DNA of 64,000 nt from Debaryomyces hansenii CBS767 (lineage: Eukaryota > Ascomycota > Pichiomycetes > Serinales > Debaryomycetaceae): contig NC_006047.2 of assembly GCF_000006445.2 (NCBI RefSeq), positions 1,922,001 to 1,986,000 of the forward strand, in the 5' to 3' direction. Position 1 is the first letter of the stretch; the number at the start of each line of letters is the position of its first letter. Positions 1 through 64,000 of this stretch are shown here, one piece after another. A program made the translations under genes and the position numbers. The notes under the pieces were generated by a model. The model saw only the letters and a list, made by a program, of their open reading frames with translations, was not told the DNA's origin and made no database searches.

Positions 1-476
1 TCGTCCTGAATGTTCTTGGCCACCAACATAATTTTATCCCAGCCTTGAATCTCTTCAACAGGTATATCTTTGTAATGTTCTAAATATTTCTTTTCAAAAT
101 TTGATATATACAATTCATATGCGGAAAGCAAGGTTTTAGTAGTAGTATATCCATAATGGAATCCCATTCTACGGTACACTTTGTCGTTAACATTATGTAA
201 GATCTCTTGTAAAATTTCATCTTTTTTCACATATTCAGTTTCCCTAAATGGCCTTTTATCAATAAATTCGGGAATAAGAATTTCCTTAATTATTCCGTTG
301 AATATAGAATCGTAAATCCCAAAGGTTATACAACAGTACAAAGTGAATGCAATAATACCAAAAAATGTACCAAGAACTAGTGGTATATCTCCCCACCTAA
401 AACAAGCAATAAATACAGTTAACAAATAAACACCCAATGCTTTCCACGGAAAGTTTGATTTGAACCAATGTGCCAT
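1..476 (-). CDS. DUP/COS-like two-membrane-segment protein, copy 1 (C-terminus cut by window edge)
   Basis: The ATG lies at 474-476 on the minus strand and the frame stays open for 158 codons to the window edge, so the C-terminus is outside. The product starts MAHWFKSNFPWK. It has two hydrophobic segments in the first 65 residues and then the family blocks EFIDKRPF, KKDEILQEIL and VEEIQGWDKIML. It is closest to copy 4 at 4809-5408, which shares the FPWK start. The layout of two membrane segments followed by a soluble domain with a conserved Trp resembles the yeast DUP240/COS family. That resemblance is remote and no function is claimed. The family membership within this window is certain from the shared blocks; the DUP link is an inference. 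Confidence 0.75.
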   Translation of the reverse strand, partial: MAHWFKSNFPWKALGVYLLTVFIACFRWGDIPLVLGTFFGIIAFTLYCCITFGIYDSIFNGIIKEILIPEFIDKRPFRETEYVKKDEILQEILHNVNDKVYRRMGFHYGYTTTKTLLSAYELYISNFEKKYLEHYKDIPVEEIQGWDKIMLVAKNIQD

Positions 477-802
477 TATTATGTATTTGTCAATGGTTAA
501 TGTGAGATTTTTAGAAAGTGAATTTATATAATTTTTGGCGAGGAATTTTAGGACTTCATATTAAATCGTGTGATTAGACTGTATTATTACAAATTGTACT
601 TTTTCTAGAAGTAAATATATTTCGTATATTGGGTCGTATGCATTTGGAACATTAAACTTAGCATTATATTATAAAACAACGTGTTGTCTATATCTATAGA
701 ATTTTTGAATACCTCTAATTAGCATTTGATTTCGATACCCGCAAGGGGTCTTTGATAGTTCTCTTGTTTGAAGATCTAATAAAGCTTTGAACGATATACC
801 CG
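477..802. other. Intergenic, upstream of family copy 1
   Basis: These 326 bases lie between the start of copy 1 and the stop of copy 2. They are AT-rich. I see no further ORF, tRNA or clear regulatory motif. Confidence 0.6.
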
Positions 803-1411
803 CTAAATTATATCTGAGACATTTCGTGCATCTTTTATGTTACTCAACTCATATTCGTTGTTGTTATCTTTACCCAGCTGATTATTGTTGTTTTCAGGTG
901 CAATGATTGGCTTTTTTTTAGTATACTTATCAATCAAATCCGAAGAGACCACGTTGTCATAAGCAAACTTTAGACCATCATCTTGGAGGTTCTTAGCTAC
1001 TAACATACTTTTATCCCACCCTTGAATTTCTTCAGCAGATATAGCTTCGTAATGTTCTAAATATTTTCTTTCAAGCGTCATTATCTTCCAATTATATCCG
1101 GAAAGTAAGTTTGTAACATTAGTGTAGCCATACACTTTGTTGTTAACGCTATGTAGGATCTCTTGTAAAATTTCTTCCCTTTTCCTATGTTCAACTTCCC
1201 TAAATGGCCTTTTAACAATAAATTCTGGAATAAGGATCCCATCAAATATTCCATTGAATATAGGATTATAAATTTCAAAGGTTATAGCGAATAAGAAATT
1301 AAAGCAATAGTACCAAAATTCAAAAACTAGTTGAGTAGGTCTCCACCAAAAAGTAGCAACATATACTGTTACCAAATAAATACCTGATACTTTACACAGA
1401 AATATTACCAC
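803..1411 (-). pseudogene. DUP/COS-like family copy 2, start codon lost
   Basis: An open frame of about 202 codons matches the other copies over most of its length: two hydrophobic N-terminal segments, the block PEFIVKRPFRE, the block EEIQGWDKSML, and a C-terminal tail rich in Asn. The first codon that aligns with the other copies is GTG at 1409-1411. No in-frame ATG exists between it and the upstream stop near 1530. An ATG does lie one base out of frame at 1411-1413 and reads only ATG-TGG-TAA. The simplest reading is a one-base indel just after the old start. I saw no TACTAAC branch site that would support a 5-prime intron. A functional non-ATG start cannot be excluded, since the rest of the frame is intact. 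Confidence 0.6.
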
Positions 1412-1703
1412 ATCTAACCTTATATCAATTGAGAAATGGTCTTCTGCAGTTACATTATTCTCGATGAGCCTTCGGAGATATAAGTGTTTCGAACTTCCTT
1501 GGGCCGACGTAATGATAATCTTTCTGATTTAGCCTGTTCAACCGCAGCTAACTTCATAGAAGCCTTTGAGCTTGAACTCCTTAAAATCGTAAACAGGGGA
1601 TAAACACAGCCAAAAATGACCCAGGAACTTCAAAAATATTATCAGCTCCTGACTATCTGAAGATCGACACAACTGTAAATTATTTCTAGACCTCTTTTCA
1701 ATG

Positions 1704-2567
1704 TCACAAATGCTGAAATCCCTCCGTTAGTCTCCCCTTCTCAAACCAGGTCCAAACCGCCTCAGCAAACAATTCGGGCGCTTGTCTATTCCAGGGATGT
1801 CTCATAAGCGGATGGACAACGGCAACAGTTCTACCGTTCATGATCTTTCCAATATCAGCCAACTTTTTTGCATCTTCGGGATGGTCTGCGGAAGGAAGAA
1901 ACCAGTTCCTTTTTCCGGCAGCTACAATCATTGTACGCGAAGGCCATGGAATAGGCGGCCAGGAGTCCACACCAGATAAACAACGAATTATCTCTCTACA
2001 AAAAGATAGACTACCAGATCGCAGCTCCTGTTGTATATCAGCACCATCCATAGCCCATCTAATTATACTGATGGGAACAAGTCTTTCAATCCTATTTATC
2101 GCCCATAACCCATAGGGCGCTATTCCAGCTGGATCTAGGTGCGGATAGACTTCATATCCAGATACAAACACTGCGTCGTTCACAACGTCCGAATATAAAG
2201 ACGCGACACTAATAGCAATGATAGCTCCCAAGCTTAGGCCAACAATCTTTGCCTTCCCCTTGATGGCAGTTTTACGTATAAGATGAGCCAAAAGAGCCGA
2301 AATTTCTCGAACGGAAAATAATTGTTGGGGTCTAGCAACCGCTGCATCGTCTGATACGTTTTCTCCATAACATGAGAAATCTGGGATAAGCAAATGGTAC
2401 TTACCCTTGGCTAAAAGAAATGGCACTACAAGGTCCCATTCACTCTTTGAAGTAAATGTACTTGGCACGAGAAGGACACTTTCTAAGTCTTCTTTGCTAT
2501 GTATCAATGAAGGATACTGAGAAGTATGAGGTAATAAATATAAGTCTGCCTGATGTTGTGTTGTCAT
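1704..2567 (-). CDS. Alpha/beta hydrolase-fold protein
   Basis: This 287-residue protein starts at the ATG at 2565-2567. It has the alpha/beta hydrolase nucleophile elbow GLSLG with Ser112, a preceding strand-turn region (LLIPDFSCYG, about residues 59-68), and a C-terminal MRHPW segment that supplies the likely catalytic His. No signal peptide or membrane segment is seen. The fold covers esterases, lipases and peptidases, and the substrate cannot be read from sequence. Its base composition is visibly richer in G+C than the genes around it, with codons such as those for WPPIPWPSR being GC-rich. It interrupts an array of paralogues (copies 2 and 3). Both points suggest a different history, perhaps transfer from a filamentous fungus or another lineage. 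The hydrolase call is sure; the origin is speculative. Confidence 0.85.
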   Translation of the reverse strand: MTTQHQADLYLLPHTSQYPSLIHSKEDLESVLLVPSTFTSKSEWDLVVPFLLAKGKYHLLIPDFSCYGENVSDDAAVARPQQLFSVREISALLAHLIRKTAIKGKAKIVGLSLGAIIAISVASLYSDVVNDAVFVSGYEVYPHLDPAGIAPYGLWAINRIERLVPISIIRWAMDGADIQQELRSGSLSFCREIIRCLSGVDSWPPIPWPSRTMIVAAGKRNWFLPSADHPEDAKKLADIGKIMNGRTVAVVHPLMRHPWNRQAPELFAEAVWTWFEKGRLTEGFQHL

Positions 2568-3307
2568 ATTTCTAGCAGGACAACTATAGTCTTCAATTTC
2601 AACACAACGAATGAGAAAAGGGTCTTCTTTCTAATAGAAATAAAAAATACTAGCAAAGTATTTCATAAACAAAAACTTGCTCAACTATTTAGCCAATTAA
2701 TCTCATTATGTCAAATTTAAGTTCGATCTGCAATCTCAATTAAGTCCCACATCTTACGTTCGGTAGAACCGACTCATTCCGTTATGATTGGTCGTTTCTA
2801 TTAAGAGGCACTTCGTGGCGAAAAGGCAACATTATAAGGTTAAAAGACGCAAGTCAACGCATACCAACGCCGATTGCTTATCTTTAAATCTGTACATAGC
2901 TCCTTTTAGCGTTCAGCACTATAGTATGCAGATGGATAAAGATACCTTTATGCGACTTCTGACTACTCTCGGAGATAAAACCTTACTAAATACGGAATTC
3001 GCAAAGAACCAGCTGATTTAATGCTAGAGCAGATGCCATTTCATAATGTATTCTTATCTGCACCGCTATATAAGAAACTCAAACTATATTAATTAAAATG
3101 CACATAAAATATCACAAATTAGCATCTCTCTATAAAAGGTATAAGCCCAATTTCCATGAAGTATTGATTAGTTTCAGATTAATGCTGTTTCTTGATTAAT
3201 GGTGTTGTTAAGATTTGTTTAATAGGTTTCTACATTTGTTTGAATGCTGAGATTCCAAACCCTGATAAATGAAACTTAAACAGTGTCGGAAATAAGCTTC
3301 GTATCTT
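2568..3307. other. Intergenic 740 bp, with a doubtful small ORF
   Basis: This stretch separates the hydrolase start from the stop of family copy 3. A 77-codon open frame runs 2788-3021 on the plus strand, but it opens with TTG directly after a stop and its first ATG is 45 codons in. The segment MDKDTFMRLLTTLG faintly recalls the start of PIF/Harbinger-type transposases. I do not call it a gene. No tRNA or other element was recognised. Confidence 0.5.
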
Positions 3308-3877
3308 TTAGGCAATCTCGTATGAATTGTTCTTGCTAACGATTTCTTCCATCAGAGTACCACTATCTTTAGGTGCTATGATGGGCTTCCTTGTACTATA
3401 CTTATTAATTAGATCTGGAGGAGCCACATTGTCATAAGCAAAATTTAGATCATCATCCTGGAGGTTCTTGGCTACTAACATAACTTTATCCCAACCTCGA
3501 ATTTCTTCAACAGGCATATCCTTGTAATGTTCTAAATACTTTTCTTCAAATCTTGAAATACGGCAATTATACGTCTTAAGCAAGCTAGCAGTATTTTTAT
3601 AATAATCTCTATAATCAAGATTGTCAGTTCCCATTCTACAACTCACATTGCTATTGACACTCTTCAATATGTCCTTCAAAATTTTCTCTCTTTTCAGATG
3701 ATCTATTTCTCTAAACGGCCTTTTGTTTATAAACTCCGGAATAAGCATCTCTTCGATGATTCCACTTACCATTTTTTGTTTGTGAAGAATATCTAAGTAA
3801 ATAATATGGATAAACCCAGCGGATAAACCCACGATTAGTATACCAGTCCCCCACCAAAACAATTTATCTGATACCAT
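3308..3877 (-). CDS. DUP/COS-like two-membrane-segment protein, copy 3
   Basis: This 189-residue protein has an ATG at 3875-3877. The N-terminus is shorter than in copies 1 and 4, with one clear hydrophobic stretch at about residues 7-30. The family blocks follow: PEFINKRPFREIDHLK, KYLEHYKDMPVEEIRGWDK and DLINKYSTRKPIIAP. It belongs to the same tandem minus-strand array and has its own 930-bp upstream region, which contains a repeat shared with copy 4. No catalytic residues are apparent, so a membrane-associated role is all that can be suggested. A remote link to the DUP240/COS proteins is possible but unproven. Confidence 0.75.
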   Translation of the reverse strand: MVSDKLFWWGTGILIVGLSAGFIHIIYLDILHKQKMVSGIIEEMLIPEFINKRPFREIDHLKREKILKDILKSVNSNVSCRMGTDNLDYRDYYKNTASLLKTYNCRISRFEEKYLEHYKDMPVEEIRGWDKVMLVAKNLQDDDLNFAYDNVAPPDLINKYSTRKPIIAPKDSGTLMEEIVSKNNSYEIA

Positions 3878-4468
3878 TATCGCTGCAGGGGTCTTTCACT
3901 GAATATTGGATATAAAGCTCTGCTCTGCCTTGGAAAAGACTATTATATGTCAAAAAGTGAGTGCGAAGAATGGTCGTCTTCGACCATTTGCCTCCTAATC
4001 CTTAAAATGGCAACGGGAATCTATCTATCAATGGCGACCAGGTCAAACCCTATTCGAAAGCTCCATTAATTGTGAGTTCATTGAAATATTAATGCTGAAG
4101 TAATCTCTTGAAGTGCATATCCTATCAACATTCTTGTGATTATACTTGCAGCTATTTTATAAGTAGATTCGTTATGTGATACACTGTTTAACTACAAATA
4201 CCCAACGGTCATGTGCTTCTTAGAATACTCAATAGATCAATCGTAAACCTATTTTATATCACCGTATTGTAGCATCGATTGAAGAAAATCCTCAGGGTCA
4301 TCTTTCCCGTTAACCCTTTAATTCAGCTATACATAAATTTGGACGCTTTCTATGACCCATAACAACTCATCTAGTAACATCCCCAACTCCATCTAAGCCT
4401 ACGCATATCCTACAGTATGTAATAATATCTAATCAATTTATAGTTCAACCCTAACCTGTATTTGAAAC

Positions 4469-4592
4469 ATTCACTTACATACTTCTTATCTATTATCCAC
4501 TTCAACAGACCAATTCACTCCCAGATAACCAAATATCACAACCCTACCGATATTCAAAATATCCAGTATATTCATTAGGAATGTCTCCAGGA
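4469..4592. repeat. Upstream repeat of the DUP-like array, unit A
   Basis: This segment reads cattcacttacatacttctt, then tctattatccactt, then aacagacc, and ends near ccagtatattcattagga. The same order of blocks, diverged, recurs at 5698-5819. Each lies upstream of a family gene (copy 3 here), so the promoter region was probably duplicated together with the coding sequence. Confidence 0.6.
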
Positions 4593-4808
4593 TTTCCCAG
4601 TCAAAGAATCATGACCCATCATATGGGATGGTTTACATGATCTCATTAAAGCATAGGAGACTTTATTAAATGTTGAAAGCCATCATATATTTGAATATTA
4701 TATTATTATCTTTTTAGGACTATGGCTAGTAAATAGTATCGTAGTTGTATTGTTTCAATTGGCCCACCATAATACGCGAAACTTTGACAGCATTGTTCCT
4801 GTAATCGT

Positions 4809-5408
4809 TCAGTTACTTTTCTTAATGTGCTCATCTAGCAGCTTATCATAGGATTTAGACCGAATCATTGGCTTTTTTGTACTATATTCATCAATCAATT
4901 CTGAAGAGATCACGCTTTTATAAGCAGAATTTATATCTTCATCTTGAATGTTTTTAGCTAATAACATAATTTTATCCCAGCCTTGAATTTCTTCCACAGG
5001 TGTATCTTTGTAATGTTTTAAATATTTGTCTTCAAATTGTGAAACATAAGATTGATATCCCAGAAGCAAGGTCCTTGTACTAGTGTATCCGTAATTAATT
5101 CCCTTTCTACGATACACTTGGTTGTTAACATTATACAAGATATCTTGTAAAATTTCTTCCTTTTTCATGTATTCGGTTTCCTTAAACGGTCTCTTGTCGA
5201 TAAATTCTAGAATAACGATTTCTACATTGAATGCAAAATCATAAAATTTAAAGGTTATACCATAATAAAAAATTAATGGAATAATAATAAGCAAAAATAT
5301 ACCCATAACTAGTGGAGCTGCAGGCCACCAAGAGCAAGGGGTCGCTGAAATTATCCAATAAACACTCAATCCTTTCCAGGGAAAATTTGATAGAAACCAA
5401 TTTGCCAT
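4809..5408 (-). CDS. DUP/COS-like two-membrane-segment protein, copy 4
   Basis: This 199-residue protein has its ATG at 5406-5408. It starts MANWFLSNFPWKG, almost as in copy 1. It has two strongly hydrophobic segments at about residues 15-30 and 34-55, then the family blocks EFIDKRPFKETEYMKKEE, VEEIQGWDKIMLLAKN and DEYSTKKPMI. Length and layout match the intact members. The array runs in one direction (copies 1 to 4, all minus), typical of a family that grows by tandem duplication. Function is unknown; a DUP240/COS-like membrane-trafficking role is only an analogy. Confidence 0.75.
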   Translation of the reverse strand: MANWFLSNFPWKGLSVYWIISATPCSWWPAAPLVMGIFLLIIIPLIFYYGITFKFYDFAFNVEIVILEFIDKRPFKETEYMKKEEILQDILYNVNNQVYRRKGINYGYTSTRTLLLGYQSYVSQFEDKYLKHYKDTPVEEIQGWDKIMLLAKNIQDEDINSAYKSVISSELIDEYSTKKPMIRSKSYDKLLDEHIKKSN

Positions 5409-5697
5409 TATCTGTGAAATAAGAAAAGAAACATGAAAGAAGAAAATAAGTCTGTCACCAATTTCTTATCTTTCAAATGCGACAAACGGCTCTCAATAAT
5501 TAAAACCATTACAAAGCGATTTTTTACATACGTGTATGATCTCTAATTTACGATAAATGGGTATCGCCTGCAATTCGGAATCCATGATGTGTGCAATTCC
5601 AATCACCATTTGAAGCATATAAGTCCAACAATTGTCTGATAATATCTAGAGAATTTTGCAATCGCTTGGAGTATCAATTATATTCTCTCACAGAATA

Positions 5698-5819
5698 TTC
5701 ACCTACATACTTTGTATCTATTACCACTTAAACAGACAATCCCACATCTCCTAACTACACCACAGCACTAGCAATACCCAAGAATTATCTAGTATATTCA
5801 TTAATAAGATGCTCCAATG
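5698..5819. repeat. Upstream repeat of the DUP-like array, unit B
   Basis: This is the diverged partner of the segment at 4469-4592. Shared blocks include attcacctacatactt, tctattaccactt, aacagac and tagtatattcatta. It sits about 290 bp upstream of copy 4 and also within the region upstream of PDI1. Confidence 0.6.
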
Positions 5820-5851
5820 GCTATGGCTTATGTACACACCCAAATAATTAA

Positions 5852-5858
5852 CAGCGTG
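5852..5858 (+). promoter_or_regulatory. UPRE-like element (CAGCGTG) before PDI1
   Basis: The sequence CAGCGTG lies 111 bases before the PDI1 ATG. This matches the core of the yeast unfolded-protein response element bound by Hac1, and PDI1 is a known UPR target. The match is seen in sequence; function here is inferred. Confidence 0.6.
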
Positions 5859-5968
5859 TTCTCAAAGTAACGCGGTTCTACACTTATAAATCGGCCGGAA
5901 ACATGTAATACTCTGTTCTTATTCTCTTTTTCATAGAATATCTTATATCCTTATAGTTTAAAGTAAAT

Positions 5969-7603
5969 ATGAAGTTCTGGAAATTTTCTACTCAAGCTTT
6001 AGCTTCGTTATTGACCGCTGTATCAGTTGTCAATGCTAGCGGACCAACAGACGGCGAAGCCGCTGCGGACCCAAACTCAGCGGTTGTTCAATTAACTACT
6101 TCAGAATTCAAATCTTTCATGGATGCTAATCCTTTGGTTTTAACTGAGTTCTTTGCACCATGGTGTGGATACTGTAAGGTTTTGGGACCAGAATTTGCCC
6201 AGGCTGCTGATTCATTGAACGAATCACACCCAAATATCAAATTGGCACAAGTTGATTGTACCGTTGAAGAAGAATTATGTATGGAACACGGTATTAGAGG
6301 ATACCCATCATTGAAAATTATGAGAGGGTCAGAAGCTGCTCCAGAAGACTATGATGGTCCAAGAGAAGCTGCGGGTATTGCTGATTACATGATCAAGCAA
6401 TCATTACCAGCTGTTTCGTCTCCAGTCGAGACTGAAGAATTGACCTCTTTGATCGATGCTCAAGAAAAGCCTTACATTATTCAAGTTTTACCGGAGGGTT
6501 ACAACGGCGATAAGGATAAAGCTAATTCTGACGAAACTTTTGCTGAAGTTGCCAACGAAAACAGAAAGGACTTGACTTTCATTTCTGTTGAAAATAAAGA
6601 CTTGGTTGATTCTTTGAAGTCCAAGCTTCCTAAGGCTAGTTTGAACAAGGTTAAGTCTCCAAAGTACTTGCTTGTGCGTCCTGATTCTCCTGAAGACATC
6701 ACTGAATTCTCTGCTACTTTAGATAAGGAAAGCTTAACGTCTTTCATCAAGACCGAAATCGTTCCATACTTCGGTGATATCAATAGAGATACCTTTTTGA
6801 TGTACATGACTTCGCCTTTGCCACTTGGTTACTATTTCTACAATAATGAAGAAGAACGTAAAGTGGTTGAAGAAACTTTCAAGAAGTTAGGAAAGGAATA
6901 CAGAGGTAAAATCAACTTTGTTGGTTTGGATGCTAATGTATTTGGACGTCATGCCGAAGCATTAAATATGAACCCAGAAGTTGTTCCTCTTTTTGCAATT
7001 CAAAACCTTCAAGAAAACAAGAAGTACGGTATCAGCCAAGAAGAAAACCCTAAGGGTCCTTCTACTAAGACTATTGAAAAGTTTGTTAAGGACTTCATCA
7101 AGGGTAAAGTAGACCCAATCGTCAAGTCTGAACCATTGCCAACCAAAGAAGAAATTGCCAACCAATCGGTTGTTAAGTTAGTCTCTCACAACCACGATGA
7201 TATTCTTAAGGATACTTCGAAGGATATTTTAGTTAAATATTACGCCCCATGGTGTGGACATTGTAAGAAATTGGCACCAACATGGGAAGAATTGGCCGGT
7301 ATTTTTGGTTCGAATAAGCCTGATTCTAAGGTTGTTATCGCTGACCTTGATCACACCGCTAACGATGTTAATACCCCGGTTGAAATCGCTGGTTACCCAA
7401 CTTTGGTGTTCTATCCTGCTAATGGTAAGATTGACAGCAAAACTGGTCTCAGGGAAGCTGTTGTATACGACAAACCAAGAGAATTAGATTCTTTGATTGA
7501 ATATATTAAGGAACAAGGTGGTCATAAAATTGATGGCAACCAATTAAGAGAATCTAAAGAGGCCATCGTTGAGGAAGATGAAGTTAATCATGACGAATTA
7601 TGA
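5969..7603 (+). CDS. PDI1: Protein disulfide isomerase
   Basis: This 544-residue ER-lumen oxidoreductase forms and shuffles disulfides in secretory proteins. It begins with a signal peptide (about residues 1-23). Two active thioredoxin domains carry WCGYC (Trp65) and WCGHC (Trp428), and two inactive b-type domains lie between them. The chain ends in the HDEL retrieval signal at 541-544 after an acidic stretch. The length fits fungal PDI1. The first active site has Tyr in place of the more usual His, so the two sites may differ in redox potential. A UPRE-like CAGCGTG precedes the gene. GID7 follows tail to tail; PDI1 and GID7 are also near each other in Saccharomyces, which supports orthology. 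Identification is secure. Confidence 0.98.
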   Translation: MKFWKFSTQALASLLTAVSVVNASGPTDGEAAADPNSAVVQLTTSEFKSFMDANPLVLTEFFAPWCGYCKVLGPEFAQAADSLNESHPNIKLAQVDCTVEEELCMEHGIRGYPSLKIMRGSEAAPEDYDGPREAAGIADYMIKQSLPAVSSPVETEELTSLIDAQEKPYIIQVLPEGYNGDKDKANSDETFAEVANENRKDLTFISVENKDLVDSLKSKLPKASLNKVKSPKYLLVRPDSPEDITEFSATLDKESLTSFIKTEIVPYFGDINRDTFLMYMTSPLPLGYYFYNNEEERKVVEETFKKLGKEYRGKINFVGLDANVFGRHAEALNMNPEVVPLFAIQNLQENKKYGISQEENPKGPSTKTIEKFVKDFIKGKVDPIVKSEPLPTKEEIANQSVVKLVSHNHDDILKDTSKDILVKYYAPWCGHCKKLAPTWEELAGIFGSNKPDSKVVIADLDHTANDVNTPVEIAGYPTLVFYPANGKIDSKTGLREAVVYDKPRELDSLIEYIKEQGGHKIDGNQLRESKEAIVEEDEVNHDEL

Positions 7604-7611
7604 TCAAGCAA

Positions 7612-7647
7612 TATATATATATATATATAATATATGTACATATATTT
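7612..7647. repeat. TA-rich microsatellite after PDI1
   Basis: An alternating TA run followed by tatgtacatata lies in the short space between the convergent PDI1 and GID7 genes. It probably forms part of the 3-prime processing region. Confidence 0.6.
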
Positions 7648-7692
7648 AGAAAATATTAAGAAGTTTCATTTATTTATTTGTTGTTCATTTAT

Positions 7693-9942
7693 TCATTCGT
7701 TACTCCAGTCTGAAGGACCCCATATCTTCACAATCTTATCGTCACCTACTGAGCACCATAACTTGCCGTAATCTTTGCAGTTTTTCTTCGGAATATAATA
7801 CTTGTTCCAATCCACTGAATTGCATAGTCCCACATGGCCTTTGATTCTGGTAATCAACTGCCCTGTCTCAATTTTCCAAATATATATATAGCCATCGACA
7901 CTGCCACTTATAGCTAATTCTTCCTGTTTGTCACTTAAATATCCAAAACTCGACCTGACGATGTATTTATCTTGACTATGACCAATTAACTTTTTCCTCA
8001 AGATTGGTTTTTCTGATTTCCCTAGCCCTGAAATATCCCAGATTTGAACCTCTTCTGGCGTAATGCTAAGCAACAAATACTTTCCATTAGAAGATATCGA
8101 GCATGATGTTAATTTTCCACCAAGACTGACAGTAGCTATTTTAGTAGTAGTGGAATTCGGGTCTAAAAGATCGGGAATAGTATAAAAGTATACTTGCTTA
8201 TCGTCATTTGCAGTTATCAAAAACTTTCCATCTGGTGTAATTGCTAGATCATTCACTCGATAGAAGTTGTTCTGTATATTATTTGTCTTATCTTTATTTT
8301 CGCCGTCGTTAGTTGAATCTGTCTTATCATTACCATCTTTAATATCACTTGAACTAGCTTTTTCATCGTGATACAACCCATTCTCTTCAGTATCGGCATA
8401 AAAATCGAAAAGCTCCTTCCCATCGATGTTGAAAGCCTTTAGTACTTTATCTGGCGATCCAATTATAAATTGAGGATCAGCTGTTGTAGGCAAAAATTCA
8501 CACGACCATGTTTTGATACTTTCACCAAGTGTGAAAGAACTCCTCAAGAGTGCTACTTGGCTATCCAGTTCAACATCCATAGATCGAGTTATTCTCTTGT
8601 TGTTTTTTTTAATATCCTTTATTGACCAGACTCTTACTACTGTATCCAAGCAGCAACTCACTAAATATTCTTCATTAGGTTCCCAGCAACAATAAATTAT
8701 TGCCTTATTGCTTCTTGTTCGACTTTTAATTCCCTGTATATCTGAATCCAATATAGCTATAACCTCAAAGTTATTCAAAACATCATATATTATTAACCTC
8801 CCATCCAATGAGCCTGTAACCAAAAGTTTCCCCAGGGGGGAAAATTTTGCAATCCAAACTTCATCGGAATGCTTATCCAATGTAGTTATCAAAGTTGAAG
8901 GGAAACTCTTTTTATATTTTTCATTTATTTCACTATAAAGTGGTGGAAGGAAAGTTTCCCCTTGTTTCTTGGAATTGATTCTAGGTGGTAAATAATAAGG
9001 AGACTGTTCCTTTTGGTATGCTGTAGCATTTTCGATCAATTTATCAAGATAATCAGGTGGTATATCAAATGCGGCTTTATTTGTAGCTGGATTTCTACAG
9101 CTATCTTTGAAAATAGTACACAAGTGCTTATCAATAAGTGTGTTTCTCAATTCATCAATAATATGTGGTAAGGATATTTGATTTATGGTTGTATCAGCCA
9201 AAAGCACTTGGTCATTTAAAATCATTTTTGTTAAATCAGCTAATTCTATCGGTGACTTCATTACTAATGGAAGTAATAAAGTAGATTCCTTCTCCCTATT
9301 TAATAATTCAACAAGGTCAGGCTTAAAGTTCCACATGGATCCAACGATCTCGTTTATATTTATGGACTTGAGTGCATTTTGTATTTCATCTAGTAAAGGG
9401 CATAAATCGTCCCGCAAGATAACGAGTAAGTCTGGAACAGAAATCGGCGTGAAGCTGTATCTTGATATGTCTCCCACTAACTCAGCTTTATGATATTGCT
9501 TGCTACTATTAAAAGCATTGACCACTAAGCATTCTAAAAAATATGTTCTTTTGATCAAATATGTTATAATTAGAGTGCAAACTCCCCCAATTGTATCAAC
9601 AGAATCTTCCTTCAAATTCAACGCTTTAAAAAGGTCAATTCCAATATTATTAAAGTCTTGGGGAATATCGTCGACGTTCATGGCGCTCTCCTCGGGTAAC
9701 ATTATATAGTTCAAATACTCAATTATAGTTGCATAATTTCCTACGTTCAACTCTTCATAAAACCATTCAATGAATTTTAATAAATCACTATATTCATTCT
9801 GATCATTATGATAAGGAGATTCGGCTTCATGAGTAATAGGGTTGAAGTGAATATCTTCTGATATTTGTTCCGCTAAATTACCATATCCCAATTCAGCTAG
9901 AGATTTCTGTATTAGCTGCAATTTAAACTGCTTAGACGACAT
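7693..9942 (-). CDS. GID7: GID/CTLH ubiquitin-ligase complex WD40 subunit
   Basis: This 749-residue protein starts with a LisH motif (about residues 6-38, LIQKSLAELGYGNLAEQI). A CTLH-type helical region follows (about 45-110). The C-terminal half, from about residue 345, is a WD40 propeller with blades such as HSDEVWIAKFSPLGKLLVTG and a final KIWGPSDW. An acidic Asp/Asn-rich insert lies between blades. This order is that of Gid7, a subunit of the GID E3 ligase that marks gluconeogenic enzymes for degradation when glucose returns. It is convergent with PDI1 and divergent from the Zn2Cys6 regulator that starts at 10120. Identification is confident. Confidence 0.92.
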   Translation of the reverse strand: MSSKQFKLQLIQKSLAELGYGNLAEQISEDIHFNPITHEAESPYHNDQNEYSDLLKFIEWFYEELNVGNYATIIEYLNYIMLPEESAMNVDDIPQDFNNIGIDLFKALNLKEDSVDTIGGVCTLIITYLIKRTYFLECLVVNAFNSSKQYHKAELVGDISRYSFTPISVPDLLVILRDDLCPLLDEIQNALKSININEIVGSMWNFKPDLVELLNREKESTLLLPLVMKSPIELADLTKMILNDQVLLADTTINQISLPHIIDELRNTLIDKHLCTIFKDSCRNPATNKAAFDIPPDYLDKLIENATAYQKEQSPYYLPPRINSKKQGETFLPPLYSEINEKYKKSFPSTLITTLDKHSDEVWIAKFSPLGKLLVTGSLDGRLIIYDVLNNFEVIAILDSDIQGIKSRTRSNKAIIYCCWEPNEEYLVSCCLDTVVRVWSIKDIKKNNKRITRSMDVELDSQVALLRSSFTLGESIKTWSCEFLPTTADPQFIIGSPDKVLKAFNIDGKELFDFYADTEENGLYHDEKASSSDIKDGNDKTDSTNDGENKDKTNNIQNNFYRVNDLAITPDGKFLITANDDKQVYFYTIPDLLDPNSTTTKIATVSLGGKLTSCSISSNGKYLLLSITPEEVQIWDISGLGKSEKPILRKKLIGHSQDKYIVRSSFGYLSDKQEELAISGSVDGYIYIWKIETGQLITRIKGHVGLCNSVDWNKYYIPKKNCKDYGKLWCSVGDDKIVKIWGPSDWSNE

Positions 9943-10119
9943 TTAAATTCGATTAATACCTTATCAAATTCATGGATGTTAATTTAGTATGGGGAACAAG
10001 AATTTTAAGGAGATTCTCATGAAGGCAAAATTTATACACAAAATTACATTGAAGTGCAATTTAAAAATTACTATAATAGAGCTGCAACTTATGCAAGGTT
10101 ACGATATCAATTGTTAGTT

Positions 10120-12888
10120 ATGTCATCTAGAAAAAGACATAGGATTAGTGTAGTGTGTGGGTTCTGTAAAAAGCGGAAAGTTAAATGTGATAAAGGTAAT
10201 CCATGTTCAACTTGTATCAAATATGGCAATCTGGAATGCCATTATCATATACAAGGTGTCGATGTTGTGAACAACAAGGTAAATGATGCAGAATATATAG
10301 TGCAAGATGAATTACAGATTTTAAAAGCTAAGATACGGAATCTTGAAGAAACGCTTACAACAAGTAATGAATCTTATAATGAAGACTCATCTATTCATAA
10401 CAGTAGCAAAAACGTGCTAAGCCAACCATCTAAACTGGAAAACGGTATTAGTTGCTTTGGTGGGTATAATCCAGTTGCGTCGCCAGATGAAACAATCAAC
10501 TTTTATGAAGGATATACGGCAGTTTTGGATGGTGAGCCTGTCAAGAGAAGAAATTTTGGTCCTTTGGCATGGTTATCATTAATTAAGGTTGATCCTGCAT
10601 TGACTATGCTATGGTCCTTTATTCATTCGAAGAAATTGCAGAAGCTGAACAGTTGTATGACTGAAGGTAATGGTAGTTGCTCGAGCCCAGAAAAACAATT
10701 CAGGGAGAGAGAATCCAATGATGCGGGAGTTAATGATCTCACCCCGTATAAAGATGTACCTCAGAGTCAGGTATTTGCCCCTAAGCTTATACCAAGTTCT
10801 TCAAATACTAGAAATAAAATCAATGAAAAGGCTATGTTATTAGGTCTAACCTTTTATGATGGAGGGATTGATGAGGAGTTGAAACTCATTGAGAAAATTG
10901 AATTAGTATTGCCTAATAAAAGAATAATTTGGAAACTTATTGAAAGGTTTTTTACGCATTTATATCCGTTCTTTGCTATTATAGACGAACTGTACTTTAA
11001 ATCTCTGATAACTCAATTGCTTGGCCCAGAAAGTTTCGATGACGAAAAAATCAGTAAATTGAAGGTTGAGAAAAGATTAGACTTTGCTTATTTGGGATTA
11101 TTATTGATTGTATTACGCTTGAGCTACTTGAGTTTATTCTCAAATATCACTACATTAAATGAAGCTAAATTATACTCAAATGACCCATCGCCGCAAGCTC
11201 AGGAATTCAGATATTTGCTAAATAATCCTATCGATATTGATGTAATTGATGTGGCACAACTATGTTTGAATCAATTTGACTTACTAAGGAAAGCTAATAT
11301 GGCTATAATGCAATTGGCACTCTTTACAAGACTATACCACATGTATGCCCCGGAAGATGGTGATGGGTCGGATGGAGGTGATTCACAAGTATTTACAGGT
11401 ATGTTAATTCAAATGGCAATTTCCATGGGCCTAAATAGGGATCCTGATAATTTTCCAGATCAATTTAATGATGAAAAGACGAACAATTTGGGCAGGAAAA
11501 TTTGGTATCTTCTATTGGTAAATGATATGAATAATGCGATGGCAATGGGATATCCAATGAGCACGAGCATTGAAATTTTCGATACCAAGGTGCCGTATTA
11601 TAAGAATGGAAACGGTAACATAAATGATATTGAATTAGAAAAAAGTGTCATTTCTTCCTTCGGAAGGATCGAAGCAATTTATGAGCCTATGTCAAAAGTA
11701 CTTAAAATGATCTTGAATGTGAGAGGGAATATTAAATTGTCAAAGGTAACAGCTGCTCTTGATAATTTAGAGAAAAGCTACATGAACGAGTACTGTGATC
11801 TAAGGAACTCTTTAGATAATGAAATTTTATCTAAATCAGATGTTGTCAAAAAGACGTTGAAGATGAAAATATACTTCACCTGTCATTTTTTCCGAGTATC
11901 CTTGTTTTTCCACTTTTACAACTATTACGAACGCAAAAACAATTATGATTTATCGTTTTTTTATCTAAAAAAGATTTTTTTGATTACCGTACTTGATTTG
12001 ATGCCGTTTTACAATGATATATTAGAAAGCAATCGTTTGATTTTCAAAAATTCTACAGATTTGGTTATAACCCCAAGTTTTGAGCTGGCTATTCACAAAT
12101 CCATTGTGGTTATAATTGCAACATTGATCAAAGTCCAGTTGACTATATTGGATTTGGAATTAAACTATAACCATGAAGAAAGACTCCTTAGTGATCTAGA
12201 TTATAATCTTCACTTTAAAAAGCTAGAAAGGCTTTTGGATCTTCTTAATAAAAGTTCCAAGGTGCTTCTTGACTATATATCTAGATTGAGTAGCCGGTAT
12301 TACTTTTCTTGGAGAATATCTAAAGCGCAGAATTTTTTGATGGATACTATTTTGTCAAAGGAGTTCTATGATAAGAACATTGGAACTTCTAAAACTACTT
12401 TGCTTAACTTTACGAGCCCAATGTTAGACGAATTAATCAATATTTTCGAAGATTCCCTAGCTTCTATTAAAGAAAAGAAACATATGAATAGACGGCGCAG
12501 TAGAGTAGAGGTACCAAATTCGGTTCCATCATTCGATAATGATACAAGAAATGGTTCTACTGATTCAGCCAGTAACTATTCAGATAATTCCTCTAATGAC
12601 TTCGGTACAAACGATTTTATCCAGAACGATCAAATTGATAGTATATGGTTGAACATGATGTCGTTGAAAAATGAGAATGCAAACACCGGAAACCAGTTCA
12701 GATCTAACCAAACAGATAATATATCACAGGAGGCCGGAATTGGTGAATTCAGCAGTATTCCCAATTATAATAACTTTGGCCTTGACCGTAATTCTAGTGG
12801 TAATACAGGGAATGGGAACTATTCTGCAGAGTTTGATGATATATTTGAAACATTTCCTATAGATGAATTATTCAAAAATTTGAATTAA
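10120..12888 (+). CDS. Zn(II)2Cys6 transcription factor
   Basis: The frame is open from 10054, but that codon is GTG. The first ATG, at 10120, directly precedes the DNA-binding domain, so I start there (922 residues). The zinc cluster has Cys13, 16, 23, 29, 32 and 40 in the basic context KKRKVKC. A heptad-like linker follows (about residues 70-95). A middle region (about 280-600) resembles the fungal_trans domain, with motifs such as MLIQMAISMGLNRDP and IWYLLLVNDMNNAMAMGYP. The C-terminal 120 residues are rich in Asn and Ser, as in activation domains. It is probably a nuclear activator of the Hap1/Mrr1 type, but I cannot name the orthologue or targets. It shares a short divergent promoter with GID7. 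Confidence 0.88.
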   Translation: MSSRKRHRISVVCGFCKKRKVKCDKGNPCSTCIKYGNLECHYHIQGVDVVNNKVNDAEYIVQDELQILKAKIRNLEETLTTSNESYNEDSSIHNSSKNVLSQPSKLENGISCFGGYNPVASPDETINFYEGYTAVLDGEPVKRRNFGPLAWLSLIKVDPALTMLWSFIHSKKLQKLNSCMTEGNGSCSSPEKQFRERESNDAGVNDLTPYKDVPQSQVFAPKLIPSSSNTRNKINEKAMLLGLTFYDGGIDEELKLIEKIELVLPNKRIIWKLIERFFTHLYPFFAIIDELYFKSLITQLLGPESFDDEKISKLKVEKRLDFAYLGLLLIVLRLSYLSLFSNITTLNEAKLYSNDPSPQAQEFRYLLNNPIDIDVIDVAQLCLNQFDLLRKANMAIMQLALFTRLYHMYAPEDGDGSDGGDSQVFTGMLIQMAISMGLNRDPDNFPDQFNDEKTNNLGRKIWYLLLVNDMNNAMAMGYPMSTSIEIFDTKVPYYKNGNGNINDIELEKSVISSFGRIEAIYEPMSKVLKMILNVRGNIKLSKVTAALDNLEKSYMNEYCDLRNSLDNEILSKSDVVKKTLKMKIYFTCHFFRVSLFFHFYNYYERKNNYDLSFFYLKKIFLITVLDLMPFYNDILESNRLIFKNSTDLVITPSFELAIHKSIVVIIATLIKVQLTILDLELNYNHEERLLSDLDYNLHFKKLERLLDLLNKSSKVLLDYISRLSSRYYFSWRISKAQNFLMDTILSKEFYDKNIGTSKTTLLNFTSPMLDELINIFEDSLASIKEKKHMNRRRSRVEVPNSVPSFDNDTRNGSTDSASNYSDNSSNDFGTNDFIQNDQIDSIWLNMMSLKNENANTGNQFRSNQTDNISQEAGIGEFSSIPNYNNFGLDRNSSGNTGNGNYSAEFDDIFETFPIDELFKNLN

Positions 12889-12991
12889 ACATTTTATGTT
12901 AGCTAGCATAAAATGTGTTGTATATATTAATTTAGCAAATATTGTGTATATTGTGTATTATGATCCGTATTATTTTATTGTATCATGTAGA

Positions 12992-13981
12992 TTACTGGCA
13001 TTCCCATAAGACCAAAGCATCTGGGATATTCAAAATCATAATATGGGAGTCTTTTGAATATGCACTAATTGATAAACAATGACTTTTCATTAGGGAGTCG
13101 AATGTAGAAAAGTCTACTTCATCAAAGGTATGCTTATATACCTCTTGATCTGGTTTAAGTTCCTCTGTACTTCTTTTGATAAACTCTGGGATTTGATAAC
13201 TCGAGATATAATCATCAATAGTTTCCGTCAATTGCAGTGAGTTAATGTGTAATAAGTTTAAGTATTCATAAATTGTTTGGCTTTGTTCATGGAAATCAAC
13301 ATCATTAAGATCTGGGTAACATCTGACATTCAATTTTGACGGCTTTTTAGTCAAACCCCCAACCGCTTTACTCTCATCTTGCAAAAACGAAATATTGTTA
13401 TTATTATTCGTATGAACTTTGACTGCACTATATCCAAAGACAAATTTAATTAAATGATGCATCTCATATGAGATATCTTCTTCCAGCGTAGACAGTGTAA
13501 TTAAGTAGCTGTAGGATACATGGTTTAAAGCACCATGACCTTTTTTCGATTCCATAATTTTTTTAATCAGTATTCCCTTCTGACTCTCAAAAACATTTGG
13601 AGCCGACTGAAACGTGCTTTTATTCAATTTAAGCTTAATTTGACGTGTGACTGAACTGAATTGAATACTATCAACAATATCCAAATCAGTATTATCCCAA
13701 ACTTGATGCATCGGAATCGCTTCAATTATTACAAAATCATCTGAATTGCATGCGGATACCTCTTGGATCAATTCAGGTAGCTTCTTAAACTCATCAAGCT
13801 CAAACTTTTGAATATTTCCGGCTAGCATAGCAATATCCAGAGGCAATGATTTCGAGTCAATAATCACGCTTACATCGTGTAGAATAGGATTGCTTTTGAA
13901 TATTTTCTCTATTCTTTTATGAACAATATTTTCATCCTGTTGCCTCCCCGGGGCTATAGTTATAATGCAATTACTGGACAT
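12992..13981 (-). CDS. Unrecognised 329-residue protein
   Basis: The ATG at 13979-13981 opens a clean frame of 329 residues, MSSNCIITIAPGRQQ onward. There is no signal peptide, membrane segment or known catalytic motif that I recognise. It looks like a globular alpha/beta protein with a single low-complexity Asn run near residue 193 and an aromatic C-terminus (ALVLWECQ). It lies between a regulator gene (tail to tail) and MET2 (same strand, 171 bp away). Codon use is like its core neighbours, so it is probably a genuine, fast-evolving yeast gene. I do not assign a function. Confidence 0.75.
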   Translation of the reverse strand: MSSNCIITIAPGRQQDENIVHKRIEKIFKSNPILHDVSVIIDSKSLPLDIAMLAGNIQKFELDEFKKLPELIQEVSACNSDDFVIIEAIPMHQVWDNTDLDIVDSIQFSSVTRQIKLKLNKSTFQSAPNVFESQKGILIKKIMESKKGHGALNHVSYSYLITLSTLEEDISYEMHHLIKFVFGYSAVKVHTNNNNNISFLQDESKAVGGLTKKPSKLNVRCYPDLNDVDFHEQSQTIYEYLNLLHINSLQLTETIDDYISSYQIPEFIKRSTEELKPDQEVYKHTFDEVDFSTFDSLMKSHCLSISAYSKDSHIMILNIPDALVLWECQ

Positions 13982-14152
13982 TAATACGATGAATAAGAAC
14001 TTATTTCTACAACAGCTTCCGATGGTTTCAATATCTATATATATAATATGCAGGATATTAGCGATGAGTTGAGTTTATAGATATATGGCTTTTAATGCTT
14101 ACAGAACATTACAATAGTAAAGAATCTATATTAACATTTACAAAGTTCAATA

Positions 14153-15613
14153 TTACCAATTAGTAATATTCGTTTCAGCTTCACCGAAAACCGAATTACC
14201 ACCATTATCGGAACTAGCTACATACTTGTTCCAATCTTCAAAGAGTTCTACCTTATTTGACTCTGGGCTGAAAAATTCAGGGAGCTTACTATGTAAAAAC
14301 TCTTTGCAGTATTTATCAATGATTTCAAATTCTAATAGAAATGCATCGTGACCTTCGGGCGAATTTATCTTCTTGAGAACACAATTCGGAATGCATTGCC
14401 CTAATAACTGTTGTTCTCCATATGTAAATAGCCCGTCAGATTGGATACCAATAACTAAGTGTGGTTGTTTCAAATTTGAAAGAAAATCTGGTAAAGGATC
14501 TTCCAAAACTTGCTCTGAATCAACCCTGTTCCTAGTTATATCATGGGTATCTAATTTTCTTGTAATTGAAATATAACAATTTGCATCAAAACGGTTAACA
14601 AATTTATTACCTTGATATCTTAAATAAGATTGAGCGGTAAAATAAGTTTGTGGCTTAACGGATGAAGACACACTTAATGATGATGAACTTCTATTCACAG
14701 ATGACCTAGATCTGGATCCTTCATTATGCAAGAGCCAGTTTTCTTCATCCTTATTTTTAGGGTATCTAATTCCTTGTTCTTGTTCTTGCTTTTTACGTTC
14801 TTCTTCAGAAATTTCTTTCGGTTCAATATTAGCTTTAACGGACGGCAAATTCCTTCCAAACCTTGTCTCGAACGAATTTCTTGATCTATATGTTAACAAT
14901 GCTGCCATTCTAGCTGCACTTAGTCCCGAATCTGGTTTAATGCCATTTTTGTTTTCATAATAATACCCATCGTCATAATTTGGATCACTGAAAATGCATT
15001 GTCTCTGTGTTTCATTCCACGAAATACACCAGGCAGATGCCCTAGCAGATGTTGCTAGAGAAATTACAGATTTAACATATGGTGAATCATTGTAGGTAGC
15101 GGCGTATTCCAAAGCAATCATTCCTCCCATAGAGCCACCTATAACACATGCGATGCCTTCTACACCTAATGAATCTAATATCAACTTTTGAATACTTATA
15201 TCATCCTTAACAGTCACTAATGGAAATAATGGACCGTATGGCTTCCCGGTAGATTTATCTATGCTTACTGGCGAGCAAGATCCATAGGGTGATCCCAAGA
15301 AATTGATGCAAATTATGAAAAATCTGGAAGGATCAAACGTTTTATCTGTACCTAATAAAGGTCCCCACCAATCTTGAACATCAGAAGATCCAGTTAAGGC
15401 ATGACAAATAATAAAAACGTTATCTCTATCTTTATTCAATCTACCCCATGTTTTATATGCCACTGGAAAGTTATTCAAAACTTCGCCACACTCTAATGTG
15501 TATGAAGGAATTTCAACAATTGTTTGACCTGGAACAAAAGTAGCATATGAATTATTGGCCTTTTGTTCTTCGGTAATATCTTTATAAGTTGGGTTTGGAG
15601 ATAGTAAAGTCAT
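14153..15613 (-). CDS. MET2: Homoserine O-acetyltransferase
   Basis: This 486-residue cytosolic enzyme moves acetyl from acetyl-CoA to homoserine, giving O-acetylhomoserine for methionine synthesis. It has the alpha/beta hydrolase fold of the MetX/Met2 family. The nucleophile is Ser161 in GGSMGGMIALEY, with Asp393 in the SDGLF motif and His422 in GHDAFLLE completing the triad. The N-terminal blocks CHALTGSSD and DWWGPLLG are diagnostic. A Ser/Arg-rich insert at about 295-320 is typical of fungal Met2. The start at 15611-15613 is the first ATG. Upstream are textbook sulfur and general-control sites (15743-15820). Identification is secure. Confidence 0.97.
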   Translation of the reverse strand: MTLLSPNPTYKDITEEQKANNSYATFVPGQTIVEIPSYTLECGEVLNNFPVAYKTWGRLNKDRDNVFIICHALTGSSDVQDWWGPLLGTDKTFDPSRFFIICINFLGSPYGSCSPVSIDKSTGKPYGPLFPLVTVKDDISIQKLILDSLGVEGIACVIGGSMGGMIALEYAATYNDSPYVKSVISLATSARASAWCISWNETQRQCIFSDPNYDDGYYYENKNGIKPDSGLSAARMAALLTYRSRNSFETRFGRNLPSVKANIEPKEISEEERKKQEQEQGIRYPKNKDEENWLLHNEGSRSRSSVNRSSSSLSVSSSVKPQTYFTAQSYLRYQGNKFVNRFDANCYISITRKLDTHDITRNRVDSEQVLEDPLPDFLSNLKQPHLVIGIQSDGLFTYGEQQLLGQCIPNCVLKKINSPEGHDAFLLEFEIIDKYCKEFLHSKLPEFFSPESNKVELFEDWNKYVASSDNGGNSVFGEAETNITNW

Positions 15614-15742
15614 GGCCTTCTTTTATTGGATTTGAAACTATTTATCTCGAATTATTACCTATCAATACAATACTAAATGTTTGCAAGCTGTGAACATGTG
15701 AATTCTATACTTCAATTACAACCGATTATTATTACAATAATT

Positions 15743-15820
15743 AAACTGTGGTGTCTTTCACTCTATGGGAACTTCTATGAATATGACTCAAAAATTTTTG
15801 CCTTGTCAATTTTCACGTGA
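15743..15820. promoter_or_regulatory. MET2 promoter: Met31/32, Gcn4 and Cbf1 sites
   Basis: Three classic motifs lie 130-210 bases before the MET2 start: AAACTGTGG at 15743-15751 (Met31/Met32), TGACTCA at 15784-15790 (Gcn4) and the palindrome TCACGTGA at 15813-15820 (Cbf1). In Saccharomyces these recruit Met4 and Gcn4 to sulfur-assimilation genes. Their joint presence here suggests the same logic operates in this yeast and gives an internal reference for reading similar motifs elsewhere in the window. Confidence 0.75.
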
Positions 15821-15950
15821 TAGGACGAAGATTACTATTACATGGCAGAAACAAATACTAATCAAGACCTTATATTTACTACACTAAACTATTGACGCAT
15901 CTTAGGCATATGAAGTGAATTGTTGTATTACGCTTCATTTATATTACGAC

Positions 15951-18900
15951 TTATTTGTTAGCATCTGTAACGGTAGTGTTATCATTTCCACTATCAGGTG
16001 CGATTCTTACAGTATCATTGCCATCCTCAAGACTAGGTTCTACAATTTCGGTCATGTTGTCGTCATTAGCAACATCATAATCACTATGATTATCCTGTTC
16101 ATATGTCTGATCGTGGTCTGATTCCTTATCTGAATCGTGGTCTGCGTCATATGTGTCACTATCGAAATATTCATTTGTTTCATTAACAACAGGTGTTTGG
16201 GTACCGGACTTGAGGTCATGCTTGGTATTTTCATGTTGTTTAGCAAGTATTAAACTTCTTGCATATTCTAGTTCATAATATATGGCTTCAATTGCATTCA
16301 AAACACCATTCTCTTGTTTCAATCTTTCGCTAATTTTCTTTGCCTTTGTAATCATTTTTGCATCCGATGTTGCAGTTTTCAATGCAGTGCACAATGAACG
16401 AGCATTTAACTTCTTTAACCCAATTCCAGCGCCAATATCTTCGATCCTTGAAGAATAGAAGAATTGATCCCCAAAAAATGGTTTGATTATAGTGGGAATA
16501 CCAGCTCTCATTGTAGCACCAGTTGTACCAGATCCACCATGATGAACAGCCGCGTCTATCTTTGGAAATAACCAATCGTGTGGAATAGATCCTGAATTGT
16601 AAATTTCCTCTGGTAGTTCAACTTCTGGCTCCGCATTGTCCTTTGCGGGGCTAGAGTTTCTGTCCGACCAACCTTTGTTCAAGATACAGCGAACATCTGC
16701 ATTGAGAACAGCTTCGACTATTGCCTTTGTAAGGCTCTTGGCATCTTCCACCACGATAGAACCAAACCCAATGTAAACAACCTTCTTATCGTCTGCTCTT
16801 GCCTTATTCATAAACTCAACCAATTCTTTCAGAGGTTCAAAATCATCAGCCGCTCCTTCGTCTAGAAACCAGTAGCCAGTAACTTTGACCCAATCTGGAA
16901 AATCAACAGAAGGTGGGAATATTGTAGGTGAGATGTTGTATAAAAACGGTATGTCATATTGTGCAAGTCTGTACAAATTGGTTCTTGGTAATCCCAACAG
17001 TTCTCTACGCCATTTATTGACCTGACTACTGATTCCCTTCCAAAGAACTGTCTCGAACATTAAATGTGTAATATAATTATACGAGCCACCCTTCTTTTTA
17101 TCGGGTACAATAAACGCATGTGGGTATGCCCTGGTCCTAGTCCATGGCATTGTAAACGCCCTTATGTAAGGAATACCTAATGCTTCTGCAATATGCGCAC
17201 CCACCATGGCTGATGGGCTTTCAATCAAAATATCGCTCCCTTGACAAGCCTTCCAACTAGTGTCTAATAATTCCTGAATCCAACCTCTGAATTTGGAGCT
17301 TGCTTCTTTAAGAAACGAGAGAGACATTGACCCGTGGGTTACCATCAATGACATCAATTCAACTGGATTTCCTGCAATTGTTTTAAATTTAATGCCATGT
17401 CCTACAATCCATTCTTCGAAGTCAGAGTGTGTGGCAATTGTTACATTATGACCCTCATTCAATAGCCCTTTGCCTAATGCTATGTAAGGTTGTACGTCTC
17501 CTCGTGATCCAATAGTTAATAATGTAAAATTAAAGGAAGTAGAAGGCCGTATTTCCGTCTTATAGAATGGAGAATCTTCTAAAACAATTGGCACATGTAG
17601 ACCAGCTGCAGCATTAATTTTGTCTTCAAATAACTTTAACCTTGCATTTTCAATTCTCCATTGCGCTAATTTGATTTCATTTGAAGACTTGGTAGTTTCC
17701 GCGGAAGAAGGGGTCTTTTGGAAACATCCAGACTTGCCATGTTGAGCACTTTTATTGTCGTCCGATGATTCGTTTCCAGATTCACGGTTTTTTTCCAATT
17801 GTCGTAATATCATAGCTAAACAATCATCTCTAGCACTCTGAACACTAAATTCCATAAATAGCTCATCATATCCACGAATAACAAGCACCAAACCAGAATA
17901 AGCTATATTTGATCCTTTCTCCTTAGAGCATGTATCGACATCAATTAATGGCAAAATCATTCTTGTTGAAACCCCAGGTAACATACTTCTAAAGCATATT
18001 TCACTATCACCTAAATATACCTTACCAAACACAGGAACTGCTCTTATAATATGACAATGATAGGAAGCTATCAACTGCTTTTTGTTATTAAATGAAAATC
18101 GCTCTTGAAAATGTCTTGTGTCTACCTCCCTTGCTGAAACATCTCGTATGAAGTAAGTATCGTTTTCATCAAGCTGTTCATAATGATTAACAGCAGCCAA
18201 CTTACTCCTTATTGATGACATAGCCTTAATACTTTTGCCGATCGATGACAATGTACTGTTCTTCTTTTTATTATCTTCATATTCGGAAGGGTCAGTAAGA
18301 TTCAAAGGGCCTGCTTCAAGCGGTTGAGGTGACTTTATTTGGGGTGATAATGCATCTGCTTTAGATAGCGTATTATTTTGAAAATTCGATGGGCTATTGG
18401 TGCTATTCTCCTCTGTATGACTATATCTAGTACAACTAACTTCGTAATTTTTTTGCGAAGCCTCGAAAGCCATATTCAAATCTTTCAAACCTGATAATGA
18501 TAAATTAATTCCTTGAACCGGAGAAGTAGTCTGAGAGCGATCTGGTGTTGATTTCTCTGATTCTGTTCTACTTTTGTTCGAAAATATTTTCGAGGGGGTA
18601 ATTAATGTTTTGCCGAATTTCCTTATCTTCGACTGTGGCAGGGTTGATACTGAATGCGTCAATCCACATTCAGATCTAGGTGATGCCAAGTCTGTATTTT
18701 GTGTATGAGTATTCCTATGGCTCGCCTCTTCAATTTGATCTATAATACTATTCTGAAAATGATCGGTTGTAAGCGTGGAGATAGCTCTCGGTATATGAAT
18801 TTCCTCATCCTTGTGAGTGAAAGGCCTATTCCAATTGGATCCCTTTTCACTGGTGTATTTTTTGCTTATACTGTTATGCCTATTTCGGAAGATATTTGAA

Positions 18901-20675
18901 CTATGATGATTTTCATTCACAATTTCATTAAGCGTGCTAAATACTTCATCACCGTCTTTAAATAGAAGGAAATAAGTATTTTCTGATAGTAATTCATCAG
19001 GTTCATTGCCAGAGTTTTTCTTCATTTTCTTCTTTGTTTTATTCTTTAACTCTTTTTTCATTCTGCTTGCCAGTAGCGCGTACCTTCCTTTAGAGCCATT
19101 CTCTAGATATTTCACATTCAATACTTTTGGCTTTTCTTCACCCCCATTCGAGTCTGAATTTTTCTCAGACGCTCCAAAAACTTCATTAAGATCGAAGCTA
19201 AGAACATCATTTATAGGGATCTTCATGATAACTTCGTTGTTTGCATTTGAGTTATGCAATTGAAATACAACCTTAACTATATTATTAACCCATTGTCTGG
19301 CTGAGTACAAACTATCCGAATGGAACTTATGAGTCTTCTTTTTCGTCACCACTTTAAACCAGTAACCACCACTTACATTTTCGGAATTATCCTCCAACTG
19401 ATAATTAGAATTCAACATATTGGAAAATTCAACTTCTTCATCACCTGAAGAGACTTCCTGTGAATCATTACGATGTAAGTCAGGTCTGGGCGACGCATTA
19501 TCATTCCTTCCTTTTTCAATAACTTCTGCACGAACGCATGACTTTAAGTCAATAAGAGTAATCGGAAAATATAAATCTGTTGGGGAATGATACACAGTTA
19601 TAGTTTCATTTCTCAAGATGACCCAAAACCTATGAGTTAGTGGGGTACTGAAAACAGTATCCCCATATAGTGCTGTTTTCATACCCAATGATCCAGACTG
19701 AATCACATCATGGGAGTCATCGTGATGTTGGAATCCACCTGTAGTACCTTTTGATGCACTTATCGTATTATGTCTCTTAGGAAGAAATGTGAAAAAAAGA
19801 ATGCTTTCCTTAGTCAAGTATATGTGACCTTGTAACAAAACATCTCTAACGAGCCATACATTATAATTACCATAAAAATAGTCATCATCATTTAATTCGA
19901 ATACTCGTTTCAACTTATCCGCTACTTTCAACCGGAAGAATTTCTTCTTAAGTTTTTGTTCTTCAGATTCATCTTCTTCTGTGGATAATGTAATGTCTTT
20001 TAGTTTCAATAATTCAGTTTGTTGAATACGAAAGGGATCAAAGTTTTTCAAAACTGATTGTTGAAATACAGTGCCCTTAGAAGGGTCTGATGCCAAAGCA
20101 GTTGTTGATTCGTCATGATCATCAAATAGCATATTAACCACGTTTTCCAAGCGTTCTTCAGGATCTAATTTAGAATGTACACTTGTGTCTTCGGTCTTCG
20201 GCTTTAAAGTGTTCTCGTCTCTAGTACTCTCAATATCATCCTCTTCACTCTCGTCAATGTCATAGTCTAGTTTATACTCTCTCCGATATTCTGGCTCATT
20301 AGCTTGTTCATTTCTGGACAGCCTTAAATTATCATTAAGTTTCAGGTCTTTTGCTTCATTGGCATTACTTGCATCGTTTCCTTTTAGATCACTCAATTTG
20401 CCCATACCAGCATATAGGAAACTTAAAAAGTTATTCAGAGACCCCACACTTCCGATGGGATGAGCGATATCCTCATCATCACTAAATGTCTTCTCATCTT
20501 TATTGGCTTCATTATTGCCCGGTACTTCTTCATTATTAGGAGATGCCGGATTCTGATTTAGAAAAGTGAGTGGAGGAATGACTGATGATGAAAGACGCTT
20601 ATACAACGATGTTTTGTGAGCATCATTAACTCCTTTAAAATGATTCGAATTTACTTTGTCTTCTTTTGGTAGCAT
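15951..20675 (-). CDS. ATG26: UDP-glucose:sterol glucosyltransferase
   Basis: This very long protein (1574 residues) glucosylates ergosterol; in methylotrophic yeasts it is needed for pexophagy. Domain order is a disordered acidic N-terminus (1-230), a GRAM domain (about 235-300), a PH domain (about 300-475, split by inserts), a Ser-rich linker, a second GRAM domain (about 865-965), and a GT28/UGT-type catalytic domain from about 1045 ([20 protein letters not shown]) to about 1460. The donor-binding motif [17 protein letters not shown] lies near residue 1377. An acidic Asp/His-rich tail ends the chain. The length is at the upper end for Ugt51/Atg26. MDL1 lies next to it, as it does in Saccharomyces. 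Identification is secure. Confidence 0.96.
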   Translation of the reverse strand: [1574 protein letters not shown]

Positions 20676-21041
20676 TTCTTATTTTACCTGAAATATTATT
20701 CTGAATTGAACGTAACATTGATATCCACCTAGCTCAATTTAAAAAATCAATAAATGAAATTGTTGTGAAACTTATCATTGTTTTAGATAAGTTTTATTTT
20801 ATCCGAGCTTAAATTATAGAAAAAACTGATCACAAAGAATAATAGAATGGACCCGCCAAGTTTTATTCGATATATATATTTTTTCCTGTGATTTTTCCTT
20901 TACTACTATCCTATATTTACGAAGGGGTTTGCTTATACGATTGACTTATTCGTGCCAAGTATATCCATACATAGTTCTACTTATTAATCTACTATCTAAT
21001 TATGCGCGTTGCTTTATTGCGAATGGCGAAATATTATCAGC
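20676..21041. other. Intergenic between ATG26 start and MDL1 stop
   Basis: These 366 bases are AT-rich and presumably carry the ATG26 promoter and the MDL1 3-prime region. No further feature was recognised. Confidence 0.6.
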
Positions 21042-23147
21042 TTATTGCAATTCATGGGCTTTCAATAACTTGTTCAATTCACTATTAGAATTATAGTATA
21101 ATTCATTGAATTTACCATCCTCTACTATTTCACCTCGATAGTTAACTACTATTATTCTTTCACTGTTCCTAATAGTCGATAGTCTATGCGCAATCAGTAT
21201 AATAGTCACATGCATATCTTTTGATAGTCTTTTTAAATTCTTCATGACTATCTCTTCCAGCTGAGAGTCCAATGCAGACGTAGCTTCGTCAAGAATTAAA
21301 ATGTCAGGCTTCTTTATTAATGTTCTTGCTAAAGATACTCTTTGTTTCTGGCCTCCACTTAATTGAGCAGCACCACTGGTTGAAGGCCCAATGACTGTAT
21401 CAAACTTATCTGGGAATTCCTCAATAAATTTATAGGCATTGCTTAGAATTGAAGCCTCTTTTATTTCGTCTTCGTTACTATCCATTCTACCAAATACTAT
21501 ATTATCTCGTATGGTTCCACTGAATAGCAATGGCTCTTGTTGAACGTATCCAACTTGAGATCTGTAGAAATTCAAATTGAGATCTTTGATATTATGGTTA
21601 TTCACCGTAATTGTACCTTCAGTTGGATCATAGAACCTCAATAGTAATTGAGATATACTTGATTTCCCGCTACCAGATGGCCCGACGAAACAAACATGCT
21701 CACCTTTGGTGATTGTTAAGTTTAATTCTGATCCACCAAATATAGGTGAGTCTGGTCTTGAAGGATAGCTGAATTTCACATTACGAAATTCTATGTCACC
21801 GTGCAAATCGTCTACTTTTTTACCTAAGGTTGTAGTAATCTTTGGCTTCAGTTCTATCAATTCAAATACTCTTTCTGCAGCCCCAACCCCTTTCATTAAC
21901 TCTGAATAAAAATTACCAAGTCCGAAAACTGAACTACCGGTATAAACGGCATACATCATAAAGCTCGATAAATCACCTACTGTTATTTCACCATTACCAA
22001 TTAATTTGGTTCCAATTACAAGTAGTCCGATTAATGTCATATTGCCCAAGAATCCATTGATACCGTAGTAAATACCGCTCAATTTTCCTTCACGCATCGA
22101 TGAACTAAATATATTTTTAATTTCTTGATTGTAACCATGAACAATCATTCGTTGCTGAGCAAAACTTTGTATTGTCTTCAATCCATTCAATTTTTCCTCT
22201 GTAACTTTCGTCATATCACCTAGATTTTCTTGAATTGTACGAGACAACAGTTTAATTCGTCTACCATAAACTACCGACATTATAATTAAAGGGGGAAATA
22301 TTGAACTCATACAAAGTGTAAGTTTCCACAGTACAACGCACATCATTGAGAGCCCAACGCAACCACTTATCAACGATCTTGCCCCGTCTGATATATTGCC
22401 ACTCAAAGTTTTGGAAATTATTTGCGTATCGTTCGACAATCTTGATATCAAATCGCCTGTTTTCATTCCCTTATCACTAGGTCCACCCTCAAAAAAGTAT
22501 GAATCTTGTGATAAAATTTTCAGAAATAGACGTGACCTTAACCTTGCAACCAATCTTTCACCCGCTGACCGTAATAAATAGGTACGTCCGAAATTGGCCA
22601 CTGCTCCTATAGAAAAGAACACACCAAGAGCTCCATAGAATTCAAATGGTTCTAAACCAAAAATCTTTTTATCATCATCGTCATCATTATTATCGCCTTT
22701 TTCGGAGTCCGCATCAGTCATTCTGGAATCCGGAGATTTAGCTGTATCGATAATCTTCCCAATAAACAACGGTAACGACATACTAACTGCCGAAGTCAAA
22801 ATAAGGCATACCAATGCTGCAATTATTATCTTAACTTCAGGCTTTGCTAATCGAAATAACTTGCTTATATCCTTTCTTAATGTACTTGTTTTGACATCAC
22901 GAGTCAGAACTTCTGACATTTGGACGTTAGTAGTTGTAGAAGACGTCGAGTTACGCCTCTGAAAGTTCCAATGTAGCCTATTAGCATTGAAATGTATTGT
23001 TTGTGATCTATTATTTTCCACCCTATGTACATGAAAATTGTGTGAAAAATTAATAAAACTTATTCTCGAAGAAAGACTTCTCCTCGCTATATCATTGTTT
23101 AGCCTTGAAGTTAATCGAGGTATCATGAGTTGAGTTGACCCAATCAT
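21042..23147 (-). CDS. MDL1: Mitochondrial ABC half-transporter (peptide exporter)
   Basis: This 701-residue half-transporter has an N-terminal sequence rich in Arg, Ser and Asn with no acidic run, fitting a mitochondrial presequence. A six-helix ABC membrane domain spans about residues 95-400. The nucleotide-binding domain has Walker A GPSGSGKSS (about 486), the signature LSGGQKQR (about 594) and Walker B ILILDEATSALD (about 615), followed by the H-loop in LIAHRLST. An acidic Asp-rich loop (about 145-160) follows the first helix. In Saccharomyces Mdl1 exports peptides made by matrix proteolysis. MDL2-like identity is the main alternative; length and ATG26 linkage favour MDL1. Confidence 0.9.
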   Translation of the reverse strand: MIGSTQLMIPRLTSRLNNDIARRSLSSRISFINFSHNFHVHRVENNRSQTIHFNANRLHWNFQRRNSTSSTTTNVQMSEVLTRDVKTSTLRKDISKLFRLAKPEVKIIIAALVCLILTSAVSMSLPLFIGKIIDTAKSPDSRMTDADSEKGDNNDDDDDKKIFGLEPFEFYGALGVFFSIGAVANFGRTYLLRSAGERLVARLRSRLFLKILSQDSYFFEGGPSDKGMKTGDLISRLSNDTQIISKTLSGNISDGARSLISGCVGLSMMCVVLWKLTLCMSSIFPPLIIMSVVYGRRIKLLSRTIQENLGDMTKVTEEKLNGLKTIQSFAQQRMIVHGYNQEIKNIFSSSMREGKLSGIYYGINGFLGNMTLIGLLVIGTKLIGNGEITVGDLSSFMMYAVYTGSSVFGLGNFYSELMKGVGAAERVFELIELKPKITTTLGKKVDDLHGDIEFRNVKFSYPSRPDSPIFGGSELNLTITKGEHVCFVGPSGSGKSSISQLLLRFYDPTEGTITVNNHNIKDLNLNFYRSQVGYVQQEPLLFSGTIRDNIVFGRMDSNEDEIKEASILSNAYKFIEEFPDKFDTVIGPSTSGAAQLSGGQKQRVSLARTLIKKPDILILDEATSALDSQLEEIVMKNLKRLSKDMHVTIILIAHRLSTIRNSERIIVVNYRGEIVEDGKFNELYYNSNSELNKLLKAHELQ

Positions 23148-23272
23148 GTTCGTCCAAAGTACGATTGTCTATAGGGTAAGAAAATTAATGGAGTTCATTT
23201 AGTACATGCGATCGGGTTAACATTTCTTTGAACGAGTTATATACAGGTTGACATAATGCTGCTATCTATAAG

Positions 23273-24427
23273 CTAACTTAACAAACTAAAATTCTCTCTT
23301 ATGGAAACTGCCTTCAACAGTAGCATGTTATGTTCATCGATATTACATCCCCGTAATTCTAGCGACCTAAATTTGCCTGTCAGAGAAATTTTGTAGAACA
23401 TACGTTCATTTACAAGCATTAGGGTATTATTGTAATTCAATTTCAAAGAAGTTAACTGAGGCAATACTTCGGTAAAGTTAAAAGATTCGAAATCAGTCTG
23501 GCCCAAAGTTGTAAACTTATTCGAACATATCAGCAACTTTTCTAATGTATTTGAAGGTAATTTGAGCATAAACTTTTTTGAAATATAGGTCAACAAGTTG
23601 TTGTCTAAATTCAACTCTTTCAAGGCAGGAGGCCATACAAAATCGTTTGCCAATAAATCAACCTTGATATCCAGCTCTCCTTCATTCCTGGGATTAGAAT
23701 CCAGTTTTATTATGTTATCGGATAGGTTCAAGTAAGTGACATTCGTAAAGCATCCTAGTAATTGGCTCCACCGAGAAACATAGTAATCTCCAATATCCGT
23801 AGACTTGATTGTAATACTCTTGAATTTGCTGCTTAACGAATTTTTCAACGCTGTATCTGGATTTGCTAGGCTTATCAAAGTTTTCAATACTGCTATCAAT
23901 ATAGCTGTTGGTGATTCGACACCTATTGTGTATCCATCAATATATAGTTCTAATTGGCATGCAACACCAATATACTTCGTAATTTCATTTCTGTCATTCA
24001 AGTTATCAAAGATAGAATTTAACGAATACAAGTCATCAACAAAATTACTATAATCATTGACATCTCGAATGAATCTAAATTTTAGAATCTGTGGTCGTGT
24101 TTCCTTGAAAAGTGTGTTCTCTATTTCGTTCTCCTTACTTTCAAGAAACTTCTCTTCAAAATTGCGGAGCGATAGAACAGCATCAGGCACCGTTTCGAGT
24201 CCCTTCTTACAACAATAATCAGAAGTTACCAATAATTTACCACTATAGAGTCTTTGAAATGCAAAACGGATCAATAGTTTTACATTATTTGCTGCAGTAT
24301 CCAAATTAGGTGGAAGGTTATCAAGTATTTGATGAAGTTTGCTAATCAATGACTGAGTCTCCAATGGAGTCAACATAAAAAAGATTTCAACTATAATTTC
24401 ATGTGGTAATTCTGAAATATTAAGCAT
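23273..24427 (-). CDS. F-box/leucine-rich-repeat protein, unassigned
   Basis: This 384-residue protein begins with an F-box-like segment (ISELPHEIIVEIFFMLTP, residues 4-21). After a helical middle come at least four leucine-rich repeats at about residues 230-375, for example VTYLNLSDNIIKL, LKELNLDNNLLTYI and LTSLKLNYNN. F-box plus LRR suggests an SCF ubiquitin-ligase substrate adaptor, but no specific orthologue is recognised. It is in the same orientation as its neighbours MDL1 and the 284-residue unknown protein. The F-box match is modest, so the repeats are the firmer part of the call. Confidence 0.75.
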   Translation of the reverse strand: MLNISELPHEIIVEIFFMLTPLETQSLISKLHQILDNLPPNLDTAANNVKLLIRFAFQRLYSGKLLVTSDYCCKKGLETVPDAVLSLRNFEEKFLESKENEIENTLFKETRPQILKFRFIRDVNDYSNFVDDLYSLNSIFDNLNDRNEITKYIGVACQLELYIDGYTIGVESPTAILIAVLKTLISLANPDTALKNSLSSKFKSITIKSTDIGDYYVSRWSQLLGCFTNVTYLNLSDNIIKLDSNPRNEGELDIKVDLLANDFVWPPALKELNLDNNLLTYISKKFMLKLPSNTLEKLLICSNKFTTLGQTDFESFNFTEVLPQLTSLKLNYNNTLMLVNERMFYKISLTGKFRSLELRGCNIDEHNMLLLKAVSIRENFSLLS

Positions 24428-24685
24428 ATTTCCCTTACTTCGTAACGTTAATACTATACCTTATCGTAAAAAATTAAATCGTTAAACAAAGCAATTCTTA
24501 TTTCTTTATCAGAACGCGAAAGATAACTGTGGTTCTTATACATGCATCATATACTAATGCATTTTTCATTAACTATATATCATACTTCGTATCTATATAT
24601 GATACTATCAAATCATATTTTCTTGTCTTTTTGAATTGTGGACTTATATAACTATATGAACTATGCATTAAAGAAAAAATTACTC

Positions 24686-25540
24686 TTAGTTAAAGGTTGC
24701 ATCTGTTTCCATGTCAATATCTGAATCTTCCAGATTCTGATAGCTCTGCGTAGGCTCTACAACCTCATAGACCTTTGGACTATCTGTATCAGAATTATCT
24801 TTGGATAACTCGTCTATCATTTCAAAATCTTTATTCACCCCCCGTAATGTATCCCAATAATTATATTTTATATTCTCAAAAGTTTTATCATCCTTTTCAT
24901 CCGTATCACTATCCTTTTCTTTGTTATAGTCCCTAATTTTTCTTTTTCTATTTAGTTTCAATTCCTCTAATTTATTCTCTTGTTCCAAAATGAGTAATAA
25001 GTCATTATATGTGAAACTAATCTCTTTCAGATTTATTAAATTCATGATCTTAGAATAAAATTTAAACTTTTTTATTGGAATTCCATTCGACCTTTTATTA
25101 TACTTCCGGATAAATCTGTTGAATAGTCTTATTACCCAATTTTCAAAGTGGTAACTTAAGATCAAATGTGGCTTGTACCACTGTATCAAAGCTGACTTGG
25201 AATTGTAAAGCGTATGAAAATGCTGAACTAGCTTTTCCATAACATAGGAGTTAATATTTGGAGAATTGATAGTGGGTTGTGGGGATGAAGATTTCTTAAA
25301 CACGGAATAAGATTTCAAATTTATAGATGGGTTCACCACATAATCAGTTTGTTGCGACAGTTTCGATACTTTGGATTCTATAAATGAGTGGGTAGCCTTT
25401 TTTGATTTAACATCGATGTCATCGTCATCTAATGATAATTCCTGTAATAGATTATCAAGTTTTATCCGCTTACCATTTTTTGCAAGATCATATGAATCTT
25501 CATTATCCTCCTCATAAGATCTTGAATGTTTTTTTTGCAT
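24686..25540 (-). CDS. Unrecognised 284-residue acidic/basic protein
   Basis: The ATG at 25538-25540 opens a protein with a basic nuclear-localisation-like patch (KNGKRIKLDN) and an acidic cluster (SLDDDDIDVK). Its helical, aromatic core covers about residues 95-185 (RLFNRFIRKYNKRS). A second basic stretch (LNRKRKIRDYNKEK) is followed by an acidic C-terminus. No domain is recognised. It looks like a small nuclear protein. It lies just downstream of MUK1; in Saccharomyces the neighbour of MUK1 on that side is also a small uncharacterised gene, but I cannot claim orthology from this alone. Confidence 0.7.
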   Translation of the reverse strand: MQKKHSRSYEEDNEDSYDLAKNGKRIKLDNLLQELSLDDDDIDVKSKKATHSFIESKVSKLSQQTDYVVNPSINLKSYSVFKKSSSPQPTINSPNINSYVMEKLVQHFHTLYNSKSALIQWYKPHLILSYHFENWVIRLFNRFIRKYNKRSNGIPIKKFKFYSKIMNLINLKEISFTYNDLLLILEQENKLEELKLNRKRKIRDYNKEKDSDTDEKDDKTFENIKYNYWDTLRGVNKDFEMIDELSKDNSDTDSPKVYEVVEPTQSYQNLEDSDIDMETDATFN

Positions 25541-25736
25541 TTGTCGTTCCCTGGTTTAATAACGGCTTCATATACTTGTGAATTTTTTCATGTGTTTACA
25601 ATACTAGTTCTCTTTTCATTATTCTACTTATCTTTTTAATATTTTGTAAATGGCCGGTAAATTTATTTATCTCGAACTTTCTATTATATACATGACTCGA
25701 TAATACTTATATATTTTATTTACTATTAACTGACTT

Positions 25737-28160
25737 TTAAATGCTTGTTTCAGAGGAGCTAATTCTGTCTGTGGTATCAATCGGTTCATCTTTGTCAGTC
25801 TTGTCAGACTTAATGTTAGACTTTGAAACAAGGTCATTACATAATATGTCATAACAAGCCTTCAAGTCCTTCAAATCTTTCATAGTAAGAGATTCAAAAT
25901 CTTTATTCGTATACTTCGTTAAATTCTTTATTTGGGTTACACTCTCTTCTTCTAAATTATCACCAGTTGTCGAACCTACGGTATTCTCTTGGCTTTCAGG
26001 GTTACTATTGTTGTTCGCTGATATATTATTAAACCACTTATCCATTACCTGTAAGCTGGTTGTTCGATTTCTATAATCTGGTCTTCTTTGAATTGTTGCA
26101 GAACTACCATTGGGTGTACTTAAATCTTCATTTATAGTAATATTGCTATCTGTGTAATTATTCAGACCCTCAACAAACGAATGTATTGATAAATTAGAAG
26201 CATTCTTAGTTGGATTTGCATGCAACGTAGAAATTGTGCCATTGGAACCATTTGTAGTACTATTGAATTTGGTCATAAAATCAGATACGCCATTGGTAAG
26301 CTTGGAAGTGATAGAACTCTTTTTCTGATGCTCTCTGATTCCATTTTGATCTTGATCTAGCTTCTCAATTGATGATGATCTGGTTCTCAAGTGATCCAGT
26401 GACATTTTGCTCATTAACGAGCTTGATCTTTTATCTCTTTCCTCAGTCTTAGTATCAGTATTATCCGCTTCAGTTGTTGTTATTTGCTCTTCTATGCTTG
26501 GCCTGAACTGTGGAACCAGAACCAGACTGAATCTACCTAGAATATTCTTCATCATCAGCGAAGGTATATGATTGGTATCGACAGTATTACTTTCATTAGA
26601 ATTTGTGGGAGAAGTATGCGTTGTTTCGGTTTCATGATTGCCTGCAAATGAAGGAAAACTTTCCTTATTCAATGATAATGATGAAGATTTCAAGCTGTTC
26701 ATTATGGACGAATTGGACCTTGATCTATTAACTGATAATGCAACATCGTTTAATTTATGGCTAATTGTGTTTAATAGTGAGCTAGAACGAGATCTAGAAG
26801 ATACCTGTGGCGAAATATCTTCTTGGTTTTTAAATTCATCTATCGCCTTACCATCTGGGAATTTGAAATGACTTAATAATTCCTGATCTACTAATTTATG
26901 TAGGGAGCATTTTAATAGTTGATTTTCTGTTGTTCCTTCTGGAACCAATTCTTGAATTGTGACACTCAGTAAAAAGAATAAAACGGCTTCAAAATTAGTT
27001 AAATAAAATTTAAGTTCTCCGTTATTTAAATATTTCGCTTGAATATAATGAACTAAATCCTTGTCATTTTTGAAAAAGTCAATATTGCTAGACGTTTCTA
27101 GTTCCGTGTCGTCTTCTTCTTTTAAATTTAAATATTCAAATAAGTTATTTTTCTTGAACGTTTTCTTACCATTCAACGATCTGTTCAACCTATCAGTAGG
27201 TGTATATGACGCTGGGAAAGAATTCAATGTAAATGAATTTATGTCAACGTTATATGGATCAATAAGATTAACAAAATTTTTTATGAAAGTGAAATTCAAA
27301 TATAAATCACTCGAATTGAAAGGTACATGATATATGATTATGTAAATCAACGAGGGAATTATATCATCATTATTAACGTTGCTGGGGTCACTATCATATG
27401 CTTCTGATAATAGTATGATTAAAGACTTTTGAATTTCTACCACTGCTTTTAGTTTCGAATATGGAGTAATGCTTTCAATTAATACAACAAATGTTTGTTT
27501 GATTTTCTCCAACGTACTGTTTTCATTACCAGCCTCGGAAATTGATGAAAAAAATGCAGTCAATTTATTAGTTGTATCATTCTCGATAAAGCAGGAAAAT
27601 GGTAACTTTAACTTCTTCAAGGCATCCAATTTTTCATTAAGAAATTCCTGAAGTATGATATCACGTTGATCAAATTTAAATATCTTTTCAAGTAACGAGA
27701 TGCCTTCATCTAGTGTATTATTTGAATTAAATAGCTCTGCTTGTGCCTTCTCGATCGCTTCCACTATCGTGATAAATTTATAATAATTAAATACTCTCAA
27801 CTGCAAAACAGCATCCAGATCCGTTCTCTTTAATAACTTCACTGATGACGTAGAGTAATTAGCGATTGCTAATAAATAGTCAAAATCATCGGCGTGGGTC
27901 CTAAAATACTCCGAACTTGATATAAGTTGTTTCTTTACGCTGTTTGACTGTGTATATAAGTTTATAACCAATGAATTCAAGTCCTTATAGAAATTAGAAA
28001 ATAACAGCGCTAGTTCTGGTAAAGTAAGCGGCGACTGGTATCTTGGTTCCTTCAAGTATTTGATGAATGATTGCACCAACTGGCTTATCTGCTCATTCAT
28101 GTGGACAGAATTACCACAGACTTCTTCTTCTAGTATCAGTAGAAGCTTACGCCAGGACAT
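25737..28160 (-). CDS. MUK1: VPS9-domain Rab5-family GEF
   Basis: This 807-residue protein carries a VPS9 domain at about residues 235-430. Its hallmarks are NDDIIPSLIYIIIYHVP and, after an insert, FYLTNFEAVLFFLLSV. VPS9 domains activate Rab5-type GTPases (Vps21 group) on endosomes. There is no CUE domain as in Vps9 and no PX/ankyrin part as in Vrl1, leaving Muk1 as the best fit. The C-terminal half is Ser/Asn-rich and disordered. BTS1 lies nearby (30254), and MUK1 and BTS1 are direct neighbours in Saccharomyces, which strengthens the assignment. Only the derlin gene is interposed here. Confidence 0.82.
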   Translation of the reverse strand: MSWRKLLLILEEEVCGNSVHMNEQISQLVQSFIKYLKEPRYQSPLTLPELALLFSNFYKDLNSLVINLYTQSNSVKKQLISSSEYFRTHADDFDYLLAIANYSTSSVKLLKRTDLDAVLQLRVFNYYKFITIVEAIEKAQAELFNSNNTLDEGISLLEKIFKFDQRDIILQEFLNEKLDALKKLKLPFSCFIENDTTNKLTAFFSSISEAGNENSTLEKIKQTFVVLIESITPYSKLKAVVEIQKSLIILLSEAYDSDPSNVNNDDIIPSLIYIIIYHVPFNSSDLYLNFTFIKNFVNLIDPYNVDINSFTLNSFPASYTPTDRLNRSLNGKKTFKKNNLFEYLNLKEEDDTELETSSNIDFFKNDKDLVHYIQAKYLNNGELKFYLTNFEAVLFFLLSVTIQELVPEGTTENQLLKCSLHKLVDQELLSHFKFPDGKAIDEFKNQEDISPQVSSRSRSSSLLNTISHKLNDVALSVNRSRSNSSIMNSLKSSSLSLNKESFPSFAGNHETETTHTSPTNSNESNTVDTNHIPSLMMKNILGRFSLVLVPQFRPSIEEQITTTEADNTDTKTEERDKRSSSLMSKMSLDHLRTRSSSIEKLDQDQNGIREHQKKSSITSKLTNGVSDFMTKFNSTTNGSNGTISTLHANPTKNASNLSIHSFVEGLNNYTDSNITINEDLSTPNGSSATIQRRPDYRNRTTSLQVMDKWFNNISANNNSNPESQENTVGSTTGDNLEEESVTQIKNLTKYTNKDFESLTMKDLKDLKACYDILCNDLVSKSNIKSDKTDKDEPIDTTDRISSSETSI

Positions 28161-29211
28161 AACTTCTATAGTATGAAACAGAATTAGATATTAAGACTTT
28201 CGTGAAATACAGATCCATTTGTACTAATCTTTTTTTTAGGATCAGAAATTTATCCCTTACAAGCCGCTAATGCCTATATGCACTCAGCGTTTTATCATAA
28301 CTTCTAACTACTTTAACCATGTTTCTTAGTAAGGCTAGATTGATTATACAATGTACGCTTGTCTGGTTATTGCATATGGTTACCATATCAATATTAACAT
28401 ACTCTTGTCTTCCGACAGGCTTTAGTTTTAAACTTTATTCTACATCCTGAGACAAATTCTAGTTTCAAACCTGAAACTGTATGTTGCTTTTAACAGGTTC
28501 TAGTTTCCAAAGTACGTAAAATTACCTCATATCATACAACCTGGTATAAATACACAGTACAAAAATGATTTCAAGTTTATGAATAGATGTAGAAGTGCTT
28601 GAAATATGAACTATTTTTATTCACGTTATTATGTGTTAATATTTGGAGATTTCCTGTAGCGACCTACTTCAATTGGTTATTGTAAACAATAGACTATAAT
28701 TTTCTCCATGATACTATAATATTAAAGGGGATATTTGTTGGTGCACCTACTTTTCTCGCTTAAAAATGACACGTAGAGATGGGTACAGCGTTATGATCGG
28801 TCCATACACAGCCATCTCTAGGGCACCATTTGTTGTACAAAAACAGGTTACTAGTGATATTAATACTTGATGTAGTCTAGTAGTCTATTGATATGGGAAT
28901 ATTTCTTTTTAATTTTGTGAGAATAATCTATAATATTGATGTTCAATCATAGTTAACTGCTTTATAACAATCGTAAAATATTTACGAGTAGTGGTCTCGT
29001 AAATCTGCAACAATTTTTCAGTGCAAAACACTATACAAATTATCAATTTAATTAATGATTATCAGATATAATTTCGATTGAATATATACTATATGAAGTC
29101 AAAACATAATTGATTCAGCTTATATTAATTCTATTATAGGGTTAATAATTTCTATATTTACTTTTCAGCCTGTTTAATCTAGGACACTATTATTATACTA
29201 ACGTATCGTAA
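28161..29211. other. Long gene-free region upstream of MUK1
   Basis: About 1050 bases hold no credible ORF or tRNA, which is unusual inside this dense core block. Visible structure includes a 7-bp palindrome agtttca/tgaaact at 28461-28478, three copies of a cta/ttagttt element between about 28420 and 28510, and an 8-bp inverted repeat agagatgg/ccatctct at about 28785-28830. It may simply be a long promoter for MUK1, or hold an ncRNA. Confidence 0.5.
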
Positions 29212-30123
29212 CTAAGGTCTTTCCCGCATTTTTTTCAAAATAACCCAATACCATGGGGGTAATAAAATTAATGTAAGTATGCGTCTTGGAATATTATGAT
29301 AAGAAGAAATTCTAGATTCTTGTTCTATTCTTTTTGGTGTTTCTGATCTGATTTGCCTTCTCTCATCGTTGAAGTCGTAATAAAATTGGCATAATAAAAA
29401 GTCTCTCGAAAACCACCAGAAATGACCCAACGAATAGCAAATAACAACCCTCCATACAAAAGGCTTCGTAAACACCGATGCTATAAGTCTTAAATTACCA
29501 GACATTAAAGCCAAAAAATCGGTTAGAAAATCCTTCAGCAAAACCCAGTTTAACATTGTATAACACCACGGTAAATATGCTGTTTGTATAGTGAAGAACC
29601 CGAACATATTCACGTCTAAATTAGGATTGCTCCGACACCAGATATATAATAATATATCGTCCAAGAGTGAGCCCAACCTGTGAATTTTAAAATCAAAATT
29701 GTTAGAGCCATATGTAACAGCAGCAACAATAGAGCCACAGATCAACAATACAAAATATAAATAATCAATCGACTTATTTCTATCAATGATCCTCTTCAAG
29801 AAATTTCGTTGGTCAGTGTTTAGTGTATTTATTGTATTGGGAGGAAATAATGCAATTTTTGTGCTAAACCCTTCCTCTAAATATCGAGAAGAACGGATGA
29901 TGAACCATATATTTATTATCAACTCAATCAGTAGATCATCAAAATAACAGAACGACGTAATTAGTCGCCACGGTTGGGAACTGAATGCTTTGTCAACAAT
30001 GAACACAAATTGTACAGCAAGTACAATTCGTAACGTAGTCAATATTGATGTCGAAAGAATGGCTATGGACCAATACCTAGTAACAGGCGGTATACCCGAT
30101 ACCCACTGAAATATCCTATCCAT
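29212..30123 (-). CDS. DFM1: Derlin family protein, Dfm1-like
   Basis: This 303-residue ER membrane protein has the rhomboid-like derlin fold with six predicted membrane segments. Family features are GIPPVTRYWSI at residues 9-19, the WR motif in QPWRLITSF (about residue 51), and RSSRYLEEGF after the second segment. Derlins move misfolded proteins or membrane clients out of the ER for degradation. The spacing of the middle segments looks more like Dfm1 than the shorter Der1. The basic tail lacks an obvious SHP box for Cdc48 binding, so the Dfm1 name is provisional. It shares a 130-bp divergent promoter with BTS1. Confidence 0.75.
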   Translation of the reverse strand: MDRIFQWVSGIPPVTRYWSIAILSTSILTTLRIVLAVQFVFIVDKAFSSQPWRLITSFCYFDDLLIELIINIWFIIRSSRYLEEGFSTKIALFPPNTINTLNTDQRNFLKRIIDRNKSIDYLYFVLLICGSIVAAVTYGSNNFDFKIHRLGSLLDDILLYIWCRSNPNLDVNMFGFFTIQTAYLPWCYTMLNWVLLKDFLTDFLALMSGNLRLIASVFTKPFVWRVVICYSLGHFWWFSRDFLLCQFYYDFNDERRQIRSETPKRIEQESRISSYHNIPRRILTLILLPPWYWVILKKMRERP

Positions 30124-30253
30124 CGCTTATAATGTGATATATGTTGATAAAAGCGTGTTAGATAAAATGTAAATATTCAAACGAGCGATTCAAAAGTTTT
30201 TTTTTGAATGGCAAAAACTTGATAAGACAGAATTATGTTCTGTATCTATTGTA

Positions 30254-31294
30254 ATGGATTCTAAAATAGATATAAATTCATTAATCGAGGGCTGCCATAA
30301 TGATGAGATTCCGAAATGCATCTCGGAACCCTACGATTATCTAGAAGGAATACCTTCAAACAATAATAATATTCGTGCAACCTTTCTAAATGCTTTTAAC
30401 GACTTGTACTATCAAATTGAGGACCATAAACTATTAGACAAAATAGGAGAAATAATATCAATATTTCATAATTCATCATTATTGATAGATGATATTGAAG
30501 ATGATTCTAGTTTCAGAAGAGGCTTGCCAACTGCACACACGCTCTATGGAACACCTCTAACTATCAATTGTGGGAATTTAATGTACTTCATTGCCTTACA
30601 AAAAGCACAGAATGAGCTACCCATGTATTATAATAAGATACACGATGGAGATGTCGATGTGAAAAGTCTCACCTATCAGATCCTGCAAATATTAGTTGAT
30701 GAAATGCTAAATTTGCATCATGGACAAGGATTAGATATCTATTGGAGGGATAGTGGAGACTACATTCAAAACCATTTACCAGAAATAGATGAATACTTGA
30801 AAATGGTAATGAATAAAACGGGTGGATTGTTTCGTCTTTCAGTAAAATTATTGGAAGTTTTTTCACCTACGTTTAAATCGACATCAGTAATACCATTGGC
30901 GAACCTATTAGGTATTATATATCAGATAAGAGATGACTATTTAAACTTAGTGGATCCGAATTATTCTCATATGAAGGGATACACTGGAGAAGATTTAATC
31001 GAAGGAAAATTATCCTTACCCATTTTGCATTGTTTAAGAACTGGTTCTGTTAACTCCCCGATATATAGAATCCTTTATGAGCTAAAAGATAGTGAAGAAC
31101 GTAAAGCAAATCCCCAGCTCATTGAAGATTGCATCGATTTCATGAAAAATAAATCAAAGTCTTTGGAATTCACCCGTAATTTAATACACGATTATCACGA
31201 GAACGCTAAGTTGATGATAATCAATAATTCTACCTTAAGTAATCCAGAAGACTCAATGCTATGTAAAGTAATTGATAGGTTATGTAATGTATGA
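30254..31294 (+). CDS. BTS1: Geranylgeranyl diphosphate synthase
   Basis: This 346-residue trans-prenyltransferase condenses farnesyl diphosphate with isopentenyl diphosphate to make C20 GGPP for Rab and Rho prenylation. The first Asp-rich motif is in LLIDDIEDDSSFRRG (about residues 77-91) and the second in YQIRDDYLNLVD (about 226-237). The block HHGQGLDIYWRD (about 156-167) is typical of Bts1. The length matches the family. MUK1 nearby reproduces the Saccharomyces gene pair. The gene diverges from the derlin gene and converges on the 275-residue unknown gene. Identification is secure. Confidence 0.95.
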   Translation: MDSKIDINSLIEGCHNDEIPKCISEPYDYLEGIPSNNNNIRATFLNAFNDLYYQIEDHKLLDKIGEIISIFHNSSLLIDDIEDDSSFRRGLPTAHTLYGTPLTINCGNLMYFIALQKAQNELPMYYNKIHDGDVDVKSLTYQILQILVDEMLNLHHGQGLDIYWRDSGDYIQNHLPEIDEYLKMVMNKTGGLFRLSVKLLEVFSPTFKSTSVIPLANLLGIIYQIRDDYLNLVDPNYSHMKGYTGEDLIEGKLSLPILHCLRTGSVNSPIYRILYELKDSEERKANPQLIEDCIDFMKNKSKSLEFTRNLIHDYHENAKLMIINNSTLSNPEDSMLCKVIDRLCNV

Positions 31295-31362
31295 TTCAGC
31301 TATATATGTCTATTATGTTTGTGCTGAATATTAAGTATTATTCGATTCATAATATAGGGTTT

Positions 31363-32190
31363 TTATGCTAATGGGATAGTTTTCTTCAAGTCTTTCCTTA
31401 CTGAAGATTCGGTATCAAAATCTAAATCAACTTCACTAAATTGGTCGAAATTTGAATTATCATTAAGTTTTTGGAAAAACACATCGATATCCTCGCTGCA
31501 AAACAAATTAGTAGATGATATGTGTAAAGGCTGAAAATCAAAGGAATACTGATCTGTTATATCGAAGCGCTTCTTCTCAATATCAATATTTTTGGGTAAA
31601 AAGTTCCACAGCAATGGTATATCGATGCCTTCATTTTCATTGTGATTGGGGTTGCTACTATTTATTTCGGATTTAAGAAGCTTTATTAACTCTTGATATG
31701 AATGACTTAAAAGAATCTTGTCCTCAAAACTTGTAAATCTTTTGATATCCGTCAATGAAGGTGGAGATATTTTATCCGGGTTGTAAGTTGATTGGCATTT
31801 TGGAAGGCTTCTCCTCCGCTGGTTGAAATACTTTGGCTTCAACTTTTGATAACCTTTAACAACATCATTAGTTTTATTTTGAGGTGGTTGAGAACTACAC
31901 GCTGAAGATTCTCTCAAAGTATTATCTTCAAGTGCAACCCTTCTATTTCTGTATCTAGAAGATCTTGAACTTTGCTTATTATTATGTGTCTTTACCTCAT
32001 GTTCTTTCTCGTTCATTTTGGTTCGTTTAGGTGGAATATCCAATTCCAAACCTTGATCTCTCACTAAGAGCTCTTTATATTTGAGTATGTCATGCTGAAG
32101 TTCATTATCGGTTCTTCTTGATTTTGTGGGCCTTCTACCTTTTGCTTTTATATCGATATCATCCTTTGAAGCAGTAATTTCGTTTTCCAT
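31363..32190 (-). CDS. Unrecognised basic, probably nuclear 275-residue protein
   Basis: The ATG at 32188-32190 opens a protein with an AT-hook-like patch near its start (AKGRRPTKSRR). A long basic, Ser/Arg-rich disordered region follows (about residues 65-130), and the C-terminal half is more acidic and aromatic (about 150-275). Charge pattern suggests a DNA- or chromatin-associated protein. It lies next to BTS1; the Saccharomyces gene beside BTS1, YPL068C, encodes an uncharacterised nuclear protein of similar size. Positional orthology is therefore possible but not shown by any motif I can name. Confidence 0.65.
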   Translation of the reverse strand: MENEITASKDDIDIKAKGRRPTKSRRTDNELQHDILKYKELLVRDQGLELDIPPKRTKMNEKEHEVKTHNNKQSSRSSRYRNRRVALEDNTLRESSACSSQPPQNKTNDVVKGYQKLKPKYFNQRRRSLPKCQSTYNPDKISPPSLTDIKRFTSFEDKILLSHSYQELIKLLKSEINSSNPNHNENEGIDIPLLWNFLPKNIDIEKKRFDITDQYSFDFQPLHISSTNLFCSEDIDVFFQKLNDNSNFDQFSEVDLDFDTESSVRKDLKKTIPLA

Positions 32191-32267
32191 TCCAACTATT
32201 GATCATTATCTTCACTATCAGTAGTAACCACTACGTTTATCTCATCGCTTATATTTTTAATTTGGAT

Positions 32268-32273
32268 CACGTG
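32268..32273. promoter_or_regulatory. CACGTG (Cbf1-type) site between a divergent gene pair
   Basis: The palindrome TCACGTGA (core 32268-32273) lies between the basic unknown gene and DPH5, 79 bases before the DPH5 ATG. Cbf1-type E-boxes serve sulfur, respiratory and, in Candida-like yeasts, ribosomal genes. The sequence match is exact; its target is uncertain. Confidence 0.5.
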
Positions 32274-32351
32274 AAAGTCTAAATTTTTCGAAGTATAATG
32301 ATTTTGAAAATGTCTAAGTAAACCACACAATGATAACAAACATATACGAAA

Positions 32352-33254
32352 ATGTTATACTTGATTGGATTAGGTTTGTCATATGAAAGTGATATCACTG
32401 TTCGTGGGTTAGAAACAATTAAAAAATGTAAAAGAGTTTATTTAGAAGCTTATACATCGATCTTAATGGCCGCCAACCAAGAATCATTGGAGGCTTTCTA
32501 TGGACGTGAAATTATATTAGCAGACAGAGAATTAGTAGAGGGTGGGTCTGATAAAATCTTAGAAAATGCTGACGAGGATGATGTAGCCTTTTTGGTTGTT
32601 GGTGACCCGTTTGGTGCAACAACGCATACAGATTTAATCATCAGGGCGAGAGAATTAAACATCAAGGTTGAGGCAATTCATAACGCATCTGTCATGAATG
32701 CTGTCGGAGCATGTGGTTTACAATTGTACCAATTTGGTCAAACTGTTTCCTTGGTATTTTTCACAGAAACATGGAAGCCGGACTCGTTTTACAATAAAAT
32801 CATGGAAAATAGAAGAATTGGCTTGCATACATTACTTTTGTTAGATATCAAAGTCAAGGAGCAGAGTATTGAAAATATGGCGAGGGGAAAGTTGATATAT
32901 GAGCCTCCAAGATATATGAATATAGAAACGGCGGCCAGTCAATTATTAGAAATTGAAGAAATGAGACAAGAAAAGGCCTATACTCCAAATACGCCATGTG
33001 TAGCTATTTCTAGATTGGGGTCTCCTGAACAGACTTTTAAGGCTGGTACTTTACAAGAATTATCCGAGTATGATTCTGGTGAACCATTACATTCATTGGT
33101 TATGTTAGGTAGACAAGTTCATGATTTAGAATTGGAATACCTATATGAATATGTCGATAATAAAGAACAATTCAAAAAGTTTGTGGAAGAAGATCAAGAA
33201 TTTTTCAAACCTCCTCCATATGTTCCTCCAGAAGATGAAAATTTAAGCGAATAA
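32352..33254 (+). CDS. DPH5: Diphthine synthase
   Basis: This 300-residue SAM-dependent methyltransferase methylates the modified histidine of elongation factor 2 on the way to diphthamide. The TP-methylase fold is shown by [19 protein letters not shown] at the start, the SAM-site block [16 protein letters not shown] (about residues 79-94) and [20 protein letters not shown] (about 110-129). The length matches Dph5. The short Pro-rich C-terminus ([13 protein letters not shown]) is also usual. It starts 161 bp from the divergent unknown gene, with an E-box between. Identification is secure. Confidence 0.97.
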
Positions 33255-33376
33255 TTTTTATTTCATGTCTATATATTTTATATATTCGCTTAATAGAGAT
33301 TATATGCTAAGGTTATTCTAAGAGATATTGTTGGAATGATTAGATGACTTCCCCGATTAGTTTAGACAAATAAATA

Positions 33377-33399
33377 AGAATAATAATAATAATAATAAT
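33377..33399. repeat. (AAT)n microsatellite
   Basis: About seven AAT units lie in the short space between the convergent DPH5 and PER1 genes. It is probably neutral and useful only as a marker. Confidence 0.8.
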
Positions 33400-33405
33400 G
33401 ATAAT

Positions 33406-34593
33406 TTAATCATTTTTCTTCTGCACAAATTCTTCCAATTCATGTTTCACATTCACATTAATATCCCAAATCATCCAGTCATACCATCCATAAAACGCTG
33501 GTATTATTGTCACTAAATGCCATAATGAGTGTGCGTCCACTAAATCAAAAAAGATAGGTGGGAAATCAAATATTTCTAACGACATGCCAGCAATAACAAT
33601 AGCGCAAAGTAATAATGGATACAATGAATAGAGTTTGGAAGACCTCGAATAAAAGCTTGGGATAAGGAGTCTTCTGGGTGTGATATAATCCAAATGGTTG
33701 GATTGTTTCTCTTTATAGACCTGTTCATTATTTTCCAATTTATAGTATTTGCAATACAAATCAAAACAAAGAAATCCCCAAATAATGTTTTGTAGGACAC
33801 CAAGAGTTATATTAGCTTGCATATTGTACGTGTACAGCCAGTCATCGACGAGTCTATGTATATGCCACGTATATGCCAGTATGCATACAATTGTAAATAA
33901 CATTCTTTGTAGCTTTCTGCTGGGTAAATAAAGTCTAAAGTATCTAGTGAAAACTCCATAAAACCCACTCAAAACTGTAAGTCCTGCGACAAAATAGTCT
34001 AGTCTTTCCGTTACTAGGAAGTCTCTTATATGGAATACTGTGGAACAAATCCATGCAAACATCGCTATGAAACTACAAATTATCAAAACGGTGTATTCAT
34101 ACTTTATCATCGGATCTGCCTGTCTTTTAGCCTCCAACACCTTCTTAATCCCAATAGCATGCACCATATAGTTTCCAATGGAAAAAATTACTGATGCAAA
34201 TTCTTGTATCCCAAACACTCTCAAAAAAGGCCATTTTCCATGGAATTGGCATATCTCTTGGTTGTTTTTACATCTTTCCTTGGTAACTATCCTTTGGCAC
34301 TCATAATCACAATTCAGAACACAATCCCATCCCAATAGCTTTAAATGTAATGGTAACAGACTACTGAATTCCCAATTCTCATTATATGCATGTATTTCGT
34401 ATTCTCCATCCGATCCTAACTCATCAAGTATCATTCTTTGGAATATGTGATATGGCCTCTTGTGACAAATAATTTGCTCACATTGGTATCGGCATTCCTG
34501 AAACATGTACAAATCATCACCTGGCGAGCATATGATACAACCTATAAAAAGTTGAAAGTAAACCAATACATATGTTATCCTAATATAGAACAT
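33406..34593 (-). CDS. PER1: GPI-anchor lipid remodelling protein, PGAP3 family
   Basis: This 395-residue ER membrane protein starts with a cleavable signal segment. A Cys-rich lumenal region follows (CRYQCEQIIC, WDCVLNCDYECQ), then seven predicted membrane segments from about residue 135. The block FHGKWPFLRVFGIQEFASV (about 118-136) and the late histidines in HSLWHLVTIIPAFYGWYDW (about 354-372) are diagnostic of Per1/PGAP3. In yeast Per1 removes the sn-2 acyl chain during remodelling of GPI anchors. It is convergent with DPH5 and divergent from the zinc transporter gene. Identification is confident. Confidence 0.95.
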   Translation of the reverse strand: MFYIRITYVLVYFQLFIGCIICSPGDDLYMFQECRYQCEQIICHKRPYHIFQRMILDELGSDGEYEIHAYNENWEFSSLLPLHLKLLGWDCVLNCDYECQRIVTKERCKNNQEICQFHGKWPFLRVFGIQEFASVIFSIGNYMVHAIGIKKVLEAKRQADPMIKYEYTVLIICSFIAMFAWICSTVFHIRDFLVTERLDYFVAGLTVLSGFYGVFTRYFRLYLPSRKLQRMLFTIVCILAYTWHIHRLVDDWLYTYNMQANITLGVLQNIIWGFLCFDLYCKYYKLENNEQVYKEKQSNHLDYITPRRLLIPSFYSRSSKLYSLYPLLLCAIVIAGMSLEIFDFPPIFFDLVDAHSLWHLVTIIPAFYGWYDWMIWDINVNVKHELEEFVQKKND

Positions 34594-34998
34594 ATTATTT
34601 CTGTACTACTTGAAGCTGTTATGATTACGGCTTGAAATATTTTGAAAAACTTCTTACAGTTAACGTCGCAATAAATATTTTACATAAGCACGGGTTCACC
34701 ATTTAAAATGGAAAAACGCAGCATTCTGGTGAATATTTTAGCATTCGATGGTCAACATCTTCCCATCGACAAGCATATAATATGCCCCAGTCATAAGCTT
34801 AGTTGAATGGTAACTGTATCACCATTATGGTTTTATTTTCCAATATTATGTATCCTGATAACCCCTACGTCGTATTTCTGGTTTGTGTAAGGACATGAAT
34901 GAGCATTTCTGGGCATTTTTTTCTTGGTAGGTTGAAAATCTGGAGTCATAAACAGTTCTTCTTGTACATAGGATATAAGTGATTAGAAAGTATTACGA
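34594..34998. other. Divergent promoter region, PER1 and ZRT2-like genes
   Basis: These 405 bases separate two divergent genes. I looked for a zinc-responsive element (ACCTTNAAGGT) and did not find a full match. Nothing else was recognised. Confidence 0.5.
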
Positions 34999-36012
34999 AT
35001 GTCAACATCATATCTACTTGCAAGGGATGTCTGTAGTTCGCAGAATCACTTCAACGGGGAGAATCTAGGTGCTAGGATATCGGCTGTGTTCGTCATACTA
35101 GCAGTTTCTGCGATTGGAGCATTTTTTCCATTAGTTGTACAACGATGCCCTTACTTCAAACTCCCGAAATGGTGCTTCTTTATAACGAGATATTTCGGGT
35201 CTGGGGTGATAGTAGCTACTGGGTTTATTCATCTATTGGCGGAGGCAGACCAAGCTCTTTCGGATGAATGTCTTGGTGGAGTGTTTAATGAATATCCATG
35301 GGCCGAAGGAATTGCACTTATGGGTGTATTTGTCATGTTTTTGCTCGATATAGTTGCTCATAAGCGCCTTGACGACAAGCTAGCTAAGAAGGACAAACTA
35401 AAGGCGGAAAAAGCGGCATTGGAAAATGAGAATTCACTTGAAATACAAGCTATTAAAGAGAAAGTGGACGATACAGAAGACGTGAAACTGACTGATGATG
35501 ATACACCGACAGAAAACGTATATCAGCAAATCCTAAATTCGTTTGTACTAGAATTTGGTATTATATTCCATTCGGTGTTCGTAGGATTATCATTGGCAAT
35601 TGCAGGGAATGAGTTCAAAGCCCTATATGTTGCAATTGCATTTCATCAGATGTTTGAAGGTTTAGGTTTAGGCACGCGGTTTGCCATGACGCCGTGGCCA
35701 AAAGACAAACAATATATTCCATGGGTTTTAGCCTTGGCTTACAGTTTAACTACTCCCATAGCCATTGCAATTGGTCTTGGTGTAAGAAATTCGTATCCGC
35801 CAGGGTCACGAGTAGCGTTGATTACTACCGGGTGTTTTGATGCATTATGTAGTGGCATTTTGATTTACAATAGTTTGGTAGAGTTAATGGCCTATGACTT
35901 TATTTTCTCTCCTGAATTCAAGACGGATGACGGCATGAAAAAGATGCTATGGGCTTATTTTTGTTTGGCATTTGGAGCAGCAATTATGGCATTAATTGGA
36001 AAATGGGCATAA
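34999..36012 (+). CDS. ZRT2: ZIP-family plasma-membrane zinc transporter
   Basis: This 337-residue transporter has the eight-segment ZIP layout. Segment IV holds FHSVFVGLSLAIAG and segment V holds FHQMFEGLGLGTR, the two histidine-containing helices that form the metal path. The N-terminal block CFFITRYFGSGVIVATGFIHLL and the C-terminal ALIGKWA are typical of fungal Zrt1/Zrt2. The loop between segments III and IV is short, Lys/Glu-rich and nearly free of histidine, whereas Zrt proteins usually carry His clusters there. That may change zinc sensing or turnover. Zrt2 rather than Zrt1 is favoured by overall resemblance, but this is not certain. Confidence 0.87.
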   Translation: MSTSYLLARDVCSSQNHFNGENLGARISAVFVILAVSAIGAFFPLVVQRCPYFKLPKWCFFITRYFGSGVIVATGFIHLLAEADQALSDECLGGVFNEYPWAEGIALMGVFVMFLLDIVAHKRLDDKLAKKDKLKAEKAALENENSLEIQAIKEKVDDTEDVKLTDDDTPTENVYQQILNSFVLEFGIIFHSVFVGLSLAIAGNEFKALYVAIAFHQMFEGLGLGTRFAMTPWPKDKQYIPWVLALAYSLTTPIAIAIGLGVRNSYPPGSRVALITTGCFDALCSGILIYNSLVELMAYDFIFSPEFKTDDGMKKMLWAYFCLAFGAAIMALIGKWA

Positions 36013-36547
36013 TTATTTATTAAAGTTTTTGAAATACGTTTTAATCAATATATAGAACAGTTTATATACAATCTGACAAATTTTCATCTGAGTTGAAAAC
36101 TTATTTTGATTTATATGTATCTATCTAATTCATTAGATCCTAATCTTGAAGAATATATAGCTAGGTATGCATGTATCTAACTGAAGCGATGCAATTGATT
36201 CAGATCTTGAACTTTAAACTGCTTAGTTCAGAGATAGCGCGCATGCTCTGTTTTGCTGAGCCTCTATGATTATTGATGTGCTGCCACGCGCATTTTGGTG
36301 CACCAATTGAAGCCACAGATTGACTCAGATCACTGAAATATTGCAATACTATTAAGCCTATCGGAAATGACTAAAATGTGGTTGAGCTTTCATAGATCTT
36401 GAATTTCATTTCCGTTTGTTGAAACTGTGGTTCTCAAGTGAAGCAGTGTTTCAATATGTGGTTCAGCCTTATTTATTTAAAAATATTCGATTCGCTATTT
36501 GTCTTCATCGATTTTTCAGATTCTTAGTATCGAAGTATAGTATCACA
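36013..36547. other. Intergenic before the FMN monooxygenase
   Basis: This 535-bp stretch contains the regulatory motifs listed separately at 36376-36463. An open frame runs into it from the downstream gene as far as 36416, but that start is TTG and I treat it as chance. Confidence 0.6.
36376..36463 (+). promoter_or_regulatory. Three TGTGGTT elements, one a full Met31/32 core
   Basis: ATGTGGTT (36376-36383), AAACTGTGGTT (36422-36432) and TATGTGGTT (36455-36463) lie 85-172 bases before the monooxygenase ATG, all in the same orientation. The middle one contains the exact AAACTGTGG seen upstream of MET2. This suggests sulfur-limitation control. Confidence 0.55.
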
Positions 36548-38035
36548 ATGACTGTTAATACCAAAGAACAAAAAAGAAAACCACTTATTATCAACGCATT
36601 TGATATGGGTTGTAGTGGACTACAAGCCCCCGGATTATGGAAGCACCCAGAAGACAGATCAAAAAATTATAATTCTATTGAGTACTGGACGGATTTGGCT
36701 AAACTATTAGAGCGTGGAAAATTTAATGGATTATTCATTGCTGATGTCTTGGGTGGGTATGATGTTTATAATGGTCCTGGAAATATTAAAGCTGCGGCTA
36801 TATCTGGGGCCCAGTGGCCTATTATCGAACCGAGTGCTGTGGTGTCTGCCATGGCCGCAGTTACTAAGAATTTAGCATTCGGTATTACCTTCAGTACTAT
36901 TAGTGAAGCCCCCTACCATTTAGCAAGAAGGTTAGCTACTTTAGACCACTTGTCTAATGGAAGAGTTGGTTGGAATGTTGTTTCTTCGTATTTGGATAGT
37001 GCTGCCCGTAACTTATTAAATGGTGAAGATTTACCTCCACACGATGAAAGATATGTCAGAACGGAAGAATATCTACAAGTTGTGTATGAATTATTGTTAT
37101 CTTCTTGGAGTGATGATGCGGTAAAATTAGACAAAAAAAAAGGAGTTTATTCTGACCCTGAAAGAATTAGACAGATCGACTTCGAAGGTAAATATTTTAA
37201 GGTTCCGGGACCAAATATTACTGATCCAACTCCCCAGAGACTTCCAGTCATATTGCAAGCGGGAACCTCAAAAGCAGGTAAGAATTTTGCAGCTAAGAAT
37301 GCTGAAATTGTCTTCATAACTAACTTCACTCCAGAGAGCTTAGCTGGGCAAATCTCAGATATTAAAAAGCTTTCTACTGAAACATATGGAAGAGAGGAAG
37401 ATGCCATAAAATTTGTCCAATTAGTAACAACAGTTATTGGGGAAACACATGAAGAAGCTGAAGACAAGTATAAGGATTTGAAACAATACGGTGATCTAGA
37501 AGGAGCCCAGGCATTATTTAGTGGTTGGACAGGCATTGACATAGGCCAATTTAATCCTGAAGATGAATTGAAAGACGTTGGTAGTAATGCAGTACGTGGG
37601 TTCATCGATAATTGGACAAAGTTATCGCCAGGTGATCCTGTTGATCTTAAAAAGACTAGAGAATATGTGGCTAGCCAAATTACGGTAGGTGGATTAGGTC
37701 CTGTGTTCTATGGGACACCTGATGAAGTAGCTGATGAAATAGAAAGGTGGGTAGATATTTCAGGTGTTGATGGTTTTAATTTTACTTATGCCATTCAGCC
37801 TGGTACGTTTGAAGACATCGTCGATCATTTGATTCCCGTTTTGAGAAAGCGTGGTTTGGCTTGGGATGACTACCCTCGTGAAGGCTTAACATTTCGGGAA
37901 AATGTGTTTGGTACGGATGGTAAAGATCCAAGTTTTGTAAGGCCTTCACATCCTGCTTATGAACTAAGATGGAGATCAGGTGTCTCTAAAGAGGAATTTG
38001 AAAGTAAATTGAGAGACATCAAGAATACTAAGTGA
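36548..38035 (+). CDS. FMN-dependent monooxygenase, NtaA/SnaA/DszA type
   Basis: The first ATG is at 36548 and gives 495 residues; codons upstream are open but lack an ATG. The protein belongs to the bacterial-luciferase-like group that uses reduced FMN supplied by a separate reductase. Typical blocks are MGCSGLQAPGLWKHPEDRS, YWTDLAKLLERGKFNGLFIAD, LATLDHLSNGRVGWNVVSSY and PVILQAGTSKAGKNFAAKNA. Members act on nitrilotriacetate, pristinamycin, dibenzothiophene sulfone and related compounds, so the substrate cannot be deduced. Related enzymes also release sulfur from organosulfonates. The upstream Met31/32-like sites make a sulfur-scavenging role worth testing. It converges on an MDR reductase gene. 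Confidence 0.88.
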   Translation: MTVNTKEQKRKPLIINAFDMGCSGLQAPGLWKHPEDRSKNYNSIEYWTDLAKLLERGKFNGLFIADVLGGYDVYNGPGNIKAAAISGAQWPIIEPSAVVSAMAAVTKNLAFGITFSTISEAPYHLARRLATLDHLSNGRVGWNVVSSYLDSAARNLLNGEDLPPHDERYVRTEEYLQVVYELLLSSWSDDAVKLDKKKGVYSDPERIRQIDFEGKYFKVPGPNITDPTPQRLPVILQAGTSKAGKNFAAKNAEIVFITNFTPESLAGQISDIKKLSTETYGREEDAIKFVQLVTTVIGETHEEAEDKYKDLKQYGDLEGAQALFSGWTGIDIGQFNPEDELKDVGSNAVRGFIDNWTKLSPGDPVDLKKTREYVASQITVGGLGPVFYGTPDEVADEIERWVDISGVDGFNFTYAIQPGTFEDIVDHLIPVLRKRGLAWDDYPREGLTFRENVFGTDGKDPSFVRPSHPAYELRWRSGVSKEEFESKLRDIKNTK

Positions 38036-38224
38036 AAGCAAATATAAATAAATAAACAATATAAAATATAGTCAGTAAATACAAGTACAATAAATTAACA
38101 GTATGAAATATTTCATTGGATTTTCAAAACTCAATGTTTACTTACATATTATTTTATTCATGTTTAATTACATATTATTTTATTCTTTGGAATGAAATTC
38201 TTATGCTTAAAAATAAACTACCTC

Positions 38225-39304
38225 CTATACACTCACCACGTATTTTTCAGCTTTTGCTCCTAGCAATTCAAGCTCTTTTAAAGCATCATCAATTTTATGA
38301 AGTCCGCCATTATAAGATCTATATCTAACAGGTTGTATTTTACCAGTATTTAAATAACCTGTAGTTATATCGACAAGACTTTTTCCAAAACTTATATCCT
38401 CATGAAATTTCTTTATAATTACTTCCTTGTGTGAAATATTTTCAGGAACATGTTTCGGAATAGAAACAATCCCAGCAAATACAGGCCTTGTATGTTTTAG
38501 GTTTGGAGAAGACTTACTGAGTATGTCAATTACAACAGCCGAAGTTTCTTTCGAAACACAATCTATACCATAATCGATCCCATCTTTTGCGTTTTCTAAG
38601 ACTTTCTTAGAAATTTCAGAAGCATGCAAATGGCGATCAATTACCACATCAACGCCTAGACTTTTGATATATTGTTCATTTTCTAAACTTGCGATTGAAA
38701 TAACTTTCAATCCATGAATTTTCGCTAATTGCGTAACATAAAGTCCTACCACAGTTGCACCTCCCCATAATAAGAGTGTGGCCTTTTTATTACCTTCTTT
38801 CTTTTCATTCAAATCAATCTCGAAACTATTATATAGTAACACCCCAGCGGTAACCAATCCAACACCCACAGTTGCACCATCTTCAAAAGAAAATGAGTTT
38901 GGTAGCTTCCAAACCAACCTTGAATCAATTGCAGTATATTGCTGAAAAGTACTCGTTCTATTATCTCTATAGCTTGTACTACTAATCATCACTCTATCTC
39001 CTACTTCGAACTCATCAACGTTTTTGCCTCTTTCTACAATGACACCGCTACTTTCTCTACCATTGATCCATGGAAAGTGATAAATACCAAATCCATATTT
39101 TTTCCCTTTCCAATCAATAGGATTCAATCCGATTGCTTTATTATTTACTAATATATCATAATCTCCTAATTTAGGAATCGGATGGTCGAGAACAACTTTT
39201 AATGGTTCATTATAATTAATGACAGCCAAAGCTGACTGATTTGTATTATTAAATACTAGACCTTGTCTTTCTGTATTGATTTCACTATAAGTTTCTGTTG
39301 CCAT
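38225..39304 (-). CDS. MDR-superfamily NADPH oxidoreductase (zinc-independent)
   Basis: This 359-residue protein has the GroES-like N-terminal domain (DYDILVNNKAIGLNPIDWKG) and a Rossmann domain with LLWGGATVVGLYVTQLAKIHG at about residues 177-197. The zinc ligands of classical alcohol dehydrogenases are absent, placing it among the quinone-reductase/enoyl-reductase group. Saccharomyces has a similar small family (YNL134C, YCR102C, YLR460C), often induced by stress. The substrate is unknown. It is convergent with the FMN monooxygenase; a partnership is possible but not implied by the sequence. Confidence 0.87.
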   Translation of the reverse strand: MATETYSEINTERQGLVFNNTNQSALAVINYNEPLKVVLDHPIPKLGDYDILVNNKAIGLNPIDWKGKKYGFGIYHFPWINGRESSGVIVERGKNVDEFEVGDRVMISSTSYRDNRTSTFQQYTAIDSRLVWKLPNSFSFEDGATVGVGLVTAGVLLYNSFEIDLNEKKEGNKKATLLLWGGATVVGLYVTQLAKIHGLKVISIASLENEQYIKSLGVDVVIDRHLHASEISKKVLENAKDGIDYGIDCVSKETSAVVIDILSKSSPNLKHTRPVFAGIVSIPKHVPENISHKEVIIKKFHEDISFGKSLVDITTGYLNTGKIQPVRYRSYNGGLHKIDDALKELELLGAKAEKYVVSV

Positions 39305-39939
39305 TTTTCAATTAGTTGCAATCTTACAAATTTTAGGAGAATAAAAAAAAAGTTATACTAACTATATTTAAATCATTATTCAGAGCCCATCGATTTATTA
39401 GATGTCAACCCAGTGGCTTCAATCATCTAATTTGAAAAACATTATTGTTTATTCTGCAATAGCACACCTCTGATATTCTTTTCGCCTCAGTTGTGTGTCA
39501 TGAAATCACAGTTGTCCATTATGCAATAAAGAAGAAATATCACGAGAAATTTGTGCTGCAAATTATTTAATTTCGAATATACGTATTTACTGCTTATATA
39601 ATTTGGGTGCTAGACCTTTTTCCATGGATAAAGCCACATCAATGCAATGTATATAACTAATTGTATTTCGGATAATGAATTTCCTTTGAAGAGTTGAAGA
39701 GGAATGACTACATAGAGGATGCTATTAGAATTTTTTGAAATTTAAAAGTAGATTGTCTAATATTTTCATATTCACAGAGAAGATTTCTTTTATTGATCTA
39801 CAGTCTATTTTAAATTAGTAACTAAGAGTAAATATACTATACATGTAGCTTTTACTAATATTATCGGTCATAATTTTATAAATAAATTGATAAGCAGATT
39901 GTAAGAAATGGTATACATCTATAGTAATCAATTGATAGG
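39305..39939. other. Intergenic before the MDR reductase
   Basis: About 635 AT-rich bases. One ATGTGGC core, reverse complemented, occurs at 39633-39639, too isolated to interpret. No ORF or RNA gene was recognised. Confidence 0.5.
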
Positions 39940-41482
39940 CTGATGCTTTTGTATATAATCCTTATATACCCCTACTGCTACTTTCTTTAGCGAATGTCTA
40001 CCATCATATAAGGGATATAATCCAATGATAATTAAAGCTAAGTAAATCCAAAAAAAGACTCGCAGTTGTCCAACTTTTAAAGAACTCTACTCCAAATCCA
40101 GTCCCTATATAAAGGTAATGGCCAAACTACCCTAAACATCACGAAAATCGCAGCCGCATAAGATATTTTATAAGTCGAGTTTTCTATCTCGTTTTGATGT
40201 TTCGTCTTGAATGCTCCTTTGCGAACTAATTCGTGATTTTAAATAGGAATTAACATCTTCACCATTAGATTTTTTCTCGCCATCAATAGAATTGCCGTCT
40301 GTTATACCACTATTATCTATCTCCTCTTCAGTTACAATAATTTTTGCCACCTTGAATTTCTTCCAATCTAACACATACAGCTTGATAGTTAAACTAACGA
40401 TTATACTAACTATCCCTGGTAAGATGAGTGTAACTAACCCACCATAAAGAAACAGAAGTTGTTGACCAGTACTAAAGATTGTGACCTCTCCATAAAATCT
40501 ATAGGCGGTTCCTAGTCATGTTGCAATTCTAGTGATTATTCCCAGGACTGGTGACACAAATGCAGCCAATGTTGTTTGTCTCTTCCAAGTAATTGAGAAT
40601 ACTAGGAATGACACATGGACATATGAGTATCGAGTAAAAATATCCCATTCATGTCATATCAACACCAACATGATGGAGCATCAGAGTAAATCATGCTGAA
40701 AATAAACCAAAAAATATAACTCCAAAATGATTGACTCTAAAAACTTGGTGGTTTTTTGCATTTGGATTAATGTATTGTTTGTAAATGTCAAATGATACAA
40801 TACTACTAACTGAAATCAATTGTGCACTGACTGTTGATGTAACTGCGATAAGTAGTGAAAAGAAATGCACCCAAAGCACCATTTCCTAGTAAGCATTTTA
40901 ACATGTATGGCAACCCAAGTCCATTATTAACTTCATATGTAGTCATTTTTCTTGGACAAGTAGGGAAAATAGGTTTGTCTTCTAATACAATACTTGACAA
41001 TCCTATAATTGTTCCTAAAGGCCACACGTTGCCAAAAATAGTGAGTGCTGCAAGTAGGTACCCAGATACAGCTGCGTGCAAATCAGCACTAAAACTCTTC
41101 TACCAAAATGAACTATCCATAACAGTTAAGCCAAAACTACCAATGGCATGAATAATTCCAAAAAAGATTGCACCTTGTGAGTTCCCAGTTAAGAAGGGGC
41201 CTTCAAAATTTCCTTCAATATACCGATCGTTATCATGCTTCATGACTAAACCATATAATACATCTCAGCCACTTATTTCAGGTGCTTGCAAAACTGCACT
41301 GGCTGTTAAACCTATCCCAATAGATCATTTAGCTACCATAAACATTTCAGTAGACTGAGAGTTCTCGTTAAGATATTCTCGCATTAACTTGGTAGCCACT
41401 ATAATACCAATGGCAAAAGACCAACCCCGACAAGGATTCCATATCCGCTCCCTTGATTCAAAAGTTCAACCAATTCCAACAT
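39940..41482 (-). pseudogene. Degenerate urea permease (DUR3 paralogue), intronless
   Basis: The minus strand can be followed from an ATG at 41480-41482 (MLELVELLNQGSGYGIL) to about 39940, parallel to the intact DUR3 at 50833-52964. Conserved pieces such as IVGLSSIVLE, AVTSTVSAQLISVSS and DFDIYK-like blocks are spread over different frames (fragments at 40806-41081, 40691-40882 and 40168-40374). There are several frameshifts and internal stops, so it cannot make a protein. At about 40595 the sequence runs straight through the point where the intact gene has its 83-base intron, giving GVIP then ITWKRQT with no donor, branch point or acceptor. The pseudogene thus either lost the intron, never had it, or came from cDNA. 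Confidence 0.85.
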
Positions 41483-42390
41483 AAGTCAAATTAGTTTATT
41501 TGCTTTTAGAAACTAATTCTAAGAAGTGCATGGTTCGTTTTATACAACAGCTTTAAAAAAAGTTTGAATACGATAGTAATATGGAGATCGATAAATCAGT
41601 TTGGTGGAGTTATGTAAATGAGACTTATGCAGCATAACTAATATTTAAGATGATTGGTTAACGGCCACCGGCCATATTACTATATTATATTTGGTCTACT
41701 ATTAAATCATACATTAGGCACTGAAATGTTCATTCAAGCTTACAATAGGAGTAGCGTATCTCTGGGTGCTAATCTTATTTTTTTGAATATAAAAGCTAAA
41801 AGACTAAGCAAGTAATTTTTTGTAATCGGCAATGTTCCCTTGAGTAGTACATCCGTATTTCTGTCTATTAAATACTTTAAGTCAGGATCATAGGAGAATA
41901 TTAAATGATAGAGCATAACAAGCCAAGACTTCTTAAGTCTCGTAGATTAGTAGTAATTTTGAACTACGACAATTATACAGAATTGCAGACCGTGGAACCT
42001 TGATATATAAATGGAACTTCTGGCAATTGCAACAGGCATTCTCTTTGTGTTTTGCATCAATGTGTATAGATTGCACCGTATTTTGATGGTTTTTGTTTAT
42101 ATGCGCTTTCTTCATATCCGGGGATAATTGGATCTGTATTTTGTGTCGCGATGAGTCTTAATTAATACTAGATAATTAATTGTCGTGCATTTACTGATGA
42201 CGCTTCTGGCCTTGCAAGAATAATAAGCGACGTGAGGTTTGCATAGTCGACAAAGCTTTTCCGGTATTTATACAGGAGCCAGGTTATTAGCTTGAAGTCG
42301 CAAATCGAATAGCCGAACTGTCACAACCAAAAAGAATTATTGAATTCAACGGTAACTTTATAGGAATATCTATTCATCGGGAACCTCCGG

Positions 42391-42780
42391 AAATTTCAGA
42401 AAGATATATGGGATAATGATATTCAAGGGGGATATAGGAGTCCGAAATTGTCTAAAAGTAATATGCTCGTCTACCGGGAGAATTCCCCAATTCAGAATGA
42501 TATCAAATGGAGCCTTTAATTCATTCCTAAATATATATGGGGTAATCATATTCCAGGGAAATACCGGGTTTGAAATTGTTATAAAGTAATGTGTTTGTAT
42601 ATTGGCAAAAAATTTTTGGATGTAATACCATCTAATCATCGGAAATTTGCGGAACATTTCTAGAGATGTACGGGGTAATAACACTTTGAGGGATGCTGAA
42701 GTATTGTTAAAATATGTTGCGCTCTTTGGCAAGGAACGCCCGCAATTCTATTACAAAATATTCATTTTGTGTCTACTCAA
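42391..42780. repeat. Three diverged tandem repeats, unit about 130 bp
   Basis: The block tatatggggtaatnatattc with following agggnnata and gaaattgttnta recurs with a period of about 129-132 bases. Copies begin near 42404, 42533 and 42665. Units are strongly diverged, suggesting an old array. Confidence 0.5.
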
Positions 42781-42828
42781 AATGTCAATCTGCACTATGC
42801 GTAATGCAGAATGTCTTACCCCACTGGA

Positions 42829-43298
42829 ACAATTTTGTGTTTGGGGTAAGCCGTACTAAAAGATGCAACACCGTGGGGGGAGAAGGTCTACAAACCATAT
42901 AGATAACCCTTAATCTTTTCAAAAGAGTGTAATCCAAAAAGTTGTTAAAGAATCACATCGTGACAGAGGTTTAATACTGACTTAGCTCTGTTAGTACTAC
43001 AACGTATGTTATATAATCCGTGCGAGCTGTCGTTCTAAGAAATTAGGATATTTAATTTCTATGCCCAGAAAATATGATGGCCGGATGACACAACTACATT
43101 GTTCCCAATATGCATAAAAATATTTGAATTGTACCGATATTGTTCGCATGCAAAGAGAAAGATCTTACTCAAATACTATTCGTCTAATCAGTAATTGACC
43201 TGTGGAGGTATTATGCAAAGTAATAAACCAGTGTGCAGACTCCGAGTCCCATATCCCTGTTAAATAGCATTAAAACAATTTGTTGAACATTACCCCAC
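42829..43298. promoter_or_regulatory. GTGGGG (Mig1-type) motifs upstream of the JEN-type gene
   Basis: CCCCAC at 42829-42834, GTGGGG at 42873-42878 and CCCCAC at 43293-43298 fit the core of the Mig1 glucose-repression site. Carboxylate permeases of the Jen family are glucose-repressed in Saccharomyces, so the motifs make sense, though such short matches may be chance. Confidence 0.35.
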
Positions 43299-43477
43299 AA
43301 CTTACATTTAATAGATGAATGCTCTCAACGCGGTGCGGCAGATACCGGATGATACATATTTTCTATTTGATAGCTGTCACATCAAAATAATATTTAAACC
43401 GGCCTTATCTCGAACTATTGTCTCAACTTATCAACTAAAACACTTATTTATCTAATTATTAAAGCAACATTTGCAAA

Positions 43478-45207
43478 ATGGGACCTTCGCGATTAGATAA
43501 TGAAGAAGCTGCGAGCTTTCAATCTGATTATGTTCCATCCATGGTGATTAGAGAGCATAACAAGCACATTATTCAACCACCTAATTTCTCATCACATTCC
43601 ATCTCAAAATATTTTAGAACGAGAATACCTTCCATGTTTTTAACAGGAGACGAGATAGATCAATTTACTTGGAATGACGTTTTTAATCCTTTCTCTTCGC
43701 TCAAAGAAATGAATAGTCGTCAGTGGAATTTCTTTTTAGTTGGTTTCGCAGGTTGGACTTGGGATGCGTTTGACTTTTTCCTTGTTAGTTTGAATGTTTC
43801 GTCTATTGCAAAGGATCTTGATAGAACTGTTAAAGATATCACTTGGGGTATCACTTTGGTGCTTATGCTCAGATCAGTTGGTGCCATTATTTTTGGATTA
43901 TGGGGTGATAGATATGGAAGAAAATGGCCTTATATTACAAACATGTTTCTCTTGGTTATTCTTCAAATAGCTTGTGGGTTCGTGAAAGATTACAATTCTT
44001 TTTTGGGAGTTAGAGCATTATTTGGAATCGCCATGGGTGGTATGTTCGGAAACTGTGCAGCTTGTGCTTGTATGTATTTTATCAATCGCCACGGTGCTGA
44101 ATTTCCCAATAGGGTTACTAACAATCTGTATAGTGGATGATGCCCCAAAGAAAACAAGAGGCTTCTTGTCAGGATTTTTTCAACAAGGATATGCCTTGTA
44201 TGTATAATCTTTTAAATCATACTCTAGAACGACAGATACTAACATATTTTAGCGGATATTTATTGGTTGTTATATTTCAACGTGCTATTACGGACAATTC
44301 GAAATATAGTTGGAGAGCATTATTCTGGTTTTCAGCTGGTCCTGCAGTAATTTTCATGGTTTGGAGGTTCTTCTTACCAGAAACAGATACATTCTTAAGG
44401 CAAAAGCAAAGGTTGTACGAGAATAACGAGAAAAAAAAACTGAAGGTATTTGAGTTTAGCCAAGAAGGGAAAAAAGCCGTTAAAAGTTACTGGCTTGTCC
44501 TACTTTATACCGTCTTTTTGATGTCCGGTTTCAATTTCATGTCCCATGGTTCCCAGGATTTGTATCCTACTTTACTATCAAAGCAATATGAATTTAGTTC
44601 TGATCGCTCTACGGTTACTAACGCTGTGGCAAATTTGGGTGCAATCACAGGTGGTTTGATTCTTGGTCATATGTCTACTTTCATTGGACGTAGATTAGCA
44701 ATTGTCGTGGGGTGTGTTCTTGGTGGTGCCATGATATATCCATGGGCGTTTATTAAAGGCTCGGGTATAAACGCCGGTGCATTTTTCTTACAAGCTGGTG
44801 TTCAAGGTGCCTGGGGTGTTGTTCCTATTCATCTTTCTGAATTATCTCCACCACAGTTCAGATCTTTTGTCACTGGTCTTTCTTATCAACTTGGTAACTT
44901 ATGCTCCAGTGCTAGTTCGACTATTGAGAGTACAATAGGTGAGAGGTTTCCGATTCACAGAGAAGGCGAAGAGGATATATATGATTATGCAAAAGTGATG
45001 CTGATTTTTATGGGATGTGTGTTTGCATATTTGATCATAGTTACCGTTTTTGGGCCAGAAAATAGAGGTGCTGATTTAGGAATTGAAAGAGATGAAATAC
45101 TTGATGAGGACGACGTTCACGATGTAACTCAAAAATCGATTGACTCGATTGAACAATATAAACCCGAGAATAACGAAAAGAAGCCAGCAATTATTCACGT
45201 AGAATAA
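43478..45207 (+). CDS. Jen-family monocarboxylate/dicarboxylate proton symporter, two introns
   Basis: The gene reads as two overlapping frames but is intact when spliced. Exon 1 is 43478-44069, exon 2 is 44134-44197 and exon 3 is 44253-45207, giving 536 residues. Across the junctions the protein reads NCAACALDDAPKK and QQGYAFGYLLVVIFQ, as expected for the family. It is a major-facilitator transporter with a long cytosolic N-terminus and 12 predicted segments. The Jen signature NFMSHGSQDLYPT lies at about residues 312-324. Jen proteins import lactate, pyruvate or dicarboxylates with protons at the plasma membrane. Whether this member is Jen1-like or Jen2-like is open, so no symbol is given. 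Confidence 0.9.
44070..44133 (+). other. Intron 1 of the JEN-type gene
   Basis: The intron is 64 bases with donor GTATGT at 44070, branch point TACTAAC at 44116-44122 and acceptor TAG ending at 44133. It splits a Leu codon (t/tg). Confidence 0.9.
44198..44252 (+). other. Intron 2 of the JEN-type gene
   Basis: The intron is 55 bases with donor GTATGT at 44198, branch point TACTAAC at 44237-44243 and acceptor TAG ending at 44252. It splits a Phe codon (tt/c). It is very short but has all signals. Confidence 0.9.
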
Positions 45208-45929
45208 ACATTGATTTTAATATTCATATAGCTATGTAATCGAGTGAAATTATATACCTTTAAAATGAAGCAGATATTACGTATTCTAATATGTGTAGAC
45301 TCCTCTATTATGTAATAGACCGTAGAAACGTGCCAATACATAGGCACATCCTGTAATGTGTTATAAACAAGAGTAATGTTAATGACTCAACATTTTCCAT
45401 TCGTATAATCAATTATTCAAACACACCAAATAATTTACATTTCTCGATAATAAAATCTGAATTATTTTTTACTTGCTTCTTTAATCAGTTATGCGAAAAA
45501 TTTGGGATTGTATAAAATTCCAATATAATTCACCATACTTGCTTTCTTGTTAGCCGCGGATGGATTTACAATATTTTTCAACTCTCTACTTCAATTCCTT
45601 TGCATATTTGTCGTTTCAGTCGTTTTATCAGCTGAAAACTAGTAGATTACTGTGGTGGTGTGAGACATATCAAGAAGAAACATTGACACTAACCCATAGT
45701 GTCTATCACTCTCGCGCTCTGAAGATTTTAAAAATGGAGTATCGGAATTGCAATTTATGATGGTTTTACGTCTAAATTATCTACATTTGAGTAAACTTTA
45801 ATCAATAAAAGCAAGCAATTAAAAACTTGAAATAAAAGTTGCAAGCATAAAAACTTAAAACAAATAGAAGCACTTTATCACCTTATAAACAAAGGTTTCA
45901 TCTGTCATTAGTAATATCCTTGAAATAAT
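45208..45929. other. Intergenic after the JEN-type gene
   Basis: About 720 AT-rich bases. A 66-codon ORF at 45560-45760 has no recognisable similarity or codon bias and is left out. Nothing else was seen. Confidence 0.5.
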
Positions 45930-46914
<985 letters not shown>

Positions 46915-47694
46915 TCATATATTTTATTATTAACAAATCGTATTGCTAATAAATTAATTCATTGAAACTCGATTTTTATCCAACATATATAGTAATGTCG
47001 TGTTGTCTTTAAAATAATGATCAGTACTATGGATATATAGTATTAGAGGGGTATTATGGTATAACACTTTTCTTATGGAATTACAGCAGTGGCTCTAGTA
47101 TTCTAACGAAGTATATACAAAACCCTATCGTTACAGTTGTTGCACTTGTACCTCATCAAAAAGATCTATTTCTTCGGAAATATGCACAATAATATCCTTT
47201 GTGATAATATAGTAACGGAAATCGATTCATCATCACCAAACTCATAATTACAGAAGTGTTTCGTAAAAAGGAGTCACATAATAGATCCATCTAATAATGT
47301 CTAACACTTTTATAATACCAAGATATTGCTAAAGTGTTGAGGAACTTCTCAATAATAATGTGGTTTCGCCAAAATCTGATAAAATGTTCATATATCGCAA
47401 AATTCATAAAAATCAGAAACTTACAAGATACCTAGTCCATAGTTTATCAAGAGCAAAACTGGGACATGAAAATACTTTATCATTGATTATAGCTATTTTA
47501 TCCCAATTTAAGCCCGCATTTATCATTCAAACATATTCCAATATTTATCGGATATCTAATAACAGGTCTGCACCTAATTATTTGTCGAAATGTGGGGTGA
47601 ATTTACCATTTTCTTCACGCTTTAGTGCGGGAGTAAAAGCTTACTCATGAATATTTTATACCCAAAACATTGAGTTTTAAACGTCGTACATAGA
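46915..47694. other. Intergenic before the second Zn2Cys6 regulator
   Basis: These 780 bases are AT-rich. One ATGTGGTT element lies at 47359-47366, about 330 bp before the regulator ATG. A 96-codon open frame at 47360-47650 lacks any recognisable feature and is not called. Confidence 0.5.
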
Positions 47695-50228
47695 ATGGCT
47701 CTGAAGACTAAAAGACCTAGGTTGATTCCTCCTGAACAAAGGAAAAAAGTCTCTAAAGCTTGCGACAATTGCAGAAAGCGAAAATTCAAGGTATGTTGTA
47801 TGTATTGTTGATTCAAAAATAACCTATGTGGCTTAAATACTAACTTGAAAAAGTGTAACGGCGAATCGCCTTGTCTATTATGTTCTCAGAAAGGACTAGA
47901 ATGCTTTTATTGCGATATAGATAGAAGATCACTAAAGGGGAAAAAGATATCAAAGACTGGGGACAAGCCAACATCTGAAATGAAGGAATCTATTACTCAC
48001 ACGAATAGTTTAAGTAACAACGACAGTCATCTACCTTTGCCTTCCGGTAAACTGATTATTTTAAGTATATCTCCAAGTGGCTTACAGCCTTTATTAAATT
48101 CAAGGTATGTTGTATGTATTGTTGATTCAAAAATAACCTATGTGGCTTAAATACTAACTTGAAAAAGTGTAACGGCGAATCGCCTTGTCTATTATGTTCT
48201 CAGAAAGGACTAGAATGCTTTTATTGCGATATAGATAGAAGATCACTAAAGGGGAAAAAGATATCAAAGACTGGGGACAAGCCAACATCTGAAATGAAGG
48301 AATCTATTACTCACACGAATAGTTTAAGTAACAACGACAGTCATCTACCTTTGCCTTCCGGTAAACTGATTATTTTAAGTATATCTCCAAGTGGCTTACA
48401 GCCTTTATTAACATTACCGTTAAGCGACGACGACAACACTGAATTACAAGCTGGTATTAATGGATCAAGGACAGACGATAGTAATATAATAGAAAATGTA
48501 CCGAGTAGTGGAGAGCATACTAGGCTATTGCTCAATTCAGCAGGAAATTTGCGGTACTTTGGTGAAAGTAGTCCATTATCGTTAATACAAGAATGCCGCT
48601 CAATATTCAAAGTAGTTCTTGGTTCGTCGAAATTTACCGACGACCCTAAAAGAGGTCGTGTTATGGATGAGCCTTCACAACCAAAGAAAGGGATTCAAGT
48701 TTTCTTACCCAAAAGAGAACTGTGTGATATCCTAGTATCTCTTTTCGAAAGAAATATTAATGATGCATTCTACATCTTCGACATGGAACACTTTAGACAT
48801 AACATTGTCAAGTTGGCATATAGTGAATCTCTGCATATTGATACACCCAAACTATGCTTGCTCTATTTTGTTCTTTCCATAGGTGCTTTTTTTGCAGAAG
48901 CATCACCGAACCGAATAGAAGAGCAGAATTTACGTCATGGGGCTTTCTTTGATAGTGCAGTAGATATGATGAGAGATTGTGTTTATGATGGTAGGCTATG
49001 GATGGTGGAAGCAGATTTTTTGAGACATTTTTATTATCAATCAAACTGTCAAAGAAGTTCTGCCTGGATACATTTGGGAACTGCTATAAGGCATGCTCAA
49101 GGCTTGGGATTACATAGAAAAATCATAAACGAAAAATTTACGAATCCATCTTACGTTATGCATAGAAGAAGATTGTGGAGATCCTTATTTATTTGTGATA
49201 GAATATATTCAATAGTCCTTGGAAGACCATTGGCTATCAATAATTATGATTGGGATGATTCGGAATTGCAGGAATTGAGTGATGATGAAAATGAAAAGTT
49301 TAGAATTAGGTGTCAAGTCGAACTTTCTAAAATTGCGCAAATTAATAGTAAGATAGTTGAAAATATTTACCGAGATGGAGTGATAAATATTAAACATACG
49401 CGAGCTTTGGCTATCGAGCTCAAGCTATGGTCATTAAATATACCTAATGACCTAGACATAAGCAATACATTGAAAGAAGATTTAATGTCACCCGATAGTA
49501 ATAATAACTATTTGTTAATGCAAGTCCATTTGGCACAATTGTATGGTATTATGTTGTTGTTCAGACCATTCTTAATGCATGTACTTTTAAGAAAATTAAA
49601 GCCTGGAACTTATGGCGAATTAAAAGACGACTGGTTACTTCTTTATTTTTGCAAAGCATGTATAAAATCTTCATTCTTGTGTGTTTGGTTAATAAGCTTT
49701 TATACGGAACAAAAGGGTGATAGAACAGAACTGTTTGCTATGAGTAACGGCTGCTTATTTGCGTCCGCGATATTGGGTCTCACATTGTTAGAGCAAAGAC
49801 TACAGAGCAAGCCAGATTATGACTATATAAGAGTCTTATCCGATACATTACAGGTAGCCAGTAACCTTCTACATAATGATGGGGCATTTAACCTTAGTTC
49901 TGAAAGATGGGGAGAGAATGTTGACAATATGGTAGCTGCCATCCCTAAATATCAGCATGACCAGACTTCTACTAATTCAGGAGATGCTTCTGACTCTTAT
50001 AGAAATGATTTCGAAGCATTCAGCAAAGAGATAATATTGATGGATAATGAATTTGGTGGTCTAAAAGATTTGACAAGTTTTCAGCAAGGTTTCATTCCAT
50101 CCGATGATGAGTTATTATGTGCAATGGGAATAGATCGACAAGAACTAGGATCCAATGAAAGCCCTCCTTTAGATGCTTTTATGTATGATTATGGTAAAAA
50201 AGATCAACTTTTCGATAGGTATATTTAG
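47695..50228 (+). CDS. Zn(II)2Cys6 transcription factor, intron within the zinc cluster and internal duplication
   Basis: Exon 1 (47695-47790, 32 codons) encodes a basic start and the first two zinc-cluster cysteines (Cys23, Cys26). Exon 2 from 48168 to the stop supplies Cys33, 39, 42 and 49 and the rest, giving 718 residues in total with spacing CX2CX6CX5CX2CX6C. A fungal_trans-like domain lies at about residues 210-430 (LGTAIRHAQGLGLHRKI, RRRLWRSLFICDRIYSIVLGRP). An exact 314-bp tandem duplication leaves two donors and two acceptors. Joining the first donor (47791) to the second acceptor (48167) gives the intact protein. Using both introns adds a 251-base exon (47854-48104) and shifts the frame. 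The targets are unknown; DUR3 lies next to it. Confidence 0.82.
47784..48412 (+). repeat. Exact 314-bp tandem duplication inside the regulator gene
   Basis: The segment beginning attcaaggtatgttgtatgt and ending with cagcctttattaa occurs twice head to tail, with donor sites at 47791 and 48105, exactly 314 bases apart. I found no base difference between the two units on reading them side by side. Only two bases (aa) are shared at the junction, so it looks like a recent slippage or end-joining event, or an assembly artefact. Confidence 0.9.
47791..47853 (+). other. Intron, first copy, of the regulator gene
   Basis: This is a 63-base intron with donor GTATGT, branch point TACTAAC near 47838-47844 and acceptor AAG ending at 47853. 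Its duplicate spans 48105-48167. Confidence 0.85.
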
Positions 50229-50832
50229 ATAAGAGAACATACTTAATTCGTAATATCTGTGACCACTTAATGCGTTGTATTCGATGAATATCTAGATTTA
50301 TGATTCCTTTTTTGTATAAATGATAATAGTTGTAAGATGTAAGATAAGCTAGAATTTTAAATGAAATACTGGTAATAATTACAATAGTTAATAATCAGTA
50401 CTAGAGATAAAGGAAATACAAAATATAGAAAAATGTCACTTACTGAATTTCAGGCGTTGATTGCTGATTTCTCTAATGTTTTCATCATTCGCATAATTCC
50501 CGAGTGATCGAGCCTCAGTAAGTCCTACACAAAAGGTTATAGATGTCGCAATTATATTTTAATGCCAATTAAATTTCAATCCACACCTTGAAATTACAAG
50601 CCAATAGAATTGCAATCCACACCTTGAAGTAATATAATATATGAGGCTGGATTGTGAAAATTCTTTGTTGAATTTGCAAAGACACAATCGACAGAAAATT
50701 TTTTCACGTTTTTTTTCAAGTCTAATGAAAATTCAGAAGATTCAAAGATATATAAGTTTCGCAACACTGGCCGATGTGAAGAATGTTACATTAAGTATTT
50801 AATAAAATAGCTCGTATAGCTTTTGGTAAAAA
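50229..50832. other. DUR3 promoter region
   Basis: These 604 bases carry a GATAAG at 50343-50348, a possible GATA-factor site for nitrogen control, and the 36-bp tandem pair listed at 50564-50635. No ORF was recognised. Confidence 0.5.
50564..50635 (+). repeat. Tandem pair of 36-bp units upstream of DUR3
   Basis: Two adjacent units share caatccacaccttgaa exactly (50577-50592 and 50613-50628) and a diverged ccaatnnaatt block before it. The pair sits about 200-270 bases before the DUR3 ATG, the usual place for an upstream activating sequence. Confidence 0.7.
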
Positions 50833-52964
50833 ATGTCAGGAACAGAAGCAATACAACTTTTGAATCAATCTAGTGGATATGGAATACTTGTTGGGGTAGG
50901 TGCTTTATTTGCAATTGGCATGATTTTAACCACAAAATTGCTAGAAAAATATCTCCATGAAGATGCAAAATCAACAGAAGTTTTTATGGTTGCTAACAGG
51001 TCTGTAGGGATTCCTTTATTAGCCAGCTCGGTTTATCTGAGCTGGACTTGGGCAACTGAGTTATTATGGGTATGCACCATGGTGTACAATTATGGAATTA
51101 TGGCATCATATTGGTATTCTGCTGGACTCGCAGTTCAAATCTGTCTCATGGCAGTGATTGGTATTGAAGCTAAGAAAAAGATTCCCGCTTGTCATACTTC
51201 TTTGGAGATTGTTGAATTAAGATATGGAAAGGCGTGCCATTTATTATTTATGTTCTTATCGTTGACTAATAATTTGCTCTCATGCTGCTCAATGATTGTA
51301 GGGGCTGCAGGAGCAATCTCTATTATTGCTGGTAATCTACATATAGTTGCCAGTACAATGCTTATTCCGTTTGGTGTATTATTGTATACCACCGTTGGAG
51401 GTCTAAAAGCTACTTTTCTAACAGATTTTGTTCATTCGTTCATATTGTTAATCATCCTATGCTATGTTGATACAGCTATTATTTCATCAAAAGAAATTGG
51501 GGGACTAGATGGACTTTATGATTTAGTATTAAAACATGAATCGGATAGATATATTGAAGGTAATTACAACGGATCTTTTTTGACTGGAAAATCTCAGGGT
51601 GCAATATTTTTTGGGATTATTCTAACCCTTGGGAATTTTGGACTAACAGTGATGGATTCGTCATTTTGGCAGAAAAGTTTTAGTGCTAATACAAAAGCAA
51701 GTTTGCCAGGTTATCTAATCGCTGGATTTTTTATCGCCGCAAATGTTTGGGGTTTAGGATCAATTGTAGGATTATCCAGTATTGTATTAGAAGGAACTCC
51801 TACTTTTCCTACTTATCCTAGGAAAATGACTCCCTCTGAAGTTAGCAGTGGATTTGTGTTGCCCTATACCGTAAAAGGATTATTAGGAAATGGAGGAGTA
51901 GGTGCAATTTTATTAGTAATATACTTAGCAGTGACATCCACTGTAAGTGCACAAATGATATCTGTTAGCAGTATTTTGTCTTTTGATATCTATAAGAAAT
52001 ATATCAAACCTGATGCTCAGAATCATCAAATGATCAGAGTTAGTCATTTTGGAGTTATATTTTTTGGCTTATTTGCTGCAGGATTCTCAGTAATGTTGCA
52101 TTATGTTGGCGTTGATATGACATGGCTTGGATATTTTTATTCAATGATTATTTGTCCTGGTACGTAGAATTTAAATTTCGCTGCAAAATAAAAAAAAAAT
52201 ACGCAGCTTTCAAATGATTATTAACATACTAACCCTGTCTAGGAGTAATCCCCTTAGTGTTTACCATTACATGGAGTAGACAAACAAAATTGGCAGCTTT
52301 TATTTCTCCAATTATTGGACTTGTTTGTGGGCTTGTTGTATGGACGACTACAGCATCTCATTATTACAATGAAGTCACGGTTGCAAGCCTTGGTGGTCAA
52401 TTGCCTTGTATGTTTGGTGGTTTAACAGCTCTCTTTTTACCTGGAATTGTTAGCATCGTAGTAAGCTTGACTATACGACCACATCGTTTTGACTGGAATC
52501 AATTAAGACGAGCAGAGCTTATTATCTCTGAAGAGGATGAACATATACCTAACCAAAAGATAGAGCTCGATAGTTCAGAGGAATCAAATGGCAACAAAGA
52601 AATCATTGATAAGGCGAGTCAGAAGACTAATATTAGAAATAGATATGATGAAACTGATAGTGATAATGTGTATGATGAGCTGCTTGAAACAGAGGAACAA
52701 AAAAATAGGTTATTAACGACCTATCTGAAGCTTGGTTATGCGGCATTTATATTTGTTCTTTTAATCACTTGGGTACTTTGGCCTTTACCTTTGTATAGAG
52801 ATTGGGTCTGGAGCCGTGCTTACTTTAAGGGTTATATAACAGTATCACTTATTTGGGTATATGGAGCATTATTAGTAATTGGTGTTTATCCATTGATAGA
52901 TGGAAGACATTCAGCAACTAAAATAATAAGAGGAGTATATAATGATTACTTAAAAAGAGATTAA
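50833..52964 (+). CDS. DUR3: Urea (and polyamine) permease
   Basis: The gene has two exons, 50833-52159 and 52243-52964, giving 682 residues; the joined reading is IICPGVIPLVFTITW. It belongs to the sodium:solute symporter superfamily with about 15 predicted segments. Dur3-type blocks are SWTWATELLW, IVGLSSIVLEGTPTFPTYPR, STVSAQMISVSSILSFDIYK and a Glu/Ser-rich loop before the last segments. Saccharomyces Dur3 takes up urea and polyamines at the plasma membrane and is under nitrogen control. A GATAAG and a tandem element lie upstream. A decayed paralogue lies 9 kb away in the opposite direction. A CTG at 51037-51039 falls where Dur3 proteins usually have Ser, consistent with CUG-Ser decoding. 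Confidence 0.93.
52160..52242 (+). other. Intron of DUR3
   Basis: The intron is 83 bases with donor GTACGT at 52160, branch point TACTAAC at 52227-52233 and acceptor CTAG ending at 52242. It splits a Gly codon (g/ga). Confidence 0.92.
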
Positions 52965-53472
52965 TCCTTCTTTATATCATTTTGAAATGAATGAGTTGGT
53001 CTAAAAAACTACATCTATTTCTGGCATAGAAAACGTTTTGTAAACTATGTATCAAGACGAACATTAGAAAGACTATGGGAGATAAATTTACTAGGTGAAA
53101 TGTGTATATGTGTTTCAGATTTGAATATATGTTATTTAAGTAGTTTCAAAATGTGCTAGAGATTTATAGTATTTGCCAGTTTAGCCAGTTCAGATGTAGC
53201 TCCATTTTAGTATCAAGTAATTTCAGATGAGGTTCACTAAGCAAACACATTTGTTAACTGAAACAATAGCCAAGAAGCATATATTGTATTTCGACACGAA
53301 ATATTAACCAAACCCACGTGATTGCACCTTAATGTGGTTCGAATATTTGCAACCTCAAGAGAGAGGACAAGAACGGCTTAGTAAAGCCACTTTAAGTCAA
53401 ATAACTAATCTATAAATATTAAAATTATCAGTTTATATGAATTAACTATTCTTTTCAAATATAACTAGGGAA
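52965..53472. other. Intergenic before the 2OG oxygenase
   Basis: These 508 bases hold the regulatory pair listed at 53315-53339. No ORF or RNA gene was recognised. Confidence 0.55.
53315..53339 (+). promoter_or_regulatory. Composite CACGTGA plus AATGTGGTT element
   Basis: CACGTGA (53315-53321) is followed after nine bases by AATGTGGTT (53331-53339), about 135-160 bases before the oxygenase ATG. Adjacent Cbf1 and Met31/32-type cores are the hallmark of Met4-controlled sulfur genes in Saccharomyces, and the MET2 gene in this window has both. Confidence 0.6.
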
Positions 53473-54729
53473 ATGACTAGAAATATTGGCAAGGAACAGA
53501 GAGAATTGAAGTATAAACTAAGACCTTTCATTGAAGCTCAACCTTCAAAATCAAATATTAAACCTGTGGAATTAGATGCAATAGATTTATCCTTATTTAG
53601 GGAAGGGCCAGAGTTTTTGGCGCAAAGGAAAAAATTAGCCGCCAAATTAGAGAACTCTTTATCTACGTATGGCTTTTTTTCATTGATCAATCATGGAATT
53701 GATATACTGACTTTTGATCGCTTAAGATCAATTGCCCAATGTATCTTAGAATTGCCTGAAGAGATTAAAAGAAAGCACCTTGCTGGTGCTTTAAAATCGG
53801 ATGAAGAAGTTAGGTCTAGGTCTTTAGGTGGTGAAAGAGGTGCTGGCTTCAAACCTAGGGGTTATTGGCTGATGAAAAATGGAGTAGTGGATGCAATAGA
53901 GCACTATAATTTTAGAGATTTACAGCAACCGGAATTTTTCGACGAGGATAAAAATTATCCGGACTTAGTTAGATATTACTTACCAGAAGTTGCTAGTTAT
54001 TATAGATTCTTGCACTCCTCCATCTTAAGAAAGCTAACAATATTATGCGATCTTATCTTGGAACTTCCGGAAGGATTCCTTTGGGAAAATTATTTCAAGG
54101 TCACTGAAAATAATCATCATAATTCCGGTAATGGTTTTGGAAGATTCATGTTATATCATTCAATGGATCCGAAGGAGGAGGAAAAGGTGGACAAAAATTG
54201 GCTTCGGGGTCATTCAGATGGTTCTGCTTTTACATTTATTACTTCGCAGCCGATTATGTCCCTACAAATCAGGGATTATTTCACAGGTGAATGGAAATAT
54301 GTAGGTCATACTCCAGGAGGGTTGATAGTAAATATTGGAGATGCTATGGAATTTATCACTGGGGGATATTTTAAATCTTCAATCCATAGGGTAGTGTCAC
54401 CCCCTGATGATCAGAAAAACTTCCAAAGATTAGTCTTAATTTATTTCTGTAACCCAAAATATTCTGCAACCTTAGATCCAGAACCTTTAAATTCTGCGAA
54501 ACTAAAAAGACTGGGGTATATAAAGCCAAAAATATGGGAGAAAATTACGTTTTCTCAATGGGATGATGAAAAAGGTAGATTATTTGGTAAAAAAGAAGTT
54601 AATGATGTAGCAGGTGATGAACCAAACTTAGTCCTACTATTTGGTAGACTCCATGAAAGATGGCATCAAGCCGAGCAAGATTTTTCACTTGAGGCTGCAA
54701 AGAAAAAATTCAAGGTTATCGAAGTATGA
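53473..54729 (+). CDS. 2-oxoglutarate/Fe(II)-dependent oxygenase, isopenicillin-N-synthase-like
   Basis: This 418-residue enzyme has the DIOX_N domain (about residues 30-150, with STYGFFSLINHGID) and a 2OG-Fe(II) domain. The iron ligands are His247 and Asp249 (GHSDGSAFTF) and His305 (SIHRVVSPP). Arg319 is placed to bind the 2-oxoglutarate carboxylate, although the usual Arg-x-Ser reads RLV, so the Ser is missing. No membrane or signal segment is seen. Substrates of fungal members are diverse and cannot be deduced. The upstream CACGTGA/TGTGGTT pair suggests a sulfur-related role, for example attack on an organosulfur compound, but this is inference. Confidence 0.87.
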   Translation: MTRNIGKEQRELKYKLRPFIEAQPSKSNIKPVELDAIDLSLFREGPEFLAQRKKLAAKLENSLSTYGFFSLINHGIDILTFDRLRSIAQCILELPEEIKRKHLAGALKSDEEVRSRSLGGERGAGFKPRGYWLMKNGVVDAIEHYNFRDLQQPEFFDEDKNYPDLVRYYLPEVASYYRFLHSSILRKLTILCDLILELPEGFLWENYFKVTENNHHNSGNGFGRFMLYHSMDPKEEEKVDKNWLRGHSDGSAFTFITSQPIMSLQIRDYFTGEWKYVGHTPGGLIVNIGDAMEFITGGYFKSSIHRVVSPPDDQKNFQRLVLIYFCNPKYSATLDPEPLNSAKLKRLGYIKPKIWEKITFSQWDDEKGRLFGKKEVNDVAGDEPNLVLLFGRLHERWHQAEQDFSLEAAKKKFKVIEV

Positions 54730-54816
54730 GAGAGAGGCTCCATAACGAGTCAATATTATGTACAATGTAATGTATATTGAAGAACTTTAACATATTATAA
54801 ACATCTAGCTATGTAA

Positions 54817-55233
54817 TCAATTCTGTGAAGTAACTGTGGCTTCAGCAGCAGATTGTAAAGCGGTCGCATCACTGGCTTGAATATACCAGTATGGACTTGG
54901 AACACCCGCACTGGAACAAATAGAGGTAGCTAAACTGGTTGCAGTTGAAACATCACCGCCCTTACAATTTTCGGCAATACATTCAGCAACTGGAGCACCC
55001 CAGTTTGACATAACACAAAGACAGCCTGGATCCCAGTATGGACATGGTGTGCTATCAGTGTCTTCTTTGACACACGACTGAGCACATTCAGGGAGTTTCG
55101 AATAAATTGGATCAGCAAAACCATTTATAGTTGCAGTGTGTGCAACAGATGGATACGTTGCATAGTCTTCGGCGCTAGCTGAGCTCGCATAAAATGATAC
55201 AATCGCAGTAGCCAATAAATTGAAGGAAATCAT
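54817..55233 (-). CDS. Secreted CFEM-domain protein, haemophore-like
   Basis: The first ATG is at 55231-55233 (the open frame extends upstream only to a TTG), giving 138 residues. A signal peptide ends about Ala21. The CFEM domain has all eight cysteines (50, 54, 64, 71, 73, 85, 90, 106), and the haem-iron ligand position is Asp68 in PYWDPGCLC. There is no GPI-anchor tail, so the protein is probably released, like Csa2 of Candida, rather than wall-bound like Rbt5/Pga7. It may capture haem iron. It is convergent with the 2OG oxygenase, an iron enzyme, but that pairing may be chance. Confidence 0.9.
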   Translation of the reverse strand: MISFNLLATAIVSFYASSASAEDYATYPSVAHTATINGFADPIYSKLPECAQSCVKEDTDSTPCPYWDPGCLCVMSNWGAPVAECIAENCKGGDVSTATSLATSICSSAGVPSPYWYIQASDATALQSAAEATVTSQN

Positions 55234-55680
55234 GTTCTTCAAAGTAAAACTAACAGTATAATTGTATAAAGCTAAATTTTCATTCCAGAGATTGGACTAA
55301 CGCCTACCCATTAGTGGTAGTTCATGAAAACAATGCCAATGAGTTTGGAAATGCTAAAAGCCAATCAATATCTTTTTAACATGAAAGTACTTCGAGTATT
55401 TCCGGCAACGGGTTATCTGATGTATTAGATAAAATGAACAATAAAATAGCATCTATAATGCATGAACGTAAAATGAAATTCATTTAAGCCAAGAATTTTT
55501 ACATTTGTTCGGCAATGAATATATCGGATTTGAGTGTAACGAGACAGTTACAGTAGTAAATACTCAGTGAAAAAAGTAGACCAGGCACTCGCATAGTAAA
55601 TCAGACGGTAAATAGGAAATGAAACTTGGAATTGAAAGTATTATATATTATTGATATCTAAAAAATGTTTATCACAACAA
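55234..55680. other. Intergenic upstream of the CFEM gene
   Basis: These 447 bases include the CFEM gene promoter and the 3-prime region of the flavin monooxygenase. No clear element was recognised. Confidence 0.5.
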
Positions 55681-57207
55681 TCATGCAGAGACCAAAGTAT
55701 CTTCTATATTTAATGTTCTATCTTTGAGTTTGTAAAATAAGCTTTCCAAATAAGTTGCACCTTCATTTATCTCGTTGAGGAACTTAGAATCTTCTTCAAA
55801 TGGATTTTTTCTACCTTTAGGTGAATAAGTATGAAGTTTATCAATGAAATTGCCTTTCACCGCATCATGTGTATAATAATGAAAGAATAGATTATTAGCA
55901 GTGCCTTCAATATGATTTTTCTCCCATGCAAGTTGTTCCTCTTTCGTTGGTAAAGTTTTAGCATTGGACCATATGCCTGCAATAGCAGAAGCACTTGCTT
56001 CAATAGTATGGAAATTGATGGTAGAAATTGCAACCCCAACAGTTGCTAAAGTTGGATCTTCAATAGAAAACGTGTCATAATAAAGTCCACTGACTCGACT
56101 TAAATTTGATGGTTCAATAACTTTTAAATATTTATTAAGAAATGGATAATGATAGTGATATCCTGTAGCTAATAAGATAACGTCAAAATCCTTTTCTTTG
56201 GTACCATCAGAAAATAGAACTTCATTAGATTCCGGTAGAAATCTCTCAATGACAGGCTTCGTGGAAATTCCTTCCGACTCAACCGCTTTATCAATCCAAG
56301 GAAACACAAGGTGTGGCCCTCGTTTAGATATAAAAGTTTCTTTGGCTAGAGGTACGACATACTGCAAAATATTTGCACTACTGAAGCTTCCTCCAACTAT
56401 TAGCACCTTCTTATCCTTAAAGCTTTGCGCAGATCTATAAGACTTGGAGTGTATTAATATATCTGGATGCAGTTCATTAAACTTGGCTAATCCTTCAATA
56501 TGGGGTATATTGGGAACAGTATAGTGACCATTTGCTATTACAACTGCATCAAATTCCTCCTGATACCATTCTTCATTACCAGTTGATGTATGTCTTACAG
56601 TAACAACCCATTTATCGTTACTTTTGAAAAGACCTTCTACCCTAGAATTTTTTCGAACGTAATCATCTAAGTTTTCTTTATCGACGAAGTCGCTAAATCT
56701 CTTAGAAAGCTCATCATGAGATAGGAAAGGATAGATAGTTCGTGATTTATCCAAATATTTTGCCTCGTTAGGTAAATAAGAGAATCTTGTGAATCTTGAA
56801 GGGATATTTGTAAATAATCCAGGGAATACTCCACTTTTGTTCCACTCGAGCTCTCGAGCTATTGGATCTAATTTTCTAATAACAGGCTTATGAACCGAAG
56901 TTTTTTGTAAATTGTCTGGAATTGGTTGACTTGGATGGATGATATCCGGGTCGGCATACGATTCAGTATCAAGCAAATCTTGTGGTGGTATTGGAAGATC
57001 TGAATCTGCACCAGACGTTGCCCAGATCCCCCCTACTTTATCTTTTTGTTCAAATGCGACAATCTTAGTAAACTTGGGATCTATCGAGTTGGCGCTTCCA
57101 ATAGTTGAAGAACCGTCTTTGTTGGTGTGCAAAAATTCATATAACGAAGCAAGACCGCCAGGTCCCGCTCCAATTATAGCTATCGATTGTATGTCAAGTT
57201 TTGTCAT
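55681..57207 (-). CDS. Flavin-containing monooxygenase
   Basis: This 508-residue enzyme has the FAD fingerprint GAGPGGLA at residues 13-20, an extended fungal-type N-terminal domain, the FMO-like block SRFTRFSYLPNE, and the NADPH-binding GGSFSSANI at about residues 269-277. A late LLATGYHYHYPFL (about 345-357) is the ATG-type motif of the family. Yeast Fmo1 oxidises thiols such as glutathione in the ER, while other members oxygenate nucleophilic N or S. There is no membrane anchor at the C-terminus (TLVSA end). Several TGTGG cores upstream hint at sulfur regulation. Confidence 0.9.
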   Translation of the reverse strand: MTKLDIQSIAIIGAGPGGLASLYEFLHTNKDGSSTIGSANSIDPKFTKIVAFEQKDKVGGIWATSGADSDLPIPPQDLLDTESYADPDIIHPSQPIPDNLQKTSVHKPVIRKLDPIARELEWNKSGVFPGLFTNIPSRFTRFSYLPNEAKYLDKSRTIYPFLSHDELSKRFSDFVDKENLDDYVRKNSRVEGLFKSNDKWVVTVRHTSTGNEEWYQEEFDAVVIANGHYTVPNIPHIEGLAKFNELHPDILIHSKSYRSAQSFKDKKVLIVGGSFSSANILQYVVPLAKETFISKRGPHLVFPWIDKAVESEGISTKPVIERFLPESNEVLFSDGTKEKDFDVILLATGYHYHYPFLNKYLKVIEPSNLSRVSGLYYDTFSIEDPTLATVGVAISTINFHTIEASASAIAGIWSNAKTLPTKEEQLAWEKNHIEGTANNLFFHYYTHDAVKGNFIDKLHTYSPKGRKNPFEEDSKFLNEINEGATYLESLFYKLKDRTLNIEDTLVSA

Positions 57208-57279
57208 AATTGATCGTTAACTTGATCGTTAACTTAATCGTTCTTTTTCTGTTATATTTCCTTATTTATAGCCGAATAT

Positions 57280-57693
57280 AACTGTGGATGCAGTGATGCC
57301 ACTGTTGCAAAATGATTCAACGAGTTCTAATTATTACAGAATACTAAAGAACAATGTTCGTCGCGTTAAGGTAAAAACAGGTAAATATGTCGTTAAATTC
57401 AGTGCTACAGAAGTCATTAGCTGATTAAAACAAGCTTATCCTTCAACATAAACTACTGATAAAAACCAAAATACGAAGTAGAGAAGACTAATAGTAGTAC
57501 CATCGTCCATTCAAGTGACAACGCTGAGTAAAATTCCTTCAGTTGAGTGCAAAAGTTTTAATATGTGGCGCTGGTAGAAGAAACCACGCAAATTAATGTG
57601 GTTTAATGAAATTCCATTCACCAAATAAGCAGAAGACACGAAAATTCTCATGAATCACCCAATTTCTCATGTCCTTAAATAGTTTACTGTGGC
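57280..57693. promoter_or_regulatory. TGTGG cluster upstream of the flavin monooxygenase
   Basis: AACTGTGG (57280-57287), ATGTGGCG (57563-57570), ATGTGGTT (57596-57603) and ACTGTGGC (57686-57693) lie within about 490 bases of the FMO start. Two carry the fuller TGTGGC core of Met31/32 sites. No CACGTG accompanies them. Confidence 0.4.
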
Positions 57694-58281
57694 GATTTTC
57701 ATATTGTCTCACGGCCAGTTCTGATATAACGGCTTCGTAATACACATACAACGATGTAAATTCAATTTTGCTAATTGAATCTTATTGTCTATTCGGATAT
57801 AATATATTAAATAAAAATTACCAAAAGAAACCGAAATTTTGTAACTGTTAACTGAAGTTAATAAAATAATAGTTATGAAAATCTGGAATTTCTTTTGCTT
57901 TAATAATAGTTTATCCCAATATCTTGGGATTTTTCACATTACACTGGGAATGTGATACCGAAATTCTCATTTACTCTCATTAATCTGCGATCTGATTATA
58001 TCATAATGATTTGATAGATTGCCATAACCAGCATATGGCTTTGAAACAGAACCGACCTGAAGGTTCGTCTACAGATGTTTTTATTACGATTAGACTTAAC
58101 CGTATAAATTATCATCCGGAGATGACCTCCTTCTGCGTATTATTAACTTCTGTGCCTTTTAATCGATACAATTTACTTAAAACCTAATGCATGTTATCAA
58201 TAGGGGTTTAATTGGAGTAATCAAAAAGGACAATTGAACAGATAAGGATACTTCCTAAAGTGATAAATTTTGTTCCTTATC
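57435..58281. promoter_or_regulatory. GATAAG sites upstream of the FCY2-type permease
   Basis: CTTATC at 57435-57440, GATAAG at 58241-58246 and CTTATC at 58276-58281 fit GATA-factor sites used in nitrogen catabolite control. The last two are 220-265 bases before the permease ATG and face each other, a common arrangement in yeast nitrogen genes. Confidence 0.45.
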
Positions 58282-58504
58282 TTTGATTACGCACAAAATG
58301 CATCGATTGGTTACTATTTTTTTATTTGGTCGCTACCGAAGAACCGGAGAATGCCGCATCGATCAAATTTTTCGTCTATTGATAATTATTTACACGACCA
58401 GTGATAACAAAAATTTTTTTCGTTTAAAGGCATCGAAATTTCTTGAACTAATCAACAACAAACCATCTATATTCTATAGGTATCATATAAAAATACGATA
58501 AGAG

Positions 58505-60058
58505 ATGAGTCAGTCAGATCTTGAAAAAAATATCGATAACGTTGGTGATACCAAGAAGAAGAGTTCGTTGGATAGCTTCGAACACTCGTTGGAAGATGAG
58601 CTGAGGCAGACAGAGGTTAAAACCAAAAAGAGTTCATGGTTCGATATTATGGCGTCGCTGTTAAATGCAGAAACAAAAGGTATTGAAATAGTGACTGATG
58701 AAGAGAAAGGTAATGATTCTATATGGAATGCCGTCACTATGTGGCTATCAGCAGATTTGGTTATTGCAACATTCGCCTTGGGAGCACTTGGAGTTACTGT
58801 ATTCCACCTCAGCTTCTGGCAATGTGTGTTAACAATTTTATCTTTTTCCTTATTAGGTGTCTTTCCAGTTGCCTATTTATCTATATTCGGACCTAAATTA
58901 GGTTTAAGACAAATTGTTCTATCTAAGTTTTTGGTAGGCGACTATTGTATGAGGATATTTGCTTTCATTAATGTTATTGCCTGTGTTGGTTGGGGTGCAG
59001 TTAATATTATGAGTGCTGCTCAATTATTGCACATTGTGAATAATGGTGCTCTCCCACCTTGGGCTGGGTGTTTGATTTTAGTCATCTGTACGATTATTGT
59101 CTCATTCTTTGGATACCACGTTATTCATATGTACGAAACGTGGTCATGGGTACCCAATGCAGTTGCATTTATTGCAATAATTGCAAGAATGGCTAAGTCT
59201 GGTAACTTCACGTATGGAGAAATGATCGGAGGCCCAACAACAGCAGGTAATGTTTTAAGTTTTGGTGGTACTATTTTTGGTTTTGCCACTGGATGGACTA
59301 CTTATGCTTCAGATTATACAGTGTATCAACCTAGAGATGTTAGTTCAGCCAAGATCTTTTTTGGTATCTTTGCTATGTTGTATTCAACTTTAATATTCAC
59401 CTTAATATTGGGTGCAGCTTGCGCTACTGGTACTCTTACCAACCTGCGTTGGGCGGAGCTTTATGCTGATAAGTCGATTGGGGGTTTAGTCTATGCTATC
59501 TTAGTGGAAGATTCCTTACACGGTTTCGGGGAATTCTTATGTGTTCTTTTAGCTTTGTCGCTCATTGCCAACAACATTCCGAATATGTACTCTCTTGGTT
59601 TATCAGCTCAAGCGGCATGGTCACCAATGGCCAAAGTCCCAAGATTAGTGTGGACTCTTTTAGGGAATTTTGCTACGTTGGCAGTCTGTATTCCAGCATA
59701 CTACGAATTCGAAGAGGTGATGGATAATTTCATGAACATGATTGGATATTACTTGGCGATTTACCAGGCCATGAGTTTTTCTGAGCATTTTATTCATAGA
59801 AGAGGTAACTTTGCTAATTACGATTATGAAAATTTCGATAGTAAGTTGTCTTATCCTATTGGTATCGCAGGAATTTTTGGTTTTTGTTGTGGGATTGCGG
59901 GAGTTGTTTTAGGTATAAATCAAGTATGGTACTCGGGTGTACTTGCACGCAAAATTGGTGAAAATGGTGGTGATATTGGATTTGAATTAGGCTTCAGCTT
60001 TGCATTTGTTGGGTTCAATTTGGTTAGACCCTTTGAAAAGAAATATATCGGTCGTTAA
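58505..60058 (+). CDS. FCY2: Purine-cytosine permease family transporter
   Basis: This 517-residue NCS1 transporter has a charged cytosolic N-terminus (about 70 residues, Lys/Glu-rich) and 12 predicted membrane segments. Fcy2-type motifs are WLSADLVIATFALGALG (about residues 80-96), FPVAYLSIFGPKLGLRQI (about 120-137), GFATGWTTYASDYTVYQP (about 258-275) and NNIPNMYSLGLSAQA (about 355-369). It imports cytosine, adenine, guanine or hypoxanthine with protons. Yeasts often have several Fcy2 paralogues, so the symbol denotes the family rather than strict orthology. Confidence 0.9.
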   Translation: MSQSDLEKNIDNVGDTKKKSSLDSFEHSLEDELRQTEVKTKKSSWFDIMASLLNAETKGIEIVTDEEKGNDSIWNAVTMWLSADLVIATFALGALGVTVFHLSFWQCVLTILSFSLLGVFPVAYLSIFGPKLGLRQIVLSKFLVGDYCMRIFAFINVIACVGWGAVNIMSAAQLLHIVNNGALPPWAGCLILVICTIIVSFFGYHVIHMYETWSWVPNAVAFIAIIARMAKSGNFTYGEMIGGPTTAGNVLSFGGTIFGFATGWTTYASDYTVYQPRDVSSAKIFFGIFAMLYSTLIFTLILGAACATGTLTNLRWAELYADKSIGGLVYAILVEDSLHGFGEFLCVLLALSLIANNIPNMYSLGLSAQAAWSPMAKVPRLVWTLLGNFATLAVCIPAYYEFEEVMDNFMNMIGYYLAIYQAMSFSEHFIHRRGNFANYDYENFDSKLSYPIGIAGIFGFCCGIAGVVLGINQVWYSGVLARKIGENGGDIGFELGFSFAFVGFNLVRPFEKKYIGR

Positions 60059-61129
60059 GAGATTAATCGGTATTTTTCGATTAATTCTCTATAGAATATC
60101 CAAAACTTCTGATCCCTAAATACCCAAGGGATAATTGTTAGCGAGATCATAATATATATCAGATAAACTTTCATTTATCTCACGATATCATAATAATTGG
60201 TAGCTTTGGATTAATTATGCATATCAGGATGTATGTCTATGAAGAAAACCTCATTTCTATTTTCTTGTATAAAATCAGTAACTTTAATCTTGTTAATAAT
60301 AAAGAATAGGAAATAGTTGAAAGCCTTTACTGCATAATTACTTGAGTCTACTGCACTATGAGCTCGATGTTCGTAATTTCTAAAATCATTCTTCAAGACC
60401 AACTGCAATTTGGCATAAATAATAATTATTCTGCGCTATCCAGATTTCCAACGCAATTGCGAGATTATAATGCACGCCGTTATTATGGCATAATTTGGTG
60501 CAGTTTTGATCGACAAGTGATCGGCAAATTGTTATGTAGGGAGACAAAAAAAAATACTGAGTTTATCAAAGCATTTTGGATACTATGTCTCACAGAAGTA
60601 GACTCTCGATATAATATAAAGTCACCACTTTCGTCTTTCTAATTTCTACTGTATTTTCATTGGTCTAATTAAGCAAGAAAAAGAGTGTTTTAATAGTATT
60701 GTCCTTTTTTTGCCCACTGTTATCTTGGACTCTACTTTACAAATTTTAATACAGTCGATTATATCTAAAGAAATGAAAATAATCTTATTACTCATTAATA
60801 ACTGGCAACATTAGAAATTATATCTAAAATATATTATTTCTCGATAAAAATTTACAAAACGAAAATATTTACTGCTGATTTTTAATTCATAATATAAGTT
60901 ACTTACTTACCAATCAAGGATCTTTCATGAATGATAATTATCAAGTAACGATACTAAATAGATTTTAGTTGATTCCTTGAAGTGATGTTCGCATAATTGC
61001 TTGCTGTTTAGATGACCATAATCATAATTCCCTGCAATCATTTTATTGGAAACAACCTCAATAGAACAGCCTAGCTTATTTAATATATTTTAGGCAATTG
61101 ATTTTTAATAGCTTCAAATTTGTAAAGAA
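60059..61129. other. Gene-free 1.07-kb region
   Basis: Small open frames (60211-60408, 60358-60642) show no similarity or conserved feature. The region is strongly AT-rich, with no recognised RNA gene or element. Confidence 0.5.
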
Positions 61130-62330
61130 TGCCACTTAACGCTATTGATTACGAAAAGAAAATTTACGAAAGAGGTCTTAAGTTTGAAAGGCCACCCATC
61201 ACTTGTGATAGTACTAAATGGGCAGAACTTGCTAAGAATAGAATTTCAGCTGAATCAGCAGGTTATGTATGGGGATAACAATGCAGGGACGCGTGAAACT
61301 CATGATAAGAATTTATCATCATTTAAGAAATGGTCAATAGTTCCCAATCGTCTTGTAAAGTCGCCGGGATTACCGGACATTACATCAGAAATATTTGGTG
61401 AGAAACTATCTTTTCCGCTTGCCCTAGCACCAGTTGGTGTTCAAACTATCTTTAACCCTGAAGGTGAAGTGGGCACTTCGTCAGCTGCAGCTGACGTAGG
61501 AGTTCCCTATATTCTAAGCACTGCATCCGCTACAAGCATAGAGAAAGTTGCTCATGCAAATGGAGATGGTACAAGATGGTATCAATTATATTGGCCTTCT
61601 AATTATCACAATGATATTACAATAAGTATTCTCAAGAGAGCCAGAGCTGCCGGTGTTAGTACTTTAGTACTAACGTTAGATACGTATCTTTTAGGATGGA
61701 GACCTAGTGATATGGATAATGGATATAATCCTTTTCTACGCAATGACTCTATTGGCGTTGAGGTTGGATTCAGTGACCCTGTGTTCCAGAAATATTTCAA
61801 AGAAAAATACGACGTACAAATTTTTGAAGATTTTCAAGCTGCAAGTGAATGGGCAGGGATAATTTTCCCAGGAACAAGTCATAGTTGGGAAGATTTGAAA
61901 TTTCTCAAGGAGCATTGGCATGGCCCAATTGTTCTAAAGGGAATACAGTCAGTTGCAGATGCTCAACGATGTGTAGATACCAAGGTTCAAGGAATTGTTG
62001 CTTCCAACCATGGTGGCCGACAACAAGATGGAGGCGTCTGCTCTCTCACAATGATCCCTAAGATATATGATGCTGTAAAAGGTCAAATGAATATAATTTT
62101 TGATTCTGGAATTCGGTCTGGATCAGACATTGTTAAGGCTTTAGCACTTGGAGCTGATTTGGTATTGATAGGAAGACCATAGATCTATGGACTTTCATTA
62201 AGTGGAAAAGAAGGTGTAAAGCACGCATTAGGATGACTCTAGGAGAGTTGGAATTAACACTTCATTTAGTTGGTATCCCGTCAATTTCAAAAAATGTGCT
62301 TAATCAGAATATTTTGGTATATGAAGGATA
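61130..62330 (+). pseudogene. FMN-dependent 2-hydroxy-acid (lactate) monooxygenase, recently inactivated
   Basis: An ATG at 61130 begins MPLNAIDYEKKIYERGLK, typical of fungal lactate 2-monooxygenase-like proteins. The frame breaks at about 61280 (VWG then a shifted NAGTRETHDKN). The long middle frame (to 62182) keeps the FMN site and catalytic block SNHGGRQQDGG and the phosphate-binding DSGIRSGSDIVKALALGA. A TAG at 62180-62182 then interrupts GRP-IYGLSLSGKEGVKHAL where Tyr is expected, and a one-base loss near 62233 shifts the frame before TLGELELTLHLVGIPSI. Apart from these three lesions the sequence is well kept over about 400 codons, so inactivation looks recent. Sequencing error at three places is less likely but possible. 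Confidence 0.85.
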
Positions 62331-62930
62331 GGAAATAGTAGTAGTATAATACGTCGTCTTCATATCTAGGATTATTCCTTATAATAATTTCTCTATCCTA
62401 TAGGTCTAAATAGTGACAATAATAAGACTTACACTTTCTGATAGTTGACATTAAAATTTTAATATGAAATTAAAATAGGCAGAAGTTTAAAATTTCCTAT
62501 TGTTGTAATTCATCATAAATAATCTCCATTAGATAGAGTAATATTTTATAAACTGCACGTTTTTAATATTTTCTCAAAAGTAGTTTCAGAGGATTTGCGG
62601 CAACATTTATTCAAGTTTAATTTTGCGTGCAATTCCTTGAACTGGAGTAGGTTTGACGGGGTTTCAGATCATACTAATTTTGAGGGGAGGAAATATTCAC
62701 ATTTCCGGTACCTGATGAAACTTTCCACGCATAATGATGCAATCAGATTTCATGTTCACGTAAATTATTTGTAGTCCCCACATTATTACAGATTTCCGTG
62801 AAGCTGTACGTAAACCCCCAATCGATTCCGACATTATCTTTAAATCATCTGTATTTAAGTAACGGTAATTCCTTCTTTTTAGAGAAATGTAACTCCCTTT
62901 ATTGAAAAATAAAACTTCATTGATTTTAAT
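62331..62930. other. Intergenic before monooxygenase relic 2
   Basis: These 600 AT-rich bases hold no recognised ORF, RNA or motif. They probably include the old promoter of the relic that starts at 62931. Confidence 0.5.
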
Positions 62931-63810
62931 ATGACAATTAAATATTATGATGATATAGTTGTTGGCGGTAGAGTTGGTGGTATCACTCAGTTATTCAAAC
63001 TAGGAGAGCCTGGCTATTATGTTCATGGATTTGAAAGAGGTTTATTCTTAGGTGGGGTCAGGCATCACAATCGTTATCCTGGTGCAAGGGTTGATCAGAA
63101 ATCCCAACATATCAACTTTGATTAAAAGAAACACGTAAGGACTGGGTATGTTTCGAAAGATTCCCAGGATATAAGGAATTACAAGACTAATTTGCATTTG
63201 TTGATACTCAAATTAATGCTAGCCAAGATTTCACTTTTGAATCTAATATGTGGGAATCTCATTAAAATAATAAGGAAATCACTGTGGGAAATCACTGTAA
63301 CTGGTAATGACGCTGGAAAATACAGATGTAAAAGTTTAATTCTCTGTATTGGGTTTGCTTCAAAACAATTGTATCCAAACATTGATATATAGAGATGCGT
63401 TCAAAGGAGTCTCATTTCATAATGCAGACTGGCCACGAGAAGGCGTGGATAATCTGGATCAAAATGGTCGCTACATTCATATTCACAATCTGAGTATATC
63501 TTGGCATAATGCTCGGCAACAAGTGGATCTTGAAAAACGTGTTCCAACTTCTCAGATGAGCTGTCGGACTCAACTTCGTATTCCTTGTTAATAATATCAA
63601 CTTGCTTCTTTCCCTGTCCTCTGAAAAGTCTCAAGCCCATCTTTACTCTCAACCAAAATTTGGTTGCGGATTTTTCCTTATCTCTACTCAATCTGAATAA
63701 AAGAATATATTAATGATAGTGCGAACAAAACGTTATACCTTTTGCTGATTCGTGGTACATGGGTATGAGTCGCAAAAGGAAAAGACCAAAAGAATGTCTT
63801 ATATAATTAT
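62931..63810 (+). pseudogene. Baeyer-Villiger monooxygenase relic 2, interrupted
   Basis: From the ATG at 62931 the product reads with the FAD turn (IVVGGRVGGITQL) and HNRYPGARVDQKSQ until a stop at 63125. Later pieces in other frames are ETRKDWVCFERFPGYKE, INASQDFTFESNMW, LCIGFASKQLYPNI and RDAFKGVSFHNADWPREGVD, ending near 63450. A C-terminal piece, ADSWYMG, reappears at about 63742-63765. Between them lies the inverted permease fragment at 63450-63691. The FAD turn reads GGRVGG where GAGFGG is expected, so even the first block is damaged. The large central part of the enzyme is missing. Confidence 0.8.
63450..63691 (-). pseudogene. N-terminal fragment of an allantoate-type MFS permease, inserted in relic 2
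   Basis: About 80 codons on the minus strand end in QDPLVAEHYAKIYSDCEYEC and SDHFDPDY. This block precedes the first membrane segment in permeases of the Dal5/Seo1/Yct1 group. The frame opens with TTG, no ATG is found before an upstream stop, and the sequence stops matching near 63450, before any membrane segment. It is therefore a fragment that lies inside the monooxygenase relic in reverse orientation. Confidence 0.65.
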
Positions 63811-64000
63811 TATAAAGATATCAGTAAAGGTCTGTTAGAAGACGATTACCAGAACTTTATATTTACTTGATTTAGAATCTAATTAGTTGCAATCTTTTAT
63901 TTTCATTTTCATTTACCTTTATTTATTATTGTTTTAAAAGTATAAATAAGCTTATAAGAGATAAAAGGGATACGTTGGCAATTATTATTACTCTTGTAAT
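63811..64000. other. AT-rich end of window
   Basis: No feature was recognised in the last 190 bases. They may be the old 3-prime flank of relic 2. Confidence 0.5.

Follow-up and report, generated by a model that had tools for sequence, protein, structure and literature searches.

When a splice donor, its intron and part of the following exon stand twice in tandem within a gene, can that gene still make its protein, and by which splicing route? The question is raised by a regulator gene of Debaryomyces hansenii CBS767 that starts at position 47695 and stops at position 50228 of the window, the whole stretch of 64,000 nucleotides analysed here (positions 1922001–1986000 of contig C5, which is 2,007,515 bases long). 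The GC content in the window is 32–36%, and the start of the regulator gene lies 37.8 kb from the contig end.

The regulator and its tandem repeat

Positions 47782–48097 are identical to positions 48096–48411 at all 316 of 316 bases, and the two form a direct tandem repeat with a period of 314 whose copies share two bases (AA) at the joint 48095/48096. The exact 314-bp direct duplication announced in the original prediction is thus present, and if it arose as a microhomology-mediated tandem duplication, these two bases would be the only microhomology at the unit ends. The gene encodes a Zn2Cys6 factor, and each unit contains a splice donor together with its 63-nt intron, followed by 242 nt from the start of exon 2. 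The further statement that the repeat covers the zinc-cluster exon holds for the donor, the intron and zinc ligands 3–6, and fails for ligands 1–2 (CDNC), which lie in exon 1 (Table 1). A DNA search of the genome (12,181,948 bases in 8 contigs) with positions 47695–48450 found the locus itself as the sole match. A scan for identical runs of at least 30 bases at offsets of 30–3000, which covered 225,515 bases of the genome (145,515 of C5, the window included, and 80,000 of C3), found no other exact tandem repeat with a unit longer than 45 bases, so the 314-base repeat is neither a chance occurrence nor a common one in the part scanned.

Table 1. Coordinates in the window of the repeat, the splice signals and the coding parts of the regulator gene
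Feature	Position	Strand	Basis
Exon 1 (32 codons): basic N-terminus and zinc ligands 1–2 (CDNC)	47695..47790	+	sequence; Pfam Zn_clus
Repeat unit, copy 1 (314 nt)	47782..48095	+	sequence identity
Intron, copy 1 (63 nt): donor GTATGT 47791–47796, branch TACTAAC 47838–47844, acceptor AAG 47851–47853	47791..47853	+	sequence; paralogue
Twin donor GTATGT in intron copy 1; its use shifts the frame and gives 34–35 aa	47798..47803	+	sequence, splice enumeration
Internal (cassette) exon made by the duplication, 251 nt, frame-breaking	47854..48104	+	sequence
Repeat unit, copy 2 (314 nt)	48096..48409	+	identity extends to 48411
Intron, copy 2 (63 nt): donor 48105–48110, branch 48152–48158, acceptor AAG 48165–48167	48105..48167	+	sequence
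Twin donor GTATGT in intron copy 2; internal exon 258 nt, protein 804 aa	48112..48117	+	splice enumeration
Native exon 2 to the stop codon; contains Fungal_trans (PF04082)	48168..50228	+	sequence; Pfam
Premature TAG (stop at codon 131) when donors 47791 and 48105 are used and both introns are out	48211..48213	+	translation

The reading frames of the regulator were translated with table 12 (CTG = Ser). Zinc clusters of the Zn2Cys6 type have the spacing C-x2-C-x6-C-x5-12-C-x2-C-x6-8-C, and in the spliced 718-aa protein described below the Pfam Zn_clus domain (PF00172, 33.6 bits with a cut-off of 21) occupies residues 21–56; PF04082 is matched at 69.5 bits (cut-off 23). The N-terminal 121 aa match the LAC9, PUT3 and GAL4 chains at E values of 2e-4 to 9e-4, and the six-cysteine cluster together with the Fungal_trans domain places the protein among the Zn2Cys6 (Gal4-type) factors. 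It is also Fgr27-like, being 44% identical over 97% to P0014, which its source names Filamentous growth regulator 27. Several named relatives from CTG-clade yeasts are given the same name by their sources, and other named relatives with scores like that of P0014 lack it; the pairing of Zn_clus with Fungal_trans is common to the Fgr27-like CTG-clade factors and the regulator. Past the repeat some 605 codons of the regulator can be read without interruption, and there is no sign of decay. Among the titles listed for D. hansenii introns and alternative splicing and for DEHA2E none concerns this gene, nor was it found in the accessible part of a paper on hemiascomycete pseudogenes (PMC2876123).

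Splice signals and possible products

The two intron copies have the GTATGT donor, the TACTAAC branch point and an AG within 5–10 nt that are typical of D. hansenii spliceosomal introns, and they lie at a conserved position: a paralogue on C3 (43% identical) has an intron with GTATGT, TACTAAC and TAG at the same position and in the same phase, directly ahead of the third zinc cysteine, so the intron is older than the duplication. According to the available portions of two papers, the distance from branch point to AG is 5–10 nt in 88% of D. hansenii introns (PMC2483917), and branch-to-acceptor distances are predominantly 7–8 nt (as cited in PMC10711555). The AAG acceptors of the regulator fit the 5–10 nt range; the YAG that comes next lies at 46 nt, outside that range. 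AAG is unusual, as TAG is the acceptor in all four of the other introns checked (that of the C3 paralogue and three neighbouring ones), and the near sites may therefore be used less efficiently than assumed. We note that the close relative P0001 begins with MKKC, as it would if the intron ended in the same way in another isolate.

A second GTATGT, which the original prediction had overlooked, sits 7 nt inside each intron copy. Computed pairing with the U1 end is −6.9 kcal/mol for the upstream donor versus −3.6 kcal/mol for the downstream twin. The inferred donor of intron 1 of a neighbouring transporter gene has a value equal to that of the twin (−3.6 kcal/mol), and it and the twin donor at 48112 have TTGTATGTATT in common. 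The distance from donor to branch point is 52 nt for the near pair, 366 nt for the far pair and 41 nt in the C3 paralogue.

Splicing outcomes were enumerated by combining donors 47791, 47798, 48105 and 48112 with AG acceptors 10–56 nt past either branch point. Joining donor 47791 to acceptor 48167 removes a 377-nt intron and, as translation confirmed, yields the 718 residues with all six zinc ligands that the original prediction had described; the positions it gave for the donors (47791 and 48105), for the acceptor ends (47853 and 48167) and for the length of the internal exon (251 nt) also proved correct. With donors 47791 and 48105 in use and both introns spliced out, the protein is truncated, again as foreseen, to a frameshifted product of 130 aa, which nevertheless keeps a complete zinc cluster (Zn_clus 37.7 bits). 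The claim that the integrity of the gene depends on skipping this exon goes too far, however, because removal of 47791–47853 followed by 48112–48167 leaves an in-frame internal exon and an 804-aa protein that runs to the native stop and carries a repeated half zinc cluster.

With a CAG acceptor in the second intron a 792-aa variant is open to the native stop and its first zinc cluster is complete; if CAG serves the first intron, or the sole one, combinations of 706, 780 and again 792 aa result whose first cluster is short of three cysteines. This CAG, 46 nt past the branch point, was rejected as a working site: it is neutral to the frame but removes three cysteines. Retention of intron 2 alone gives 130 aa, and retention of intron 1 gives 38 aa.

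The two sets of donor, branch point and acceptor are identical between the copies, and because the introns are identical the choice of route must turn on distance, order and context. No predicted RNA structure favours skipping in a comparison with 40 shuffled exons. A structure that loops donor 1 towards acceptor 2 was rejected: the mean graph distance from donor 1 to branch point 2 was 59.4 in 100 samples (62.4 in 1000), the shuffled mean was 56.1, and 29 of the 40 shuffles lay at or below 59.4. With identical site sets and so many shuffles as close, the on/off splice switch that had been proposed finds no support. The available text of a study of Yarrowia reports exon skipping in 4 genes, one of which skips exon 2 in most of its cDNAs (PMC2911113), which means that skipping can be the prevailing outcome in a yeast. 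In the regulator, judging from the arrangement of its sites, the 130-aa reading is expected to prevail and the full-length products would be minor.

Fate of the gene and competing explanations

The reading that we prefer, and to which we give roughly even chances of being right, is that a recent tandem duplication of a donor–intron–exon segment, probably at strain level, has left an Fgr27-like Zn2Cys6 gene largely disabled but leaky. The spliceosome would mostly pair each donor with the near branch point and remove both short introns; the 251-nt exon would then be included, and most transcripts would end after 130 codons and probably be degraded. Two minor routes would provide the leak, namely skipping (718 aa) and use in intron 2 of the donor that lies 7 nt downstream (804 aa). 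Direct repeats can plausibly recombine back to a single unit, and since one unit could be deleted in this way, the allele would be unstable rather than a designed switch. Support for this reading comes from the exact repeat with its two-base joint, the intron position and phase shared with the C3 paralogue, the donor-to-branch distances (52 versus 366 nt), the spacing of the AAG acceptors, the lack of a structure that promotes skipping, the count of 4 genes with exon skipping in Yarrowia, the TTGTATGTATT that twin donor 48112 has in common with the transporter donor, and the lack of a repeated half cluster in 94 relatives (described below). It is weakened by the undamaged frame of about 605 codons, the AAG acceptor itself, the Yarrowia gene that skips exon 2 in most cDNAs and the absence of any difference between the copies, which also fits an assembly error. 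The "recent accident" that the original prediction offered as its alternative fits the duplication as found.

Applied to 0 differences in 316 bases, the rule of three puts the age of the repeat at no more than about 5 million generations for a mutation rate of 1e-9 and about 28 million for 1.7e-10; gene conversion would mask an older origin. Because the copies do not differ at all, recent origin, gene conversion and misassembly all fit.

The relatives give a limited view of these alternatives. A protein search found 65 proteins, the best thirteen of which (P0001–P0013) are unnamed, 99% to 50% identical and carry no Zn_clus annotation, as is expected if the intron parts the halves of the cluster and frames were called unspliced. 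A repeated half cluster was found in 0 of 94 related proteins (the half-cluster pattern had one match in each of 54 and none in 40), which is a weak check, since the full six-cysteine cluster stands in one frame in only 50 of the 94 and unspliced frame calls hide such a duplication; by this check the regulator differs from its Fgr27-like relatives in carrying the repeat. No repeated 8-mer was found within the first 320 residues of the 94 relatives. A frame that spans the repeat junction (P0066) had no match at E 1e-5 among 5 candidates, again a weak result in that the search, within its length limits, did not bring back even a single-copy relative. Searched as a 25-mer, the junction was absent from bacterial and archaeal genome contigs, which is nearly uninformative, and viral contigs gave one pattern match with no confirmed locus. 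The duplicated state is therefore seen in this assembly alone, an observation of little weight as unspliced frames and short-read sources tend to miss such a repeat.

P0001 and exon 2 agree at all but one of 686 residues (E406 to A, both in the standard code). As expected of a single-copy gene, the sequence of P0001 passes without a break from the final codons of the intron into the native continuation, and copy 2 of the repeat reads likewise. P0001 was not relied on as proof of a single-copy strain, a reading that would depend on its "lgn" kind of cluster (28 members) standing for short-word assemblies that break at repeats. No hit in the protein searches bore the name of D. hansenii, and for the single-copy C3 paralogue, too, the sole match at 99% is an unnamed "lgn" cluster, P0068 (31 members); the lack of an annotated protein for the regulator is therefore uninformative.

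That the repeat is an assembly artefact, with two contigs that overlap by 314 bases joined end to end and a true gene of one unit, is unlikely but to be taken seriously. The perfect identity, the presence of just two copies and a joint of two bases, such as chance gives in AT-rich DNA, would all be expected of it, as would the failure to find the junction in the protein collection and, with the reservation made for copy 2, the unbroken passage of P0001 across the unit end. Set against this is the lack of any other exact tandem repeat of such size in the 225,515 bases scanned, which argues that there is no general pattern of artefacts there; moreover, an assembler is more likely to collapse a repeat than to create one, and the pair of units (630 bases) fits within one long Sanger read, the method by which the CBS767 genome was presumably sequenced. 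Still less probable, in our estimate, is a gene that works normally because splicing has settled on one full-length route, either the 377-nt intron or the downstream donor. Both the 718-aa and the 804-aa frame run uninterrupted to the native stop, the rest of the frame shows no damage, and the downstream donor matches the inferred donor of the neighbouring gene in its context and its U1 pairing. The upstream donor nevertheless pairs better than its twin and is needed in intron 1 for any working product, and the near acceptor is normally spaced, so that no cause for skipping is visible.

It is very improbable that the locus is a young reversible exon duplication with three zinc-cluster products (a 130-aa competitor that binds DNA, the normal 718-aa protein and an 804-aa form with an extra half cluster), whose ratios would be set by twin-donor competition and skipping and to which recombination of the repeat would add a second, heritable layer. 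The least credence goes to a selected device, in which the choice among 130, 718 and 804 aa and the reversible duplication would tune the regulator and the 130-aa product would compete for DNA without the regulatory domain. A complete zinc cluster in all three products is consistent with such a device, whereas the occurrence of the duplicated state in one assembly (by the weak check above), the lack of divergence between the copies and the probable nonsense-mediated decay of the short product's transcript argue against it.

If the repeat is real, it works like two known kinds of change, the alteration of exons by tandem duplication across a boundary and the reversible tandem duplication that breaks a frame. 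The available part of a potato study (PMC4974935) describes a tandem duplication across an intron–exon boundary that copies ready-made splice signals and alters the exon structure, as here. In the potato case the donor of the new intron originated within an exon, ten bases distinguish the copies, and boundary-crossing genomic reads and RNA reads confirm the event; in the regulator the whole intron and its donor are copied, the copies are identical, and the repeat is known from the assembly alone. Reversible microhomology-mediated tandem duplications such as that of fission yeast ssp1, as far as the text available describes them (PMC13207564), are two-copy, frame-breaking coding repeats that revert by recombination, and the regulator repeat is similar and could revert too. 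It differs from them in having only 2 bases at the joint and in including an intron, so that splicing can bypass it. A real duplication would be a natural snapshot of the first step by which, in a yeast with few introns, a segmental duplication gives rise to a cassette exon, taken before mutations have built up. With its identical tandem splice sites at known distances and two donors that lead to different frames, it offers a clean natural test of nearest-site pairing in yeast; if the repeat is an artefact, the assembly at the regulator gene needs correction.

Chromosomal neighbourhood

General decay of the neighbourhood was considered and rejected for the two adjacent transporter genes. The MFS transporter gene at 43478–45207 (+) seems frameshifted and is intact at 536 aa once introns 44070–44133 and 44198–44252 are removed, and the sodium:solute symporter gene at 50833–52964 (+) encodes 682 aa with one 83-nt intron (52160–52242). 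Because both are intact with their introns removed, the duplication does not lie among broken transporter genes. The two introns of the MFS transporter gene are separated by a 64-nt exon, and an automated annotation could call it a pseudogene; the match of its second half to a sialate/H+ symport subfamily model is below cut-off.

A 2-oxoglutarate/Fe(II) oxygenase gene (53473–54729, +) and a flavin monooxygenase gene (55681–57207, −) lie near the regulator and the two transporters in this chromosome-end region; the best NCBIfam match of the flavin monooxygenase is trimethylamine monooxygenase, well below cut-off. We also note that about 70 kb upstream of the regulator gene (G000:C5:1899573-1902414, loci L040 and L041) there are spaced direct repeats at offsets of 1214, 1285 and 2499, with identical runs of up to 228 bases, which are possibly a tandem gene array.
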